NCBI GenBank assembly: GCA_016125495.1
Contig: WGLQ01000002.1
Location: forward strand, 152,969-216,968
DNA: 64,000 bases
Direction: 5' to 3'
Source: Hyphomicrobiales bacterium
Lineage (GTDB): Bacteria; Pseudomonadota; Alphaproteobacteria; Rhizobiales; RI-29
The notes under the pieces were generated by a model. That model ran no database searches. It was not told the DNA's origin and was given only the letters and a program-made list of their open reading frames with translations. Positions 1 through 64,000 of the stretch are shown here, in pieces. Both the position numbers and the translations under genes were made by a program. Every line of letters begins with the position of its first letter. The stretch's first letter is position 1.

Positions 1-1
1 G

Positions 2-409
2 CGGGCGTTGGCCGGGGAGGAGGCCGGGCGTCCGGGCGGGGCGACGATCCTGATCGGCACCGATCTGCCGGCGGTCGATGCGCCGGTACTGGCGACGGCA
101 TTCGCCCGCCTCAAGGGAGCCGATGCCGTCCTCGGGCCGGCCGAGGACGGGGGCTTCTGGCTGGTCGGCTGGCGGGGCGGACGCGCGATGCCCGATCTGT
201 TCGAGGGGGTCACCTGGTCGGTGTCCTCGACGCTCGCCGAGACCAAGGCCAATCTCGAAGGCCGGCGGGTGGCTCACGCCGCGACGCTCGGGGATCTCGA
301 TACGCGCGCGGATCTCGATCGGCTCGGGCGGCTGATCGGCCGGCGGGTTCTGCCGGCCGCAGGGCGCGGTGGCGCCAGCGTGCCACCGCGCCCGATCGGT
401 GTGATCTAG
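2..409 (+). CDS. DUF2064 / TIGR04282-type GT-A glycosyltransferase, C-terminal part
   Basis: The reading frame is already open at the left edge, so the true start lies outside the window and about 135 C-terminal residues are visible. They carry the block IGTDLPAVDAP, then GPAEDGGFWLVG, which matches the nucleotide-sugar-transferase-like fold of the DUF2064 family (the GPAEDGGYWL motif is typical), followed by the usual FEGVTWS and DLDTRADL segments. Family members are soluble GT-A proteins of mostly undefined substrate, sometimes next to a second glycosyltransferase. The stop overlaps the stop of the convergent metallo-hydrolase gene within one CTAG. Family assignment is fairly secure; function is not. 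Confidence 0.8.
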   Translation, partial: RALAGEEAGRPGGATILIGTDLPAVDAPVLATAFARLKGADAVLGPAEDGGFWLVGWRGGRAMPDLFEGVTWSVSSTLAETKANLEGRRVAHAATLGDLDTRADLDRLGRLIGRRVLPAAGRGGASVPPRPIGVI

Positions 410-1392
410 AGGTTGAGTTGATAGGTGGCCGCAGCCCAGCGGTAGCTTGCACCCTGGCGCTCGACGTAGCCGACCGCGGGGAACGGCATATGGTAGCCCG
501 CTGACAGCAGCTTGTCGGTCGCCGCCATGTCGAGGATGCGCTTGCGGCTGGCGACGGCCCGCTCCTTGTCCATGTCGAAGCGGACGTGCCAGTCCGGGCG
601 CTCCAGCGAGGCCACGTAGTGGTTGCAGGCATCACCCCAGAGCAGCATGCCCTTGCCTTCGCTCTCGAGGCGGAAGGCCATGTGTCCGGGCGTGTGGCCG
701 CTGGCATCGACGCTCGAGATGCCGGTGACGACATCGTCGCCGGGTTTGAGGAAGGTGAACTTTTCGGCGAGCGGGACGACATTCGACTGCACGAGCTTGC
801 CGACTCGCTCGGTCGGGCCACTGGCGCGCTCGGCCGGCGACCAGAAGTCGTATTCAGCGGCCGCGGTCACGTAGCGGGCGTTGGGAAACAGCGGCTTACC
901 GTCTTCCATCAAACCGCCGATGTGGTCCGGGTGCATGTGTGTGATGGCGACGACGTCGACGTCGGCGGGTGCGATGCCGGCCTCGGCGAAGCGGGCCGCG
1001 AGCAGGCCGGCGTTGGGTCGGCGGCCGACACCGTTACCGGCGTCGAACATGACGAGCGCTGCGCCAGTATTGACGACCACGGGTGTGAAACCGATCTCCA
1101 GTTTGGTCGCCGGAAGAAAGCGCTCCTCGACGAGCGCCGCGACCTCGGACTGCGAAACGTTCTCTCCGAAAATCGGATGGGGGCCGTCGAGCTGAATGGC
1201 GCCGTCGAAGATCGTCGTGACCTCGAAAGCGCCGAGCTTGAAGCGGCGGAAGGTGGGCGCTGCCGGGCCCAGCATCGGGGCCTTGGCGGTGGCGGGGGTC
1301 GGTGCCGTCAGGGTCGCGAGCGCCGGTAGTGTGGCGGCGGCTCCGGCGGCGAGAACGAATTGGCGGCGATCGAGGGAGGTCAACCGGGTCAT
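406..1392 (-). CDS. MBL-fold metallo-hydrolase with Tat signal
   Basis: A 328-residue protein. The N-terminus has a twin-arginine pattern (RRQF at residues 9-12) followed by an alanine-rich hydrophobic stretch, so folded export to the periplasm is likely. The metallo-beta-lactamase fold is shown by THMHPDHIGG (His152, His154, Asp156, His157), GHTPGH (His233) and LLWGDACNH (Asp254), the expected dinuclear metal ligands. The start is the ATG preceded by AAGGAG; the frame stays open far upstream but the Tat signal and ribosome-binding site fix this start. The family covers lactonases, arylesterases and other hydrolases; the substrate cannot be told. It is convergent with the preceding glycosyltransferase and divergent from the caspase-fold gene. 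Confidence 0.88.
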   Translation of the reverse strand: MTRLTSLDRRQFVLAAGAAATLPALATLTAPTPATAKAPMLGPAAPTFRRFKLGAFEVTTIFDGAIQLDGPHPIFGENVSQSEVAALVEERFLPATKLEIGFTPVVVNTGAALVMFDAGNGVGRRPNAGLLAARFAEAGIAPADVDVVAITHMHPDHIGGLMEDGKPLFPNARYVTAAAEYDFWSPAERASGPTERVGKLVQSNVVPLAEKFTFLKPGDDVVTGISSVDASGHTPGHMAFRLESEGKGMLLWGDACNHYVASLERPDWHVRFDMDKERAVASRKRILDMAATDKLLSAGYHMPFPAVGYVERQGASYRWAAATYQLNL

Positions 1393-1845
1393 CGCGAACT
1401 CCTTGGGTGCTTTGCTGGATGCTGTCGGGGCTCGATGGTGTCGGGTGCTGGTGGGTGCTTCGAGCGCACCTCGGTGTGCTTTGGTGTTGCTTTGCGATTT
1501 CTTCAAGGTCGCGTCGAGGTCGTCCGGGTCCGGCGAGCGCGAGGCGGTGGCGAGAGTGCCGCGCGGGCTGCAGGAGCCGACCGATAGAGAGCCGAAGACG
1601 AGCCGGTCGGCAACGCCCATGGCGCACCTCCGTGCCACCTCACCAAGAGTTGAGCGGGCGCCCGCGCGACAGGGGGTGCGCGCTCGAGGAACAGCGAACG
1701 GCGTTCCGCTCAAACTTTTCTGGCTGTTCCAGAAGATTTTTGAAGAACTCTGCTCTAAGATGCGGCCATCACGCACACGGGCGGCAACTCGAGACGCTGT
1801 CACACACCACGGCGGACGGTGTCGAAACATCAACGGGAGTTTGCG
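1393..1845. other. Divergent intergenic region between metallo-hydrolase and caspase-fold gene
   Basis: About 450 bases without a convincing gene. The open frames here are arginine-rich shadows. It must hold promoters for both divergent genes, but I could not pick a clear -35/-10 pair. A short perfect inverted repeat, TTCTGG-N5-CCAGAA, lies at 1718-1734 and is followed by a T-rich run; it could be an operator or a weak hairpin. Confidence 0.5.
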
Positions 1846-3789
1846 ATGCTCAGTTTGAGACGAATTGTCGGTATCGCGGCAGCGATGCTCGCGGCGCTGA
1901 CGGCGCCGACCCTGGCCAACGCCAAGGAACGACATGCCATCATCATCGCCAACAAGGATTACACGCACGCGGCCGGCGTCGATTTCGCGATGCGCGATGC
2001 CGATGCCATCGAGACCATGGTCACCGGAGCTCTCGGCGTGCCGGCGCGCAACGTCATCCGGATCAACAATGCGACGCTCGGCGACATGCGCGCGCTTTTC
2101 GGCAGTCAGAGCGCGGCGGGCCGCGTGCAGAACATCGTGACGCAGCCCGATGCCGAGGTGTTCGTCTATTTCGCCGGCCACGGCTCCAAGGAGACGGTCG
2201 GTGGCGGCGGCGATGCCAAGCCGTTCCTGATGGCGGTCGATTCGCGACCGGACAATCTCGTGCACACGGGCTTCTCGCTCGACGACATGATCGAGCAGTT
2301 GAAGCGCCTGCGTGATCAGAAGCTGCCGGAAGGCCGCGTGACCCTGGTTCTCGAGAGCTGCTTTTCCGGGCGCTCACAGGCCGGCGATCTGCTGACCAAC
2401 CGCAGCGCTCCGATCCATGGTGCGCCCGTGATCGTGACCAAGCGCGCACCGGTCGCCGACGATGGCTTCCTCATCCTCGCCGCCGCGCAGGGCGACGAAT
2501 TCGCGGTCTGGGATACCGAGTACAAGCAGAGCGTGTTCACCGATGCGCTCGTGCTCGGCATGTTCGGCGAGGCCGACGACAGCCGCTTCGGCGGCAATGC
2601 GGACGGCAGCGTGACGCTTGGCGAGATCGAGTCGTTCGTCGCCAACCGCGTCGCAACCCGCCTCCAGGCCCTGCAGCCGGGCGTCCGTCAGGTGCCGGAC
2701 ATCGCTGGCGGCACGGCCGGCGATATCCTCGTGGAGACGGCGAGCGTGGTTTCGATGCCGCCCCAGGTCATCACCCGTCAGCATCGCGAGAAGCTGCAGT
2801 CGGGTTCGCTTCTGGCGCGGCTCGACATCGACGGCATCCAGGACTACCTGCGGACCTGCATCTACTGCCCGAGGGGCGACGAACTGCGTGCGGCGGTGCG
2901 TGACAACCAGCGTAAGGCGCAGGTCTGCGCGCTGGAAGCGGCAACGGTCGAGCGACTGCTCGAAAACGGCACGGTCGCCGAGATCGAGGTCTTCAACCAG
3001 GATTGCGAGTGCTGCGCACGCAAGGCCGAATTGCTGTCCCGGGTGGCCTCGCTGCGCGGTGAGACCGTGACCGATACCGGCAACGCCGGGGCCGGCGCCG
3101 TGAACGCGGGCACGGCCGCGGCAGACCAGGCTGGAAGCACCGGTGCGGCGCCCGCGGCGACGGGCACGCCCGCCACGCCGGGTGCGGCCGTTGCGCGTGC
3201 CGATGCCGCGGCGGAAGAGGCTGAAGCGATCGTGGAGCCGGAGAATCTGGCACTCGCGCTCCAGGAAGAGCTGAAGCGCGTCGGCTGCCTCAATGGTGCG
3301 GTGGACGGAATCTGGGGTAACCAGAGCCGGGGTGCGTTGCAGCGCTTCGCCAAGGAGGTCGAGGGCCGTTTCGACACGGACGAGCCTTCGCTGGAGGCCT
3401 ATGCCCTCGCCTCGGAGATCGAGGATCAAGTCTGTGAGGCGCCGTCGCGGACCGTCAACCAGCCGCGCCGCACGACGACGCGGCGGGAGACCACCGCGGC
3501 GCCCAAGAAGGTGACCCCGCGCACGACGACGCGCCGTGCCAGCACCACGCAAGAGGCGACGCCGCGCAAGCGGACCACGCGTACGACCACGACGCGCACC
3601 GCGCCCAAGAAGACGACGACGCGGACGGCTACACGCACCGCCCCGAAGAAGACAACGACGACCAGTGGCGGCAGCGCGACCATTGGTATCGGCGGCATCA
3701 GAATCGGTATCGGTGGCGGCAGCAGCAGTTCCGGCAGCAGCAACCCCGGCCTCAACCGGCAGTGCAACCGCTATGGAAACTTCTGCTGA
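1846..3789 (+). CDS. Secreted caspase-family (C14) protein with peptidoglycan-binding-like domain
   Basis: 647 residues. An N-terminal signal peptide ends near the TLANA sequence. Residues about 25-270 form a caspase p20-like domain: the His is in YFAGHGSK (His112) and the Cys in LESCFSGRS (Cys172), so the catalytic dyad is intact. A Cys-rich stretch follows (Cys338, Cys341, then Cys387, Cys389, Cys390), which might bind metal or form disulfides. Residues about 466-525 resemble a peptidoglycan-binding domain (NGAVDGIWGNQSRGALQRF). The tail is rich in Thr, Arg and Lys and then Gly and Ser, ending in a Cys. I chose the ATG with GGGAG upstream and a clean signal peptide; a GTG nine codons earlier at 1819 is possible. 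Caspase-fold proteins of this type may be proteases or scaffolds; substrates are unknown. Confidence 0.85.
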   Translation: MLSLRRIVGIAAAMLAALTAPTLANAKERHAIIIANKDYTHAAGVDFAMRDADAIETMVTGALGVPARNVIRINNATLGDMRALFGSQSAAGRVQNIVTQPDAEVFVYFAGHGSKETVGGGGDAKPFLMAVDSRPDNLVHTGFSLDDMIEQLKRLRDQKLPEGRVTLVLESCFSGRSQAGDLLTNRSAPIHGAPVIVTKRAPVADDGFLILAAAQGDEFAVWDTEYKQSVFTDALVLGMFGEADDSRFGGNADGSVTLGEIESFVANRVATRLQALQPGVRQVPDIAGGTAGDILVETASVVSMPPQVITRQHREKLQSGSLLARLDIDGIQDYLRTCIYCPRGDELRAAVRDNQRKAQVCALEAATVERLLENGTVAEIEVFNQDCECCARKAELLSRVASLRGETVTDTGNAGAGAVNAGTAAADQAGSTGAAPAATGTPATPGAAVARADAAAEEAEAIVEPENLALALQEELKRVGCLNGAVDGIWGNQSRGALQRFAKEVEGRFDTDEPSLEAYALASEIEDQVCEAPSRTVNQPRRTTTRRETTAAPKKVTPRTTTRRASTTQEATPRKRTTRTTTTRTAPKKTTTRTATRTAPKKTTTTSGGSATIGIGGIRIGIGGGSSSSGSSNPGLNRQCNRYGNFC

Positions 3790-3820
3790 CGCGGACTGCG
3801 AACACGATACGATGAATAGA

Positions 3821-3849
3821 GAGGGCGCCGCGGCGATCGCGGCGCCCTC
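3821..3849. terminator. Strong hairpin between convergent genes
   Basis: A perfect 12-base-pair stem (GAGGGCGCCGCG with its complement) and a 5-base loop lie between the stop of the caspase-fold gene and the stop of moaB. No U-run follows on either strand, so it is not a classical intrinsic terminator, but its position suits a bidirectional transcription block or mRNA 3'-end stabiliser. Confidence 0.5.
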
Positions 3850-3890
3850 GGCATTTGCGGCACTGGCGTTCAGCAGGCGCGCGTAAGATT

Positions 3891-4421
3891 TCAGCGTTCC
3901 GACAACCGCGGCATGATCTCGACGAAGTTGCAGGGCCGGTGGCGGTTGTCGAGCTGGAAGGCGAGGATGCCGTCCCAGGCATCGCGGCAGGCGCCTGGCG
4001 AGCCCGGCAAACAGAAGACGTACGTGCCGTTGGCGAGGCCGCCACAGGCCCGCGACTGCAGCGTCGATGTGCCGATCTTCTCCCAGCTCAGCATGTGGAA
4101 GGCGACGGAAAAGCCCTCGATCTCCTTTTCAAAGAGTGGGCGGACGGCCTCGGGTGTCAGATCACGGCCGGTGAAGCCCGTGCCGCCCGTGGTGATCACC
4201 ACATCGACGGAGGGATCGGCGATCCAGGCCGTGACCCTGGCGCGGATCGTGGCCACCTCGTCGCGTACGATGGCGTGTTCGACGAGCGTGTGGCCGGCGC
4301 CGCGCACCCGTTCTGCGAGCAGGGTGCCGGATTTGTCGTCCGCGAGGCTGCGCGTGTCGGAAACCGTCAGCACGGCAATGCGGACGGCGATGAAGGGGCG
4401 GCTCTCGTCGATGCGGTTCAT
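3891..4421 (-). CDS. moaB: Molybdenum cofactor biosynthesis protein B
   Basis: 176 residues, the usual length for MoaB. The MoCF-binding fold is visible as RIAVLTVSDTRSLADDKSG, then VVITTGGTGFTGRDLTPEA and a late FCLPGSPGACRDAWDGIL. In MoaB/MogA proteins the TGGTG loop holds molybdopterin during adenylylation; bacterial MoaB may be a scaffold or a MogA substitute. The start ATG has an AGAGG sequence upstream. It is followed on the same strand, 49 bases upstream in transcription order, by the uracil-DNA glycosylase gene, so the two are probably co-transcribed. No other molybdenum cofactor genes are in the window. Confidence 0.93.
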   Translation of the reverse strand: MNRIDESRPFIAVRIAVLTVSDTRSLADDKSGTLLAERVRGAGHTLVEHAIVRDEVATIRARVTAWIADPSVDVVITTGGTGFTGRDLTPEAVRPLFEKEIEGFSVAFHMLSWEKIGTSTLQSRACGGLANGTYVFCLPGSPGACRDAWDGILAFQLDNRHRPCNFVEIMPRLSER

Positions 4422-4470
4422 GGTGGCCTCTTGATCCTTCGGTTCGAGCCGGTCAACGTCGCGCGCTGGC

Positions 4471-5433
4471 TCAGTGCGTTCTGGCCGATTCCGGTGCGCC
4501 CTCGAGCGCGAGCTTGAGGCGCAGGAGGTCCGACCAGGTGTCGCGCTTCGCGCCGGGAGTTCGGAGCAGGTAGGCGGGATGGAAGGTCGCGAGGACCCTG
4601 CGCCCGGCCCCGGCGGCGAACGGCAGCGCCATCCAGCGGCCGCGCAGGCGTTTGATGCTTTCTTCGTTCGCGAGCAGATGGTTGGCGGCCGGCCGTCCGA
4701 GCAGCAAGACGAATTCGGGATCGACCAGCGCCATCTGGCGCTCGAGGAACGGGCGGCAGGCCTCGACCTCCTCGGCGGTCGGGTTGCGGTTTCCGGGTGG
4801 CCGCCAGTAGACGATGTTGGTGATGTGGACATCGCCCTCGTCGAGACCGATGGCGGCCAGCATGCGGTCCAGTAGCTGGCCGGCGGGGCCGACGAAGGGT
4901 TTGCCGCGCTGATCCTCCTCGCCACCGGGCGCTTCGCCGATGACCATCAGGCGCGCCCGTTCGACACCGCGAAAGTAGCAGAGCGAGCGGGCGGTGCGCT
5001 TCAAGGGGCAGCCGTCGTAATTCGCCAGGATCGCGTGGAGGGCGGCGAGGGAGGGGGCGGCGAGAATGCGTGCGCGGGTGGCCTCGTCGAGGGTGGTCGG
5101 GGCTTTCGGTGCGGCAGGCCCGGGTCTGGCGGCAGGGGCATCGGGCAGAGGGCGCCGAGACGTGGTCGCGCCCGTGGGGGCGGGTGGTGTCGCAACGCGC
5201 GCGTTCGCACCTGGTTGGGCAACCGACTGGCGGGAGGCAGGCGCCGGTGCGCGGTGTGCGGTTGGAGCGGCGATGCCGCCCGAGATAATCGGGTCACCCG
5301 CCCCGCCTGGTGCGAGCGCCGCGGACTTGGCGAACCAGTCGGTGGCCGTCTCGCCGAAGTCGAGCGTCACGCCGGCCTCGCGATACCAATCGATGAAGGC
5401 GGTCACCGCCTGCAGTTCACGGTCGGGGGTCAT
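4471..5433 (-). CDS. Uracil-DNA glycosylase, family 4-type
   Basis: About 320 residues. The N-terminal 120 residues are Ala/Pro-rich and probably disordered. The catalytic domain starts near residue 130 and contains GEAPGGEEDQRGKPFVG (GEAPG at 166-170), TNIVYWRPPGNR, LLLGRPAANHLL and the late FHPAYLLR. This matches the thermostable family 4 type of uracil-DNA glycosylase, which removes uracil from DNA for base-excision repair. The usual first CxxC of the iron-sulfur site reads DGC, so only single cysteines (DGC, SLC, EAC) can be seen; whether a cluster forms is uncertain. I chose the ATG with GAAGG eight bases upstream; an ATG 13 codons earlier (5472) has no such site. Confidence 0.88.
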   Translation of the reverse strand: MTPDRELQAVTAFIDWYREAGVTLDFGETATDWFAKSAALAPGGAGDPIISGGIAAPTAHRAPAPASRQSVAQPGANARVATPPAPTGATTSRRPLPDAPAARPGPAAPKAPTTLDEATRARILAAPSLAALHAILANYDGCPLKRTARSLCYFRGVERARLMVIGEAPGGEEDQRGKPFVGPAGQLLDRMLAAIGLDEGDVHITNIVYWRPPGNRNPTAEEVEACRPFLERQMALVDPEFVLLLGRPAANHLLANEESIKRLRGRWMALPFAAGAGRRVLATFHPAYLLRTPGAKRDTWSDLLRLKLALEGAPESARTH

Positions 5434-5606
5434 CGGTCGCACCTTCGAGCGTCGGAACGGGTCGGCGATCATGTCGCAAGCCGACGCGCAGTTGAAAGGC
5501 CGTACGGTCTCTTTATACAGGCCCTCGAGGTTGGATTGAACCGGGGACCCGGCGGTGTGAGCGCACGTGCCGGGGCGTGGGATTGCAGAGAGGACGATAG
5601 GCGGTC

Positions 5607-7283
5607 ATGGCCAGGAGCACGGACGCGCTGCCCGAGCGCGAGGCGATGGAGTTCGACGTCGTGGTGGTGGGCGCGGGGCCGGCCGGCCTCGCGACCGCGA
5701 TCCGGCTGATGCAACTCGCGGGCGAGAAGGGGCAGGAAATCTCCGTCGTGGTTCTCGAGAAGGGTGGCGAGGTCGGAGCGCACATACTTTCGGGCGCGGT
5801 GATCGATCCGATCGGGCTCGATCGTCTCATCCCGGATTGGAGGCAGAAGGGCGCGCCGATCGAAACGCCTGTCAAGGAGGATCGCTTCCTCTTCCTCGGG
5901 CCGGCGGGCGACATGCGATTGCCGAACTTCGCCATGCCGCCGCTCATGAACAACCATGGCAACTACATCGTCTCGCTCGGCGCCGTCACCAAGTGGCTCG
6001 GCGAGCAGGCCGAGGCGCTCGGCGTCGAAATCTTCCCGGGCTTTGCCGCAGCCGAGGTGCTCTATGCCGACGACGGCTCGGTCAAGGGCGTCGCGACCGG
6101 CGACATGGGGATCGGCAAGGACGGCGAGCCGACGGCCAACTTCACGCGCGGCATGGAATTGCATGCCAAGTACACGATCATCGCCGAAGGCGTGCGCGGC
6201 TCTCTCGCCAAGGAGATCATCGGCAAGTTCGATCTCGACGAGGGGCGCGAGCCGCAGAAGTTCGGCATCGGACTCAAGGAACTCTGGGAGGTCGCCCCGG
6301 AGAACCACCGCCCGGGCCTCGTCCAGCATTCCTTCGGCTGGCCGCTCGACAGCCGGACGGGCGGTGGCTCGTTCCTCTACCACTATGGGAAAAACCTCGT
6401 CTCCGTCGGCTTCGTGGTCCATCTCAACTACAAGAACCCGCACCTGAGCCCGTTCGAGGAGTTCCAGCGCTTCAAAACGCACCCGGCGATCGCCCCGACG
6501 TTCTCGGGAGGAAAACGGATCGCCTACGGCGCGCGCGCGATCACGGAGGGCGGATGGCAGTCGGTGCCGCAGCTCGTCTTTCCGGGCGGTGCCCTCGTCG
6601 GCTGCTCGGCGGGCTTCGTCAACGTGCCGCGCATCAAGGGCTCGCACAACGCCATCCTCTCCGGGATGATGGCGGCGGAGGCGGCGTTCGATGCGATCGT
6701 GGCGGGGCGCTCGGGCGATCAGCTCGATGCCTACCAGGAGGCGTTCTGGCATTCCGACATCGCGCGCGACCTCAAGAAGGTGCGCAACGTCAAGCCGCTC
6801 TGGTCGCGTTTCGGCACGTGGATCGGCATTCCGCTCGGCGCCCTCGACATGTGGATCAATACGATCATCCCGGGCGGGCTCTTCACGCTCGGGCACGGCA
6901 AGCCGGACCATGCGGCGCTGGAGCCGGCCGCCAAGCACAAGCCGATCGTTTATCCGAGGCCCGATGGCGTCCTGACGTTCGATCGGCTGACGAACGTTTC
7001 CTTTTCCGGCACGAACCACGACGAGGACCAGCCGGTGCACCTCAAGGTGCGCGACTCAGACTTGCAGAAGCGGAGCGAACTCGCGATCTTCGCGGGGCCG
7101 TCCAACCGCTATTGTCCGGCGGGCGTTTACGAGTGGGTGGACGACGGGGCGGGAAGCAAACGCTTCCAGATCAACGCGCAGAACTGCGTGCACTGCAAGA
7201 CCTGCGACATCAAGGATCCCAACCAGAACATCAACTGGACGGTACCGCAGGGCGGCGAGGGACCGGTCTATCCGGGGATGTAG
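5607..7283 (+). CDS. Electron transfer flavoprotein-ubiquinone oxidoreductase
   Basis: 558 residues, the family's normal length. The FAD-binding GAGPAG lies at residues 22-27, and the C-terminus has the 4Fe-4S ligands Cys503 (NRYCPAG), Cys527, Cys530 and Cys533 (NCVHCKTC). The enzyme sits on the cytoplasmic membrane face and passes electrons from reduced electron transfer flavoprotein, produced by acyl-CoA and dimethylglycine/sarcosine-type dehydrogenases, into ubiquinone. The gene stands alone, divergent from the glycosylase gene and convergent with the enolase-superfamily gene (17 bases between stops). The etfAB partners are not in the window. Identification is near certain. Confidence 0.97.
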   Translation: MARSTDALPEREAMEFDVVVVGAGPAGLATAIRLMQLAGEKGQEISVVVLEKGGEVGAHILSGAVIDPIGLDRLIPDWRQKGAPIETPVKEDRFLFLGPAGDMRLPNFAMPPLMNNHGNYIVSLGAVTKWLGEQAEALGVEIFPGFAAAEVLYADDGSVKGVATGDMGIGKDGEPTANFTRGMELHAKYTIIAEGVRGSLAKEIIGKFDLDEGREPQKFGIGLKELWEVAPENHRPGLVQHSFGWPLDSRTGGGSFLYHYGKNLVSVGFVVHLNYKNPHLSPFEEFQRFKTHPAIAPTFSGGKRIAYGARAITEGGWQSVPQLVFPGGALVGCSAGFVNVPRIKGSHNAILSGMMAAEAAFDAIVAGRSGDQLDAYQEAFWHSDIARDLKKVRNVKPLWSRFGTWIGIPLGALDMWINTIIPGGLFTLGHGKPDHAALEPAAKHKPIVYPRPDGVLTFDRLTNVSFSGTNHDEDQPVHLKVRDSDLQKRSELAIFAGPSNRYCPAGVYEWVDDGAGSKRFQINAQNCVHCKTCDIKDPNQNINWTVPQGGEGPVYPGM

Positions 7284-7300
7284 AGGGGGGCGGGGGGCCT

Positions 7301-8407
7301 TCACCCCACCTCCACCGCCGCTCCGAGGCGCGCCCGGTCCGGAACGATCCCGAGGCCGGGAGCAGACGGAGGGGAAAACTGGTGGCGTTCGAGGTGGCCG
7401 CCACCTTCCGCGACGCGCGTCTCGAAATAAACGCGCATGTCGATTCCGGCGATGAGCAGGTCCGGCGGGGTTGCCATCGCGAGATGGAGCGTAGCGTGCG
7501 TTCCCACGTCGGCCACCCAGCTGTCGTCGATTTTCATCTTGAGACCATGGGCGATGCATAGGTCGCGCGCGGTGCGCGCCGGTGCGAGCCCGCTCTGGAA
7601 GGTCGGCTTGATGCCGATGCCGGCGAAAACGCCAGCGGTGCAGGCCCTTGCCACTACGTCCAGCCCGGTCACGCACTGGTCGAGCACGACGGGCACGCCG
7701 AGGTCCGCAGCGAGAGCGCGGTTCTCATCGAAGCTGTCCGTCGGCTCCTCCCAGAGGATGCGGGGGTCGGAAAACCGGGGCATGACGCTGCGGGCGGTCT
7801 CCGGTGACCAGCCGCCGTTGGCATCGCAGAGGAGAACATCGCCCGCCACGAGGTCACCGGCGAGGCGCTCGATGCGGGCGATGTCGTCCGCGGGCGGCGT
7901 TTCGCCCCCGACTTTCATCTGGAAGACGCGACAGCCGTCCGTGCGGGCGGCAGCGGCCTCATCGGCCATCGCGGTCGGCGATGCCTGGCTGATCGAGCGG
8001 TAGGTCGGGATGGCGGCGGCGCACGCGCCGCCGAGAAGAGAGGACATCGGCAGGTTCGCGGCGCGGGCGACCACGTCGTATAGGGCCGTGTCCAGGGCCA
8101 TCGTCAGGTTCGACAAGTCGAAGGCAACGGGGCCGAGGCGGTCGAAAACCTCGGCCCGGTTGCTGGCATCCGCGCCGAGGACAGGGGCGAGACGGGAGCG
8201 AAAGAGCGCGATCCGCTCCGGTTTGCTCGGCACCGGGGAATTGCCGGCCTTCCTTGCGATCTCACCCCAGCCCGTAGCGCCGTCCGCCGTCACGACCTCG
8301 AGGAGGCAATTTCCGAGATGCGTGCGATGACCGTAGGAGGTGGCGAAGCCTCCGCCGACGAAGGCGAGGTCGAGGGGATAAAGCCGGATTGCCTCGATGC
8401 GTGTCAT
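7301..8407 (-). CDS. Enolase-superfamily enzyme (mandelate racemase/muconate lactonizing type)
   Basis: 368 residues. The capping domain occupies roughly residues 1-120 and the modified TIM barrel the rest. Candidate catalytic and metal residues are Lys165 (FQMKVGG), Asp195 (LLCDANGG), the Glu pair in WEEP (220-221), Asp243 (LDQCV) and Lys267 (GIKPTF). Such enzymes abstract the alpha proton of a carboxylate substrate; racemases, cycloisomerases, and sugar-acid or hydroxyproline dehydratases all share the fold. The substrate cannot be named. It follows the class II aldolase gene by 29 bases on the same strand, which points to a short catabolic operon for a sugar acid or similar compound. Confidence 0.88.
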   Translation of the reverse strand: MTRIEAIRLYPLDLAFVGGGFATSYGHRTHLGNCLLEVVTADGATGWGEIARKAGNSPVPSKPERIALFRSRLAPVLGADASNRAEVFDRLGPVAFDLSNLTMALDTALYDVVARAANLPMSSLLGGACAAAIPTYRSISQASPTAMADEAAAARTDGCRVFQMKVGGETPPADDIARIERLAGDLVAGDVLLCDANGGWSPETARSVMPRFSDPRILWEEPTDSFDENRALAADLGVPVVLDQCVTGLDVVARACTAGVFAGIGIKPTFQSGLAPARTARDLCIAHGLKMKIDDSWVADVGTHATLHLAMATPPDLLIAGIDMRVYFETRVAEGGGHLERHQFSPPSAPGLGIVPDRARLGAAVEVG

Positions 8408-8436
8408 GAAGCGCCCCCACCATACTGCGGTCGCGG

Positions 8437-9216
8437 TCAATCCCGGTAGTTTTCGCCCTTGCGGTCGAGGAGGCGAAGCATCGACGGCCAGACGCGAATA
8501 CCCGAAGGTGGAACCTCCGGCGCGCCCTTGTAGCGGAACAACCCGTCGACGATGGCATCCGAGGCCAGCACCGGCTTCTGGCCGCTCGCCAGAACGTCGA
8601 CCTGAATCTTGCAGGCCATCTCCAGATAGTAGAGATAATAAAAGCACTCGGCGGCGCTGCGCCCGACCGCGAGGAGACCGTGATTGCGCATGACGAGGAG
8701 ATATTTATCCGCGATATCGCGGGCGAGTGCCGCGCATTCCTCCTCGGCGGTCGTCACGTCCTGGTAGTCGTGGTAGGCGACCGTCGGAATGATCATGTTG
8801 GCGTGCTGGGAGAGCGGCAGGATCGGGCAGTCCATGCAGGAAACCGCCGCACCGGCGCGCGAGTGCGTATGTGCCGCGAACCTGATTTCCGGGCGTGCCG
8901 AATGGATCGCCGAGTGGATGAGATGGCCGGCGAGGTTCGGTTCGCAGTCGCCCGAAACGAGGTTGCCGTCGAGGTCCATCTTGATCAGGTTGGAAGCCGT
9001 CACCTCGTCCATCATCAGGTGGTCCGGCTTGATGATGTAGTGGTGGGGGTTGTCGGGCGAGCGGGCGCTGAGGTGGGTGTAGATGAGGTCGGTCCAGCCG
9101 AAGTGAACGTAGAGGCGATGAAAGGCGGCTAGTTCGATGCGGGTCTGCCACTCCGCCGGACTCATGTCCGGTCGGTGGCCGGGCCCCTGATCGGCAATAC
9201 GCTGGACGTTGGACAT
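8437..9216 (-). CDS. Class II aldolase/adducin family protein
   Basis: 259 residues with the fuculose-1-phosphate-aldolase fold. Zinc ligands are seen in AAHTHS (His116 and His118) and in VMRNHGLL about 65 residues later. The start ATG is preceded by AAAGGGAG. In this family some members are true aldolases that cleave phosphorylated sugar alcohol acids, while others, of this length and with an adducin-like head, are uncharacterised or act as decarboxylases. The downstream enolase-superfamily gene suggests the two act one after the other on the same substrate class. No transporter or regulator gene is adjacent. Confidence 0.87.
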   Translation of the reverse strand: MSNVQRIADQGPGHRPDMSPAEWQTRIELAAFHRLYVHFGWTDLIYTHLSARSPDNPHHYIIKPDHLMMDEVTASNLIKMDLDGNLVSGDCEPNLAGHLIHSAIHSARPEIRFAAHTHSRAGAAVSCMDCPILPLSQHANMIIPTVAYHDYQDVTTAEEECAALARDIADKYLLVMRNHGLLAVGRSAAECFYYLYYLEMACKIQVDVLASGQKPVLASDAIVDGLFRYKGAPEVPPSGIRVWPSMLRLLDRKGENYRD

Positions 9217-9323
9217 GGGGTGGCTCCCTTTGGTTCGACGATCCTCCAGCCTGCGACGGACCGTCGACCTTGACAAGACGCGTCGGTGCCTTCCGGTCAT
9301 GTGTTCCGCGAATATCGCTAGGC

Positions 9324-9887
9324 TCATTCGGCGTCGACCCAACGCCAAGCGCCGCTCGCAAGCCCCGCGAGCGTCCATGGGCCGACGGAAAAGCGCACGA
9401 GGCGCAATGTCGGATGGCCGATGGCGGCCGTCATGCGGCGCACCTGACGGTTGCGGCCTTCGGTGATGGTGATTTCGAGCCAGCAGTCGGGCACGCTCTT
9501 GCGGAAGCGAACCGGTGGCGTGCGAGGCCAGAGGTGGGGGGGCTCGGGGATGCGGCGTGCACGGGCGGTCGCGGTCGGGCCGTCCTTCAAGGTGATGCCG
9601 GCGCATAGCGCGGCGAGGTCCGTGGCATCGGGCTCGCCCTCGACCTGCACCCAATAGGTCTTGGGCGTCTTGCTGCGCGGGTCCGCAAGGCGGGTCTGGA
9701 GGCGGCCGTCGTCGGTCAGCACGAGGAGCCCCTCGCTGTCGCGGTCGAGGCGGCCGGCCGGATAGACGCCGGGAATGGGAATGAAATCGGAGAGCGTGCG
9801 ACGGGCGGTCCCTGCCTCGGCTCCGAGCCGATCGGTGAACTGCGAGAGCACGTCGAACGGCTTGTTGAAGAGGATCGTTCGCGCCAT
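9324..9887 (-). CDS. rluE: 23S rRNA pseudouridine synthase, RluE-type
   Basis: 187 residues. It opens with [16 protein letters not shown] and has [15 protein letters not shown], in which Asp48 is the catalytic aspartate of the RsuA/RluB/E/F class. The absence of an N-terminal S4 domain and the opening motif fit RluE, which in E. coli modifies U2457 of 23S rRNA. Later motifs [14 protein letters not shown] and HPTLRLVRF are the standard RNA-binding parts. The frame is open further upstream to 10148 but the homology begins at this ATG. Target position in this organism is inferred by family only. Confidence 0.88.
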
Positions 9888-10120
9888 GGGCGCACGGTGC
9901 CTCTCCGGTGCGGCACGCGCAAGCGCGAAGCGGCGCGCATGAAGCAGGGGGCGCGCACATGCGGACGGCTGTGGTGGGCGCGCCATCGGACGAAAACACT
10001 TTCGGATTTGTGAAAGGTCGGCGGCCAACTGCTGTATACGGATGGTCGAGCCTCGCCCAATGGATGGACAGGCTGGCCGAGCCGGGTGCGACGACGCCCG
10101 GGTTTCAAGGGAACACAGCG

Positions 10121-10489
10121 ATGCGATTGAAAGCGATGGCGTTCGCAATTCTTGCGGCGACGACGATGACGGCTGGGGTGGCCACCGTCGAGGCGGCCGT
10201 GCGGCCCCTGCAGCTGGCGCCCGTTGCGCAGTCGCTCGTTCCCGTCAGCGACAACGGCAATTGCAGCTGGTTCGCTATCACCGTCTGTTCGCGCAACTGG
10301 CAAGGGGCCCAGACAGGCGTCGACAACTACGGCGGCGAGGTCATCGACACCAACGACGTCGACGGGTTCAGGCCCGGCTGGTTCTGCGCGGTCTACCGGG
10401 GCTACGACAAGGCGGATGCGGAGGATTTCGAGAACCAGGCCCGCCGGCGCGGGGCCACGACCGCGTACGTCAAGCATGGCTGCGAGTAG
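10121..10489 (+). CDS. Small secreted protein, SPOR-like
   Basis: 122 residues beginning with a clear signal peptide ([13 protein letters not shown], cleaved near VEAA). The mature part holds [13 protein letters not shown] and then a region ([36 protein letters not shown]) shaped like a single SPOR repeat: a hydrophobic strand with aromatic-Cys, a polar helix, and a final YVK strand. Four cysteines suggest two disulfides after export. The start has AAGGGA about nine bases upstream; the frame is open earlier but the signal peptide fixes this ATG. SPOR domains bind denuded septal glycan, but that function is inference here. Confidence 0.75.
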
Positions 10490-10518
10490 ACGCGCGGGTA
10501 ACTTGCCGGGACATGGCG

Positions 10519-10547
10519 GGCCGGGCTGCTCGTTCGCACGCCCGGCC
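10519..10547. terminator. Hairpin between convergent genes
   Basis: A perfect 8-base-pair stem (GGCCGGGC with GCCCGGCC, 13-base loop) lies between the stop of the small secreted protein gene and the stop of pntB. No T-run follows on either strand. It may end or protect transcripts from either side; this is a weak call. Confidence 0.35.
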
Positions 10548-10615
10548 GTCGGTCGGGACCTGCCAGGGCGCACGGCGACGCGTCAGGCACCCCGGATTCG
10601 ATCCGGCCAGGTCGA

Positions 10616-12019
<1,404 letters not shown>

Positions 12020-12115
12020 GTCAGCTTCCTAGGAGGTTGGCCACGGGGCCTGTGCAATTCGGGCGGTGGCGAAGAGGGAGCAGGTGCCAAGGCGCGCAAT
12101 GGCGCGCCGAAACGC

Positions 12116-12502
12116 TCACTTCTTTTCCTTCTTCTTGTACATGGCGAGCATGCGCTGGGTGACCAGGAAGCCGCCGAAGATGTTCACCGAGGCCATCACG
12201 AGAGCGAGGAAGCCGAAGACGCGGGCGAGAGTGGAGCCGTCCGTGATGGCGGGTACCGCAACGGCGAGCAGCGCACCGACCACGATCACGGAGGAAATCG
12301 CGTTGGTCACCGACATAAGCGGCGTATGCAGCGCGGGCGTCACGCTCCAGACCACGTAGTAGCCGACGAAAATGGCGAGGACGAAAAGACCGAAGCGATA
12401 GACGGTCGGGTCGATCTGGTCGCCGCCCGCCGCGAGCGCCGGGCCGGCAAGCGATACGAGCGCTGCAACCATCGTGGCCAGCGTGGCGAGGCGGGGCATC
12501 AT
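12116..12502 (-). CDS. pntAb: NAD(P) transhydrogenase alpha subunit, membrane part (alpha-2)
   Basis: 128 residues with three or four hydrophobic helices and the conserved [19 protein letters not shown] segment; this is the domain II part that in enterobacteria is fused to the end of PntA. The first about 25 residues look like a cleavable signal or a first helix. Its start overlaps the end of pntAa by four bases, a sign of translational coupling. The C-terminus is lysine-rich (YKKKEKK), fitting a cytoplasmic tail. With PntB it forms the proton channel. Confidence 0.95.
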
Positions 12503-13647
12503 GCGGCCTGCTCCTTCTTGACGAGGGCCGGGTGTACGATGGCGCCGCCATCGGTCACCAGCGTGCCCTTGATGATCTCGTCGGCCATGTCGACGACGAC
12601 GCCCTCCTTGTCCTTGCCGACCATGAGTGAGAGGAACGAAAGGAGGTTCTTGGCATAGAGGGACGAGGCGTTGACCGGCAGCCCGGCCGCGACGTTGCGC
12701 GGCCCGAGGATGGTGACGCCATTGTCGGTGACGATCGACTGGCCCGGAACGGTCAGTTCGCAGTTGCCACCCCGCTCGGCGGCGAGGTCGAAGACGACCG
12801 CACCAGGATGCATGCTCTCGACCATCGCCCGAGAGACGAGGCGGGGCGCCGGGCGGCCAGGGATGAGCGCGGTGGTGACCACGATGTCCTGCTTGGCGAT
12901 GTGGCCAGCGACGAGCGCGGCCTGCTTGGCCTTGTAGGCGTCCGACATTTCCTTGGCGTAACCGCCGGCGGTCTCGGCTGCCTTGAACTCCTCGTCCTCG
13001 ACCGCGATGAACTTGGCGCCGAGCGAGGCGACCTGCTCCTTGGCGGCGGGGCGCACGTCCGTCGCGGTGACGACCGCGCCGAGGCGGCGGGCGGTGGCGA
13101 TGGCCTGGAGGCCGGCAACACCTGCCCCCATGACGAAGACACGGGCGGCGGGCACGGTGCCGGCCGCCGTCATCATCATCGGCATGGCCTGGCCGAACGC
13201 GGCGGCGGCATCGACGACGGCCTTGTAGCCCGCGAGGTTCGACTGGGAGGAGAGCACGTCCATCGACTGGGCGCGGGTGATGCGGGGCATCAGGTCCATC
13301 GCGAAAGTGCGGATGCCGAGGCCGGCGAGGGCTTCGAGGTCGGGACGGTCGTCGAACGGATTGACGATGGCGGCGACAATGGTGCCGGGCTTCAGATAGG
13401 CGCGGTCGCCATCGCCCGGCCGGCGCACCTTCAAGAGAATGTCGGCGCCCGCGAGCGCTTCGCCGGCCGAGCCGACGACATCGGCGCCGGCCTCGCGATA
13501 GCTCTGATCGAGAAAGCCAGAGCGGCGCCCGGCGTCGGTTTCCACGCGCACCTTGCAGCCGAGGCCGATCAGTTTCTTGGCCGTCTCCGGGGTGACGGCG
13601 ACGCGGGGCTCGTCGGGGCCCTCCCGTGTCACGGCGATGGTCGGCAT
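12499..13647 (-). CDS. pntAa: NAD(P) transhydrogenase alpha subunit, NAD-binding part (alpha-1)
   Basis: 382 residues forming the soluble domain I: the alanine-dehydrogenase/PNT N-terminal half ([17 protein letters not shown]) and the NAD-binding half with [22 protein letters not shown] and [19 protein letters not shown]. The late RDQSNL-like loop reads [13 protein letters not shown]. It binds NADH and passes hydride to domain III of PntB. I took the ATG that opens with [10 protein letters not shown] because homology starts there; the frame is open up to 13800. The split of PntA into two genes is common in alphaproteobacteria. Confidence 0.96.
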
Positions 13648-13771
13648 CGTGGCATCATCCAATGGTTCGGGGTCGAAACTGACGGCAGCTGTCGTGGCGC
13701 CGTGGCGCGAACCGTCAGCTGCAACGGCGGGCCGGGACATCGCCCCAACGGTCCGCCGTGGGCGAATGCAA

Positions 13772-13915
13772 TCAGAGTAGCGTCCAGGCCATGCCCACAA
13801 GAATTACGACGCAGGCTATGGTGCCCCAAACGAAGGCGCTCACGAACCCCTTGTAGGTGCGTCCATGCTCCGCGTAGTCCATGGCCGGATGGCCCTTCAT
13901 ATTGTCGATATCCAT
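13772..13915 (-). CDS. aa3-type cytochrome c oxidase subunit IV (CoxIV-2 family) peptide
   Basis: 47 residues: a short polar head with HPAMDYAEHGRTYKGF followed by one transmembrane helix. This matches the small subunit IV found in aa3 oxidases of Paracoccus and relatives. The start ATG has GAGGGG upstream. It lies 124 bases upstream of pntAa on the same strand, a pairing often seen in Hyphomicrobiales, although the oxidase subunit genes themselves are about 27 kb away in this window (41.0-47.0 kb). The subunit is not essential for activity in Paracoccus. Confidence 0.88.
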   Translation of the reverse strand: MDIDNMKGHPAMDYAEHGRTYKGFVSAFVWGTIACVVILVGMAWTLL

Positions 13916-14189
13916 GGGGTCCCCTCGTTTCGGTGGCAGGTCCCGGGCCGTCGGCGCGATGCCAGCCGGCCGCGTGCCCCCCTCACGTATTCCAATCCAT
14001 GCGGTTATCGAATGACGGCCGCGTTGCCAAGGGTGGTTGCCGTTTCGGCCGCGCGATTGCCAAAGAAAAGCCGCACGCGACTGGTTGGCGCGAGTGGTCC
14101 ACGGTAGGGACGGGTCGCTCGCTGTCGAGCCGGTGTGAGACCGGCGGTCCGCGGGCGGGGATGGGGCTACTCCATGGGAGGGGTATCGG

Positions 14190-14837
14190 ATGCGGAATGG
14201 TGGTGAGCGGAAGTGGTCGGGGGCGGCGCGCCGGGCGCGTGGAATGACGATTGCCGGGGCGCTGCTGACGCTGGCGTGCCTGGTGGGTGCCGCCGAGGCG
14301 CTCGAGGCCGATCCCGAAGAGCGCACGAGGCTCAAGGACTGTGAGAAGGCGCTCTGCGCGGTGATCCTCAAGAAGGAGGCGAGCGAAGAGTTCGTCACCT
14401 GCGACCTGCAGAAGACCTGGGCTGGAGAGGACATCGACGACGGTGCCAAGGCACGCAGCATCGACTGGGGCTTCGGTGATGCGCGCTGCTCGGTGGCGCT
14501 CTCGGTCGCGCAGGCGGCGATCGTCGAGGCGCTGACGAAGGCCAGCTACGAACTTGCAATACCAAAGCACGAGGTCGCTTGCACGATCGAGGGCGAGGGC
14601 GAGGCGACGCCTGTCGGCCTCACGCTTGCGCCGAAAATCACTTTCAAGGATGGCCAGGCGAGCAGTGTGACACTCGGGGTCGGGGATATCGTCGGTCCAA
14701 GTCTCATCCAGGGTGTGCTCTGGACGGCGGCCAAACTGGAAAGCTCGCTCGGCATGTTCCAGTCTGAAATGGCAAGCGAAGTCAACGAGTTCATTGGGGA
14801 AAAATGCGCCAAGCGCTACCCCGAACTGGCCAACTGA
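14190..14837 (+). CDS. Secreted protein of unknown function
   Basis: 215 residues with a signal peptide (hydrophobic stretch TIAGALLTLACLVGAAEALEA) and a mature region that is acidic and contains six cysteines (DCEKALC, TCDLQKTW, ARCS, ACTIEGEG, EKCAKRYPEL). GGGAGGGG sits eight bases before the ATG, a strong ribosome-binding site. I do not recognise a named domain. It is convergent with ribF and divergent from the CoxIV-like peptide gene. Export and disulfide bonding are supported; nothing more specific is. Confidence 0.72.
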   Translation: MRNGGERKWSGAARRARGMTIAGALLTLACLVGAAEALEADPEERTRLKDCEKALCAVILKKEASEEFVTCDLQKTWAGEDIDDGAKARSIDWGFGDARCSVALSVAQAAIVEALTKASYELAIPKHEVACTIEGEGEATPVGLTLAPKITFKDGQASSVTLGVGDIVGPSLIQGVLWTAAKLESSLGMFQSEMASEVNEFIGEKCAKRYPELAN

Positions 14838-14892
14838 AAGGGTTGAGTGCGGCGGGTGGGGGCGGCGGTCTTGGTCGTTTCCCGTCCCGCAC

Positions 14893-15876
14893 TCAGCCGA
14901 GCCGGTCGTGACGGCGGCCGAGGGGATAGGCGCGCATCGGATCGTTCCGGCGAAGGTCGGCCAGGATGCGGCGGGCTTCGGAGCAGTCGCGGTCCATCTG
15001 CGCGGCGAGTGCTCCGGCGTTCTCGAATGCGCGGTCGCTCCGCAGGTGCGCGATGAACTCGATCTCGATCTCGCGGCCGTATAGGTCGCGATCGAAGGCG
15101 AAGAGGAACGTCTCGAGGACCGGCGCTCCGTTGTCGAATGTCGGCCGCGTGCCGAGATAGGCGGCGCCATCGAAATACTCAGCGCCGACGCGGATGCGAA
15201 CCGCGTAGATGCCGTGCGCCAGGGTCTGGTCCGGCGCGAGGTGGATGTTCGCGGTCGGAAAGCCGAGGCCATGGCCACGGCCGGCGCCTGAGACGACCTG
15301 ACCGCGCACGCACCACCAGTAGCCCAAAACGTCCGCCGCGGCGCGCACGTCGCCGGCCGCCAGAGCCGCACGTACCCGGCTCGACGAAAAGACCTCACCA
15401 CCTTCGCCCTGCGGTTCGAGGCGGCTCACCGTGAGGCGGTGCCGAGGGGCGAGTTCGGCGAGCAGCGCCGGCGTTCCCCGGCGGCCCGCACCGAAATGGA
15501 AGTCGGCACCGACCACGATCTGACCGGCACCGAGGCCAGCGGCGAGGACGTCGGCAACGAAGGCCTCGGCGGGCATGCCCGCGAGCGCGGCGTCGAATGG
15601 CAGAACGACCGCGAGGTCGAGGCCGAGCGCGGCGAGGAGATCGAGCCGCAGCGGGATCGGAGTCAGGGTGATGTGCGGTCGATCCGGGTTGAAGTAGCGA
15701 CGCGGATGGGGGTCGAAGAAGAGGGCACCGGCGGGTCGTCCGCGCTCGGCGGCAAGGGCGCGCGCCCGGGCGATCACGGCCTGGTGGCCGCGGTGGACGC
15801 CATCGAAATTGCCGATGGCGAGGCTCGCGCCGGCCAGTTCGCCGGGCATCTCGCGATAGCTGCGAAGGACTCTCAT
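14893..15876 (-). CDS. ribF: Bifunctional riboflavin kinase / FAD synthetase
   Basis: 327 residues. The N-terminal nucleotidyltransferase domain has IGNFDGVHRGHQAV at residues 21-34 and FDPHPRRYF near 55; the C-terminal flavokinase domain has GRGHGLGFPTANIHL near 199-213 and YLGTRPTFDNG. The enzyme phosphorylates riboflavin to FMN and adenylates it to FAD, the cofactor of ETF-QO in this window among many others. The start is the ATG just before VLRSYREM; the frame is open up to 15957 but without homology. It is 90 bases downstream of the MaoC gene on the same strand. Confidence 0.96.
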   Translation of the reverse strand: MRVLRSYREMPGELAGASLAIGNFDGVHRGHQAVIARARALAAERGRPAGALFFDPHPRRYFNPDRPHITLTPIPLRLDLLAALGLDLAVVLPFDAALAGMPAEAFVADVLAAGLGAGQIVVGADFHFGAGRRGTPALLAELAPRHRLTVSRLEPQGEGGEVFSSSRVRAALAAGDVRAAADVLGYWWCVRGQVVSGAGRGHGLGFPTANIHLAPDQTLAHGIYAVRIRVGAEYFDGAAYLGTRPTFDNGAPVLETFLFAFDRDLYGREIEIEFIAHLRSDRAFENAGALAAQMDRDCSEARRILADLRRNDPMRAYPLGRRHDRLG

Positions 15877-15966
15877 GGGCGAGCTATTAGACCGGATACC
15901 GGCCCTTGGCGAGGTGGTCGTGCGGTGGCGGGATCGCAGGCCCGCGGGCTCGCCCAATCCGGTGCC

Positions 15967-16401
15967 TCAGGGGCGGCGGGGAACCAGCAAGACGGCCTCG
16001 CCTTCCAGCACCCGGGTTTCGCCGACGGCACATTCGCAGCGGAACATGGCGCGGCGCTTGGCCGGAAACAGCTCCTGCAACTCGACCCGGGCGACGACCT
16101 CGTCACCAATGCGTACCGGCGCCTTGAAGTTGAGCGTCTGGGCGACATAGATCGCGCCCGGTCCCGGCAGTTGCATGCCGAATATCGCCGAGATGAGGCT
16201 CGCCGAGAGGATGCCGTGCGCGATGCGCTCCTTGAAAATGGTGGTCGCGGCGTAGTCGGCGTCGATATGGACGGGGTTGAAGTCGCCCGAGACTTCGGCG
16301 AACGCGAGGATGTCGGCCTCGGTGACCTGCTTTCGGTGCTCCGCCGACATGCCGACGGCGAGGTCCTCGAAATAATAACCTTGCCTCACCAACGCATCCA
16401 T
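15967..16401 (-). CDS. MaoC-like (R)-specific enoyl-CoA hydratase
   Basis: 144 residues, a single hot-dog domain. The hydratase-2 motif is intact: SGDFNPVHIDADYA with Asp40 and His45 as the catalytic pair, then FKERIAHGILSASL. Such proteins hydrate trans-2-enoyl-CoA to (R)-3-hydroxyacyl-CoA, as PhaJ does for polyhydroxyalkanoate supply, or act in other acyl-CoA pathways. The ATG has GAGGG upstream. It is probably co-transcribed with ribF. The physiological substrate is not determined by sequence. Confidence 0.88.
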   Translation of the reverse strand: MDALVRQGYYFEDLAVGMSAEHRKQVTEADILAFAEVSGDFNPVHIDADYAATTIFKERIAHGILSASLISAIFGMQLPGPGAIYVAQTLNFKAPVRIGDEVVARVELQELFPAKRRAMFRCECAVGETRVLEGEAVLLVPRRP

Positions 16402-16739
16402 CGTCTCGCCCTCGCGGCCGACCACGGCAAGCGCTGCCGTCCCCTTGCGATGAGCACCGGCCGAACAATCCACCCCTCTATCGCGGCGCAGCTGTGCGTC
16501 GATACCCCCAATCGTCTAACCGATCACGATGAATATTTCGGCAACAATTCACCTTGTCTTCAGGGGGATTGCAGTGGGGTTCTGGCTTCGGCCAGCGGCG
16601 GGCGGCAGGCTCGCTTCGTGCGGGCCGCAAAGCGATTGCATGCGGAGCGCGCCTCGGCTTATAGGTGGATGATCCAATCAACCGTAGCAAAGCTGCGGGC
16701 GCGCATCCCCCCGATGCGGCCGACAGGAGGAAGTTGCCG
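16402..16739. other. Divergent intergenic region upstream of trcR
   Basis: About 340 bases between the MaoC gene and trcR, transcribed away from each other. No gene seen. An AT-richer stretch near 16525-16560 stands out from the GC-rich surroundings. The clearest signal is the trcR promoter candidate listed separately. Confidence 0.5.
16636..16664 (+). promoter_or_regulatory. Candidate sigma-70-type promoter for trcR
   Basis: TTGCAT at 16636-16641 and TTATAG at 16659-16664 are separated by exactly 17 bases. Transcription would start about 70 bases before the trcR ATG. Found by eye; no transcript evidence. Confidence 0.45.
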
Positions 16740-17462
16740 ATGAATGCCACACCGTTGATGCCCAAGGCGACGGCCGTCTGGCTGGTCGAGAATACCTCGC
16801 TCTCCTTCGAGCAGATCGCGGAATTCTGTGGCCTCCATGTGCTCGAGGTGAGGGGAATCGCGGACGGCGACGTGGCGCAGGGCATCAAGGGCATGGATCC
16901 GATCTCGGCCGGTGAGGTGACGCGCGAGGAGATCAAGCGCGCCCAGGCCGATCCGAACTACCGGATGAAGATTTCCGGTCCCAAGGTGCAGATCCCGAGC
17001 GTCAAGCGCAAGAAGGCGCCGCGCTACACGCCGGTGTCTCGCCGACAGGACCGGCCAAATGCCATTCTCTGGCTCGTCAAGCATCATCCCGAATTGCTCG
17101 ACAGCCAGGTGATCCGCCTCGTCGGGACGACCAAGCCGACGATCCAGGCGATCCGCGAGCGCACGCACTGGAACTCTCCTAACCTCGTCGCGCAGGATCC
17201 GGTGACGCTGGGGTTGTGCAGCCAGATCGATCTCGATTCCGAGGTTCGTAAGGCCGCAAAGCGGGTCGCTGCCGAGCGCGAGGCCAAGGGCGGCGGTCCC
17301 GCGCCGGCGGGCACGATCCTGCCGACCGAGGAAACCGTCGCTCCAGCCGCTCCACAAGCGCCCGAACCCGAGGTGCGCAAGGCGGACGTGATGCCAGACG
17401 CCGACACGGTTTTCGCAAACCTCGGCGGTCGCTCGATGCGACCCAAGGAAGACGAGGAGTGA
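16740..17462 (+). CDS. trcR: DUF1013 family cell-cycle transcriptional regulator TrcR
   Basis: 240 residues. The DUF1013 core runs from MPKATAVWLVENTSLSFEQIAEFCGLH through IKGMDPISAGEVTREEIKRA to the second helical unit RPNAILWLVKHHPELLDSQVIRLVGTTK; both halves look like helix-turn-helix units. TrcR is a small conserved alphaproteobacterial regulator tied to cell-cycle control. The C-terminal about 60 residues are Pro/Ala-rich and likely disordered, ending with a conserved-looking NLGGRSM. AGGAGG lies nine bases before the chosen ATG, which settles the start. Confidence 0.92.
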   Translation: MNATPLMPKATAVWLVENTSLSFEQIAEFCGLHVLEVRGIADGDVAQGIKGMDPISAGEVTREEIKRAQADPNYRMKISGPKVQIPSVKRKKAPRYTPVSRRQDRPNAILWLVKHHPELLDSQVIRLVGTTKPTIQAIRERTHWNSPNLVAQDPVTLGLCSQIDLDSEVRKAAKRVAAEREAKGGGPAPAGTILPTEETVAPAAPQAPEPEVRKADVMPDADTVFANLGGRSMRPKEDEE

Positions 17463-17574
17463 TTGGCGCCTCGCCCGGCCTCGGGCGTGGAGAACGGTTC
17501 GGGTCCTCACGTCGAGCAATCGTTCCGTTCGAAAACCGGATAAGATCGCGCTCGGGGAACCTGCATAGGGGCGC

Positions 17575-19407
17575 ATGAGCGAGGATCGAGACAACCCGGC
17601 AGCGCCCGCAGCACCGCTTCCCATCGATGCGGGCACGCGCGCGCTCGTTCGGCGGTTCTGGCGCGATTGGATCGCCGGGCGTGGCCGCGAGATCGTGGTC
17701 TCGCTGCTGCTCATGGCCGGCGTTGCGGCCACGGCCGGGGCCTATCCGCAGGTCATTCGCTATTCCTACGACACGCTGACCGCCGGTAACCTCGGAGCGC
17801 TCGGCCTCGTCCTGTCGCTCATCATCGGCGTCACGTTGTTCCGGGCAATCGTCCTCTATCTGCAATCGGTCGCCGCCAACCGTCTGGTCCTGGCGATCTC
17901 GGTCGATCTCCAGAAGGCGGTGTTCGCCCAACTCGTCGAGGCCGACTTCGCCCGCATCGCGCGCGACAGCCCTGGCCATGTCGTCTCGCGGCTGACGAAC
18001 GATGTGCAGTTCGTGCAGACGGCGCTGCTGACGGTGCTGAATTCGGCCGTGCGCGACACGCTGACCATTCTGGCCGTCGTCGCGGTGATGTTCCACACCG
18101 ACTGGCTCATGACCCTGGTCGTGCTTTGCGTCTATCCCGTCGCGGCTTGGCCGATCGTGGCGATCGGCAAGCGGTTGAGGCGCAATGCCCGGCGCACGCA
18201 GTCCGGCCTCGGAGACATGACGGCGGAACTGTCCGAGAGCATCTCGGGGGTACGTCTCATCAAGGCATTCGGGCTCGAAAAGCATGTCGCCGGACGGCTC
18301 AACCGGCGCTTCGACGACATCTTCCGTTTGCGCATGAAGGCGGTGCGCGCGCGCTCGGCACTCGATCCGATGCTCGAGGCGCTGGGCGGCTTCGCGGTCG
18401 CCGGGGTCATCGCGCTCATCACCTATCGCATCGCGGCCGGCGTGCTGACCGTCGGGGACTTCATGGCATTCCTCACCGCGCTCTTCATGGCGGCGCAGCC
18501 GATCCGTGGCCTCGGCAATCTCAACGCCCGCCTGCAGGAGGGATTGGCGGCGGTCGAGCGCATCTATGCCGTGCTCGACGAGAAGCCGACCATCGTCGAC
18601 AAGCCCGGGGCGCGGCCGCTGGAGGTTCCGGCGGGCGCGATCGAATTTCGTGACGTGTCGTTCGCCTATGCGGCGGACGAGCCTGCGGCGGTTCGCGCGT
18701 TCAGCCTCGCGGTCGAGGGCGGGCGGACAGTGGCGCTCGTCGGGCGGTCGGGGGCCGGCAAGTCGACGATCATCAACCTCGTGCCACGGCTCTTCGACGT
18801 CACCGCGGGGGCGATCCTCATCGATGGCCAGGACGTGCGCGACGTGACGGTCGCGAGCCTACGGCAGGCGATCGCCCTGGTCAGCCAGGACATCACTCTG
18901 TTCAACGATACGGTGAGCGCCAACATCGCGCTCGGCCGCCTCGGCGCCAGCGAGGCCGAGATCGTGGCGGCCAGCGAGCAGGCGATGGCGGACGAGTTCG
19001 TTCGCCAGTTGCCGGATGGCTACCAGACAGTGCTCGGCGATCGCGGCATGCGCCTTTCCGGCGGCCAGCGCCAGCGTATCGCGCTCGCACGCGCGATCCT
19101 CAAGGGGGCGCCCATTCTGCTGCTCGACGAGGCGACCAGCGCGCTCGACACCCAATCGGAGCGCGCGGTGCAGGAAGCGCTGGCGCGGTTCGCGCGGAAC
19201 CGGACCACGTTGGTGATCGCGCACCGCCTTTCGACGGTACAGAATGCGGACCTCATCTGCGTGCTCGAGGACGGGGCACTCGTCGAATCGGGTCGGCATC
19301 GCGATCTCGTTGCAGCGAACGGGCCTTATGCGAGGCTGGTTCTGGCGCAACTCGCCGACGACAGTGATCATCCCATGGCCGCCGATGGGGCGGGCGGCCC
19401 GCAATAG
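17575..19407 (+). CDS. MsbA-like ABC transporter, fused permease and ATPase
   Basis: 610 residues: about six transmembrane helices in residues 35-330, then the nucleotide-binding domain with Walker A GRSGAGKST (near 390), the Q-loop VSQDITLFNDTV, signature LSGGQRQRIALARA (near 494), Walker B ILLLDEATSALD (near 513) and the H-loop VIAHRLST. The half-transporter layout is that of lipid A flippase MsbA and related exporters. The neighbours, a DUF374-KdtA fusion and lpxK 1-3 kb downstream, support a role in moving lipid A or another envelope lipid across the inner membrane. Substrate is inferred from context. Confidence 0.9.
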   Translation: MSEDRDNPAAPAAPLPIDAGTRALVRRFWRDWIAGRGREIVVSLLLMAGVAATAGAYPQVIRYSYDTLTAGNLGALGLVLSLIIGVTLFRAIVLYLQSVAANRLVLAISVDLQKAVFAQLVEADFARIARDSPGHVVSRLTNDVQFVQTALLTVLNSAVRDTLTILAVVAVMFHTDWLMTLVVLCVYPVAAWPIVAIGKRLRRNARRTQSGLGDMTAELSESISGVRLIKAFGLEKHVAGRLNRRFDDIFRLRMKAVRARSALDPMLEALGGFAVAGVIALITYRIAAGVLTVGDFMAFLTALFMAAQPIRGLGNLNARLQEGLAAVERIYAVLDEKPTIVDKPGARPLEVPAGAIEFRDVSFAYAADEPAAVRAFSLAVEGGRTVALVGRSGAGKSTIINLVPRLFDVTAGAILIDGQDVRDVTVASLRQAIALVSQDITLFNDTVSANIALGRLGASEAEIVAASEQAMADEFVRQLPDGYQTVLGDRGMRLSGGQRQRIALARAILKGAPILLLDEATSALDTQSERAVQEALARFARNRTTLVIAHRLSTVQNADLICVLEDGALVESGRHRDLVAANGPYARLVLAQLADDSDHPMAADGAGGPQ

Positions 19408-19438
19408 TGCCGGATCGAGGCCATTGGTGGCCCCGCCC

Positions 19439-20194
19439 CTACTCGCGGCGAAGGATGCGGTTGACGACGAAATTCGACCAGGATCGGGAGGCGAAGCCGG
19501 CGCGCACGGTCGCGGGATCGTAGCGGTTCTCGAGCCAGTCGAGGAAAGCCGCCACCTCGCCCTCGGTCCGGGCCATGCCATCGTCGCGCTCGGCGATGTA
19601 GCGATCGAAGAAATAGTCGAGAACGCCCGTGTCGGCGGCGCGGAAATGGCCGAAACGCCAATCGAGCTGGCGCTTGGCGTCCACCGCCGGCTGTCGCTCG
19701 CGAAAGAGCGCATAGAGGACGCTCATCAGTCCGACGCGGTCAGCCCCCGATTTGCAGTGCAGAAGGATCGGGTATTCGACTTCCTCGAGCAGCGTGCGGG
19801 CTTCGAGGATCACCGACTTTTCGGGCGCGGCGCGCGATTTCAGCTGGAAATCGACGAGGCGGATACCGTGACGCTCGCAGGCCGCGCGCTCGAGGCGATA
19901 GCTGCCGCAGTCACGTTCGCCGCGCAGGTTGACGATGGTGCGCACGCCGAGCCGCGCGAGGTGAGCGATCTGATGGGGCGCGGGCTGGCTGGAGCGCCAT
20001 GCCACCGCACCGAGCCGGTGGCGGTTCGGATAGATCACCCGGAAGATGCCATGATCGACGAGCAGCATGTCGAGGTAGTCGTAGATCGGGCCGAACAGCC
20101 GCACCGCCCAGGCCGGCGAGCGGCGGGCGATTTCCTGGCGCGTGCCGGCCATCGACCGATAGAGCTGGCGGCGCTGGCGTTTTGCGATCTTCAT
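19439..20194 (-). CDS. Dual-specificity/tyrosine-type phosphatase (CX5R)
   Basis: 251 residues. The phosphatase loop is HCKSGADRVGL with Cys147 and Arg153. Before it lies GVRTIVNLRGERDCGSY, the usual early strand of this family, in which an Asp often acts as general acid. No signal peptide is evident. The gene sits on the opposite strand inside the envelope block, between the ABC exporter and the DUF374-KdtA gene, so a phospholipid, sugar-phosphate or protein substrate are all possible. The ATG before KIAKRQRRQ was chosen; an upstream frame extension to 20287 has shadow-like composition. Confidence 0.83.
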   Translation of the reverse strand: MKIAKRQRRQLYRSMAGTRQEIARRSPAWAVRLFGPIYDYLDMLLVDHGIFRVIYPNRHRLGAVAWRSSQPAPHQIAHLARLGVRTIVNLRGERDCGSYRLERAACERHGIRLVDFQLKSRAAPEKSVILEARTLLEEVEYPILLHCKSGADRVGLMSVLYALFRERQPAVDAKRQLDWRFGHFRAADTGVLDYFFDRYIAERDDGMARTEGEVAAFLDWLENRYDPATVRAGFASRSWSNFVVNRILRRE

Positions 20195-20462
20195 GGGTCG
20201 ATTCGCCCGTGCCGGCGGTGGCCGCAAGGGCGCGGCGCGATCTCCCCGGGATCGTCCACCGGCATGCGAATCTGGAATTGGTTCCAATAGATCAACGTGT
20301 TGCTCGCTTGCCGGGGCATCACCACGCCATCGCGATCACGCCTTCCAGCGTGCGATTGGCTTATCGGAGATATCCGCTATAGAAACGTACATCAATGGGG
20401 CGGTCAGTGGCGGCGCGCCAACGCGGCGCCCGGGGGGCCCGATCACATTGGAACCGGGGCAG

Positions 20463-22529
20463 ATGCCGCAAGTCGAGCCGCATGCCGCCGCCTCGTCCGA
20501 ACGCGTAGAGGCCAGTTCGTTCAGGCGGCGGCTCTATGGCTCGATCGGGATGCTGCTGGCGCAATATGCGCGGCTCGTCCACGCCAGCACCCGCCTCGTC
20601 GCCGAGCCGGCGGAATTCGAACGGTCGTACACCACCCATTTCCCCTTCGTCGCCGCCATGTGGCATGGCCAGAACCTCATGCTGCCCTACGTCAACCAGC
20701 GGGGCATGCCGGTCGACATCATCGTGGCGCGGCATGCCGATGCCGAGATCAGCGGGGCAGCGCTCGAGAGGTTCGGCTTTCGCTTGCTGCGTGGGGCGGG
20801 CGCGCGCGCTGGAAAGCGCGACAAGGGGGGGACGGAGGCGCTGCGTGCGGCGGTCCGTTCGATCCGTGCGGGGCGCACGGTCGGCTTGTCCGCAGAGGTG
20901 CCACCCGGGCCGGCGCGTCGGGCAACGCTCGGCACGGTGATGCTCGCCAAGCTTTCGGGGGCGCCGATCCGCCCGATCGCGGCGGCGACGACGCACTACG
21001 TTGCCTTCAACACCTGGAGCCGCATGACGATCAACTTGCCGTTCGGCCGGCTGGCACTCGTGATGGGCGAGCCGATCCGCGTTGCCCGGGAGGCCGACGA
21101 TGCGGAACTCGAGCGCAAGCGGTCCGAACTGCAGCAGGCGTTGGATCGCGTGACCATGCGCGCCTACGAGCTGGCCGGGGCACGAATCGAGGGTTCGTTG
21201 CCGGCCCATCTCGCGCCGGTGCCGTCGCCGGGGCTTCTGCTCAGTTCCTACCGGCGGGCGGCGGGGCTCCTTGCACCGCTCGCACCATGGCTGCTCAAAG
21301 GGCGCCTCGCACGCGGCAAGGAGGACAGCGCGCGGATCGGCGAGCGATACGGTATCGCCTCGCGCGACCGGCCCGACGGGGAACTCGTCTGGGTGCATGC
21401 CGCGAGCGTCGGGGAGATGAATGCCGTGCTGCCGGTGATGGCCGAGCTCGGGGCGCGGCGGCGGGATCTGCGTTTCCTGCTGACGACGGGGACCGTGACG
21501 TCGGCGGCGATCGCGGCGGAGCGGTTGCGGGCGGGTGACATCCACCAATATGTACCGCTCGATGCGCCGGTCTATTGTAGACGGTTCCTCGAGCATTGGC
21601 GTCCCTCACTCGCCATTCTCACCGAATCGGACGTCTGGCCGAACATGGTGCTCGAAGTCGCCCGTCGCGGCATCCCGATCGCCGTGGTCAATGGGCGTAT
21701 CTCGGCCAAGTCTTTTGCATCGTGGGTGCGCCGCAGCCGCAGCTCGCGGGCGATTTTCGGTCATATCCAGCTCGCGGTCACTCAGAACGATCGGATGGCG
21801 ATGCGCTACCTGCGGCTCGGCGCACGCGATGCGGTGGCGGTCGGCAACGTCAAGGTCGATGCGCCGGCGCCCCCGGTCGATCGACGTGCGCTCGAGGAAC
21901 TCCGGGGGGCGATCGGCGATCGGCCGGTGCTGGTCGCGGCCTCCACCCACCCGGGCGAGGAGACGCTCGTTGCGAGCGCGCACAAGCTGGCGGCAGAGCG
22001 GCTGCCCGGGCTGCTCACCATCATCGTGCCGCGCCATCCCGAGCGGGGTGGAGCGGTCGTGCGGGAGATCGCGGACCTCGGGTTGAAGGTCGCGCGGCGC
22101 TCGCATGGTGAGCTCCCCACGGGGCAAGAGGATATTTATGTGGCGGATACGCTGGGCGAACTCGGCACATTCTACGCGCTCGCGCCGGTCGCATTTCTCG
22201 GCGGCTCGCTCGTCGAGCATGGGGGGCAAAACCCGATCGAGGCGATCCGCCACGGCGCCGGAGTGCTGGTCGGTCCTCACCGGATGAATTTCCGCGACAT
22301 CTACAAGTCCCTTCTCACGGGCGGTGGCGCGCACGAGGTTACAACACCGGAGGCACTGGCGCGGGAGGCGGCCGGTCTGCTCGGCGACAAGGCCGCGCTC
22401 GAAGCGCTCGGCGCGCGCGGGCAACTGGCGCTCGCCGAGCTCGAAGGGGCGCTCGAGAGAACCGTGACACTGCTCGGCGAGCGTTTTTCGCTCTTTGCCG
22501 GCGAGGAGGAGGGTGCGCGTGCGTCTTAA
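20463..22529 (+). CDS. waaA: Fusion of DUF374 acyltransferase-like domain and Kdo transferase KdtA/WaaA
   Basis: About 688 residues in one uninterrupted frame. Residues about 20-240 form a DUF374 domain (FPFVAAMWHGQNLMLPY, then ARHADAEISG, and LSAEVPPGPARRATLG), a family related to lysophospholipid acyltransferases. Residues about 255-688 are a complete 3-deoxy-D-manno-octulosonic acid transferase: ARGKEDSARIGERYG, VWVHAASVGEMNAVLP, LTTGTVTSA, ESDVWPNMVLE and EHGGQNPIEAIRHGAGVLVGP. KdtA adds Kdo to lipid IVA. Elsewhere these are normally two adjacent genes, so the fusion is unusual. The start is uncertain: this ATG lacks a strong ribosome site and upstream TTG codons are possible. It overlaps lpxK by 11 bases. 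Confidence 0.88.
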   Translation: MPQVEPHAAASSERVEASSFRRRLYGSIGMLLAQYARLVHASTRLVAEPAEFERSYTTHFPFVAAMWHGQNLMLPYVNQRGMPVDIIVARHADAEISGAALERFGFRLLRGAGARAGKRDKGGTEALRAAVRSIRAGRTVGLSAEVPPGPARRATLGTVMLAKLSGAPIRPIAAATTHYVAFNTWSRMTINLPFGRLALVMGEPIRVAREADDAELERKRSELQQALDRVTMRAYELAGARIEGSLPAHLAPVPSPGLLLSSYRRAAGLLAPLAPWLLKGRLARGKEDSARIGERYGIASRDRPDGELVWVHAASVGEMNAVLPVMAELGARRRDLRFLLTTGTVTSAAIAAERLRAGDIHQYVPLDAPVYCRRFLEHWRPSLAILTESDVWPNMVLEVARRGIPIAVVNGRISAKSFASWVRRSRSSRAIFGHIQLAVTQNDRMAMRYLRLGARDAVAVGNVKVDAPAPPVDRRALEELRGAIGDRPVLVAASTHPGEETLVASAHKLAAERLPGLLTIIVPRHPERGGAVVREIADLGLKVARRSHGELPTGQEDIYVADTLGELGTFYALAPVAFLGGSLVEHGGQNPIEAIRHGAGVLVGPHRMNFRDIYKSLLTGGGAHEVTTPEALAREAAGLLGDKAALEALGARGQLALAELEGALERTVTLLGERFSLFAGEEEGARAS

Positions 22530-23580
22530 ATCTCCGTCTTGGTGGTATGGCGGAGAGCCCGGTGCGGTCGCCCGAGTGCTCGGACCCTTGGGGCGCGTGC
22601 ATCATCTCCTCGCGCGGCGCCGCATGCGCGCGTCGGGTGCTTTTCGGGCGCCGGTGCCGGTCATCTGCGTTGGAAATTTCACTGCCGGCGGGGCGGGCAA
22701 GACACCGGTCGCGCGGTTCATCGCGGAGGAAATCGCCGGGCTCGACGTGCAGCCGGTGTTTCTTACGAGGGGGTACCGCGGGCAGGCGCGCGGTCCGCTG
22801 CTCGTCGATCCGGCAATGCACGGAGCCGGGGAGGTCGGCGACGAAGCGCTCTTGCTCGCCGCCGACGAGCCGACGGTCGTCGCGCGCGACCGGGTGGCGG
22901 GGGCCAAGCACGCGCTCACGGTGGTGCCGCGGGCGGGTGCCATCATCATGGATGACGGTTTGCAGAACGGGGCGGTCGCAAAGTCGCTCTCGATCGCCGT
23001 CGTCGATGCCGGTGCCGGCGTCGGAAACGGTCTCGTGATGCCGGCCGGACCGCTGCGGGCCGACCTCAGCTTCCAACTCGAGCACGTTGATGCCGTCATC
23101 GTCCTTTCGACGGGGGCCGGGCGCGTCCATCGAAGCCTCGAGCAGGTGCGGGCCGAAGCGAAAGGTGCCGGGGTGCCGGTGCTCGAGGCGATGCTCGAGC
23201 CGAACGCGCCAGCACGCTTCTTATCGGGCCGCCGTGTCGTGGCGTTCGCCGGGATCGGACGTCCGGAGAAATTCTTCGAGACGCTCGAGGGGATCGGAGC
23301 CGAGATCGTCGCGCGCGTGCCGCGCGGGGATCACGAGCCGATGGGCGAGAAGGAGGCGGCTGGCCTCCTCGATCTCGCGGGGCGCCACGACGCGCTGCTG
23401 GTAACGACGCAGAAGGATCACGTCCGCTTGATGCCCGGGATCGACGCGGGCGGGGCGCTGGCGCGATTGCGCGAGCGAGCCGTCGTGGTGGCGGTCGATG
23501 TCGTCATGGCACGTGGTGACCGGCAAACGGTGGTGGACCGGCTTGCCGGCGTACTCACGGGCACGGCTGCGAGGGTCTGA
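22519..23580 (+). CDS. lpxK: Tetraacyldisaccharide 4'-kinase
   Basis: 353 residues from a GTG start; GGAGGAGGG ends a few bases upstream, inside the end of the preceding gene, so translation is coupled. The P-loop is VGNFTAGGAGKTPVA (about residues 52-66), with LTRGYRGQARGP and IIMDDGLQNGAV (the DDG motif) as expected for LpxK. It phosphorylates the 4' position of the lipid A precursor, the step just before Kdo addition by the upstream fused KdtA. Its stop abuts the stop of the TPR lipoprotein gene on the other strand. Confidence 0.95.
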   Translation: MRLKSPSWWYGGEPGAVARVLGPLGRVHHLLARRRMRASGAFRAPVPVICVGNFTAGGAGKTPVARFIAEEIAGLDVQPVFLTRGYRGQARGPLLVDPAMHGAGEVGDEALLLAADEPTVVARDRVAGAKHALTVVPRAGAIIMDDGLQNGAVAKSLSIAVVDAGAGVGNGLVMPAGPLRADLSFQLEHVDAVIVLSTGAGRVHRSLEQVRAEAKGAGVPVLEAMLEPNAPARFLSGRRVVAFAGIGRPEKFFETLEGIGAEIVARVPRGDHEPMGEKEAAGLLDLAGRHDALLVTTQKDHVRLMPGIDAGGALARLRERAVVVAVDVVMARGDRQTVVDRLAGVLTGTAARV

Positions 23581-24420
23581 TCAGGTCGGCTGGCTCGACA
23601 GGCGCACCAGTCCCTCACGCGCGGCCGGTTGCTTGGGGTCGAGCCGCAGCGCCTTGACATAGGCGTTGCGGGCCTCCTCGGGCTTTCCCATTTCCTCGGC
23701 GACGAGGCCGCGCCAGGTCCAGGCCGTCGACCGGCCGGGGTCGATATCGGTGGCTTCCTTGAAGTCGGCCTCCGCCTGGCGACGGTCGGCCCGCGCAAGG
23801 TGGCTCTGGCCACGCGCCAGATAGACGTCGGCCGCCTCGGGAGCGAGTGCGAGGGCTTGATCGAAATCGGTGATCGCCGCCTCGTGCGCCCCGCTCTGCT
23901 GGTGCAGTCGCCCGCGCGCGAAGTAGGCGAAAGGCTCCTCGGTCGATTGGTCGATGGCGTTCGAGAGATCGGCCATTGCAAGGTCGGTGCGGCCAGCCTC
24001 GAGCATCAGGCGGGCGCGGGCGACGAAGGCCTTGGTGTAGGAGGGAGCGAGGCGGATGGCGGCGGAGAAATCGGCGTGGGCGCGCTCGACGTCGTGCCTG
24101 CGGGCATGGGCGAGGCCGCGATTGTAGTGGGCCTGATGGTAGGAGGGGTCGCGGGCCAGGGCCTCACTGAAGTCGGCGATGGCGGCATCGAGGTTGCCGG
24201 ATTCGGCGAGGGCGGAGCCTCGCACATTGAGCGCATGCGCGTCGTCGGGGTTGCTGGCGACCACCTGGCTCAGGGAGGCGATGTTCGAACCTGCCGGGCT
24301 CGACGGCAGGGCCCTGGTCGAGCCGGTCAGCGCATGAGGCGCCGAGGCCGATTGGCAGCCTCCAAGGAGGGCGATGAGGAGCGCCCCGAGAACGGGCGCG
24401 GTGGTGATGCTTTTCGACAC
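23581..24420 (-). CDS. TPR-repeat lipoprotein, NlpI-like
   Basis: 279 residues from a GTG start. The N-terminus is a lipoprotein signal with lipobox LLGGC, so the mature protein should be anchored by Cys. At least six tetratricopeptide units follow (for example DAHALNVRGSALAESGNLDAA, HYNRGLAHARRHDVERA, AYFARGRLHQQSGAHEAA). TPR lipoproteins of this size act as adaptors for peptidoglycan hydrolases or pili in other bacteria; the role here is not known. The start is uncertain because the frame is open up to 24495, but the GTG places the lipobox at a normal distance. Confidence 0.82.
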   Translation of the reverse strand: MSKSITTAPVLGALLIALLGGCQSASAPHALTGSTRALPSSPAGSNIASLSQVVASNPDDAHALNVRGSALAESGNLDAAIADFSEALARDPSYHQAHYNRGLAHARRHDVERAHADFSAAIRLAPSYTKAFVARARLMLEAGRTDLAMADLSNAIDQSTEEPFAYFARGRLHQQSGAHEAAITDFDQALALAPEAADVYLARGQSHLARADRRQAEADFKEATDIDPGRSTAWTWRGLVAEEMGKPEEARNAYVKALRLDPKQPAAREGLVRLSSQPT

Positions 24421-24791
24421 GCGACGATACCCCACGCAACAACGCGGACCCCAACCGGGGCCGGACACGACTTGACGGCGACCGGGTCGCGCCAACGGAT
24501 GGCGGAGCCACGGTCGAACGGGTGTCAGTTTCGGGGATGGGAATTGCCAATCGGTAAACGCGCGTCACGAAATGGACGCCGGTTCGATCGGCGGGGTCAC
24601 CGCCAGGGCAGGGGATGCGCGACGGCGCCGGGCGGCGGGACCGGTTCGCTCGTCAAATCGCTCGAACGGCGACTCGAAAACGCATCGAGGCCGGAGCGCT
24701 CACGCGTCCGGCTCGTGGTCGTTCGACATCGATGGCTAGCCCTCGTGGGGCCCTGCGGAGCGCAGTCGCGGCCCTCGGAGGGCCGACCCCG
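24421..24791. other. Intergenic region between rpsU and the TPR lipoprotein gene
   Basis: About 370 bases, both flanking genes on the minus strand. No gene is evident; the open frames are arginine-rich shadows. Just beyond the rpsU stop lies a perfect GGCCCTC/GAGGGCC hairpin (near 24768-24783) without a T-run, possibly an rpsU transcript end. A promoter for the lipoprotein gene must be present but I could not assign one with confidence. Confidence 0.4.
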
Positions 24792-25022
24792 TCAGCGGGC
24801 GACGACCTTGGGCGCCGCCACGAGGCCCTCGCGCTGGGCGCGCTTGCGGGCGAGCTTGCGAGCGCGGCGCACCGCCTCGGCCTTCTCGCGGGCGCGCTTC
24901 TGCGACGGCTTTTCGTAGAAATTCCGAAGCTTCATCTCGCGGAAGATGCCTTCGCGCTGCATCTTCTTCTTGAGGGCGCGGAGCGCCTGATCGACGTTGT
25001 TGTCGCGAACGAGTACCTGCAC
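24792..25022 (-). CDS. rpsU: 30S ribosomal protein S21
   Basis: 76 residues, starting [25 protein letters not shown], followed by [30 protein letters not shown]: a textbook bS21 with a very basic tail typical of alphaproteobacteria. It binds the 30S platform near the 3' end of 16S rRNA and helps initiation. The gene stands alone between the TPR lipoprotein gene and purK, both on the same strand but separated by more than 200 bases on each side. Confidence 0.97.
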
Positions 25023-25244
25023 GCGTCATCCTCGCTTGGCAGTGTCATCTGGGGAGCGTGGAAACGAACAGCTTCCACTCGAGCTTGCGGTGCCTGGCAA
25101 CGACTCGACGCCGTCAGCCGCACCAGCATGCATACGCGGCCCGTTAGCTATCAGATCGCGGCGCGGGTGTCCAGGAAGTCGGCGGTGGAATGGCGACAAT
25201 ACCGCGATCCCAGGCGTCGGGCTTCCGAGCGGGCAGCGAATGCA

Positions 25245-26366
25245 TCAATCCGCATCCCCGTTCCGACGGTTCGCAAGCTCCAATCTGTTGACGTGTCCCA
25301 TCTTGCGACCCGGGCGGGCGACGGCCTTGCCATAGAGGTGAAGCCGGTTGCGCGGATCGGACGCCAGCTCGCGCCAGCGGTCCGCCTCGTGTCCGATCAG
25401 GTTCGTCATGGTGACCGGGCCGATCCGATCCGTTGCCCCGAGCGGCCAGCCGGCGATGGCGCGCACGTGGTTCTCGAACTGGCTGGTCAGCGCGGCGTCC
25501 TCGGTCCAGTGCCCCGAATTGTGGACGCGTGGGGCCAATTCATTGACGATCAGGGGGCCGAGGGGGTCGTGCGGCACGTGGAACAGCTCGACCGCGAGGG
25601 TTCCGACATAGTCGAGAGCCTCGAGCAGATCGCGCGCGATGGCGCGGGCGAGGTCGGCGGTTCCCGCATCGACCGTGGCGGGCAGGCGCGAGACACGAAG
25701 AATCTGATCGCGGTGCTCGTTCTCGGCGAGGTCGTAATTGACGATGGAACCGTCCAGCCCTCGGGTCGCGACGACCGACAGCTCGCGGGCGAAGTCGACA
25801 CGTGCTTCGAGGATCGCGGGTGCCGAGCCGATACTGTGCCATGCCGCCACGCCGATTTCCGGACGGGCGTCTTCGAGGCGGACCTGACCTTTTCCGTCGT
25901 AGCCGAAGCGGCGGGTCTTGAGGAGGGCCGGGGCGCCGATGTGGGCGAGGGCCTTGGCGATGTCGGCCTCGTGCGCAACCGGCGCGAAAGGAGCGACCCG
26001 GTGGCCGACCGAGAGAACGAGTTCGCGTTCCAGGAGGCGGTCCTGGGTGGCTTCGAGGGCGCGCCGGGAGGGGCGCAGCGGGGCGTGCAGGGCCGCGGCG
26101 TCGGCAGTCGCGAGCGGCACGTTCTCGAATTCGTAGGTGAGCACGTCGACGCTGCCTGCAAAGCGCGCGATGGCGTCGAGATCGTCGTAGTCCGCGTGGA
26201 TCCCTTGCCGCGCGACCTCGAGCGCCGGATCGTCGCCCCGGTCGCTCAGAACGTGCACGTGCAGGCCGAGGCGCGCCGCCGCGAGGGCCAACATCCGTCC
26301 GAGCTGGCCGCCGCCGAGAATTCCGATCGTTGCGCCCGGCGCGAGCGCTGCGGGTTGGTCCGCCAT
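25245..26366 (-). CDS. purK: N5-carboxyaminoimidazole ribonucleotide synthase
   Basis: 373 residues with an ATP-grasp fold. It opens with TIGILGGGQLGRMLALAA, has VDVLTYEFENVP and LKTRRFGYDGKGQ, and ends with the characteristic HLYGKAVARPGRKMGHVN. PurK converts aminoimidazole ribonucleotide, bicarbonate and ATP to N5-CAIR in purine synthesis; the product is handed to PurE. The gene lies 7 bases after the purE stop, clearly one operon. The first AlaPro-rich residues are poorly conserved, so the start could be slightly later. Confidence 0.96.
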   Translation of the reverse strand: MADQPAALAPGATIGILGGGQLGRMLALAAARLGLHVHVLSDRGDDPALEVARQGIHADYDDLDAIARFAGSVDVLTYEFENVPLATADAAALHAPLRPSRRALEATQDRLLERELVLSVGHRVAPFAPVAHEADIAKALAHIGAPALLKTRRFGYDGKGQVRLEDARPEIGVAAWHSIGSAPAILEARVDFARELSVVATRGLDGSIVNYDLAENEHRDQILRVSRLPATVDAGTADLARAIARDLLEALDYVGTLAVELFHVPHDPLGPLIVNELAPRVHNSGHWTEDAALTSQFENHVRAIAGWPLGATDRIGPVTMTNLIGHEADRWRELASDPRNRLHLYGKAVARPGRKMGHVNRLELANRRNGDAD

Positions 26367-26373
26367 GGCGGGG

Positions 26374-26865
26374 TCAGCCTACGGGTCGTTCGGCGACGGC
26401 CGCGGTCTGGGCCTCGCGAAGCCGATCGATGCGCGCGGCGAGCGAGGGATCGGCAAGGGCCAGGATCTGGGCGGCGAGCAGGCCGGCATTGCGCGCTCCC
26501 GCGTCACCGATCGCCAGCGTGCCGACGGGGATACCGGCCGGCATTTGAACGATCGAAAGTAGGCTGTCGCGACCTGAAAGGGCCTTCGAGACAATGGGCA
26601 CACCGAGAACGGGCAGGCTGGTGAGCGAGGCGGCCATGCCGGGCAGGTGCGCGGCTCCGCCGGCGCCCGCGATGATCACCTTGAGGCCCCGCTCGCGGGC
26701 GGTGCGCGCATAGCTCCACAGGCGGTCCGGCGTGCGGTGGGCCGAGACGATGCGGGTTTCGTGCGCCACCTCGAGTTCGCTCAAGGCCTCGGCGGCCAGG
26801 CGCATGGTCGGCCAGTCGGACTGGCTGCCCATGATGATGCCGACCAGTGGCTGCGATGTCGCCAT
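26374..26865 (-). CDS. purE: N5-carboxyaminoimidazole ribonucleotide mutase
   Basis: 163 residues, class I PurE. The substrate-binding motif [16 protein letters not shown] and [13 protein letters not shown] are intact, as is [23 protein letters not shown]. It rearranges N5-CAIR to CAIR. It is the first gene of the purEK pair. The chosen ATG sits directly before the conserved core ([13 protein letters not shown]); an extension to 26940 has shadow-like composition. Confidence 0.96.
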
Positions 26866-26991
26866 GTTCAAAGGTTCCAGGTCCGGGGCGCGCCGCGCTC
26901 GCCGCGGCCGTTCGACATAGTCCGTGATAATATCTCGCAACCCCGGGTGGGCAAGGGGGCCGTGCCACCCGGGCCCGGCGCGCCGGAAGGC

Positions 26992-27195
26992 TCAGGCAAT
27001 GATGTCAGGAAACAACCTGTTCTCGATGACCTTGATCTCGTCCTTGAGCCGCAATTTCTGTTTCTTGAGACGGGTCAGCTGCAACTGATCGGCGTTGCGC
27101 GTCTCGAGTGCGTGAATGGCGCAGTCGAGGTCGTGATGTTGTTGGCGCATACGGGCGAGGCGTGTGCGCAGTTCGAGCTCATCCTCGCGGTTCAT
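26992..27195 (-). CDS. YdcH family protein (DUF465)
   Basis: 67 residues, almost entirely helical, with the family core LRTRLARMRQQHHDLDCAIHAL and LTRLKKQKLRLKDEIKVIENRL. YdcH-type proteins are short coiled-coil proteins of unknown function, abundant in alphaproteobacteria, often as pairs. This copy is divergent from a shorter paralogue beginning 187 bases away. The ATG was taken from the point at which the helix begins; ribosome site is weak. Confidence 0.85.
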   Translation of the reverse strand: MNREDELELRTRLARMRQQHHDLDCAIHALETRNADQLQLTRLKKQKLRLKDEIKVIENRLFPDIIA

Positions 27196-27381
27196 TCGTG
27201 ACCCATGCAACCGATCCGACAGTCGCACCAGCAACGTGCCTTCGCGATCATCGCCGTGTTCGCCCGACTTTACAACCATCGCCGATCGTCACCTTCGGCT
27301 AACCAACAGGGCCGGTCGACGAGTGGACAAAACGAGCCTTCTCTGACACTCTCACGAGGTCAACACAGAACGGAGGTAGCG

Positions 27382-27555
27382 ATGGCTGTTGGAGCCCACC
27401 TCAGCGAGCTCGCTGAGAAGCATCGGCTTCTCGACCGCAAGATCGAGGAGCTTCTGGCGAGCCCGAGCAGTGACGACATGGAGATCCAGGAGCTGAAGCG
27501 ACAAAAACTGAAGTTGAAGGACGAAATGGAGCGGCTCTCCGCCACATCGCACTGA
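27382..27555 (+). CDS. YdcH family protein (DUF465), short paralogue
   Basis: 57 residues with the same two-helix layout as its divergent neighbour: LAEKHRLLDRKIEELL and IQELKRQKLKLKDEMERL. GGAGG lies seven bases before the ATG, a strong start. Function is unknown in the family. The shared RQKLKLKDE/KKQKLRLKDE motif in both copies makes duplication likely. Confidence 0.88.
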   Translation: MAVGAHLSELAEKHRLLDRKIEELLASPSSDDMEIQELKRQKLKLKDEMERLSATSH

Positions 27556-27864
27556 CGCGACGAAGGCCGAGAAATTCGACTTGATGGTCCACCATCCTGC
27601 GCCCGGGTTCTGTTCGTATTCGTTCCGGGCGCACATGGTGCCGCGAATGTCCGGGATGGCGGCCGTAGAGCGTCGCTGGCCTGACGGATGGAATGTTGCG
27701 GTTGCGCGCGCGCGACGCAGCATCTTAGCGCGCGTTGGCGCGATCGACGGACATGGTCCGGGGGCTCGCCCTTCGCCGGTTGCCATTCCTGCCCCCCAAG
27801 GGCCGGCGGCGGATCGGAATGACAAGGGGGCCGGGTGCAAGCCCGCGCACGCCGGGCGCGGCGA
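27556..27864. other. Convergent intergenic region
   Basis: About 310 bases between the stops of the short YdcH gene and of the acyl-CoA synthetase gene. No gene is seen. A GC-repeat hairpin (CGCGCGC pairing with GCGCGCG across a loop near 27700-27735) is the most likely transcription-end structure, but no T-run accompanies it. Confidence 0.4.
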
Positions 27865-29505
27865 TCAGTCCTCGCGCGCCATCTCCCGCAGTCTGAACTT
27901 CTGGATCTTGCCCGTGGAGGTTTTCGGAATTTCCGCGAAGACGAAATGTCGCGGGCATTTGAACCGGGCGAGGCGCTCGCGGCAGAAGGCGAGCAATTCA
28001 TCCGCTGTCACCACGGCCCCGGGGCGCAACTCGATGAAGGCGCATGGCGTCTCGCCCCAGTGCTCATCGGGACGCGCGACGACGCCAACCGCCTGGACGG
28101 CGGGGTGCTTGTAGAGGACGTCCTCGACCTCGATCGAAGATATGTTCTCCCCGCCCGAGATGATGATGTCCTTGGAGCGATCCTTGAGCTGGATGTAGCC
28201 GTCGGGGTGCATGACGCCGAGGTCACCGGTGTGGAACCAGCCGCCGGCGAAGGCCTCGCCGGTCGCCTTCTCGTTCTTCAGGTAGCCCTTCATGACGATG
28301 TTGCCGCGGCACATGACCTCGCCCATCGTCTCGCCGTCGGAGGGGACCGCCTGCATGGTCGCGGGGTCGCGCACGCTGAGGCCTTCGAGGGCCGTGTAGC
28401 GCACGCCCTGGCGGGCTTTCTTCCTGGCCCGCTCCGGGCCCTCGAGTGCCGACCATTCCCCCTTCCACTCGTTGACGACGGCCGGGCCGTAAGTCTCCGT
28501 CAGGCCGTAGAGGTGCGTCACCTCGAAACCGGCATCGGCCATGGCGGCGAGCACGGCCTCGGGCGGCGGGGCGGCGGCAGTGTTGAAGGTGACGGTCTGC
28601 GGGAACCCGCGTTTTTCCTCCGCAGGTGCATTGAGCAGCGTCGACATGACGATCGGGGCGCCGCAGAGGTGGGTGACGCCATGGTCGGCTATCGCCTCGT
28701 ACATCGCTTTCGCGCGCACCCAGCGGAGACAGACGTGCGTGCCGGCGACGGCGGAAATGGTCCAGGGAAAGCACCAGCCGTTGCAGTGGAACATCGGCAG
28801 TGTCCAGAGATAGACCGGGTGGCGTCCAAGTCCGGAGGCGAGTGCGTTGGCGAAACACATGAGATAGGCGCCGCGATGGTGGTAGACAACGCCCTTCGGG
28901 TTGCCGGTGGTGCCGGAGGTATAATTGAGGGAGATTGCGTCCCATTCGTCGCCCGGCAGGCGCCATTCGAATGCCGGATCGCCCGAGGAGAGGAATTCCT
29001 CGTAGTCGAGATCGCCGAGCCGCTCGCCGGTCTGTGGAAACTCGGGATCGTCGTAGTCGATGACGCGGGGCTTCACCCTGGCGAGCGCGAGCGCCTCCTT
29101 CATGACCGGTGCGAACTCGCGGTCGGTGACGAGCACCTTGCTTTCGGCATGGTCGAGCTGGAAGGCGACGATGGCGGCGTCGAGCCGAGTGTTGAGACTG
29201 TGGAGCACGGCGCCCGTCATCGGCACGCCCATGTGCGCCTCGAGCATGGCTGGCGTGTTCGAGAGCATCACCGTCACCGTGTCGCCTTTCGTAACGCCGA
29301 TCCGCGAGAGGGCCGAGGCGAGGCGGCGTGAGCGGGCGTAATAGTCGGCATAGGTCGTGCGCGTTCGGCCGTGGACAATGGCGGTGGCGGCGGGGAAGGT
29401 TGCGGCGGTGCGCTCGAACAGGCTCAACGGCGACAGCGGCTGATGGTTCGCCGGGTTGCGGTCGAGTCCCATGTCGTAGGGTGAGGCGGCGTCGCGGGAG
29501 GCCAT
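27865..29505 (-). CDS. Acyl-CoA synthetase (AMP-binding)
   Basis: 546 residues. The AMP-binding P-loop is NYTSGTTGNPKGV (194-206), the adenylation motif LYGLTETYGP and the hinge GWFHTGDLGVMHPDGYIQLKDRSKDIIISGGENIS are intact, and Lys533 in KTSTGKIQKF is the catalytic lysine. It activates a carboxylic acid to acyl-AMP and then acyl-CoA. The close family includes medium-chain ligases and the methylmercaptopropionate ligase DmdB; the substrate cannot be chosen by eye. The ATG has AAGGA upstream and homology begins there. The gene has no operon partner. Confidence 0.92.
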   Translation of the reverse strand: MASRDAASPYDMGLDRNPANHQPLSPLSLFERTAATFPAATAIVHGRTRTTYADYYARSRRLASALSRIGVTKGDTVTVMLSNTPAMLEAHMGVPMTGAVLHSLNTRLDAAIVAFQLDHAESKVLVTDREFAPVMKEALALARVKPRVIDYDDPEFPQTGERLGDLDYEEFLSSGDPAFEWRLPGDEWDAISLNYTSGTTGNPKGVVYHHRGAYLMCFANALASGLGRHPVYLWTLPMFHCNGWCFPWTISAVAGTHVCLRWVRAKAMYEAIADHGVTHLCGAPIVMSTLLNAPAEEKRGFPQTVTFNTAAAPPPEAVLAAMADAGFEVTHLYGLTETYGPAVVNEWKGEWSALEGPERARKKARQGVRYTALEGLSVRDPATMQAVPSDGETMGEVMCRGNIVMKGYLKNEKATGEAFAGGWFHTGDLGVMHPDGYIQLKDRSKDIIISGGENISSIEVEDVLYKHPAVQAVGVVARPDEHWGETPCAFIELRPGAVVTADELLAFCRERLARFKCPRHFVFAEIPKTSTGKIQKFRLREMARED

Positions 29506-29796
29506 CGTGCGGGGTCCTTGGCAAGCGGCTCGGTCATTCCCTCCTACACTGGCACGCGGGGTCTCGCAAAGCCCAGGGGTTGCCTGGTCACCTCGGCACG
29601 AACGCCGTTTCCGCCAAGGGCGGTCGGCGAACGGCACGCTGCGGCCCGCTGGTTGCGGCGGCGGCGGAACGGGCACGGAACTTGCTTACACCGTACAAGC
29701 TCACCGGTCGGCGTCCGCCGCTCGTGGGACCCTCGTGGTCCGCCGTGGTCGAGCAGGGGCGTAAGGCGCCAATTGTGTGTGCAACTCGAGGTGCGA

Positions 29797-30729
29797 ATGG
29801 GACTGAACAGCCAGACGGTCAACCTCCTTCTCGGCGCCCGGTCCCGCGGCGTCGCGGATTTCCGCCAGACGCTCACGCTCGGGCGTCAGGAGCTGCACAT
29901 GCCGCCCCGACGCCTCGCGCGAGCAATGCGGCGCGCCGGCTATGACGAAGCGCAGATCGCCGCCGTGCTTGCCGCGGGCGAGCGGGCGGGCGATGCATTC
30001 TTTGCGGCACTCGGATGTGAGCGCCTCGAGGTGCTCGACCGGTCGCCCTACGAAGGGGCGACCATCATCCACGACCTCAACTCGCCGATGCCGGCGGAAC
30101 TCGAGGACCGGTTCGGCTGTGTGTTCGACGGCGGTGTGCTGCATTATGTCTTCGACGTCGCAACGGCCTTCGAGACGACAATGAGACTGGTGGCACCGGG
30201 CGGCACGCTGATCGCGGCGACAGTGGCGAACAATGCCTGCGGTCACGGGCTCTACCAGTTCGCGCCCGAGCTGTTCTTCGGACTGCTCTCGGACGAGAAC
30301 GGCTATCGCGATACGGAAGTGTATCTGGCCGAGGAGTTCGGACGACGGGACTGGCTACGCGTCGAGAATCCGCGCAGCACGCGTCGACACTTCCATTTCT
30401 CGAACCGGCGTTTCACGCACATGCTCGTGCTGTCGCGCAAGCATCGCTCGCTTGGCCCCTCGCTCGCTCGCCCGATCAAGTTCGAGTACGATGTTCCGAG
30501 CAACGCGCCGCAAGAGGGGGCGGTGGCCGGGGCCTCCAGGGACAAGGCCAACACCGGATTCGTCACCCGGGCATCCCGCGCCCTCAAGCGCCGATTGCCG
30601 CCAGCGGCCTATCACGAGATCGCCGAGCTCTATCTGAGGGCCAAGGCCGCAATGCAGCCGAGCCCGCCCGGAATCTCGTCGATCGAGCCGGAGCGCTGGG
30701 CGCGCCAGAAGTATCCGCAATCCGACTGA
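29797..30729 (+). CDS. Methyltransferase-like protein, N-terminal SAM motif weak
   Basis: 310 residues. Residues about 85-175 look like the second half of a class I methyltransferase: RLEVLDRSPYEGATIIHDLN, then VFDGGVLHYVFDVATAFETTMRLVAPGG, and NNACGHGLYQFAPELFFGLLSDENGY. This pattern is seen in methyltransferases of glycan clusters. The glycine-rich motif I that should come before LEVLD is not recognisable, so SAM binding is doubtful. The C-terminal about 80 residues are basic. The start ATG has GAGGT upstream. It is divergent from the acyl-CoA synthetase gene and followed by two palindromic repeats. Confidence 0.7.
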   Translation: MGLNSQTVNLLLGARSRGVADFRQTLTLGRQELHMPPRRLARAMRRAGYDEAQIAAVLAAGERAGDAFFAALGCERLEVLDRSPYEGATIIHDLNSPMPAELEDRFGCVFDGGVLHYVFDVATAFETTMRLVAPGGTLIAATVANNACGHGLYQFAPELFFGLLSDENGYRDTEVYLAEEFGRRDWLRVENPRSTRRHFHFSNRRFTHMLVLSRKHRSLGPSLARPIKFEYDVPSNAPQEGAVAGASRDKANTGFVTRASRALKRRLPPAAYHEIAELYLRAKAAMQPSPPGISSIEPERWARQKYPQSD

Positions 30730-30814
30730 TTGCGTCGCGCCTCCCGACATGCTTGCTTGCCGGCCGACGATGACGCCCGAGCATGCAACGACCGCATTGG
30801 CTCGGTGCGCCAGG

Positions 30815-30893
30815 CTAGTGTTGCGTCACTGACGCTCGGTTCCCGGTTGCCGCGCAGCGGTCTGCCGAGCGTCAGTGACGAAAGCAACACTAG
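30815..30893. repeat. Palindromic repeat 1 (CTAGTGTT...AACACTAG)
   Basis: 79 bases. The left arm 30815-30839 and the right arm 30865-30893 are perfect reverse complements for 25 bases, except that the right arm carries four additional bases (AAAG) that would bulge out. Ends are CTAGTGTTGC and GCAACACTAG. The loop is about 25 bases. It could be a small MITE with TA target duplication, or an RNA hairpin. Confidence 0.85.
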
Positions 30894-30906
30894 GATCATA
30901 AAGTTG

Positions 30907-30983
30907 CTAGTGTTCCTCGTGTCTGGGACATTTGCTCGGAACCTAGCCGCGTCGGGAAGCAAATGTCCGAGACGGAACACTAG
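30907..30983. repeat. Palindromic repeat 2 (CTAGTGTT...AACACTAG)
   Basis: 77 bases, 13 bases after repeat 1. Ends CTAGTGTTCC and GGAACACTAG match; within, GGACATTTGCT pairs with AGCAAATGTCC, with a few unpaired bases between the two blocks. The interior sequence differs from repeat 1 but the outer octamer is the same. Its right end is only 17 bases before the prpE ATG, so it lies in or next to the prpE leader. Confidence 0.85.
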
Positions 30984-30999
30984 TGAGTGGGAGTGCGCC

Positions 31000-32913
31000 A
31001 TGAGCCGATATCACGACATCTATGCCCGTTGGCAGCTGGACCCGGAGGGTTTCTGGGGCGAGGTGGCGCGCGAGATCGACTGGTACCGTGGCTGGGACAG
31101 GGTGTTCGACCCCTACATGGGCGAGTATGGGCGGTGGTTTTCCAGTGCGGAGTGCAATACCGCCTACAATTGCCTCGACCGCCATCTGGAGACGCGGGGC
31201 GAGCAGGCGGCCCTCATCTACGACAGCCCCATAACGGGGGCGAAACGTACCTACACCTACCGCGAGCTGACGGACGAGGTGGCAACACTCGCGGCGGTGC
31301 TGCTCGACCTCGGTGTGCGCAAGGGGGATCGCGTCGTCATCTACATGCCGATGGTGGCGGAGGCGGTGATCGCCATGCTCGCCACGGCTCGGATCGGGGC
31401 GGTGCATTCGGTGGTGTTCGGGGGCTTTGCCGCCAACGAGCTGGCAACGCGCCTCGAGGATGCAAAACCGGTGGCGATCATCTCGGCCTCCTGCGGCATC
31501 GAGCCGAGCCGGGTGGTGGCCTACAAGCCGTTGCTCGACAAGGCGATCGAGCTGTCCAGCCACAAGCCCGAGGCCTGTCTCGTGCTGCAACGCGAGCAGG
31601 CCAAGGCCACGCTGATCGAAGGGCGCGACCACGACTGGGCCGTGATGGTGAACGCGGCCAAGGCAGCCGGAAAGCGCGCGGCGCCGGTGCCGGTCGCGGC
31701 GACCGATCCGCTCTACATCCTCTATACCTCCGGCACGACGGGCCAACCGAAGGGCGTCGTACGCGACAACGGCGGGCACATGGTCGCCCTCAAGTGGTCG
31801 ATGTCGGCGATCTACGACATCGCGCCGGGCGAGGTCTTCTGGGCGGCCTCGGACGTCGGCTGGGTGGTCGGACATTCCTACATCGTCTATGCGCCGCTGC
31901 TCCACGGTGCGACAACGGTCGTCTTCGAGGGCAAGCCCGTCGGCACGCCCGATGCCGGTGTCTTCTGGCGGGTGATCGCGGAGCACGGTGTTTCGGCCCT
32001 CTTCACCGCCCCGACCGCTTTCCGGGCCATCAAGAAGGAGGACCCGCGCGGCGAACTGATCGGCAACTACGACCTCAGCCGGTTCCGCACGCTGTTCCTG
32101 GCGGGCGAGCGGGCCGACCCCGAGACGATCAAGTGGGCCGAACAAAAACTCCAGGTGCCGGTCATCGATCACTGGTGGCAGACCGAAACGGGCTGGACGA
32201 TCGCCGGCAATCCGGTCGGGCTCGGCATGTTGCCGGTCAAGTACGGCTCACCCACGGTCGCCATGCCGGGCTACGACATCCGCATCCTCGATGAGCAGCA
32301 GAACGAGGTGCCGCGCGGCCAAACGGGCGCGATCTCCGTGAAATTGCCGCTGCCGCCGGGCTCGTTTCCCACGCTTTGGAACAACAGCCAGCGGTTCCGC
32401 GACAGCTACCTCGCGGACTATCCCGGCTACTACAAGACGGCGGACGCCGGATACATGGACGAGGACGGTTACGTCTACGTCATGGCGCGTACCGACGACA
32501 TCATCAACGTCGCCGGTCACCGGTTGTCGACGGGAGGCATGGAGGAGGTGATCGCGCAGCATCCGGACGTGGCGGAGTGCGCGGTCATCGGCGTCGCCGA
32601 TGCCATGAAGGGGCAGATCCCGGCCGGCTTCCTGGTGCTCAATGCCGGCGTCAAGCGCGATCCGGCGCAGATCGAGAACGAGGTCGTACAGCTGGTGCGC
32701 GACCGGATCGGCCCGGTCGCCGCGTTCAAGACGGCACTCATCGTCAAGCGGCTGCCCAAGACGCGGTCGGGCAAGATCCTGCGTGGGACGATGCGCTCTA
32801 TCGCCGACGGTGAGGCCTACAAGATGCCGGCGACCATCGACGATCCGGTGATCCTCGACGAAATCCGCGAGGCGTTGTCGGTGCGCGGTCTGCCGGCCAA
32901 GAGCGCGTCCTAG
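31000..32913 (+). CDS. prpE: Propionyl-CoA synthetase
   Basis: 637 residues, the normal length. The N-terminus (YHDIYARWQLDPEGFWGEVA with WYRGWDRVFD) is the specific opening of PrpE rather than acetyl-CoA synthetase. The P-loop is YTSGTTGQPKGVVRDNGGH (near 241) and the core includes WWQTETGW; catalytic Lys592 lies in TRSGKILRGTMR. It activates propionate, and in DMSP-using marine bacteria also acrylate, to the CoA thioester. GGGAG precedes the ATG by seven bases. The neighbouring DMSP lyase candidate is convergent, with 9 bases between stops. No other propionate pathway genes are in the window. Confidence 0.95.
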   Translation: MSRYHDIYARWQLDPEGFWGEVAREIDWYRGWDRVFDPYMGEYGRWFSSAECNTAYNCLDRHLETRGEQAALIYDSPITGAKRTYTYRELTDEVATLAAVLLDLGVRKGDRVVIYMPMVAEAVIAMLATARIGAVHSVVFGGFAANELATRLEDAKPVAIISASCGIEPSRVVAYKPLLDKAIELSSHKPEACLVLQREQAKATLIEGRDHDWAVMVNAAKAAGKRAAPVPVAATDPLYILYTSGTTGQPKGVVRDNGGHMVALKWSMSAIYDIAPGEVFWAASDVGWVVGHSYIVYAPLLHGATTVVFEGKPVGTPDAGVFWRVIAEHGVSALFTAPTAFRAIKKEDPRGELIGNYDLSRFRTLFLAGERADPETIKWAEQKLQVPVIDHWWQTETGWTIAGNPVGLGMLPVKYGSPTVAMPGYDIRILDEQQNEVPRGQTGAISVKLPLPPGSFPTLWNNSQRFRDSYLADYPGYYKTADAGYMDEDGYVYVMARTDDIINVAGHRLSTGGMEEVIAQHPDVAECAVIGVADAMKGQIPAGFLVLNAGVKRDPAQIENEVVQLVRDRIGPVAAFKTALIVKRLPKTRSGKILRGTMRSIADGEAYKMPATIDDPVILDEIREALSVRGLPAKSAS

Positions 32914-32922
32914 CCAACGTAC

Positions 32923-33516
32923 TCAGGCGACCGAGCGCAGGGCCCAAAGCGCCAGGAGCGGCCGGTCGCGCGATCGCATGGCGTGGACGATGGACGGTTC
33001 GTTGTAGAACGAGCCGCCTATCCCGGGGGTGAACCACGCACCATCCGCCTGGCGGAAGTCGCTATCGGAGAGGACGAGATAGACCTCTTCCGGCGCATGA
33101 TCGTGGTCCGGGTAGCGCACGTGAGGCGCCAAGAGGCTGACCCCGAGCCAGACGTCCGAGCGCTTTTCCAATCCGCTCGGTCCGACGATCATCGCGTTGG
33201 CATGGCCATCGGCGAAGCTTGCGCTCGCGGTGGCGTCGGACGGGCGTGTGCGCCAGGCGAGTTGAGGTTCGAGCGCCTCGAGCCGCTCGACCAGGGGGGC
33301 GAGCGGGGCATGCGCCGAAGCGGTTTCGAGCGCGGGTCGAAAGTGCGCGCAGACCGGTGGCCGGTCGGCGGGTGAGGCGCGGATGGTGCCCGGCGATTCG
33401 AGGGCGGCGAAAACGAGGTCGACCGCCCGCCTGGCGGCCGGCTCGCTGGCGTGAGCCGCAAAGGCGATCGATGCCGCATCGATGAAGCCCTGTAGCTCGG
33501 CGCTTCGCACGTTCAT
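32923..33516 (-). CDS. dddQ: Dimethylsulfoniopropionate lyase, DddQ/DddL-type cupin
   Basis: 197 residues, cupin fold in the C-terminal half. Candidate metal and catalytic residues are Tyr135, His138, His140, Glu144 and Tyr146 in the stretch VRYPDHDHAPEEVYLVLS, and His178 in NEPSIVHAM. The spacing equals that I recall for DddQ of Ruegeria (Tyr120, His123, His125, Glu129, Tyr131, His163), offset by 15 throughout. WFTPGIGGSFYN is also typical. DddQ splits DMSP into dimethyl sulfide and acrylate. The adjacent prpE could activate acrylate. Related cupins with other roles exist, so biochemical identity remains inference, but the active-site match is complete. Confidence 0.82.
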   Translation of the reverse strand: MNVRSAELQGFIDAASIAFAAHASEPAARRAVDLVFAALESPGTIRASPADRPPVCAHFRPALETASAHAPLAPLVERLEALEPQLAWRTRPSDATASASFADGHANAMIVGPSGLEKRSDVWLGVSLLAPHVRYPDHDHAPEEVYLVLSDSDFRQADGAWFTPGIGGSFYNEPSIVHAMRSRDRPLLALWALRSVA

Positions 33517-33848
33517 GGCAACTGCTCCTCGTGTCCGTTCGTTGCATGGGCAGGGCGCGCGGTCCTTGCCAACCCGATCGTCGCGCGGGCCTACGGCACC
33601 GCATGCCGCCCCATCGTGAACTGTACCGCGAGGGGCGTTCGCGAGCGGATGATGGCATATCCGCCGCGAGCGTGCAGCGGGCTGGTTCGCCAGTTCGGCA
33701 AGTGGCGGAGGCCCTGGCCGCGGAGTTGTCCGGGCGAATCTCGATTTTTCGCTGGTCGGGAAAGTCCGGACGGACCACAATCGCGGCCGTCGGGCGTCGT
33801 GGGTATCGACGACGTAAGCCCGAAATCAGCAGGCAGCAGGCGGATGGC
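33517..33848. other. Divergent region between dddQ-like gene and SDR gene
   Basis: About 330 bases that should carry promoters for both genes. No gene is supported; frames here are shadows. The only ordered element is the inverted repeat listed at 33645-33664. Confidence 0.45.
33645..33664. promoter_or_regulatory. Possible operator, inverted repeat GCGGAT-N8-ATCCGC
   Basis: A perfect 6-base dyad with an 8-base spacer lies 129 bases from the dddQ-like start and 185 bases from the SDR start. Geometry fits a dimeric regulator site, but in GC-rich DNA such dyads occur by chance. No regulator gene is adjacent. Confidence 0.25.
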
Positions 33849-34646
33849 ATGAGCAGATTTGCGGGTCGGGTTGTCGTCGTGACGGGGGCGGGGCGCGGGA
33901 TCGGCTATTCGGTCGCCGAGCGCTTCGCGAGCGAGGGCGCGCGGGTCGTGCTGAGCGATCGCAGCGAGGAGAGTGGGCGTCAGGCGGCGCGCGATCTCGT
34001 CGATCGCGGCTATGATGCCCGGTTCGTGGCCTGCGATGTCGCCGAGCGGCTCGACGTCATGAACCTGATGGCAGCCGTGCTCGAAGCCTACGAACGCGTC
34101 GATGTGCTGGTCAACAACGCCGGCATCCTCGATGACGGCAACTTCCTGGAACTCGACGTCGCCGAGTTCGACAAGGTGTTGGCAGTCAATCTCAGGGGGG
34201 CGTTCCTGGTAGGGCAGGCCGTGTCGCGTCAGCTCGTGCGGCAGGTGGAGGCGGGAGAAAGGCCCGGCTCGGTCGTCAACATGGCGTCGGTCAACGCCCA
34301 TTTCGCGTTGCCGGACCACATTGCCTATTCGATCTCGAAGGCCGGTATTCAGAGCCTGACCAAGGGCATGGCCCTCGCGCTCGCGCCGCACGGCATCCGT
34401 GTCAATGCCATCGGGCCGGGCAGCATCATGACGCCGATGCTCTCGGGGGTGGCCAAGGACGAGGCGGCGCGCCGTCGTGTGCTTTCGAGGACGCCGCTCG
34501 GGCGCATCGGTCTGCCGGAGGAAGTGGCCGCGGTCGCGGCTTTCCTTGCCAGCGACGATGCGAGCTACATCACGGGCGAGACGATCTTCGTCGATGGCGG
34601 GCGCATCCCGCTCAACTACGTCGTGCCGGTGCGCGAACAGACGTAA
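33849..34646 (+). CDS. Short-chain dehydrogenase/reductase
   Basis: 265 residues, classical SDR. The NAD(P)-binding motif is VTGAGRGIGYSVAE, NNAG is in VDVLVNNAGILDDG, and the catalytic residues are Ser in NMASVNAHF, then YSISK (the YxxxK) in HIAYSISKAG. The Asp at LSDRS after the second strand suggests NAD(H) preference. Substrate is not deducible. The gene is divergent from the DMSP lyase candidate; a role in handling a three-carbon product such as 3-hydroxypropionate is conceivable but unproved. The ATG follows an AGGCGG sequence. Confidence 0.87.
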   Translation: MSRFAGRVVVVTGAGRGIGYSVAERFASEGARVVLSDRSEESGRQAARDLVDRGYDARFVACDVAERLDVMNLMAAVLEAYERVDVLVNNAGILDDGNFLELDVAEFDKVLAVNLRGAFLVGQAVSRQLVRQVEAGERPGSVVNMASVNAHFALPDHIAYSISKAGIQSLTKGMALALAPHGIRVNAIGPGSIMTPMLSGVAKDEAARRRVLSRTPLGRIGLPEEVAAVAAFLASDDASYITGETIFVDGGRIPLNYVVPVREQT

Positions 34647-34657
34647 CCGTCCGATGG

Positions 34658-34993
34658 CTAGCTCGACGCCTTGCCGCGGCGCTTCTTGGCGGGCGGGCTC
34701 GCTGGACCGTGATCGGCGCCAGCCGTGGTTGCGGAAACAGCACCAGCGTTCGCGCCGTCCGGCTCCAGGAACCTATGCAGGTGGACCACGAAGTAGCGCA
34801 TGTGGGCGTTGTCGACGGTGCGCTGGGCGGCCGATTTCCAGGCGTCGTAGGCCTTGGCGTAGTTCGGATAGATGCCGACGATGTCGAGTTCGGAGATATT
34901 GCGAAAACGTACGTCCTCGACGCTCTCGAGCTCGCCTCCGAAAACCAGGTGAAGCAGCTGCGGCTCAAGCTCTTCCTTCGATCGTGCGGGCAA
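34658..34993 (-). CDS. DUF4170 domain protein
   Basis: 111 residues from a TTG start. The conserved core is SKEELEPQLLHLVFGGELESVEDVRFRNISELDIVGIYPNYAKAYDAWKSAAQRTVDNAHMRYFVVHLHRFL, split here only for reading: LDIVGIYPNYAKAYDAWK and VDNAHMRYFVVHLHR are the recognisable blocks. I chose TTG at 34993 because GGAGAG lies eight bases upstream and the family starts there; an ATG at 35128 would add 45 residues without family support. The tail is Ala/Lys-rich. DUF4170 is an alphaproteobacterial family of unknown function. Confidence 0.78.
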   Translation of the reverse strand: MPARSKEELEPQLLHLVFGGELESVEDVRFRNISELDIVGIYPNYAKAYDAWKSAAQRTVDNAHMRYFVVHLHRFLEPDGANAGAVSATTAGADHGPASPPAKKRRGKASS

Positions 34994-35374
34994 GGTGGTA
35001 TTCTCTCCGATTCGATGCGGCAGCGGCGCCGAAACGCGCCATCTGAGGCCGTCTGGTGCCCCATTCGCCAGCGACTGACAAGCGCGGATGAGCAAATCAT
35101 GAACGCCGCACATGGTTTTCCGGAGCAAAATTTGTCGGCGAATTCACCAACCCGCTTAACGGAAAACAGAGGGGCGGAGGGCTATATTGCCTTCATCGAC
35201 ACGGGCTCAGCGGTTCGGAAGTCGACAAGAAAGGCGTCACGGCGGATGGGGCTCCGGTCCCATCCGTCCGCCTCGCCGACCGGTCCGGCGCCCACCACCG
35301 CCGGCCGGTCTTGGCGCACCGGGTCGGCCCGCGCCCGTGCCGCCGCAGTCGCCGCCACACGCGACTGACCGGGC
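34994..35374. other. Intergenic region between DUF4170 and ubiA genes
   Basis: About 380 bases with both flanking genes on the minus strand. The plus-strand frames are Arg/Pro-rich and lack a supported start, so I call no gene. A patch near 35130-35195 is markedly less GC-rich (AAAATTTG, CTTAACGGAAAACAG, CTATATTGCC) and probably contains the DUF4170 promoter or a remnant; nothing more can be said. Confidence 0.4.
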
Positions 35375-36349
35375 TCAAGCCACCAGATGATGGGCAAGCC
35401 AGCCGACGATGCCGGGCGCCAGAAAAGCCGCCAGCACGATCAATCCGACGTCCCTGTTCGCGCGGAAACGCACGAGGCAGCCGCCCGGATCGTCGATGTC
35501 GAGCGTCACGACCTGCCAAGCCAGGTGCATGGCGGCAAAGCTCATCAGAACGAGGAACACGGGACCCGCTCCGGCGGTCAGTCCTGCGGCGACGATCCCG
35601 AGCCAGGCCGTGCCATAGAGCCCGGCGAGCCAAGGGCGCGTGCGTGCACCGAAGCGCAGCGCCGTCGAGCCAAGCCCGAGCAAGGCATCGTCCTCGCGAT
35701 CCTGGTGGGCGTAGATCGTGTCATAACCGATCACCCAGGCGACGGTTGCCGCAAAGAGCAGTAGCGCCGGCAGATCGAGCGAGCCGAAGGCGGCCGCCCA
35801 GCCCATCAGCGCCCCCCACGAGAAGGCGAGCCCGAGGACCGCCTGCGGCCAGCTGGTGATGCGCTTCATGAAGGGGTAGGCCGCGACGATCGCCAGCGAG
35901 GCGATGCCGAGCAGAATGGAAAAGCGGTTGAACTGGACGAGCACGAGGAGGCCGACGAGGCAGAGGGCGAGCATGAACGCGGCCGCAGCCCGGGCGCTGA
36001 CCTGCCCGGACGGAATGGGGCGCAGCGCCGTGCGGGCGACGCGGGCATCGATGTCGCGATCGACGATGTCATTGTAAGTGCAGCCGGCGGCACGCATCAC
36101 GTAGGCGCCGACGGCAAAGAGCAACATGTGCCAGAGATCGGGCAGCGGTGCGCGCTCGGCCGTCGCGGCGAGCGCGGCCGACCACCAGCAGGGTAGCAGC
36201 AGCAGCCAGACCCCGATCGGTCGGTCGGCGCGCGCGAGGCGCAAGTATGGCTTGGCCCATCGCGGGGCGATTCGGTCCACCCAATTGCGGGGCACGGCGT
36301 CGGCGGGCGGCGGGCAATCGCCGGCGGCGACCGTATCGATATCGCTCAT
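35375..36349 (-). CDS. ubiA: 4-hydroxybenzoate polyprenyltransferase
   Basis: 324 residues, eight or nine transmembrane helices. The two Asp-rich motifs are present: [23 protein letters not shown] and YDTIYAHQDREDD. UbiA attaches the polyprenyl tail to 4-hydroxybenzoate, the first membrane step of ubiquinone synthesis, making the electron acceptor used by ETF-QO and other dehydrogenases. GAGGA precedes the chosen ATG; an ATG seven codons earlier is less favoured. It is divergent from rsmE. Confidence 0.95.
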   Translation of the reverse strand: MSDIDTVAAGDCPPPADAVPRNWVDRIAPRWAKPYLRLARADRPIGVWLLLLPCWWSAALAATAERAPLPDLWHMLLFAVGAYVMRAAGCTYNDIVDRDIDARVARTALRPIPSGQVSARAAAAFMLALCLVGLLVLVQFNRFSILLGIASLAIVAAYPFMKRITSWPQAVLGLAFSWGALMGWAAAFGSLDLPALLLFAATVAWVIGYDTIYAHQDREDDALLGLGSTALRFGARTRPWLAGLYGTAWLGIVAAGLTAGAGPVFLVLMSFAAMHLAWQVVTLDIDDPGGCLVRFRANRDVGLIVLAAFLAPGIVGWLAHHLVA

Positions 36350-36563
36350 CGATCGTCCTCGCGGGTCCAATGGCTCACTCCCTCAGCCGGCTCCCGCGGC
36401 CGGGTCTCGCGCTCGACGCCAGCCCGGTGCCGTGGCCGGGGGCGCCATCCGGGCGGACGGTCACGAAGCTCGTTGCCGCACCTCCAGCCAAGGGATAAGC
36501 GAGGTCGAGGCTCGCGGCCAGCCTGCATTGCGTCGGGTGGCGTGACGGAAGGGGAGTCAGGCG

Positions 36564-37304
36564 ATGGCGCGCAGTTCGGGGCGGGTCCCCCGCATTTTCA
36601 TCGAGGCTGATCTTTCGGCTGGCGCTCGCGTCGAACTCGGCGCCGCGCAATCGCACTACCTCGCCAGCGTGCTCCGGCTCGCCGCCGGGGCGAGCGTTCT
36701 CGTTTTCAATGGGCGGGATGGGGAATGGTCGGCGCTGATCGAGCGGGCGGACCGCAAGCGGGCGACACTTGCGCTCAACGTGCAGACGTGGCCCCAACGT
36801 GCGGCACCGGACATCCACTACCTGTTCGCACCGCTCAAGAAGGGCCGTCTCGACTACATGGTCGAGAAGGCGACGGAGATGGGCGCCAGTGTGCTGCAAC
36901 CGGTGATCACGGCCTATACCCAGGCGGAACGGCTGAACGGTGAACGGATGCGTGCGCACGCGATCGAGGCGGCCGAGCAGTGCGGGCTCGTGTCGGTGCC
37001 ACAGGTGCGCGAGCCGGTCGCGCTCGAGGCTTTGCTGGCCGGGTGGTCGGGTGAGCGTATCATCGTCTTCTGCGACGAAGGCGCCGCGCTCGACGATCCG
37101 ATCGCCTCGCTACGAGGGCTCGCGCAGGGGCCGAAGGCGGTTCTTGTCGGGCCGGAAGGCGGCTTTTCGCCCGGCGAGCGTGGCCTTCTCAGGAGCCTGC
37201 GGTTCGTGCATCCGATTTCGCTCGGCCCGCGCATCCTCAGGGCGGACACCGCCGCCATCGCGGCGCTCGCCCTGGTCAACGTCGTGCATGGAGATTGGCG
37301 TTGA
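36564..37304 (+). CDS. rsmE: 16S rRNA (uracil-1498-N3)-methyltransferase
   Basis: 246 residues. The N-terminal PUA-like part begins RIFIEADLSAGARVELG and the SPOUT domain holds PLKKGRLDYMVEKATEMG, VGPEGGFSPGERGLL and the knot region SLGPRILRADTAAIAALALV. RsmE methylates N3 of U1498 in the 30S subunit. The ATG has AAGGGGAG upstream. It is followed 147 bases later by gshA on the same strand, a conserved alphaproteobacterial pairing. Confidence 0.95.
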   Translation: MARSSGRVPRIFIEADLSAGARVELGAAQSHYLASVLRLAAGASVLVFNGRDGEWSALIERADRKRATLALNVQTWPQRAAPDIHYLFAPLKKGRLDYMVEKATEMGASVLQPVITAYTQAERLNGERMRAHAIEAAEQCGLVSVPQVREPVALEALLAGWSGERIIVFCDEGAALDDPIASLRGLAQGPKAVLVGPEGGFSPGERGLLRSLRFVHPISLGPRILRADTAAIAALALVNVVHGDWR

Positions 37305-37451
37305 AATCGGTGGGGCTGGCGTGGTTCTGTCCAGCGCCGCGAACCGCCGGATGGGTATCGAGGGCAGGGGCGCGGTGGGGCTGGGCGACCCGATCCACGG
37401 AGAGCCGGGATCATCCGGCTCCGGACGGCCCGCGAATTTTGAGGAGCTGCG

Positions 37452-38834
37452 ATGTCGACGCGCGAGGACGGTCCGGAAAGCCCGCTCGTTGAGAGCAAGA
37501 GCGATCTCGTCGAGTACATCGCGGCCGGCGGCAAGCCACGCGAACAATGGCGGATCGGGACGGAGCACGAAAAGTTCGCGTTCGACACGCGCGATCTGCG
37601 GCCGATCCCCTATGAAGGACCGGCCGGCGTCCGGGCCCTCCTCGAGGGCATGATCAATCGGTTCGGCTGGGAAGCGATCCGCGAGGGTGACAACATCATC
37701 GCGCTGAAGCGCGCTCCCGGCGTACCGGGCGGAGGGGTTTCGCTCGAGCCGGGTGGCCAGATCGAGCTGTCCGGGGAGCCGCTCGCGAGCGTGCACGAGA
37801 CCTGCAAGGAGGTCGCCGAGCATCGCAGACAAGTGCTCGAGATCGGGCGTGACCTCGGCATCGGCTTCATGGGGCTCGGGTTCCAGCCGAAGTGGACGCT
37901 GGCCGAGACGCCGATGATGCCGAAGGGCCGCTACAAGATCATGAAGGAGTACATGCCGAAGGTCGGCACGCTCGGCCTCGACATGATGTTCCGCTCCTGC
38001 ACCATCCAGGTCAATCTCGACTTCGCCGACGAAGCGGACATGCGGCGCAAAATGCGCGTCGGCCTCGCCCTGCAGCCGCTCGCGACGGCGCTTTTTGCCA
38101 ACTCCCCATTCACCGAGGGGCGGACCAACGGCTTCCAGTCGTTCCGCAGCGAAATCTGGCGCAACACCGACCCCGAGCGCACGGGCATGCTCGACTTCGC
38201 CTTCGAGGAAGGCTTCGGCTACGAGAGCTATGTCGACTATGCGCTCGAAGTGCCGATGTATTTCGTCTATCGCAATGGCCGCTATATCGACGCCACACGG
38301 CGCTCGTTCCGTGACTTCATGGAGGGCAAACTCGACGTGCTACCCGGTGAGCGACCGACCATCGCGGACTGGGCCGATCATCTCTCGACGCTCTTTCCCG
38401 AAGTGCGGATGAAGCGGTTCCTGGAGATGCGCGGGGCGGACGGGGGGCCGTGGGGTCGGGTCTGTGCGCTGCCGGCGTTCTGGGTCGGGCTGCTCTACGA
38501 CGAGGGGGCGCTCGACGAGGCCTGCGAGCTGATCCGGTCGTGGGGTTCGGAGGAGCGCCAGCGGCTGCGGGACGAAGTGCCGGTCGGCGGGCTGCGAGCA
38601 CGGATCGGGGGGCGCAGCGCGCGAGAGGTCGCGGGTGATGTTCTGGCGATCGCCAAGCGCGGGTTGGCAGCGCGCGGCAACATCGACCGCATGGGCAGCG
38701 ACGAGCGGCAATACCTCGTCTCGCTCGAGCGGGTCGTGGAAACCGGAGAGACGTCCGCCGATCGGTTGGTGCGGCTCTTTCATACGACGTGGGGTGGCGA
38801 CATCGACCGCGCCTTCGTCGAGGAAGCGTTCTGA
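37452..38834 (+). CDS. gshA: Glutamate-cysteine ligase
   Basis: 460 residues of the alphaproteobacterial/plant type. Family motifs are GTEHEKFAF, VSLEPGGQIELSGEPL, MGLGFQPKW, CTIQVNLDF, ANSPFTEGRTNGFQSFRS and WADHLSTLFPEVRMKRFLEMRGAD. It joins glutamate and cysteine through the gamma carboxyl, the first and limiting step of glutathione synthesis. GAGGAG precedes the ATG. The glutathione synthetase gene is not in the window. Confidence 0.95.
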   Translation: MSTREDGPESPLVESKSDLVEYIAAGGKPREQWRIGTEHEKFAFDTRDLRPIPYEGPAGVRALLEGMINRFGWEAIREGDNIIALKRAPGVPGGGVSLEPGGQIELSGEPLASVHETCKEVAEHRRQVLEIGRDLGIGFMGLGFQPKWTLAETPMMPKGRYKIMKEYMPKVGTLGLDMMFRSCTIQVNLDFADEADMRRKMRVGLALQPLATALFANSPFTEGRTNGFQSFRSEIWRNTDPERTGMLDFAFEEGFGYESYVDYALEVPMYFVYRNGRYIDATRRSFRDFMEGKLDVLPGERPTIADWADHLSTLFPEVRMKRFLEMRGADGGPWGRVCALPAFWVGLLYDEGALDEACELIRSWGSEERQRLRDEVPVGGLRARIGGRSAREVAGDVLAIAKRGLAARGNIDRMGSDERQYLVSLERVVETGETSADRLVRLFHTTWGGDIDRAFVEEAF

Positions 38835-38882
38835 GCGCGGTGCGCAAGACGTCGTGCGCCGGCCGAAGCGAGGCGGTGGCGG

Positions 38883-39701
38883 CTATTCTGCGGCTGGCGG
38901 ATGGCTGGCCGCGAGCCGCTCGGTCAGCCGGGCCAGACCAGGCGGGCGCGGCGGTACGGGGGCCGAGGTGTGATCGTCGGCCCCGCCTGGCGGGGGCATG
39001 GCGCGCGTGCGGGGATCGGCGTGCCGGTGCGCATCGCGCGCGGCCTGCGTCGTTTCGCCACTCATTGCAGCAACGGGCGAGTCCGGCTGCGGCCCGCCCG
39101 GTTCGTTCGAACGCCGGGGCTCGAGGCGGGCACGCAGGGAGGCGAAGATGCCTTCCCCGAACGTCTGGCTGGAGCTGGCGGTCGAGCGGCGCGCCAATTC
39201 AGCGGCCAGCGGGCCGAACGGCTCACGCTGGCGACGCGCCCATTCGCCGTTGCGCACGAGGTCGCCGAGCAGGGCCCGCATGGGCCGATCGGCGCGCAGC
39301 GCGATGGCAGCGACGGTGAGGACCGTGATGAAGGGGAGCATCCGCTCTACGTCCGACGTGCGCAGTTCGCTGCTCGTTGCAGCCTCGAGGATGACGCGCT
39401 GATCGAAGTCACGGGCAGTCGCGAGTTCGGACAGGATGGACATGCCGAGATCACGCACGCGCAAATCCACCATGAGCGATGGGCTCTCATAGTGGTTGGA
39501 ATGGCTTTCGGCGCTGAGACGCTTCAGGAACGCGATCGTGCCTTTGGGTGTCGCCGTGGCGGCGCAGATGCACTCGAGCAGCTCGGGCAGCAGTACCGCG
39601 GTCGCGACAGCCACCCCCTCCTCGCGCACACCAAGACGGCGGGCCAGGGTGGCGAACGCCATGCCATGCTGAGCGGACGAAATCGTGCCGAGGAGACTCA
39701 T
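38883..39701 (-). CDS. Protein of unknown function with DUF937-like N-terminus
   Basis: 272 residues. AAGGAGG lies ten bases before the ATG. The opening MSLLGTISSAQHGMAFATLARRLGVREEGVAVATAVLLPELL resembles the start of DUF937 proteins, in which a short helical bundle is repeated (seen as LLGTISSAQHG and LARRLGV). The middle (residues 60-190) is helical and not recognised; the last about 80 residues are Pro/Arg/Ala-rich and probably disordered. No signal peptide. The DUF937 link is my reading and could be wrong. It is convergent with gshA. Confidence 0.62.
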   Translation of the reverse strand: MSLLGTISSAQHGMAFATLARRLGVREEGVAVATAVLLPELLECICAATATPKGTIAFLKRLSAESHSNHYESPSLMVDLRVRDLGMSILSELATARDFDQRVILEAATSSELRTSDVERMLPFITVLTVAAIALRADRPMRALLGDLVRNGEWARRQREPFGPLAAELARRSTASSSQTFGEGIFASLRARLEPRRSNEPGGPQPDSPVAAMSGETTQAARDAHRHADPRTRAMPPPGGADDHTSAPVPPRPPGLARLTERLAASHPPAAE

Positions 39702-39900
39702 CCGGCCGATCCTCCTTACGCCAACTGCGCCGCATCGAAGGAAACCATATGCGTCAATTGTACAAAGTGTAAGCCCGCAATGTTGGGCCGTGGAAGAAAG
39801 AATGATCTTCCAACGTTGCAAAACGCGGCGTGTGGGGATCGGTTGGCGCGATCGCTGGTGAACCGGCGGGCTGTTCAGGCGTACGAGTCGCGGCCTTCGA

Positions 39901-40500
39901 TCACCGGGTCTCGAGGCTGGCCAGAGCTTCCGAAAACCCGCTCAGCGAAATCGGAATGCCGATGCCGGCCTCCTGGGTCTGGAAGACGATGAACCAGGCG
40001 GTTTGGCCGGCCTTGAAGCGGGCGACGAGGTCGTCGGTGAGGGTGACCTGGGCAAAGCAGCCGACGACGTGGCATCGAACGAATGGGGCGTGACCAATCT
40101 TCTGCTCGTCGATCTGGAGGCCGAGGCCAGGCGGCAGAAGAATGCCAAGTGGCGCGAACACACGCAGCACCCGCTCTCCCGCCGGCGTGCGCTGGAAATG
40201 GACACTCAAACCGACGTTGGGATTGCTCTCGGACGTGACGTCCTGAACCAGGGCGCAGAGGTCCTCGCTCGCACCGGCGGGGCGTTTGCAGACCTTCTGC
40301 CAATCGCCGTGCTGGCTCGCCACAGTGGTCTCCTCGGCGCTCGCCGTCGGGGCCGGCGCCGCAAGGACGAACAGGATCGCCAACAGAGCGAGTGGCCGAC
40401 AACCAGAGAACGCTCGGACGACGCTGCTCAGGGGATGGCCGCCGGACGGGGTGCCGCCGAGCCGTCCGGTTCGGTGAGCGGTGACGGTGCAAAGGCGCAT
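39901..40500 (-). CDS. Invasion-associated locus B family protein
   Basis: 199 residues. A long N-terminal part leads into a signal sequence (ALLAILFVLAAPAPTASA). The mature protein starts with HGDWQKVCKRPAGASEDLCALVQDV, the pattern typical of IalB (W-x-x-x-C ... C-x-x-x-Q), followed by LGILLPPGLGLQID and VRCHVVGCFAQVTL. IalB proteins are periplasmic, disulfide-bonded and widespread in Hyphomicrobiales; in Bartonella one affects erythrocyte entry, but most have unknown roles. GGAGT precedes the ATG. A shorter start nearer the hydrophobic stretch is possible. Confidence 0.85.
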   Translation of the reverse strand: MRLCTVTAHRTGRLGGTPSGGHPLSSVVRAFSGCRPLALLAILFVLAAPAPTASAEETTVASQHGDWQKVCKRPAGASEDLCALVQDVTSESNPNVGLSVHFQRTPAGERVLRVFAPLGILLPPGLGLQIDEQKIGHAPFVRCHVVGCFAQVTLTDDLVARFKAGQTAWFIVFQTQEAGIGIPISLSGFSEALASLETR

Positions 40501-41011
40501 CAGTGGCACTCCATGAATGGGCTTGCGGCGGGGCGGCGAGGACGGAGTTCGGGACGACACGGGCGATGGAACCGGAGGTGCGGCGGCTCGTGCGTGGTCG
40601 CCTCACCGGTCCGGACGTATGCCCGCACTCAAGCGGCCGAATCCGGCAATCCTGTGCTCCAACTCGTGTCATCGGGCAAGCATGCGGCCGAACGTCCGTG
40701 TAGCGAGCACGCCCCTTGAACATTCATTCTTTCGCATGTATCGACGAGAAGGTGCCAACCATCGTGGAGCGGATGCTTTTTTTGCGCGTGAGAACGCGCG
40801 GATCGGCCATGTTGCGCTTGGCTTGACGGGTCCGATCGTGCAAAGGACTGCGGCTATCCGAGTTCGGCGAAGAGCCGAGCAAGGGAGATGGGTGAGCCGG
40901 CGCGGCGTCATGCCTCGAAGGGGTCTTCCCGATGGCGGGATGAGCGAGCCCAGCGAACAAGACATGGAAGCAGCACAAGACTTGGAATCACAAGACTTGG
41001 GGATCAGGGGT
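40501..41011. other. Divergent intergenic region and long ctaC leader
   Basis: About 510 bases between the IalB-family gene and ctaC. The plus frame is open throughout, but its composition is shadow-like and the ctaC signal peptide defines that gene's start. It holds the promoter candidate at 40716-40744 and, at about 40786-40801, a GCGCGT-GAGA-ACGCGC hairpin with a GNRA-type loop preceded by seven T residues, lying in the inferred leader. Confidence 0.45.
40716..40744 (+). promoter_or_regulatory. Candidate promoter of the cytochrome oxidase cluster
   Basis: TTGAAC at 40716-40721 and TATCGA at 40739-40744 with a 17-base spacer in a locally AT-rich stretch. It would give a leader of about 260 bases before ctaC. 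By eye only. Confidence 0.45.
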
Positions 41012-41890
41012 ATGCGCATTCTAAAACGGCTGAGCGTTGGCGCGTTCGCTGGTGTGGCGGCGTTGCTGGCTGGAATGGCCGGGCTCAGCGCCGCGGACGG
41101 TTTGGCGACGCCCTACCAGATGGGACTGACCGAGCCGGCGACCGACATCATGGAGCAGATGGATTCGTTCCACGACCTCCTTCTCGTGATCATCACGGTG
41201 ATCACGCTGTTCGTCATGGGGCTGCTGCTCGTCTGCATCTTCCGCTACAACGAGCGCGCCAATCCGGTGGCGTCCAAGACCTCGCACAACACGATGCTCG
41301 AGGTGGCCTGGACGGTGATCCCGATCCTCATCCTGGTGGTGATCGCGATCCCGTCGTTCAAGCTGCTCTATGCGCAGCACACCTATCCAAAGGCCGATCT
41401 GACCATCAAGGCGATCGCGAACCAGTGGTATTGGGGCTACGAGTATCCCGACGCGGGTGGGGTCTCGTTCGACTCCATCATGCTGCAGGACAACGAGCTC
41501 AAGCCGGGTCAGCCGCGCCTTCTCTCCGTCGACAACGAAGTCGTCGTGCCGGTCGACAAGGTCGTGCACGTGCTGGTCACGGCGAACGACGTGATCCACA
41601 ATTTCGTGGTTCCGGCGTTCGGCTCGAAGGTCGACGCGGTGCCGGGCCGGATCACCTCGACGTGGTTCAAGGTGAACCGCAAGGGCATGTTCTACGGACA
41701 ATGCGGGGAGCTGTGCGGCAAGCTGCACGCCTACATGCCGATCGCCATCCGAGTGGTCGATCAATCGGTCTACGAGAGCTGGCTGGCGGCGATGCAGAGC
41801 GGCGACGGCGACAAGGCCCGTGAGGTCCTCGCGGCAGCCGAGGCCGCCGACAAGCCGACGACGGTGGCATCGAGCACCAGCGGACAATAG
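41012..41890 (+). CDS. ctaC: Cytochrome c oxidase subunit II
   Basis: 292 residues with a signal peptide, two transmembrane helices (near residues 50-125) and a periplasmic cupredoxin domain. The binuclear CuA site is GQCGELCGKLHAYMP (CxxxC plus His and Met), with the earlier His in DVIHNFVVP. The aromatic NQWYWGYEYPD motif carries electrons from CuA. The subunit accepts electrons from cytochrome c. The start was set at the signal peptide; ATGs further upstream (40940) would add a polar extension. First gene of the oxidase cluster. Confidence 0.96.
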   Translation: MRILKRLSVGAFAGVAALLAGMAGLSAADGLATPYQMGLTEPATDIMEQMDSFHDLLLVIITVITLFVMGLLLVCIFRYNERANPVASKTSHNTMLEVAWTVIPILILVVIAIPSFKLLYAQHTYPKADLTIKAIANQWYWGYEYPDAGGVSFDSIMLQDNELKPGQPRLLSVDNEVVVPVDKVVHVLVTANDVIHNFVVPAFGSKVDAVPGRITSTWFKVNRKGMFYGQCGELCGKLHAYMPIAIRVVDQSVYESWLAAMQSGDGDKAREVLAAAEAADKPTTVASSTSGQ

Positions 41891-41904
41891 CCTCAACGGG
41901 GTGA

Positions 41905-43554
<1,650 letters not shown>

Positions 43555-43653
43555 TCGGCAGAGTGCCGCCCGCCGCTCGCGTTCGGGCGGCGGCGGTGCC
43601 GACAGAGATCGCATGGTGCCGCTGACGAGCGAACGCACCGGGGAGGGGGTGGC

Positions 43654-44061
43654 GTGTCTGGCACGATAGGTGGCGCCAACGGTTGGCTGGTCGCAGCCGC
43701 GATCGTGACGGCCGCGACGGCGGCGATTCATGTGATCCTCGGCGGGAAGTACGTGGCGCGCCCGCTGCTGGCGGCCCGCGAACTCCACCCGATCGCCGAG
43801 CGGCATCGGGTGGCGAAGTACACGAGCTACTATTGCTGGCATCTGGTGACCATCACCCTGCTGGCGATGGCGGCAGGCTATGCGGTCGCTGCCGTGCGGC
43901 CCGGGGCGGGTGAACTCGCGGTGATGTGCGCCGTTCTCTCGGCCGGGTTCTGCCTGCTGAGCATCGGTCTCATCCTGATGCTGCGGCTCGACTGGCGGCA
44001 TTTCCCGCAATGGTCGCTGTTCGCGGCGGCTGTTGTTCTAGCGGTGGTCGGATTGACATGA
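43654..44061 (+). CDS. Small membrane protein of unknown function in the oxidase cluster
   Basis: 135 residues from a GTG start with GGAGGGGG upstream. Four hydrophobic helices are predicted by eye: around residues 10-30, 55-80, 85-110 and 117-134. The loop [21 protein letters not shown] is rich in His, Tyr and Cys. It lies between ctaD and ctaB and its stop overlaps the ctaB start (ATGA), so it is expressed with the oxidase genes. I do not recognise a named family; an assembly or heme-handling role is guesswork. Confidence 0.8.
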
Positions 44062-44990
44062 GTGACCGAAGCACGACGACGACCGTTTCAGGGCCGCAAT
44101 TCGCGGAACTCGGCGACTATCTCGCTCTGCTGAAGCCACGTGTGATGTCGCTCGTCGTCTTCACTGCCCTCGTGGGCATGGTGGTCGCCCCCGGTGATAC
44201 GCATCCCATCATCCTCGGAACGGCGCTCCTTGCGATCGCTTTCGGGGCGGGTGCCTCGGGTGCGCTCAACATGTGGTACGACGCCGACATCGACGGGGGC
44301 ATGTCGCGCACCGCGCTTCGACCCATTCCACGGGGCAGGGTCACCGCCGAGGAGGCGCTCACGCTCGGCGTCGTGCTCTCGATCATCTCGGTGATGACGC
44401 TGGGGCTCGTGGCGAACTGGACGGCGGCGGCGCTCCTTGCCATCACCATCGGCTTTTATCTCTTCGTCTACACCATCTGGCTGAAGCGCTCGACGCCGCA
44501 GAACATCGTGATCGGCGGGGCGGCCGGAGCGTTCCCGCCGATGATCGGCTGGGCGGTGCAAACGGGCTCCATCGGTATCGAGAGCATCGTGCTCTTCCTC
44601 ATCATCTTCATGCGGACGCCGCCGCATTTCTGGGCGCTGGCCCTCTATCGGTGCCGCGATTACGAGGCCGTCGGCGTGCCGATGCTTCCGGTCGTGGCGG
44701 GGCCGGACGAGACGCGGCGGCAAATCCTGATCTATTCCGTGCTGCTCGCCCCGCTCGGCGTTGCGCCCTGGCTGCTCGGGTTCGCCGGACCGGCCTTTGC
44801 CGTCGTTGCTGCGGCGCTCGGTGCCGTGTTCGTCTGGCTTGCCCTGCGCGTCTACCGCATCCGCGAGGGGCACGCAGGGGATGCGGCGGCGCGGCGGCTC
44901 TTCCGGTTCTCGCTCCTCTATCTGTTTGCGATCTTTGCGGCATTGCTGGTCGAGAGGTTGGTGATCTCGGCGTTCGAGGTGTCGGTATGA
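44058..44990 (+). CDS. ctaB: Protoheme IX farnesyltransferase (heme O synthase)
   Basis: 310 residues, about eight transmembrane helices, UbiA superfamily. Asp-rich motifs are [21 protein letters not shown] and the later [19 protein letters not shown]. It farnesylates heme b to heme o, which is then oxidised to heme a for the oxidase. The start overlaps the preceding stop by four bases and its own stop overlaps the coxF start, indicating coupled translation. The ctaA heme a synthase gene is not here. Confidence 0.96.
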
Positions 44991-45202
44991 CGGGCGCGCG
45001 CGAGCCGGTGGCTGCCGAGCCGGTCGCGCCCGAGAGCGACCGCGTGGTGGCGGCGTCCGAGGGCGATCGCGAGGTCCGGCGCAAACGAGCGCAAGAGCGA
45101 CGTTCATTGGCGATCGCGGTCGGCTTGATCGCACTTGCCGTGCTGTTTTTCGTGGTCACCATTGTCCGCCTCGGCGGCAATGTGGCCAACAGGGCGTACT
45201 GA
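44987..45202 (+). CDS. coxF: CoxF-like small oxidase assembly protein
   Basis: 71 residues. A polar, charged head ([17 protein letters not shown]) is followed by one transmembrane helix and a short tail ending NVANRAY. Small proteins of this layout, between ctaB and ctaG, are annotated CoxF in alphaproteobacteria. The ATG overlaps the ctaB stop by four bases. Assigned mainly by position and length; function in assembly is presumed. Confidence 0.8.
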
Positions 45203-45256
45203 TCGCGGTCGCCGGGCCGTGGTGGTCGGGCAGCGGTGAGCCGGGGAGGCCCCAGA

Positions 45257-45883
45257 ATGGAGCGGATCAGCGAAGCTACGGGCCGGAACCACGGCACTGC
45301 CCTCGCGCGGGCCTCGGCGGATGTCCGTCTCGCCCTGATGCTCGGCGCCCTCGCGGCGGGCATGGTCGGAATGTCGTTCGCCGCTGTGCCCCTCTATAGG
45401 ATCTTCTGTCAGGTCACCGGCTATGCCGGCACCACGAAGCGGGCGGAAACGGTGCCAACGGGGCCGGCCGGTCGGATCATGGCGATCCGCTTCGATGCCA
45501 ACACCGCCGAAGGCCTGGCCTGGCGGTTCGAGCCGCAGCAGCGCGTCGTCGATGTGCCCATCGGGGTCGAGACGCTCGCCTTCTACCGCGCAACGAACAC
45601 TTCGGACCATCCGATCACCGGAACCGCGACCTTCAACGTCGCGCCGGCGATTGCCGGCCAGCACTTCAACAAGATCGCCTGTTTCTGTTTCACCGAGCAG
45701 GTGCTGCAGCCGGGCGAGAGCGTCGATATGCCGGTCAGTTTCTTCGTCGCGCCGGAGCTTCTCGACGATCCGGATGCCCGGGACATCCAGGAAATCACAC
45801 TTTCCTACACCTTTTATCCGGTCGAGACCGAAGAGGGCGCAGCGGGAGCGGGCGATCCACCAGCGCCGGCGGCCGGGGGGTAA
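45257..45883 (+). CDS. ctaG: Cytochrome c oxidase assembly protein CtaG (Cox11)
   Basis: 208 residues: one N-terminal transmembrane helix and a periplasmic Ig-like domain. The copper-binding CFC is in NKIACFCFTEQVLQPGE; VPLYRIFCQVTGYAGTTKRA is the standard beginning of the soluble part. Cox11 delivers copper to the CuB site of subunit I. GGGGAGG lies eight bases before the chosen ATG; a GTG seven codons earlier is less likely. The Pro/Ala-rich tail is unconserved. Confidence 0.95.
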   Translation: MERISEATGRNHGTALARASADVRLALMLGALAAGMVGMSFAAVPLYRIFCQVTGYAGTTKRAETVPTGPAGRIMAIRFDANTAEGLAWRFEPQQRVVDVPIGVETLAFYRATNTSDHPITGTATFNVAPAIAGQHFNKIACFCFTEQVLQPGESVDMPVSFFVAPELLDDPDARDIQEITLSYTFYPVETEEGAAGAGDPPAPAAGG

Positions 45884-46074
45884 CAGTGGGCCGAGTTCGG
45901 CTGGCCGGTCGGGCGCGGTTGGATGGAGCGATAGGCGGAAGGACGTGTCGTTCGCGCGATATTGCTTTCTGCGATGGATGAGGTCAAAGAGGGCACCTGG
46001 GTCGAGCCGGTGGCGGCGCGACGCCGGGTGCAGGGTTCGGACGGGGTTCGGGGCGAAATTGGGACGGAACGAAA

Positions 46075-46956
46075 ATGGCTGACGGGCACGCGCACAAGCA
46101 ACACGACTACCATCTGGTGAACCCGAGCCCGTGGCCGCTGGTCGGATCGATCGGCGCCCTGGTGCTCGCGGTCGGGGCGGTGATGTACTTCGTCAGCCGC
46201 AAGGATGGTGACCCGCAGGCCTGGTACGTGCTGCCGGGGCTCGCGATCGTGGTCGCGACCATGTACTTCTGGTGGCGCGACGTGGTTCGCGAGTCGCATG
46301 CCGGCGACCACACGCCCGTCGTGCAGCTCCACCTGCGCTACGGCATGATCATGTTCATCGCCTCGGAGGTGATGTTCTTCGTCGCCTGGTTCTGGGCTTA
46401 TTTCGATGCGGCTCTCTTTCCGGGGGATGTCTCGACCATCGCGGACACCGCTTCGCAGGTCGGCATGGTGGCGCGCGAAACGCTGACGGGCGGGGTCTGG
46501 CCGCCGCAGCCGACCGAGGATGGCACCTTCAAGCACACCTTCGATCCTTGGGGACTGCCGCTGCTCAACACGCTCATCCTGCTCGCTTCCGGCACGACGG
46601 TGACGTGGGCGCACCACGCGCTGCTGGAGAACAACCGGCGCGGGCTGATCTTCGGGCTGATCCTGACGATCCTGCTCGGCGCGGTCTTCACCGCCCTGCA
46701 AGCCTACGAGTATGGCCACGCCGCCTTCACGTTCTCGAATCACATCTACGGTTCGACGTTCTTCATGGCGACGGGTTTCCACGGCTTCCACGTGATCATC
46801 GGCACCATCTTCCTCACGGTCTGCCTGTTCCGTGCACTCAGGGGCCATTTCACGCCGAAGCAGCACTTCGGTTTCGAGGCGGCCGCCTGGTACTGGCATT
46901 TCGTCGACGTGGTGTGGCTCTTCCTGTTTGCCAGCATCTACGTCTGGGGCGCCTGA
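46075..46956 (+). CDS. ctaE: Cytochrome c oxidase subunit III
   Basis: 293 residues with seven transmembrane helices and the expected blocks [75 protein letters not shown] and [18 protein letters not shown]. It stabilises the oxidase and supports proton uptake. About 190 bases separate it from ctaG. It is followed by an intrinsic terminator. Confidence 0.97.
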
Positions 46957-47035
46957 GGGCGAGGGCCGAGGAGAACGGGGCTGCGGCGGCGCCGCGGCCC
47001 GGGCTCGGTCGGCGGCTGTGCCGCAATCGGAATCG

Positions 47036-47062
47036 AGGGGGCCAGCTGGCCCCCTTTCTGTT
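47036..47062 (+). terminator. Intrinsic terminator after ctaE
   Basis: AGGGGGCCA and TGGCCCCCT form a perfect 9-base-pair stem around a two-base centre, followed by TTTCTGTTTC on the plus strand. This is a good rho-independent terminator for the oxidase transcript, between ctaE and the DUF983 gene. Confidence 0.8.
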
Positions 47063-47114
47063 TCACGGTTTGGGCCCCGACGAACTGTCGAGGCCGATCG
47101 GGAGGCGTGCAGGA

Positions 47115-47492
47115 ATGGCGGACAAACAGCATTTCCCACCTCCGTCGGCGATGGCGAGCGGGCTCGGGTGCCGTTGCCCGCGCTGCGGCCGAGGCAAGCT
47201 CTATTCGAGATGGCTGACGCTCGCGGAGCGGTGCACGGCGTGCGGCCTCGATTTCGAATTCGCCGATGCCGGTGACGGTCCAGCCGTGTTCGTCATCTTC
47301 ATCCTCGGCTTCCTCGTGCTCGGTCTCGTGCTCTGGAGTGAGTTCACGTTCGCGCCGCCTCTCTGGTTCCATATCGCCTTCTGGGGGCCTGTGACGCTGC
47401 TTCTCGGTATCGGCCTGTTGCGTCCCATGAAGGCGACGCTGATTGCGCTGCAGTTCCAGAACGCAGCGCGCGAAGGGCGGCGGGCGGAATGA
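47115..47492 (+). CDS. DUF983 membrane protein
   Basis: 125 residues. Two CxxC pairs, CRCPRCGRGKLYSRW and ERCTACGLDFEF, form a zinc-ribbon-like head, followed by two transmembrane helices. DUF983 proteins are regularly found between ctaE and SURF1 in alphaproteobacteria and are suspected to aid oxidase assembly or metal handling. GGAGG lies nine bases upstream. The stop overlaps the SURF1 start by four bases. Confidence 0.92.
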   Translation: MADKQHFPPPSAMASGLGCRCPRCGRGKLYSRWLTLAERCTACGLDFEFADAGDGPAVFVIFILGFLVLGLVLWSEFTFAPPLWFHIAFWGPVTLLLGIGLLRPMKATLIALQFQNAAREGRRAE

Positions 47493-48268
47493 GCGGCGCG
47501 GTGACAGGACCTGGCGCCCGGCTCTGGTTGCTGACCGGGTTGGTGCTGGCGGCGCTGGCGATCCTGCTCGCGCTCGGGACATGGCAATTGCGCCGGCTCG
47601 CCTGGAAAGAAGACCTGATCGCGCGCCTCGAAGCCCAGGCACGGGCGGCTCCGACCCCGCTCGAATCCTTCGTCGGCGCCGATGGGCGTTCGCTCCTGGC
47701 GGGTGAACTCAGCAAGGCCGCCGTCACCGGCCGGTGGCGCCATGCGGGCGAGCTGCATCTCTATGCCAGCCGCGGTGGGCGGCCCGGCTGGGACATCCTG
47801 ACGCCGCTCGAGATCACGGCCGGGCCGCTCGCCGGGCGGGCGGTGCTGGTGAACCGGGGCTTCGTTCCCCTGGAACTCAAGCGCGCCGACTTGCGTGCAG
47901 CCGGCCAGGAGGCTGGCGAGGTGACGGTGATCGGGCTCGTACGGCCGCCCGGCGGGCGCGCAACGTTCGATGCCGACAATGCGCCGGCGCGAAACGAATG
48001 GTTCTGGCGGGATCTGTCGGCGATGGCCCAGGCCGCCGGGCTCGCGGAGAGGGCCCTCGATCTCACCCTCGATCTCGTCGAGCCGGCCGCGACGGGCGGC
48101 TGGCCGCAACCGCACGAGGGTCGCGCGCGGCTCGCCAACCGCCACCTCGAATATGCGCTTACCTGGTTCGGCCTTGCAGCGACACTGGTCGGCGTCTACG
48201 CGTTCTATGTCGCGTCGGTCCGAAGGACAGTGCGTGGCGCGACAAATGGCGCGCTGCCCGGCAAGTGA
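47489..48268 (+). CDS. SURF1 family oxidase assembly protein
   Basis: 259 residues: one N-terminal and one C-terminal transmembrane helix with a soluble domain between. Family marks are LALGTWQLRRLAWKEDLI near residue 30, RPGWDILTPLEI, VLVNRGFVP and, late, NRHLEYALTWFGLAATLVG. SURF1 (Shy1) helps insert heme a into subunit I. ATGA overlap with the DUF983 gene shows coupling. thrC begins 25 bases later. Confidence 0.94.
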   Translation: MSGAVTGPGARLWLLTGLVLAALAILLALGTWQLRRLAWKEDLIARLEAQARAAPTPLESFVGADGRSLLAGELSKAAVTGRWRHAGELHLYASRGGRPGWDILTPLEITAGPLAGRAVLVNRGFVPLELKRADLRAAGQEAGEVTVIGLVRPPGGRATFDADNAPARNEWFWRDLSAMAQAAGLAERALDLTLDLVEPAATGGWPQPHEGRARLANRHLEYALTWFGLAATLVGVYAFYVASVRRTVRGATNGALPGK

Positions 48269-48293
48269 CGCCGGGCGTCGGAGCGGAGTATTC

Positions 48294-49712
48294 ATGCGCT
48301 ATGTCAGCACACGGGGCGAGGCGCCCGCACTGGGGTTCGCGGACGTGCTCCTTGCGGGGCTCGCCCGCGACGGTGGCCTCTACGTTCCCGAAACGTGGCC
48401 GCGCTTTTCACCGAAAGTGATCGCGAGCTGGGCCGGCAAGCCGTATGCCGTGGTGGCTGGCGAGGTCATGCGTCCGTTCATTGGCGACGCCATCCCGGAA
48501 CGCGAACTCGATGCGATCCTCGCGGACGCCCACGACCAGTTCGCGCATGCGCTCGTGGCCCCGCTCGTCCAGATCGGCCCCGAGCATTGGCTGCTGGAGC
48601 TGTTCCACGGGCCGACGATGGCGTTCAAGGACGTCGCGATGCAAGTGTTGGCGCGGCTGATGGACCGCACGCTCGCCGAGCGCGGCCAGCGGGCGACGAT
48701 CATCGGGGCGACCTCGGGCGACACCGGTGGGGCGGCGATCGAGGCGTTCCGCGGCTGCGACGCCATCGATATTTTCATCCTTTTTCCGGATGGCCGCGTG
48801 TCGGACGTGCAGCGCCGCCAGATGACGACCCCGGTCGAGGCGAATGTGCATGCAATCGCAATCGATGGCACCTTCGACGACTGCCAGAACATCGTGAAGG
48901 CGCTCTTCAACGATCTTGCCTTTCGCGATCGCATGGCGCTCGCGGGCGTCAACTCGATCAACTGGGCGCGCATCCTGCCGCAGGTCGTCTACTACTTCAC
49001 CTCCGCCATCGCGCTCGGCGCGCCCGCACGAAAAGTGAGCTTCTCGGTCCCGACCGGCAATTTCGGCGACATCTTCGCGGGCTATGCCGCCAAGCGCATG
49101 GGGCTGGCGATCGGCCAGCTGATCATCGCGACGAACACCAACGACATCCTCGCACGGACGGCGGCGACGGGCGACTACGAGCCGAGGCCGGTGGTGGCGA
49201 CGTCGTCGCCCTCGATGGACATCCAGATCTCCTCCAACTTCGAGCGCTATCTGTTCGAACTCTCGGGCCGCGATGCAGGGCGCGTCAGGTCGTTGATGTC
49301 GGAGGTGGCGAAGGGGCGCGGATTTCGGCTCGGCGAAGCGGACGTGGCGGCGCTGCGGCAGGATTTCGCCGGCCATGGCATCGGCGAGGACGAGGTTGCG
49401 CGCACGCTCGCCGAGGTCCACCGGTCGACCGGCGGCATGGTCATCGATCCGCACACCGCCGTCGGTGTCGCGGCGGCGGGGCGGGAGGCGGGCCGTGGTG
49501 GACCGATCGTAACGCTTGCGACGGCGCATCCGGCCAAATTCCCCGACGCCATCGAGAGGGCGATCGGCATCCGCCCTCCGGAGCCACCGCGCATCGCTGC
49601 CCAGCGGACCATGGCGGAGCGCTTTGTCCGGATCGCCAACGATGCGGCGGCAGTGGCGCGACATGTCGAGGAACGAGCCCGCGCCGTCGGCGCCGGAGGC
49701 CGTAGCGCATGA
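48294..49712 (+). CDS. thrC: Threonine synthase
   Basis: 472 residues, the longer yeast/E. coli-like class. The PLP lysine is in HGPTMAFKDVAMQ, and GATSGDTGGAAIEAF, RMALAGVNSINWARILPQ, VPTGNFGDIFAGYAAKRMG and SPSMDIQISSNFERYLFEL are intact. It converts O-phosphohomoserine to threonine. The homoserine kinase gene thrB is in the window but 9 kb away. The ATG has GGAGCGGAG upstream. Its stop overlaps the start of the M16 peptidase gene by four bases. Confidence 0.96.
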   Translation: MRYVSTRGEAPALGFADVLLAGLARDGGLYVPETWPRFSPKVIASWAGKPYAVVAGEVMRPFIGDAIPERELDAILADAHDQFAHALVAPLVQIGPEHWLLELFHGPTMAFKDVAMQVLARLMDRTLAERGQRATIIGATSGDTGGAAIEAFRGCDAIDIFILFPDGRVSDVQRRQMTTPVEANVHAIAIDGTFDDCQNIVKALFNDLAFRDRMALAGVNSINWARILPQVVYYFTSAIALGAPARKVSFSVPTGNFGDIFAGYAAKRMGLAIGQLIIATNTNDILARTAATGDYEPRPVVATSSPSMDIQISSNFERYLFELSGRDAGRVRSLMSEVAKGRGFRLGEADVAALRQDFAGHGIGEDEVARTLAEVHRSTGGMVIDPHTAVGVAAAGREAGRGGPIVTLATAHPAKFPDAIERAIGIRPPEPPRIAAQRTMAERFVRIANDAAAVARHVEERARAVGAGGRSA

Positions 49713-51025
49713 CGGTCGAGCTCAGCACACTCGCCAACGGCCTGCGGGTGGTCACCCACACCATGCCACAACTCGAGACGGCCTCGCTCGGCATCTGGGT
49801 CGATGCCGGGGCGCGCAGCGAGCGAGCCGAGAACAACGGCGTAGCCCACTTCCTCGAGCACATGGCGTTCAAGGGGACGACGAGCCGGGACGCGCGGGCC
49901 ATCGCGGAGGAGATCGAGGACGTCGGCGGTTATCTCAATGCGCAGACCGGTGTCGAGAGCACGGCCTACTACGCGCGCATCCTGAAAGGCGACGTCGAGC
50001 TGGCGGTTCGGCTTCTGGCGGACATCCTTCGCGATTCGGTGCTCGCCGAGGAGGAGATCGAGCGCGAGCGCGACGTCATCCTCCAGGAGATCGCGTCCGT
50101 CAACGACACGCCCGACGATCTCGTGCACGATGTCGCACTCGCCACGGCGTTTCCCGACCAGCCTCTCGGCCGCCCGATCCTCGGGACCGAGGCGAGCGTC
50201 GAGGCGATGACGCGCGAGACCCTTTCCGGCTTCCTCGCCGAACAGTACGCGCCGACCGGGATGGTGCTGAGCGCGGCCGGAGCGGTGGAGCATGGGGCGC
50301 TCGTTGCGCTGGCCGAGGGCCTGCTCGGTGATCTCCCGGCTCGTAAGGCGCCCGAGGCGAGCCCGGGTCGCTATGTCGGGGGTGGCCGGTCCATCGAGCG
50401 TGACAGCGAGCAGGCGCAGGTGATCCTCGCCCTCGAGGCGCCGGGTGTTCTTGCGCCCGACTACATTGCGCTGCAGGTGCTCTCGGGCCTCCTCGGCGGC
50501 GGCATTTCGTCGCGGCTGTTCCAGTAGGTGCGCGAGAAGCGTGGGCTGTGCTATTCGATCTACACCTATCAGCTCGGCTGTCGGGATTGCGGGCTGCTCG
50601 GCGTACATGCCGGAACCCGGGGCGATCAGGTGGCCGAGTTGCAGGACGTGGTGGTCGAGCAGATCGTCGACCTCGCGCACACGGGCCCCGGTGAGGCGGA
50701 GCTGGCGCGCGCGAAGGCGCAGCTGCGGGCGGGGCTCGCGATGTCACTCGAAAGCTCGTCGTCGCGCGCGGACCAACTCGCCCACCATATTCAGATGCTC
50801 GGCCGTGTGCTCGGGCTCGAGGAACTCGTCAGCCAGGTCGAGGCCGTAACGGTCGCCGACGTGCGTGATCTCGTCGGGCGGCTCGTTCTCGCGGGCGAGC
50901 CGACGTGGGTGCAGATGGGGCCCGAGCTGCCGCAGCACGAGCAAGGCGCGTTGGTGGATGGGCTCGCCGGCCGGCGGACACCGGCGCGTCCGGGGGCGGG
51001 ACGTGCAAAACGCAGGGCCGGTTGA
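49709..51025 (+). pseudogene. M16 zinc peptidase gene interrupted by an in-frame TAG
   Basis: The N-terminal 272 residues carry the inverted zinc motif HFLEHMAFKGT and the downstream Glu region, as in mitochondrial processing peptidase-like M16B enzymes. At 50525-50527 a TAG replaces the codon expected to encode Glu in the conserved SSRLFQ-E-VREKRGLCYS motif; the same frame then continues for 165 residues (VREKRGLCYSIYTYQLG to the stop at 51025) without other damage. A GAG to TAG change would explain it. The 272-residue part lacks the second half of the fold. A GTG right after the stop could restart translation. Sequencing error is also possible. Confidence 0.85.
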
Positions 51026-51041
51026 TCCGGAGCGGAGGGCC

Positions 51042-51629
51042 ATGGCATTTCTCAGATCGGTTGGCGCGAGTGACAACGGTCCGGTGCTGTTCGGCAAGCG
51101 GCTGACGCTGCGCCTGCCGCAGGGTGGCGACTACGTCGCCTGGGCGGAGTTGCGGGCCCGGAGCCGGGAATTCCTCGTGCCCTTCGAGCCGGCCTGGTCA
51201 CGGGACGAACTCTCGCGCGCTGCCTTCCGCCGGCGGTTGCGCTTCTACCACCGTGAGTTGCGCGAAGAGACGGGTTACACGTTCTTTCTCTTTCGCAGCC
51301 AGGACGATCAGCTCGTCGGTGGGGTTTCGCTGAGCCAGGTGCGGCGAGGCGTCACACAGTCGTGCACGGTCGGCTATTGGGTCGGCGCCCCGTTCGCGCG
51401 CCAGGGTCACATGAGCGACGCCCTCGGGACCGTCATCCCGTTCACATTCGGAACGCTCGGCCTCAATCGACTCGAAGCGGCATGCCTCACAGGCAACGTC
51501 GCGTCGATCGGTGTCCTCGAAAAAGCCGGTTTTCAACGGGAAGGTTTGGCCCGCAAGTATCTCAGGATCAATGGCGTGTGGCAGGATCACTTCTTGTACG
51601 CCATGGTTGCGGGCGACAGCGGAACCTGA
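51042..51629 (+). CDS. GNAT acetyltransferase, RimJ-like
   Basis: 195 residues. The GNAT fold shows in LRLPQGGDYVAWAELR, VGYWVGAPFARQGHMSDAL (the acetyl-CoA pyrophosphate loop region), LNRLEAACLTGNVASIGVLEKAGFQREGLARKYLRINGVWQDH. This matches ribosomal-protein-alanine N-acetyltransferases of the RimJ group. The ATG has GGAGGG upstream. It follows the broken M16 gene by 16 bases. Whether it acetylates S5 or another protein is not shown. Confidence 0.9.
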   Translation: MAFLRSVGASDNGPVLFGKRLTLRLPQGGDYVAWAELRARSREFLVPFEPAWSRDELSRAAFRRRLRFYHRELREETGYTFFLFRSQDDQLVGGVSLSQVRRGVTQSCTVGYWVGAPFARQGHMSDALGTVIPFTFGTLGLNRLEAACLTGNVASIGVLEKAGFQREGLARKYLRINGVWQDHFLYAMVAGDSGT

Positions 51630-51685
51630 GCCGCTCAGGCGGGAGGCGCCGCGGCGAGGTCACGACCAACATTGGGGGCAAGCGG

Positions 51686-54600
51686 TTGTCGAGGGCAGCA
51701 TGCAACGCGCGGCCCGGCGCGCGTCGTCCGGCCTATGCCGGCGGCGGGCCGTTTTCGCGTGCCCTCGTCCAAGCGATCGCACTGGCCTGGCTGATGGTCG
51801 CTGCACTCGCGCCATGGTCCGCGCCCGCCCGGGCGCTGGAGCCGATCGACGTCTCCCAGACTCAACAGCGGATCGAGATCACGTTCCTCGGGCAGTTCTA
51901 CGAGGCGCGCGGCGACCGGTTGCAGGTCGAGACGGCGGCTGGTGACGACGGCATCGGTGGACGCATGGCCGTGCGGGCGATCACCCCTGGCACCGATCCC
52001 AACTGGGCGGTCTTCGCCCTCAAGAACCCGACCGACAACGTGATCGAGCGCTGGCTCATCGCCGAGCGCTACACCTTGCTCGGCTCGGGACTCATCTGGC
52101 CGGACCTCGATTCGCCGCGCATCGTTCGGGTGACGCCGTCACTCGGCTTCCTGCCGGAGCGGATCGCCAACGATCAGGCCGACATCATCAGCATCACGCT
52201 CGAGCCGCGCCAGACCGTTACCTACGTGACGGAACTCGCTTCCGACCGTTTCCCACGGCTCTACATCTGGAACCCCAGTGTCTACCAGAAGAAGCAACGC
52301 GAAAGCATGCTCTTCCAGGGGATCCTGATCGGGATCAGCGTGGTCATCGCGATCTTCCTCACCGCGGTCTACGCCGCCAACCACCAGCTCATCTTTCCGG
52401 CGGCGGCGCTGGTCGCCTGGAGCGTGCTGAGTTACCTCTGCATCGATTTCGGCTTCTGGCACAAACTGTTCCAGGTCTCGCCACAGGACATCGCCTATTT
52501 CCGAGCGGCGGCGGAGGCGGCGATCGCGGCCAGCCTCGTGATCTTCCTCTACGCCTACATGAGGCCGGGCATTCGCTTCGGCTGGGCGCGTCTTTTCATC
52601 CTGCTCTGGGGGCTGGCTCAGGTCGGCGTGATCGGTTTGGCGATGCTCGATCCGGGGCTGGCCTCGAGCATCGCGCGCGTCTCGTTCGGCACCATCGCGG
52701 TGATCGGCACGCTGCTCGTCCTCTCGTTCGCGATCACGCTTCAGGCGCGCGGGCTTTCGCTGCTTCCGGCCTGGATGATGTTGCTGGTCTGGATCTTCGG
52801 GGCGGCGGTCTCGGTGATGGGCAGGCTTTCGGGAGATGCCATCGTGCCGGGGCTCTCGGCCGGGCTCGTGCTGGTCCTCATTCTGCTGGCGATCACCGTG
52901 GCGCAGTTCGCGACCCGCTCGGCCGAGCCGCAGTTCAGCGCTTCGCCCAGCCAACTCCAGCTGCGCTCGCTCGCCATCGACATGGCAGGAGCCGGTGTCT
53001 GGGAGTGGAATGCGCGGCGTGACGAGATCGCGACAGGGGCGGTGATCGAGGAGGCGCTCGGGCTGCAGGCCGGGGAACTCAACGCCCGCGCGGGCGACTG
53101 GCTCGAGCATGTCCATTCGGCCGATCGGGAACGAATCAAGGCGGCCATGAGTTCGATCCAGGAGCGCGGCGAGGGGGTCATCAGCCTCAGCCTGAGGCTG
53201 CGCAGGTTCGATGGGTTCTATCGCTGGTACGAACTCGACGCGGCCACCGTGCCGCAGGTCGAGAGCCGGACCGTCAAATGCGTCGGGCTGTTGCGTGACA
53301 TCACCGACACCAAGCTGGCGCACGACAGGCTGATCCAGGACGCGGTGCAGGATACGCTCACCGGGCTGCCCAACCGGCAGATCTTCATCGATCGCCTGGG
53401 GTGCGCCATCGCGCGGGCCGAGGAATTCACCGAAGAGCGACCGACCGTCATCATCGTCGACATCGATCGGTTCAAGAACGTCAACAAGAGCTTCGGCATC
53501 AACATCGGCGATGGCATGCTGCTGACCATCGCACGGCGGCTCTCGCGACACCTCGGGCCGCGCGACACGCTGGCACGGATGGGGGGCGACCAGTTCGCCG
53601 TGCTGATCGAGCGCTCGCTCGACCAGCGTCAGCTGGCGCTGCTCGCGGAACGTATTCGCCGGGCGCTGCGATCGCCGGTCAAGATCGATGGCCAGTCGAT
53701 CGTGCTCACCGGCAGTATCGGGATCGCCGAATACGACGGCTCGCAGAAGGAGCCGGGGGGGCTGCTACGCGACGCCGAACTCGCCATGCAGCGGGCGAAA
53801 CGGGTCGGCTCGGACCGCACCGAGGTTTTCACGCGCAGCATGCGTGAGGAAGGCAGCGAACGGATCCTCATCGAAAGCGATCTGCGGCGCGCCATCCAGA
53901 GCGGTCAACTGCATGTCGTCTACCAGCCGATCGTGCGACTCGCGAATTCGGAACTGTCCGGCTTCGAGGCGCTGGTGCGCTGGCACCATCCGACGCGCGG
54001 CGTGCTCAACCCCGACGAATTCATATCGATCGCCGAAGAGATCGACATGGTGGCGCCGATCAGCAGCTATGTGCTGGCGCGGGCGCGCGAGGAGCTGGCG
54101 CGCTGGCAGAAGCTGCTGCCACGGCGAGAGGATCCGCTCTTCGTTTCGATCAATATTTCGAGCAGCCAGCTCTTTCGCCCGGAGTTCATCCAAGAGCTGC
54201 GCGGCGTGTTGCGCAGCGAGGCGACGGAGCGCGGCTCCATTCGACTCGAGATGACCGAGTCGCTCGCCATGCAGAACCCGGAACTCGCGGCCGAGATACT
54301 CGAATTGCTCAAGGAGGCCGGCGCCGGGCTGATGCTCGACGATTTCGGAACGGGCCATTCCTCGATCGCCTATCTCCATAGGTTCGTCTTCGACACGATC
54401 AAGCTCGACAAGGCGCTCATCCAGAACCACGCGCTGGAGGCGGCGGGCGGAGTGATCGTGCGCTCGATCGTGGCCATGTCCCAGGAGCTGGGACGCGAGG
54501 TGGTGGCCGAAGGGGTCGAGACCTACGAGGATGCCATCGCGCTACGCGGAATCGGCTGCGATTTCGCGCAGGGCTTCTATTTCGGCGGTCTGATGACCGA

Positions 54601-55429
54601 GCGCCAAGTGAGCGATCTCCTCAAATCGCTGGCACGCGATGAACGGGCGGTCGAGCGTCCGTCGCTGCTGGAAAGCGCCATCCGCATGATCCGCTCCCGC
54701 CAGGAGGGGAGCGAGAAGGGCGTGCCCGACGATGGCGACGTTGGCGAGGCCGGCCGGCCGATGTCGGGTGGCGGGGGGACTGGCGAGTCCGGGTCGGTCC
54801 CCGGCGAGGCGGGCCGTGCCGACGACGGCGATGGTCCCGGTCGCCAGCCGCGAGGGGTTCCCGTCCGCCCGGCAATGCCACCTGGACCGCCGAGCCCTGC
54901 GGGATCGTCAGGGCAAGGCCCAGCCAACTTCATGCGGCCGCCGGAGCCGCCGACCCGTCCCGCGCAACGACCGATCACGGGAACCAATGGGCAGACCGGT
55001 AGCCCGCCAATGCCGCCACGACCGGGCGAGCCGCCAATGTCGCTCGGACGGCCGATCACCGGTCGACCCGGGGGCGCGCCTGGTGCCGATCCTCGGACCG
55101 GCGATGGGCGGCCACACGCGCAGACCCCGAACGGGGGGGCGAGCGGAACGGGGCCGGGGGGCACGGGGCCAGCAAGCGTCCCCGGCCAAGGGCCTCGGTC
55201 CTACGCCACGGGACCGTCCCCGATACAGCCGCCGCCCGGTGGGGTCGCGCGAGGGGGCAACGGCAATGGTCATGGCAAGGCCAATGGCGAGGGCGCCGCG
55301 CGCGGTCCGGCTGGCACGGACGACAGCGCAACAGGGCCCGCGGGTCGCTCGCGAGATATGGGCGGAGCATCGCTCCCGGGTGGTGGAACCCGCCATCCAG
55401 GCAACACGCGGCCGAGTGAAGAGGGTTGA
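51686..55429 (+). CDS. Membrane GGDEF-EAL protein with long Pro/Gly-rich tail
   Basis: About 1,247 residues from a probable TTG start (GGGGG upstream). Order by residue: signal sequence; extracytoplasmic domain about 50-205; seven hydrophobic helices about 210-405, like 7TM-DISM sensors; PAS domain about 430-545; GGDEF domain with signature MGGDQF near 632, in which the expected Glu is Gln; EAL domain from about 745 with EALVRW near 758, NISSSQL, EMTES, DDFGTGHSS, KLDK, AEGVET and AQGFYF, so its catalytic residues are intact. The last about 240 residues are Pro/Gly-rich and disordered. It is probably a c-di-GMP phosphodiesterase with a degenerate cyclase domain. The exact start is uncertain. 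Confidence 0.85.
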   Translation: MSRAACNARPGARRPAYAGGGPFSRALVQAIALAWLMVAALAPWSAPARALEPIDVSQTQQRIEITFLGQFYEARGDRLQVETAAGDDGIGGRMAVRAITPGTDPNWAVFALKNPTDNVIERWLIAERYTLLGSGLIWPDLDSPRIVRVTPSLGFLPERIANDQADIISITLEPRQTVTYVTELASDRFPRLYIWNPSVYQKKQRESMLFQGILIGISVVIAIFLTAVYAANHQLIFPAAALVAWSVLSYLCIDFGFWHKLFQVSPQDIAYFRAAAEAAIAASLVIFLYAYMRPGIRFGWARLFILLWGLAQVGVIGLAMLDPGLASSIARVSFGTIAVIGTLLVLSFAITLQARGLSLLPAWMMLLVWIFGAAVSVMGRLSGDAIVPGLSAGLVLVLILLAITVAQFATRSAEPQFSASPSQLQLRSLAIDMAGAGVWEWNARRDEIATGAVIEEALGLQAGELNARAGDWLEHVHSADRERIKAAMSSIQERGEGVISLSLRLRRFDGFYRWYELDAATVPQVESRTVKCVGLLRDITDTKLAHDRLIQDAVQDTLTGLPNRQIFIDRLGCAIARAEEFTEERPTVIIVDIDRFKNVNKSFGINIGDGMLLTIARRLSRHLGPRDTLARMGGDQFAVLIERSLDQRQLALLAERIRRALRSPVKIDGQSIVLTGSIGIAEYDGSQKEPGGLLRDAELAMQRAKRVGSDRTEVFTRSMREEGSERILIESDLRRAIQSGQLHVVYQPIVRLANSELSGFEALVRWHHPTRGVLNPDEFISIAEEIDMVAPISSYVLARAREELARWQKLLPRREDPLFVSINISSSQLFRPEFIQELRGVLRSEATERGSIRLEMTESLAMQNPELAAEILELLKEAGAGLMLDDFGTGHSSIAYLHRFVFDTIKLDKALIQNHALEAAGGVIVRSIVAMSQELGREVVAEGVETYEDAIALRGIGCDFAQGFYFGGLMTERQVSDLLKSLARDERAVERPSLLESAIRMIRSRQEGSEKGVPDDGDVGEAGRPMSGGGGTGESGSVPGEAGRADDGDGPGRQPRGVPVRPAMPPGPPSPAGSSGQGPANFMRPPEPPTRPAQRPITGTNGQTGSPPMPPRPGEPPMSLGRPITGRPGGAPGADPRTGDGRPHAQTPNGGASGTGPGGTGPASVPGQGPRSYATGPSPIQPPPGGVARGGNGNGHGKANGEGAARGPAGTDDSATGPAGRSRDMGGASLPGGGTRHPGNTRPSEEG

Positions 55430-55485
55430 ACGACGGATCGGGGCCGGTGCCGTCCGGTACGCGGGCGGAACCGCGACGTCGTCGA

Positions 55486-56091
55486 TCAGGCGTGACCCGC
55501 GTCACTGACCAGGAAGGCCGGCTGCACGCCGATGTAGGCAAGGGCCCTGTCGTACTTGCTCGAGACGTCCCGGTCGAAAACGATGTCCGGATCGGCCGGA
55601 GAGATCAGCCACCCGTTCATCTGGATTTCATGCTCGAGCTGGCCGGGCCGCCAGCCGGCGTAACCGAGGGTGAGGAGCGAACGCGAAGGGCCGGTGCCAC
55701 CGGCAATCGCCCGCAAGACATCGACGGTCGCAGTGAGGGACAGTCGCTCGTCCACGGGCAGGGTGCTTTCCGGGGCCATGTAGTCGGCGGTGTGGAGCAC
55801 GAAGCCGCGGCTGGTTTCGACCGGACCGCCGATCTGAATGGGAAAATCATCCACGGCAGGCACCGTGCGCTGGTCCGACAGCACGCCGATCTGCGTCAAG
55901 AGTTCGTAGAACGACATGCGCTCGGCCAGCTTGTTGACGATCAGCCCCATGGCACCTTCCTCGGAGTGGGCGCAGATCAGGACCACCGAGCGGGCGAAAT
56001 TGGGATCGCGCATGGACGGCATGGCGATCAGGAACTGACCGGTGAGGTAACCCTCCGCGCTGAGATCGTGGCTGTCATCTATCGCTGGCAT
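55486..56091 (-). CDS. YqgE/AlgH family protein
   Basis: 201 residues. Family blocks are YLTGQFLIAMPSMRDPNFARSVV, CAHSEEGAMGLIVNK, IGGPVETSRGFVLH and LGYAGWRPGQLEHEIQMNGWL. The protein is cytoplasmic and of undefined biochemical role; AlgH was first tied to alginate control in Pseudomonas. The gene is convergent with the GGDEF-EAL gene and divergent from the DsbD-domain gene. Confidence 0.93.
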   Translation of the reverse strand: MPAIDDSHDLSAEGYLTGQFLIAMPSMRDPNFARSVVLICAHSEEGAMGLIVNKLAERMSFYELLTQIGVLSDQRTVPAVDDFPIQIGGPVETSRGFVLHTADYMAPESTLPVDERLSLTATVDVLRAIAGGTGPSRSLLTLGYAGWRPGQLEHEIQMNGWLISPADPDIVFDRDVSSKYDRALAYIGVQPAFLVSDAGHA

Positions 56092-56365
56092 CCCGCCAAC
56101 CTAGCGGGAGAACTGGGCCAAATGAAGCAGAGAAGATGCAGATCGGACCTCGGCCGGGCGCATCGCGCGTCGGTGGGGCGATCATTGGCGGAACACGGTA
56201 CGGCAGTTGCGCATTCGTGAGATGCAGGGAGCGGTGTGAAACCCTACGTTGGTTCCAAGGAGTGCGCGCGCGCCGAAGATCGGTCGGAACGTGCTGGATG
56301 ATCGATGTCGGCGGGTCCGAATGCGGGTGGCAGGGGTTCCTGCGATCGGACGAAAGGGAGCAGCG

Positions 56366-57337
56366 ATGCGGCAAGGTATGCGACAGGAGGCCATGGAGCA
56401 GGACGGTCATTGGAACGGGCAGGACCGCTGCTGCAAGCAGACGCGCGTCCGATCGCTTCGGTGCGCGGCCTTTGCGGGCGTGATCGCGGGACTGCTGATG
56501 GCGCTGGGCGTTGCGGCCGAGCCGGTCGGCGGGAGCGCGCACGCCGCCGAAGCCGAAACACCGTGGCTCGCGCTGCACAATGCGCGTACGCGGCTCGTGG
56601 CGAGCGCCTGGATCGACGAAGCCGGCCAGTCCCGGCACTTGGCAGGCCTCGAGATCGAGATGGCGCCGGGCTGGAAGACCTATTGGCGAAATCCGGGCGA
56701 TGCCGGCGGTGTGCCGCCGTCCATCGCCTTCGAGAAGTCGCACAATGTGGCGAGCGCGACGGTCGAGCTTCCGGCGCCGAAGCGCTTTGCCGAAGCCTAT
56801 GGGTCGACCATCGGCTATGCAAACCGCGTGCTGTTCCCGATCCGCGTCGAGGTTGCCGATGCCGAACGGCCGTCGCGGCTGACGCTCACGGCCTATCTCG
56901 GAATCTGCGAGGAAATCTGCGTGCCGGTCGACTTCGAGCTGTCGCTCGGGCTGGACGGGCGGGCCGGGCGCGCGACGACGCATCTGCCGGCGCTGACGGC
57001 GGCGCTGGCGAGAGTTCCGCGTGACGAGAGCGGACCGGTGGAGCTGGTCGAGTTCGCGAGCGAGGCCGGCGATGGGGGTGGGGCTGGCAAGCTGACGCTC
57101 GTTGCCCGCTATCGCAGCGCGAGCGACGTGGCGAGCGGCGATGCGTTCGTCGAGACACAATCGGGGATCGTGCTGCCGGCGCCCGCTCGTGAGCCGCGCC
57201 CACAGCAGCGCAGTGCGCGCTTCAGCTTCGACGTTCCGAAGGATTTGGCCGAGGAGATGACGCGCGGGCCCTTGACGATAACACTCACGTCGGAAACCGG
57301 CGGGAGCGTCTGGCGGCGGGCGCTGGCGCAGCCCTGA
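56366..57337 (+). CDS. Secreted protein with DsbD N-terminal-like domain
   Basis: 323 residues. A long basic N-terminus runs into a signal peptide (VIAGLLMALGVAAEPVGGSAHA). The mature part resembles the periplasmic N-terminal domain of the disulfide reductase DsbD: EMAPGWKTYWRNPGDAGGVPPSI, GYANRVLFPIRV and YLGICEEICVPVDF, in which Cys181 and Cys185 are a CxxxC pair. There is no membrane or thioredoxin domain after it, so it probably passes electrons or copper-related redox equivalents with a separate partner. The ATG has AAAGGGAG upstream; later in-frame ATGs exist. Confidence 0.85.
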   Translation: MRQGMRQEAMEQDGHWNGQDRCCKQTRVRSLRCAAFAGVIAGLLMALGVAAEPVGGSAHAAEAETPWLALHNARTRLVASAWIDEAGQSRHLAGLEIEMAPGWKTYWRNPGDAGGVPPSIAFEKSHNVASATVELPAPKRFAEAYGSTIGYANRVLFPIRVEVADAERPSRLTLTAYLGICEEICVPVDFELSLGLDGRAGRATTHLPALTAALARVPRDESGPVELVEFASEAGDGGGAGKLTLVARYRSASDVASGDAFVETQSGIVLPAPAREPRPQQRSARFSFDVPKDLAEEMTRGPLTITLTSETGGSVWRRALAQP

Positions 57338-57452
57338 AGGACGTTGCCGTCGCCCGTCGGCGCCGAGACCAGCGCCCACCATTTCGCCTTGCGCTCTGGC
57401 CAAGCTCGGCTAGAACCGCAAGCCAGTTCATCTTCGTTCCGAGGGTACCATC

Positions 57453-57938
57453 ATGAGCATCGCAGTCGGACAGCGCCTTCCCGAGCAGAAGCTGAAGGTC
57501 GTCACGGGCGACGGAGTGGTCGAAAAGACCACCGGTGAACTCTTTGCCGGCCGCAAGGTCGCGCTCTTTGCGGTGCCGGGCGCCTTCACGCCGACCTGCC
57601 ATCAAAAGCACTTGCCCGGTTTCCTCGACAAGCGCGAAGAACTCGCCGGCAAGGGCGTTGCCGAAGTCGTTTGTCTGACGGTGAACGATCCGTTCGTGAC
57701 GGAAGCCTGGGCCAAGGCCAGCGGCGCACACGGCAAGATCGCGTTCGTTGCGGACGGCAACGGCAGCTTCACCAAGGCTCTGGGCATGGATATCGACCTT
57801 TCGGTCGCGGCGCTCGGCGTGCGCTCGAAGCGCTATGCGATGCTGGTCGATGACGGCGTCGTCAAGGTGCTGAACATCGAGGAGATGCCGAGTTCGGCCG
57901 AGCGAAGCAGCGCGGCGGAATTGCTCAAGTCGCTCTGA
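57453..57938 (+). CDS. Peroxiredoxin, Prx5/AhpE-type
   Basis: 161 residues. The peroxidatic cysteine is Cys49 in VPGAFTPTCHQKHLPGF, the motif of the atypical Prx5 group; NDPFVTEAWAK and RSKRYAMLVDDGVV are also usual. It reduces hydrogen or organic peroxides with glutaredoxin, thioredoxin or glutathione as donor; gshA in this window supplies glutathione. A second Cys (VVCLTVND) is present. The ATG follows CCGAGGG. Probably monocistronic. Confidence 0.94.
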   Translation: MSIAVGQRLPEQKLKVVTGDGVVEKTTGELFAGRKVALFAVPGAFTPTCHQKHLPGFLDKREELAGKGVAEVVCLTVNDPFVTEAWAKASGAHGKIAFVADGNGSFTKALGMDIDLSVAALGVRSKRYAMLVDDGVVKVLNIEEMPSSAERSSAAELLKSL

Positions 57939-57956
57939 GGCGAGCGCTCCCTCGTT

Positions 57957-58460
57957 CTAGGCCTCTGGCGGAGCGGGCGGGGGCGCGTCCCCGGCCCGCC
58001 CGAACTCGGCGAGGCCGCGGCGTGCCAGTTCGTCGGCGCGCTCGTTCTCAGGGTGGCCGGCGTGGCCCTTCACCCAGATCCACTCGATCGAATGTCGCGC
58101 CGCCGCCTCGTCGAGCATTTGCCAGAGGTCGGCGTTGCTCACGGGTTTTTTCTGGGCGTTGCGCCAGCCGTTGCGCTTCCAGTTGACGATCCAGCGCGTG
58201 ATGCCGTCACGGACATAAACGGAATCGGTGTGCAGCGCCACCCGGCAGGGGCGTTTCAGCGCGCGCAGGGCCTCGATCGCGGCGGTCAATTCCATCCGGT
58301 TGTTGGTGGTGTCGGGAGTGCCGCCCCACAGCTCCTTGCGGTTCTCGCCGGAGATCAGTATCGCACCCCAGCCGCCGGGGCCCGGATTGCCGCTGCAGGC
58401 GCCGTCGGTGAAGATCGTCACCTCGGCGAGGGGGCGGATGTTCTTTTCCTCGGTTGCCAT
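57957..58460 (-). CDS. rnhA: Ribonuclease HI
   Basis: 167 residues. Catalytic residues are Asp19 ([17 protein letters not shown]), Glu in [13 protein letters not shown], Asp in [11 protein letters not shown] and Asp in [12 protein letters not shown], with VKGHAGH before the last. It removes RNA from RNA-DNA hybrids. The ATG overlaps the stop of thrB by one base, a coupling that is standard in alphaproteobacteria. The C-terminal Pro/Ala tail is not conserved. Confidence 0.96.
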
Positions 58461-59425
58461 CAGATGCCGATGCCGTAGGCGGCGGTGTCGGCGATGCGCT
58501 GGTGAAAGCGCAGGCGGTTGAGATAGGCGAGCGGATCGTGCGGGCGCACGAATGCGTCGGGTGGTGTGTTGAGCCAATCATAGAGGCGCGTCATCAGGAA
58601 GCGCAGGGCCGCGCCGCGCGCGAGGACCGGCAAGGCGACGATCTCGTCCGACCCGAGAGGGCGGACGGAATGGTATCCTTTGAGGAGTGCCGCCGCCTTC
58701 GTCACGTTGAACTCGCGGTCGTTCTCGAAGCACCAGGAATTGAGACATATGGCGACGTCGTAGGCGTAGAGATCATTGCAGGCGAAGTAGAAATCGATGA
58801 GACCGGTAATCGCACCATCGTGGAAGAAAACGTTGTCCGGGAACAGATCGGCGTGGATTATGCCCCGCGGCAGGCCAGTGGGCCAGGCCCGGGCGAGTGC
58901 CGTCAGCTCGGCCGCGACGATGTCCGTGATGCCGGCCGAAACCTCCTCCCCCGCGGTGCCGATGTCGGCGGCGAGCCTCGTCCAACCGGCATGCGAGAGG
59001 GCGTTCTCCCGGCACATGGGAAAATCCGCCCCGGCGAGATGGAGGCGGGCGAGCGCACGGCCCAGCTCGCCGCAGTGGTGCGCGGTCGGGCGGCGCGGCC
59101 AAACGCCCTGGAGGAACGAAAAGAGCGCGGCGGGTCGGCCTGCCAATTCCCCTTCGGTCCGGCCGGCGCGGTCGCGGTAGGGTTCGGGGCAGGGGAGACC
59201 CTTGGAAGCGAGATGCTGGAGCAGCGAGAGAAAAAAAGGAAGATCGGCGCGCGCGACGCGCTTTTCATAGAGCGTCAGGATGAGGCGGGTGCGGTCGGTG
59301 TCGACGAGATAGTTGGAGTTCTCGACGCCCTCGGCGATGCCGCGAAAGGCGGTCAGCGCGCCGACGTCGTAGCGCGCGAGAAAGGCCGTCAGTTCGTCGT
59401 CTGTGACATCGGTGTAGACGGCCAT
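58460..59425 (-). CDS. thrB: Homoserine kinase, ThrB2 type
   Basis: 321 residues of the aminoglycoside-phosphotransferase-like fold used by Rhizobiales rather than the GHMP type. Motifs: [21 protein letters not shown] at the start, [30 protein letters not shown] (the Brenner-like HxDLxxxN) and [19 protein letters not shown] (metal-binding Asp). It makes O-phosphohomoserine for the threonine synthase seen at 48-50 kb. It lies 73 bases downstream of ispH and overlaps rnhA. Confidence 0.95.
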
Positions 59426-59498
59426 CGGGGTGGTCCGGGGTGAGGGAAGGGGGGAGCGCCGAGCGGGGCCAAGGCTTGGCGGGAGCTTCGCGGCGAAG

Positions 59499-60497
59499 TC
59501 AAGCCTCCTGGCGCAGCGCCTTGGGAAGATTGAAGACGACGCGCTCGCGGGCCGTCTCGACGATCTCGACCGTCACCTCGTAGCGCTCGCGAAACGCCTC
59601 GATGATCTCGTCGACCAGGACCTGCGGCGCGGAGGCACCGGCCGTCAGGCCGAGTGTCGCGATGCCCGTAAAGGCGCTCCAATCGATGAGGTTCGCGCGC
59701 TGAACGAGATGGGCAGCCGGGCAGCCCGCGCGCTCGGCCACCTCGACCAGGCGGAGCGAGTTCGAGCTGTTGGGCGCGCCGACCACGATGACACTGTCGC
59801 AGCGCGGCGCGATCGCCTTGACAGCGGCCTGGCGATTGGTGGTCGCGTAGCAGATGTCCTCGCGGGCCGGGGCACGGATCGAGGGAAAGCGCTCGGCCAG
59901 AACGGCGATGATCGCGGAGGTGTCGTCGACACTGAGAGTGGTCTGCGTCACATAGGCGAGGCGCTGCGGATCGCGCGGCTCGAGCCGGCGCGCGTCCTCG
60001 GCGGTTTCGATCAGGGCGATGGCGCCGGCGGGAAGCTGGCCCATCGTACCTTCGACCTCGGGATGGCCGGCATGGCCGATCAGCACGATCTCGTAGCCCT
60101 CCTGGTACAATCGCTCCGCCTCGTTGTGTACCTTGGTGACGAGGGGGCAGGTGGCGTCGACGTGGAAGAGCTGGCGGGCCGCCGCTGCGGCAGGCACCGC
60201 CTTGGCGACGCCGTGTGCCGAGAAGATCACAGGTTGACCGGTCGCGGGGATCTGATCGAGTTCCTCCACAAAAACGGCGCCTTTTGCCTCAAGGCTTTCG
60301 ACGACGAAGCGATTGTGGACGATCTCGTGGCGCACGTAGACCGGGGCGCCGTACTTCTCCAGGGCCCGTTCGACGATCAGGATGGCGCGGTCGACACCGG
60401 CGCAGAAGCCGCGCGGCGCGGCCAGAAGGATTCGAAGCGGGGGGCGGGGCGACGGTTCACCCGGGCGAGGGGATTGGGCAACAAGTTTGCTCGACAT
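59499..60497 (-). CDS. ispH: 4-hydroxy-3-methylbut-2-enyl diphosphate reductase
   Basis: 332 residues. The three cluster cysteines are in [13 protein letters not shown] (Cys32), [11 protein letters not shown], and GCPAAHL; the substrate motifs [20 protein letters not shown] and [10 protein letters not shown] are present. IspH produces IPP and DMAPP at the end of the MEP pathway, the source of the polyprenyl chain that UbiA uses. It heads an ispH-thrB-rnhA run on the minus strand. Its first about 20 residues are Pro-rich. Confidence 0.96.
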
Positions 60498-60682
60498 GCT
60501 CGGGGCGCTCCAAGGCGTCCTATACGCGCTGGTTGAGGACGACTATCTTCCTTTTGCCGCTCATCGGAATGGATGCTAAGTTGATTCGCGATCTACCATT
60601 TGTGAGCATTCGCGGCGCGGGGGTGTTGGCGTCGGGCGGCTGGAGGAACCAGCACGCGCGCGACTATGCGGGCAGGGGGAAC

Positions 60683-61351
60683 GTGAGGCAATCACTCATT
60701 GGCGGGCGTCCTGGCTCGGTCTCCTGGTTCAAGGGGATGCTTGCGGCTGGGTGCGGCGCGGCGATGCTGGCCTTGGGGGGCTGCGGTCTCTCCCAGATCA
60801 CCAGCGGCCTCGGCACAGGCATATTCGGCTCCAGCGAGAAGCCGTCGCCGGAGGTTGCCGACATCACGGAAGATCAACTCCTGTCCGCGGCCAAACTGGA
60901 CGCGCCGGGTGGCGCGATGACCAGTCCGCAGGCCATGGTCGGTTGTCCAGCGTTCGACGTGTGGCTCCAGGATCGGCATCTGACCCGCTACGAAGCCGGT
61001 CGTGAGGGCGATGGGCTCGCGATCATCCATCGTGGCGAAATCACCCGGACGGCGCGCGAGTGTGCGCTCCAGCCCGGGATGATCAGCGTGAAGTACGGTT
61101 TTTCGGGGCGTGTTCTGCTCGGGCCGCGCGGCCAGCCCGGACCGGTGACCCTGCCGGTGACCGTTTACGTCCTCGATGCCGGACGCAATCGAATCAGCAG
61201 TGAGAACCTGGTCGTCAATCTCGAGATCGAGGCGGGCAAGCCGATCGGCTTCTTCTCGGCGGTGCGGAGCGTCGCGTTCACCATTCCCGAGGGCGCGCGA
61301 CCGGCGGACTACCGCATCTACGTCGCATTCGAGCAGGTCGGCAGGTCCTGA
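60683..61351 (+). CDS. Lipoprotein of unknown function
   Basis: 222 residues from a GTG start with AGGGGGA upstream. The signal sequence ends in a lipobox, ALGGC, followed by GLSQITSGLG. The mature domain is beta-rich, with VGCPAFDVWLQDRHLTRYEAG, IIHRGEITRTARECAL, MISVKYGFSGRVLLGP and NLVVNLEIEAGKPIGFF. Two cysteines beside the lipid one (in VGCPA and ARECAL) may pair. I do not recognise a named domain. It is divergent from ispH. An ATG at 60571 would give a longer head but displace the signal. Confidence 0.75.
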   Translation: MRQSLIGGRPGSVSWFKGMLAAGCGAAMLALGGCGLSQITSGLGTGIFGSSEKPSPEVADITEDQLLSAAKLDAPGGAMTSPQAMVGCPAFDVWLQDRHLTRYEAGREGDGLAIIHRGEITRTARECALQPGMISVKYGFSGRVLLGPRGQPGPVTLPVTVYVLDAGRNRISSENLVVNLEIEAGKPIGFFSAVRSVAFTIPEGARPADYRIYVAFEQVGRS

Positions 61352-61440
61352 TCCCTTCGGGAGGATCAGGCCAGGGAGCCACAGCGGGCCCCATCCGCTG
61401 TTTCTGACCTCCGCTCATGCAACCGACAGCGAGGTCGCGG

Positions 61441-62265
61441 CTAAGTCGAGGCTGCTGGCGCCAGGGTCGCCAGCAAGCGCTCGTGGAGCGTCGGATTGGC
61501 AGACGCGACGATCTGACCGCCGCCGATCGGGTTGCCACCGCCCCAGGTCGTGACGATGCCGCCTGCCCCTTCGATTACCGGCACCAGGGCCGCGACGTCG
61601 TAGCTCGAGAGGCCGGACTCGACGATCGCGTCGAGCGATCCGGCGGCGAGGCGGCAATAGCCGTAGCAGTCGAGACCGTAGCGCGTGAGGCGTGCCGTCC
61701 GGCGAAGCGCATCGAACGCCTCGGCCTCCGTGCCCGGCCGAAAGAGGTAGGGGTCCGTGGTGGACAGGATCATCTCGGCGGGCTCACGGGTGGCCGAGCT
61801 GGTGAGCTGGCGGGTCCCGTCCGGACCCCGGTAGTGCGCGCTCGCCCCGCCCTGTTCGGGCCGCCAACCCCAATAGCGCTCGCCGGTGAACGGCTGGGCC
61901 ACGAGCCCTGCCACGACGTGATCGTCGTCCGCGACGGCCATCATGACGCCCCAGGTGGGGACCCCGAGGAGGAAGGACCGCGTGCCATCGATCGGGTCGA
62001 CGATCCAGTGGCGCGGGTTGCTGGATGTATGCGCGGCGAACTCCTCGCCGATGAATCCGTGGTGAGGAAAGCGGCGCGCCACCTGCTCGCGAATGAGGGT
62101 TTCGATCTCACGGTCGGCGTCGGTGACCGGATCGTAGCGGGCGGTCGGGGCCTTGTCGGCGACCTCGTAGCTGCCGCGAAAGCGGCGGGCCGAGATAATG
62201 CCGACGTCGTCCGCGATCGCGTGCATCGCCTCGATGATGGCTTGCGGGCTCTCGGTCTGCGGCAT
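61441..62265 (-). CDS. hisN: Histidinol-phosphatase, inositol monophosphatase family
   Basis: 274 residues. The metal motifs are FIGEEFAAH, WIVDPIDGTRSF and SSYDVAALVPVIEGAGG. The substrate-loop part (VPTWGVMMAVADDDHV, GWRPEQGGAS) matches the HisN branch used for histidine synthesis in alphaproteobacteria more than SuhB, though the two are similar. The ATG opens MPQTESPQAIIEAM. It is divergent from the two small RNA candidates and often neighbours an N-formylglutamate amidohydrolase gene, as here. Confidence 0.88.
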   Translation of the reverse strand: MPQTESPQAIIEAMHAIADDVGIISARRFRGSYEVADKAPTARYDPVTDADREIETLIREQVARRFPHHGFIGEEFAAHTSSNPRHWIVDPIDGTRSFLLGVPTWGVMMAVADDDHVVAGLVAQPFTGERYWGWRPEQGGASAHYRGPDGTRQLTSSATREPAEMILSTTDPYLFRPGTEAEAFDALRRTARLTRYGLDCYGYCRLAAGSLDAIVESGLSSYDVAALVPVIEGAGGIVTTWGGGNPIGGGQIVASANPTLHERLLATLAPAAST

Positions 62266-62487
62266 CAGGCTGGCCTCCTCGGCGGCTTGTTATGGCATTG
62301 GCCGATCGGAGGATCGGCCCTGGGAATCGATTCGGATGCTGATTGCGTGATGCCTCGCCTACCGCGATCGCTCTCTCCAGTGGCGGGGGTGAGCATGCGG
62401 AGGTGCAAAACCGCACCAAATTGTGTCGCGATCGCAACAGATGGTGCCACCATTTCGCGCAATCGAGACGTTCGTGCATCCTGCACG

Positions 62488-62516
62488 TTGAACTCCGGCA
62501 ATTCTGGTCACATATT
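62488..62516 (+). promoter_or_regulatory. Promoter of small RNA candidate 1
   Basis: TTGAAC at 62488-62493 and CATATT at 62511-62516, spacer 17 bases, place the transcription start close to the 5' hairpin of the RNA at about 62524. This is one of the best promoter matches in the window. Confidence 0.6.
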
Positions 62517-62523
62517 CGATCTC

Positions 62524-62617
62524 GGATGCGGTGGTGACCCTTCGCGCATCCATGCCCTTCTGGGGCGTTTCCTCCCTTAGACTTGGGCCGTTGGCACGCC
62601 ACACGGCCCGATTTTTT
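62524..62617 (+). ncRNA. Small RNA candidate 1, suhB/MmgR-like
   Basis: About 94 bases. A 5' hairpin (GGATGCG pairing with CGCATCC) is followed by a pyrimidine-rich single-stranded part GGGCGTTTCCTCCCTTAGAC, complementary to Shine-Dalgarno sequences, and then an intrinsic terminator (GGGCCGT, loop, ACACGGCCC, T6 at 62612-62617). A near copy lies 200 bases downstream. Location next to an inositol-phosphatase-family gene and the layout fit the suhB RNA (MmgR) family of alphaproteobacteria; AbcR is an alternative. Ends are inferred. Confidence 0.7.
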
Positions 62618-62790
62618 GTCTTGGTGAGGACGCAGCGGTCCTGCCGATCCATGGGCATCGACCGGAACCCACCAGGCAGTGGTAAAGGCGCGTCGACTCG
62701 AGGTCGAGACCGGCCTTCGACTTCCGCCGATGCAGAACGGCAACATTTGCCGACCGGCTCCCCCATTACGTCTTTTTCATCGACTGGCGT

Positions 62791-62819
62791 CTTGCGTTCG
62801 TTGCGTCGCAGCATTATTT
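62791..62819 (+). promoter_or_regulatory. Promoter of small RNA candidate 2
   Basis: CTTGCG at 62791-62796 and TTATTT at 62814-62819, 17-base spacer, just upstream of the second RNA. Weaker than promoter 1. Confidence 0.4.
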
Positions 62820-62820
62820 G

Positions 62821-62911
62821 TGCGGTGCGGCATCACTGATGTCGCTGCCCTTCTTGGGCGTTTCCTCCCTAGACTTGGGCCGTTGGCAACCACCAACGGC
62901 CTCTTTTTTTT
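62821..62911 (+). ncRNA. Small RNA candidate 2, suhB/MmgR-like
   Basis: About 91 bases and a clear relative of candidate 1: GGGCGTTTCCTCCCT-AGACTTGGGCCGTTGGC is shared except for one base. Its 5' hairpin is different in sequence but the same in design (GCGGCATC, loop ACT, GATGTCGC). The terminator is GGCCGTTGG, loop, CCAACGGCC, then a T-rich run ending at 62911. It converges with the N-formylglutamate amidohydrolase gene, whose stop is at 62947. Confidence 0.7.
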
Positions 62912-62946
62912 GCGGCTGCCCCGGGAAGCGACCGCCCCTTCGCCTC

Positions 62947-63861
62947 CTACTCGGCGGCCGCCGGCTGGAAGAGGTCGCGCGCGCACGCCATCAGCTCGTT
63001 CATGGCCAGCGTCAGGCGCTCCTTCAGGTGTCGAAATCCGGCCGTGCGCTCGTGGGTTGCTTCGCTCATGTAGAGATCGCGTGCGATCTCGATCTGAAGC
63101 GCATGGACGGCACGGCTCGGACGGCCGTGATGCTCGGTGATGTAGCCGCCGGCATAGGGGCGATTGAGCACGACCTCGAAGTCCTGACGCCGGAGTGCCA
63201 CCATGGCGGCGACCGTCAAGCGACGTGAGCACGAGCAGCCGAAACGGTCGCCGAGCACGATATCGGGGCGCCGGCCCGGTTGCCGCGGGATGCTAACCGA
63301 TGGCATCGAATGACAATCGATGAGAACGGCGAAGCCGTGGTTGCGGCGGCGCTCGTCCAGCAGCTCGCCGAGGCGGTCGTGGTAGGGCAGATGCAGGCGG
63401 TCGATGCGTTCGAGTGCCTCCTCGAGGGTCAACGGCCGGCGGTAGATCTCTTCGGCCTCAGAGACGATGCGGGCGATGGTGCCGAGACCTCCGAGCACGC
63501 GCAGCGAGCGTGTGTTGGCGAAGTCCGGCAGGGGATCACGAAACAGCCGGGGATCGAGCTCGTAGGGCTCGCGGTTCATGTCGATGTAGGCGCGTGGATA
63601 GTTGGCGGCGAGCAGCGCCGCGCCGGAGCCGACGACGTCGGCAAAGAGGTCGTCGACGAAGCTGTCCTCCGACTTGCGCAAGGCGGCGGGCGTCAAGCGG
63701 GACGCGGCCAGGAAGTGCGGCGGATAGTAGCGGCCGGAATGCGGGGAGCTGAACACGAAGGCCGAGGCCATCGCATCGCCGCCCTGGAGCGTGAAGGCGG
63801 CAGGCTCGAGGTTGTCGTTGACCCCGGCGAGGCCGGACAAATCGTCAACTGCTTTGCTCAA
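62947..63861 (-). CDS. N-formylglutamate amidohydrolase family protein
   Basis: About 304 residues from a TTG start with GGAAGG upstream. Family motifs are VFSSPHSGRYYPPHF, YPRAYIDMNREPYELDPRLF, HLPYHDRLGELLDERRR, VLIDCHSMPS and IVLGDRFGCSC. The enzyme removes formate from N-formylglutamate, the last step of one histidine-degradation route (HutG), but this branch, next to hisN, may have another acyl-amino acid substrate. A later ATG at the SAFVFSSPHSG segment would cut into the conserved N-terminus. No other hut genes are near. Confidence 0.87.
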   Translation of the reverse strand: MSKAVDDLSGLAGVNDNLEPAAFTLQGGDAMASAFVFSSPHSGRYYPPHFLAASRLTPAALRKSEDSFVDDLFADVVGSGAALLAANYPRAYIDMNREPYELDPRLFRDPLPDFANTRSLRVLGGLGTIARIVSEAEEIYRRPLTLEEALERIDRLHLPYHDRLGELLDERRRNHGFAVLIDCHSMPSVSIPRQPGRRPDIVLGDRFGCSCSRRLTVAAMVALRRQDFEVVLNRPYAGGYITEHHGRPSRAVHALQIEIARDLYMSEATHERTAGFRHLKERLTLAMNELMACARDLFQPAAAE

Positions 63862-64000
63862 TGCACTCGGCCTTCCAACACGCCTTGCGTGAGCCCACGC
63901 GCCGCTTTGCCACGTTCGGCTCGATCGAGCCGGCTCCCACACAATCAATTGCGGACGCCGGCCCGGGACGCAATGGGATCGTCGCATCCCCGCCGGCATA

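Follow-up and report, generated by a model that had tools for sequence, protein, structure and literature searches.

Gene organisation and domain structure

The DNA analysed here, a stretch of 64,000 nucleotides from a Hyphomicrobiales bacterium (the window), contains on its forward strand one stop-free frame running from ATG 20463 to TAA 22527–22529. It encodes 688 amino acids (74.1 kDa) within a stop-to-stop frame of 788 amino acids. As the original prediction from the sequence had stated, the frame is unbroken from the DUF374 block to the end of KdtA, and it joins an acyltransferase-type domain to a Kdo transferase. The genes and domains of the locus are:

17575–19407, forward strand: MsbA-type ABC exporter, upstream (TIGR02203, 540 bits, below the cut-off of 602; Pfam ABC domains)
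19439–20287, reverse strand: dual-specificity/tyrosine phosphatase-like gene, divergent and directly upstream of the fused gene (best Pfam match PTP-NADK)
20463–22529, forward strand: fused gene, LpxJ-type acyltransferase (DUF374) plus KdtA/WaaA (open frame, Pfam, architecture of relatives)
20517–21182, forward strand: LpxJ-type domain, residues 19–240, including an N-terminal helix, 19–42 (Pfam, structure model)
20700–20915, forward strand: Pfam DUF374 proper (PF04028), residues 80–151 (49.9 bits, above the cut-off of 26.8)
21183–21233, forward strand: linker, residues 241–257, of varying length and sequence among relatives (alignment, junction list)
21234–22484, forward strand: KdtA/WaaA domain, residues 258–674, a helix (258–283) followed by the glycosyltransferase (Pfam, NCBIfam, PDB sequence and fold)
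21333–21860, forward strand: Pfam Glycos_transf_N, residues 291–466 (187.3 bits, above the cut-off of 23.9)
21414–21416, forward strand: E318 of the WVHAASVGE motif in the KdtA half (sequence)
22519–23580, forward strand: lpxK, tetraacyldisaccharide 4'-kinase (Pfam LpxK, 260.9 bits; TIGR00682, 166 bits, cut-off 91.95)

The DUF374 domain and the KdtA domain are each the sole copy found in the 4.05-Mb genome. NCBIfam KdtA models match the second half strongly (best 3.3e-129, residues 259–671), yet none of the five reaches its whole-protein cut-off (highest score 431.5 bits, cut-off 617). The same half matches the solved WaaA enzymes of Aquifex aeolicus (2xci, E 1.2e-44) and Acinetobacter baumannii (4bfc, E 2.7e-43) by sequence, and both also by fold. 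Weighing the Pfam and PDB matches higher than the missed NCBIfam cut-offs, we assign this half to KdtA/WaaA, of which it has the full length. The PF03279 (LpxL/LpxM/HtrB) profile gave no match on the fused protein in a Pfam search with E up to 0.01. Since third-position GC remains high over the junction (0.78–0.88 in four 60-codon windows, residues 181–330), no hidden frame change is visible.

The likely start of lpxK is GTG 22519, behind GGCGAGGAGGAGGG, and 11 bases are common to lpxK and the fused gene; we infer the translational coupling of the two that the original prediction had stated. When named loci with full 3-kb flanks were compared, lpxK was near in all 35 fused loci; 30 of them had an MsbA-like exporter nearby, and 21 a relative of the window phosphatase. 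The corresponding numbers for 25 split loci were 25, 1 and 0, a contrast between lineages and not between architectures as such, because Bradyrhizobium and Ancylobacter make up most of the split set.

Distribution of the fusion

A stop-free fusion of both halves was counted manually in 18 of 61 genomes and in at least 65 of the 397 genomes of the order, in 15 families, with the window's own genome included in each count; the proposed search for the same architecture in other genomes was thereby successful. Because the same stop-free fusion recurs in this way, neither chance nor a fault of one assembly explains it. Its recurrence in independent assemblies rules out a sequencing or assembly error at the junction, and the frameshift error that had been put forward as a refutation is excluded by the independent genomes with the same fusion. 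Chance in-frame neighbours are also ruled out: in the class sample, the listed matches to both halves (own genome aside) each contain at least one stop. Among the matches listed, neither the 385 genomes of the class (five of them of the order) nor the 200 genomes of the phylum gave a stop-free match over both halves besides the window's own genome.

A scan of named organisms gave, in its best 80 loci, 47 fused, 31 split and 2 with only the KdtA half in view. Fused carriers included Hyphomicrobium, Filomicrobium, Methyloligella, Methyloceanibacter and Rhodomicrobium, together with many MAGs; the fused lineage consists of soil and water bacteria. The split loci came mostly from Bradyrhizobium, with Ancylobacter, Afipia and others. 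The original prediction was right that the two genes are otherwise often separate neighbours; it did not contain the point that the fusion is conserved throughout a lineage. No published description of an LpxJ-type/DUF374–KdtA fusion was found in the literature searched (open-licence PMC papers, mostly judged by listing).

Two side observations concern the sampling. One fused MAG (L102) is labelled Devosia equisanguinis and groups with Hyphomicrobiaceae-type sequences; it is perhaps a mislabelled bin. In 71 of the 397 genomes of the order, in families such as f5, f15 and f23, there was no match to either half, and these are perhaps lineages lacking Kdo-type LPS.

The junction

A start codon with a ribosome site had been said to be missing from the junction, and this is correct in essence. 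In-frame starts are present (ATG 21156, TTG 21198 and GTG 21219), but their Shine-Dalgarno-like runs are short (3, 4 and 0 bases, respectively) and such runs are little above background over 59 fused relatives: a run of at least 4 bases accompanies 15 of 89 start-like codons at the junction and 120 of 977 deep in the KdtA half. As a yardstick, split kdtA genes carry a start-like codon with a run of at least 4 bases near their start in 25 of 46 cases.

Internal initiation at the junction, or cleavage of the linker, would yield two proteins from one frame and leave the fusion without functional meaning. The junction start codons in 46 of the 59 fused relatives, 13 of which have a run of at least 4 bases, would allow for this, as would genome G663, whose halves lie in different frames at the linker (a draft-assembly error is possible) with the serine motif described below kept, and may work apart. 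However, runs of this length are hardly commoner at the junction than inside the KdtA half, and 13 of the 59 fused relatives are without any start-like codon there; we regard two separate products as very improbable.

The acyltransferase half

Pfam still lists DUF374 as of unknown function, and the fusion had been put forward as a possible hint at what it does. This view is no longer current: the DUF374 family is LpxJ, which acylates lipid A at a late stage, and the R. typhi enzyme attaches a secondary chain (PMC6148475). Because LpxJ is already known, the fusion refines the DUF374 question and does not open it. In the R. typhi enzyme W60, H61, D86, D132, W172 and D173 are each reported as essential and H84 is not, with H61 catalytic and D132 its proposed partner; the D173A mutation abolished LpxJ (PMC6148475). 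The equivalent residues of the window protein were mapped by motif and spacing, without direct alignment of R. typhi LpxJ, the spacings of 23 residues from H61 to H84 and 40 from D132 to W172 being equal in the two proteins:

20661–20666, forward strand: W67 and H68, equivalent to W60 and the catalytic H61 (invariant in 110 of 110 non-redundant rows)
20739–20741, forward strand: D93, equivalent to the essential D86 (invariant in 110 of 110 rows)
20895–20897, forward strand: E145, equivalent to D132 (fused lineage D 59, E 3; others D 45, N 3)
21015–21020, forward strand: W185 and S186, equivalent to W172 and the essential D173 (W185 invariant in 110 of 110 rows; Ser replaces Asp at 186)

Within the 110 non-redundant rows, position 186 is Ser in 60, Cys in 1 and Asn in 1 of the 62 rows of the fused lineage, two of them unfused and one split, and Asp in all 48 others; because the rows share ancestry, the change represents one or two events, not 62. 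A larger set, counted after removal of 9 duplicate loci, gave the same picture, with Ser in 55, Cys in 1 and Asn in 1 of 57 fused loci and Asp in each of the 70 split loci. General decay of the acyltransferase site was considered and ruled out, only D173 of the six essential positions being changed throughout. The window protein is named LpxJ-type, and not LpxJ, because the D173 equivalent is absent. The substitution at a position essential in Rickettsia LpxJ is new here and was absent from the original prediction.

The structure model of the DUF374 half (pLDDT 89.3) matches the folds of PlsC, PatA, plastid GPAT and LpxM with Z scores of 10.7 to 13.2; the next unrelated folds reach at most 6.7, except one complex I subunit entry at 11.2. 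The fused DUF374–KdtA gene is real and conserved: its parts are ordinary, its architecture is unusual and an essential position is changed throughout.

Origin of the fusion

Trees of each half were built without rows at 80% identity or more, without L031, which lies at a contig edge, and without L166, whose frame breaks within its DUF374 part. In the KdtA-half tree (111 rows), 57 of the 59 fused rows form one group (SH-aLRT 91) that also takes in 5 KdtA-only rows and a single row with a broken frame. The remaining fused rows, L019 (Cys) and L020 (Ser) of family f7, are separate in the free tree of this half, and family f7 is separate also in the DUF374-half tree (36 of 110 rows). Taken at face value, the free trees of both halves would suggest two separate origins of the fusion, one in the main lineage and one in family f7, with a like change at the D173 position in both. 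We think this unlikely: family f7 sits on a long branch; for the KdtA half the tree uniting all 65 rows is 41 log-likelihood units better than that of the free search (p-AU 0.911); and for the DUF374 half a single clade is not rejected (p-AU 0.266, 36 of 110 rows). One fusion followed by later losses is the simplest reading of the sequences.

Losses, splits and exchanges within the lineage

Of the fused gene, genome G547 keeps just the KdtA half; its LpxJ stands alone, is of the Asp type and is closest to an LpxJ from a different order. This LpxJ (L196, contig G547:C30, about 10873–11631, reverse strand) adjoins a glutaminyl-tRNA-synthetase-like frame and nucleotide-sugar and sulfate-activation genes, names read from the frames. 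Contamination as its source was not supported, the tetranucleotide correlation with four other G547 stretches being 0.977–0.979. In G710 a KdtA half with a linker-like start is accompanied by a Ser-type DUF374 elsewhere in the genome, and G747 has one fused and one unfused Ser-type copy; L176 and L180 are stand-alone Ser-type DUF374 copies. Genome G636 has no DUF374 and carries two tandem PF03279 genes (G636:C3:86420–88212), the nine other genomes compared having one each. G653 also has no DUF374, with one PF03279 gene, and the acyltransferase half can therefore be lost without an obvious substitute. Most of these natural cases would indicate an exchangeable acyltransferase half and two halves able to work separately; G653 shows no substitute.

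The window's own genome has one PF03279 gene, on another contig than the fused gene. The 18 fused genomes have one such gene in 16 cases, two in G006 and none in G009 (84% complete). A single PF03279 gene is not distinctive of the fused lineage, because split genomes of the order usually have one as well.

Lipid A of Rhodomicrobium vannielii

In genome G518, which we take to be Rhodomicrobium vannielii ATCC 17100, the fusion (L151) is the only DUF374, and a single PF03279 gene lies at 3.86 Mb, about 96% along. If this identity is right, the LpxJ-type half of the fusion becomes the natural candidate enzyme for the 3' secondary chain of this organism, and the Ser form would be active. The lipid A of R. 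vannielii ATCC 17100 is reported to carry 16:0(3-O-22:1) on C-2' and 14:0(3-O-14:0) on C-3' (PMC7795004). For the 2' chain its authors point to Rvan_3546, an LpxM-like frame, having found no lpxL; the main text, from which the words LpxJ, DUF374, KdtA, WaaA and acyltransferase are absent, names an enzyme for the 2' secondary chain only and none for the 3' chain (PMC7795004). Tetra-acyl ions without 14:0 were also seen, and were ascribed to ion-source loss or natural heterogeneity (PMC7795004). The phosphatase neighbouring the fused gene in the window was considered as the missing 4'-phosphatase of R. vannielii; this was not supported locally, no such gene lying within the 1.5-kb flanks of L151.

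Proposed function

The fused gene probably encodes a bifunctional LpxJ–WaaA enzyme, with the 3'-secondary chain added by an LpxJ half of altered active site. A single inner-membrane protein would thus carry out two late reactions in the assembly of lipid A. Its C-terminal KdtA/WaaA half would transfer Kdo to the precursor just phosphorylated by LpxK, the product of the overlapping gene, and the N-terminal LpxJ-type half would add a secondary acyl chain, most likely at 3', in the role of E. coli LpxM. The genome's single LpxL/M-type gene would do the other late acylation, and the change from Asp to Ser would have re-shaped the active site without killing activity. Both activities, the 3' position and the survival of the active site after this change are what we infer. 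We favour the bifunctional reading because at least 65 of the 397 genomes sampled from the order, in 15 families, carry the stop-free fusion and the trees fit one fused lineage; because the equivalents of H61, D86, W60 and W172 are invariant, and that of D132 acidic, in 62 of 62 rows of the lineage, in a half with the PlsC/PatA/LpxM fold; because the own genome has one PF03279 gene besides the fused gene; because the acyltransferase half appears exchangeable, for a foreign Asp-type LpxJ in G547 and two tandem PF03279 genes in G636; and because the presumed R. vannielii has no DUF374 but that of the fusion, and a single PF03279 gene, while its lipid A carries secondary chains at 2' and 3' and an enzyme is named for the 2' chain only (PMC7795004). 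Counting against it, the identity of G518 is tentative, and single PF03279 genes are usual in split genomes too.

The change at the D173 position can also be read as having removed acyltransfer. The N-terminal half would then be a relic or scaffold without catalysis, retained because it anchors or regulates KdtA or binds lipid A. Such a role would account for Ser, Cys or Asn at this position in 62 of 62 rows of the lineage, and for G653, which has lost the domain and has no second PF03279 gene; G653 likewise counts against the bifunctional reading. However, the proposed catalytic pair H61/D132 is kept together with W60, D86 and W172, unlike in a decaying site, the Ser is itself conserved, and the stand-alone Ser-type copies L176 and L180 are not explained by a scaffold for KdtA. 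Moreover, should G518 be R. vannielii, some enzyme must attach its 3' secondary 14:0 chain. The loss of R. typhi LpxJ activity in D173A (PMC6148475), at the position where the window protein has Ser, favours the relic and tells against a bifunctional enzyme; the Glu of the window protein at the D132 position also counts against the bifunctional reading. On balance, a half without catalytic function seems improbable to us. Going beyond the bifunctional enzyme as proposed, the Ser-bearing half may define a distinct late acyltransferase class, with Ser for the essential Asp, which acts on the Kdo-bearing product from the attached WaaA, so that Kdo transfer and 3'-acylation form one coupled step, Rhodomicrobium included; this we offer tentatively, as a possible but doubtful extension.

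Two successive lipid A steps would be placed on one polypeptide in a whole lineage. The fusion also provides a candidate for the unnamed acyltransferase in a bacterium with a published lipid A structure (Rhodomicrobium) and a natural test of the role of the W-D motif Asp in LpxJ enzymes.

Comparison with known systems

The closest counterpart of the first half is LpxJ of Rickettsia, Helicobacter, Campylobacter and Wolinella, which is likewise DUF374, has the essential W, H, D and W, and like the window protein lacks an HX4D/E motif; tested members are late lipid A acyltransferases (PMC6148475). The window protein differs from LpxJ in being fused to WaaA and in having Ser for the essential Asp173 and Glu for Asp132. 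The second half resembles KdtA/WaaA of A. aeolicus (2xci, 2xcu) and A. baumannii (4bfc) over the whole glycosyltransferase part, in sequence and fold; those enzymes are single-domain chains, whereas in the window protein an acyltransferase stands ahead of the N-terminal helix. Other Hyphomicrobiales, such as Bradyrhizobium and Ancylobacter, have the same two genes adjoining with lpxK, in all 25 of the split named loci whose flanks are complete, but as separate genes, with Asp at the D173 position in all 70 split loci. A comparable merger of neighbouring genes in particular lineages is the lpxC/fabZ fused gene of Bacteroidetes, Chlorobi and Verrucomicrobia (PMC3087551). Other enzymes are joined there, whereas the LpxJ-type–WaaA fusion would combine two late lipid A steps.
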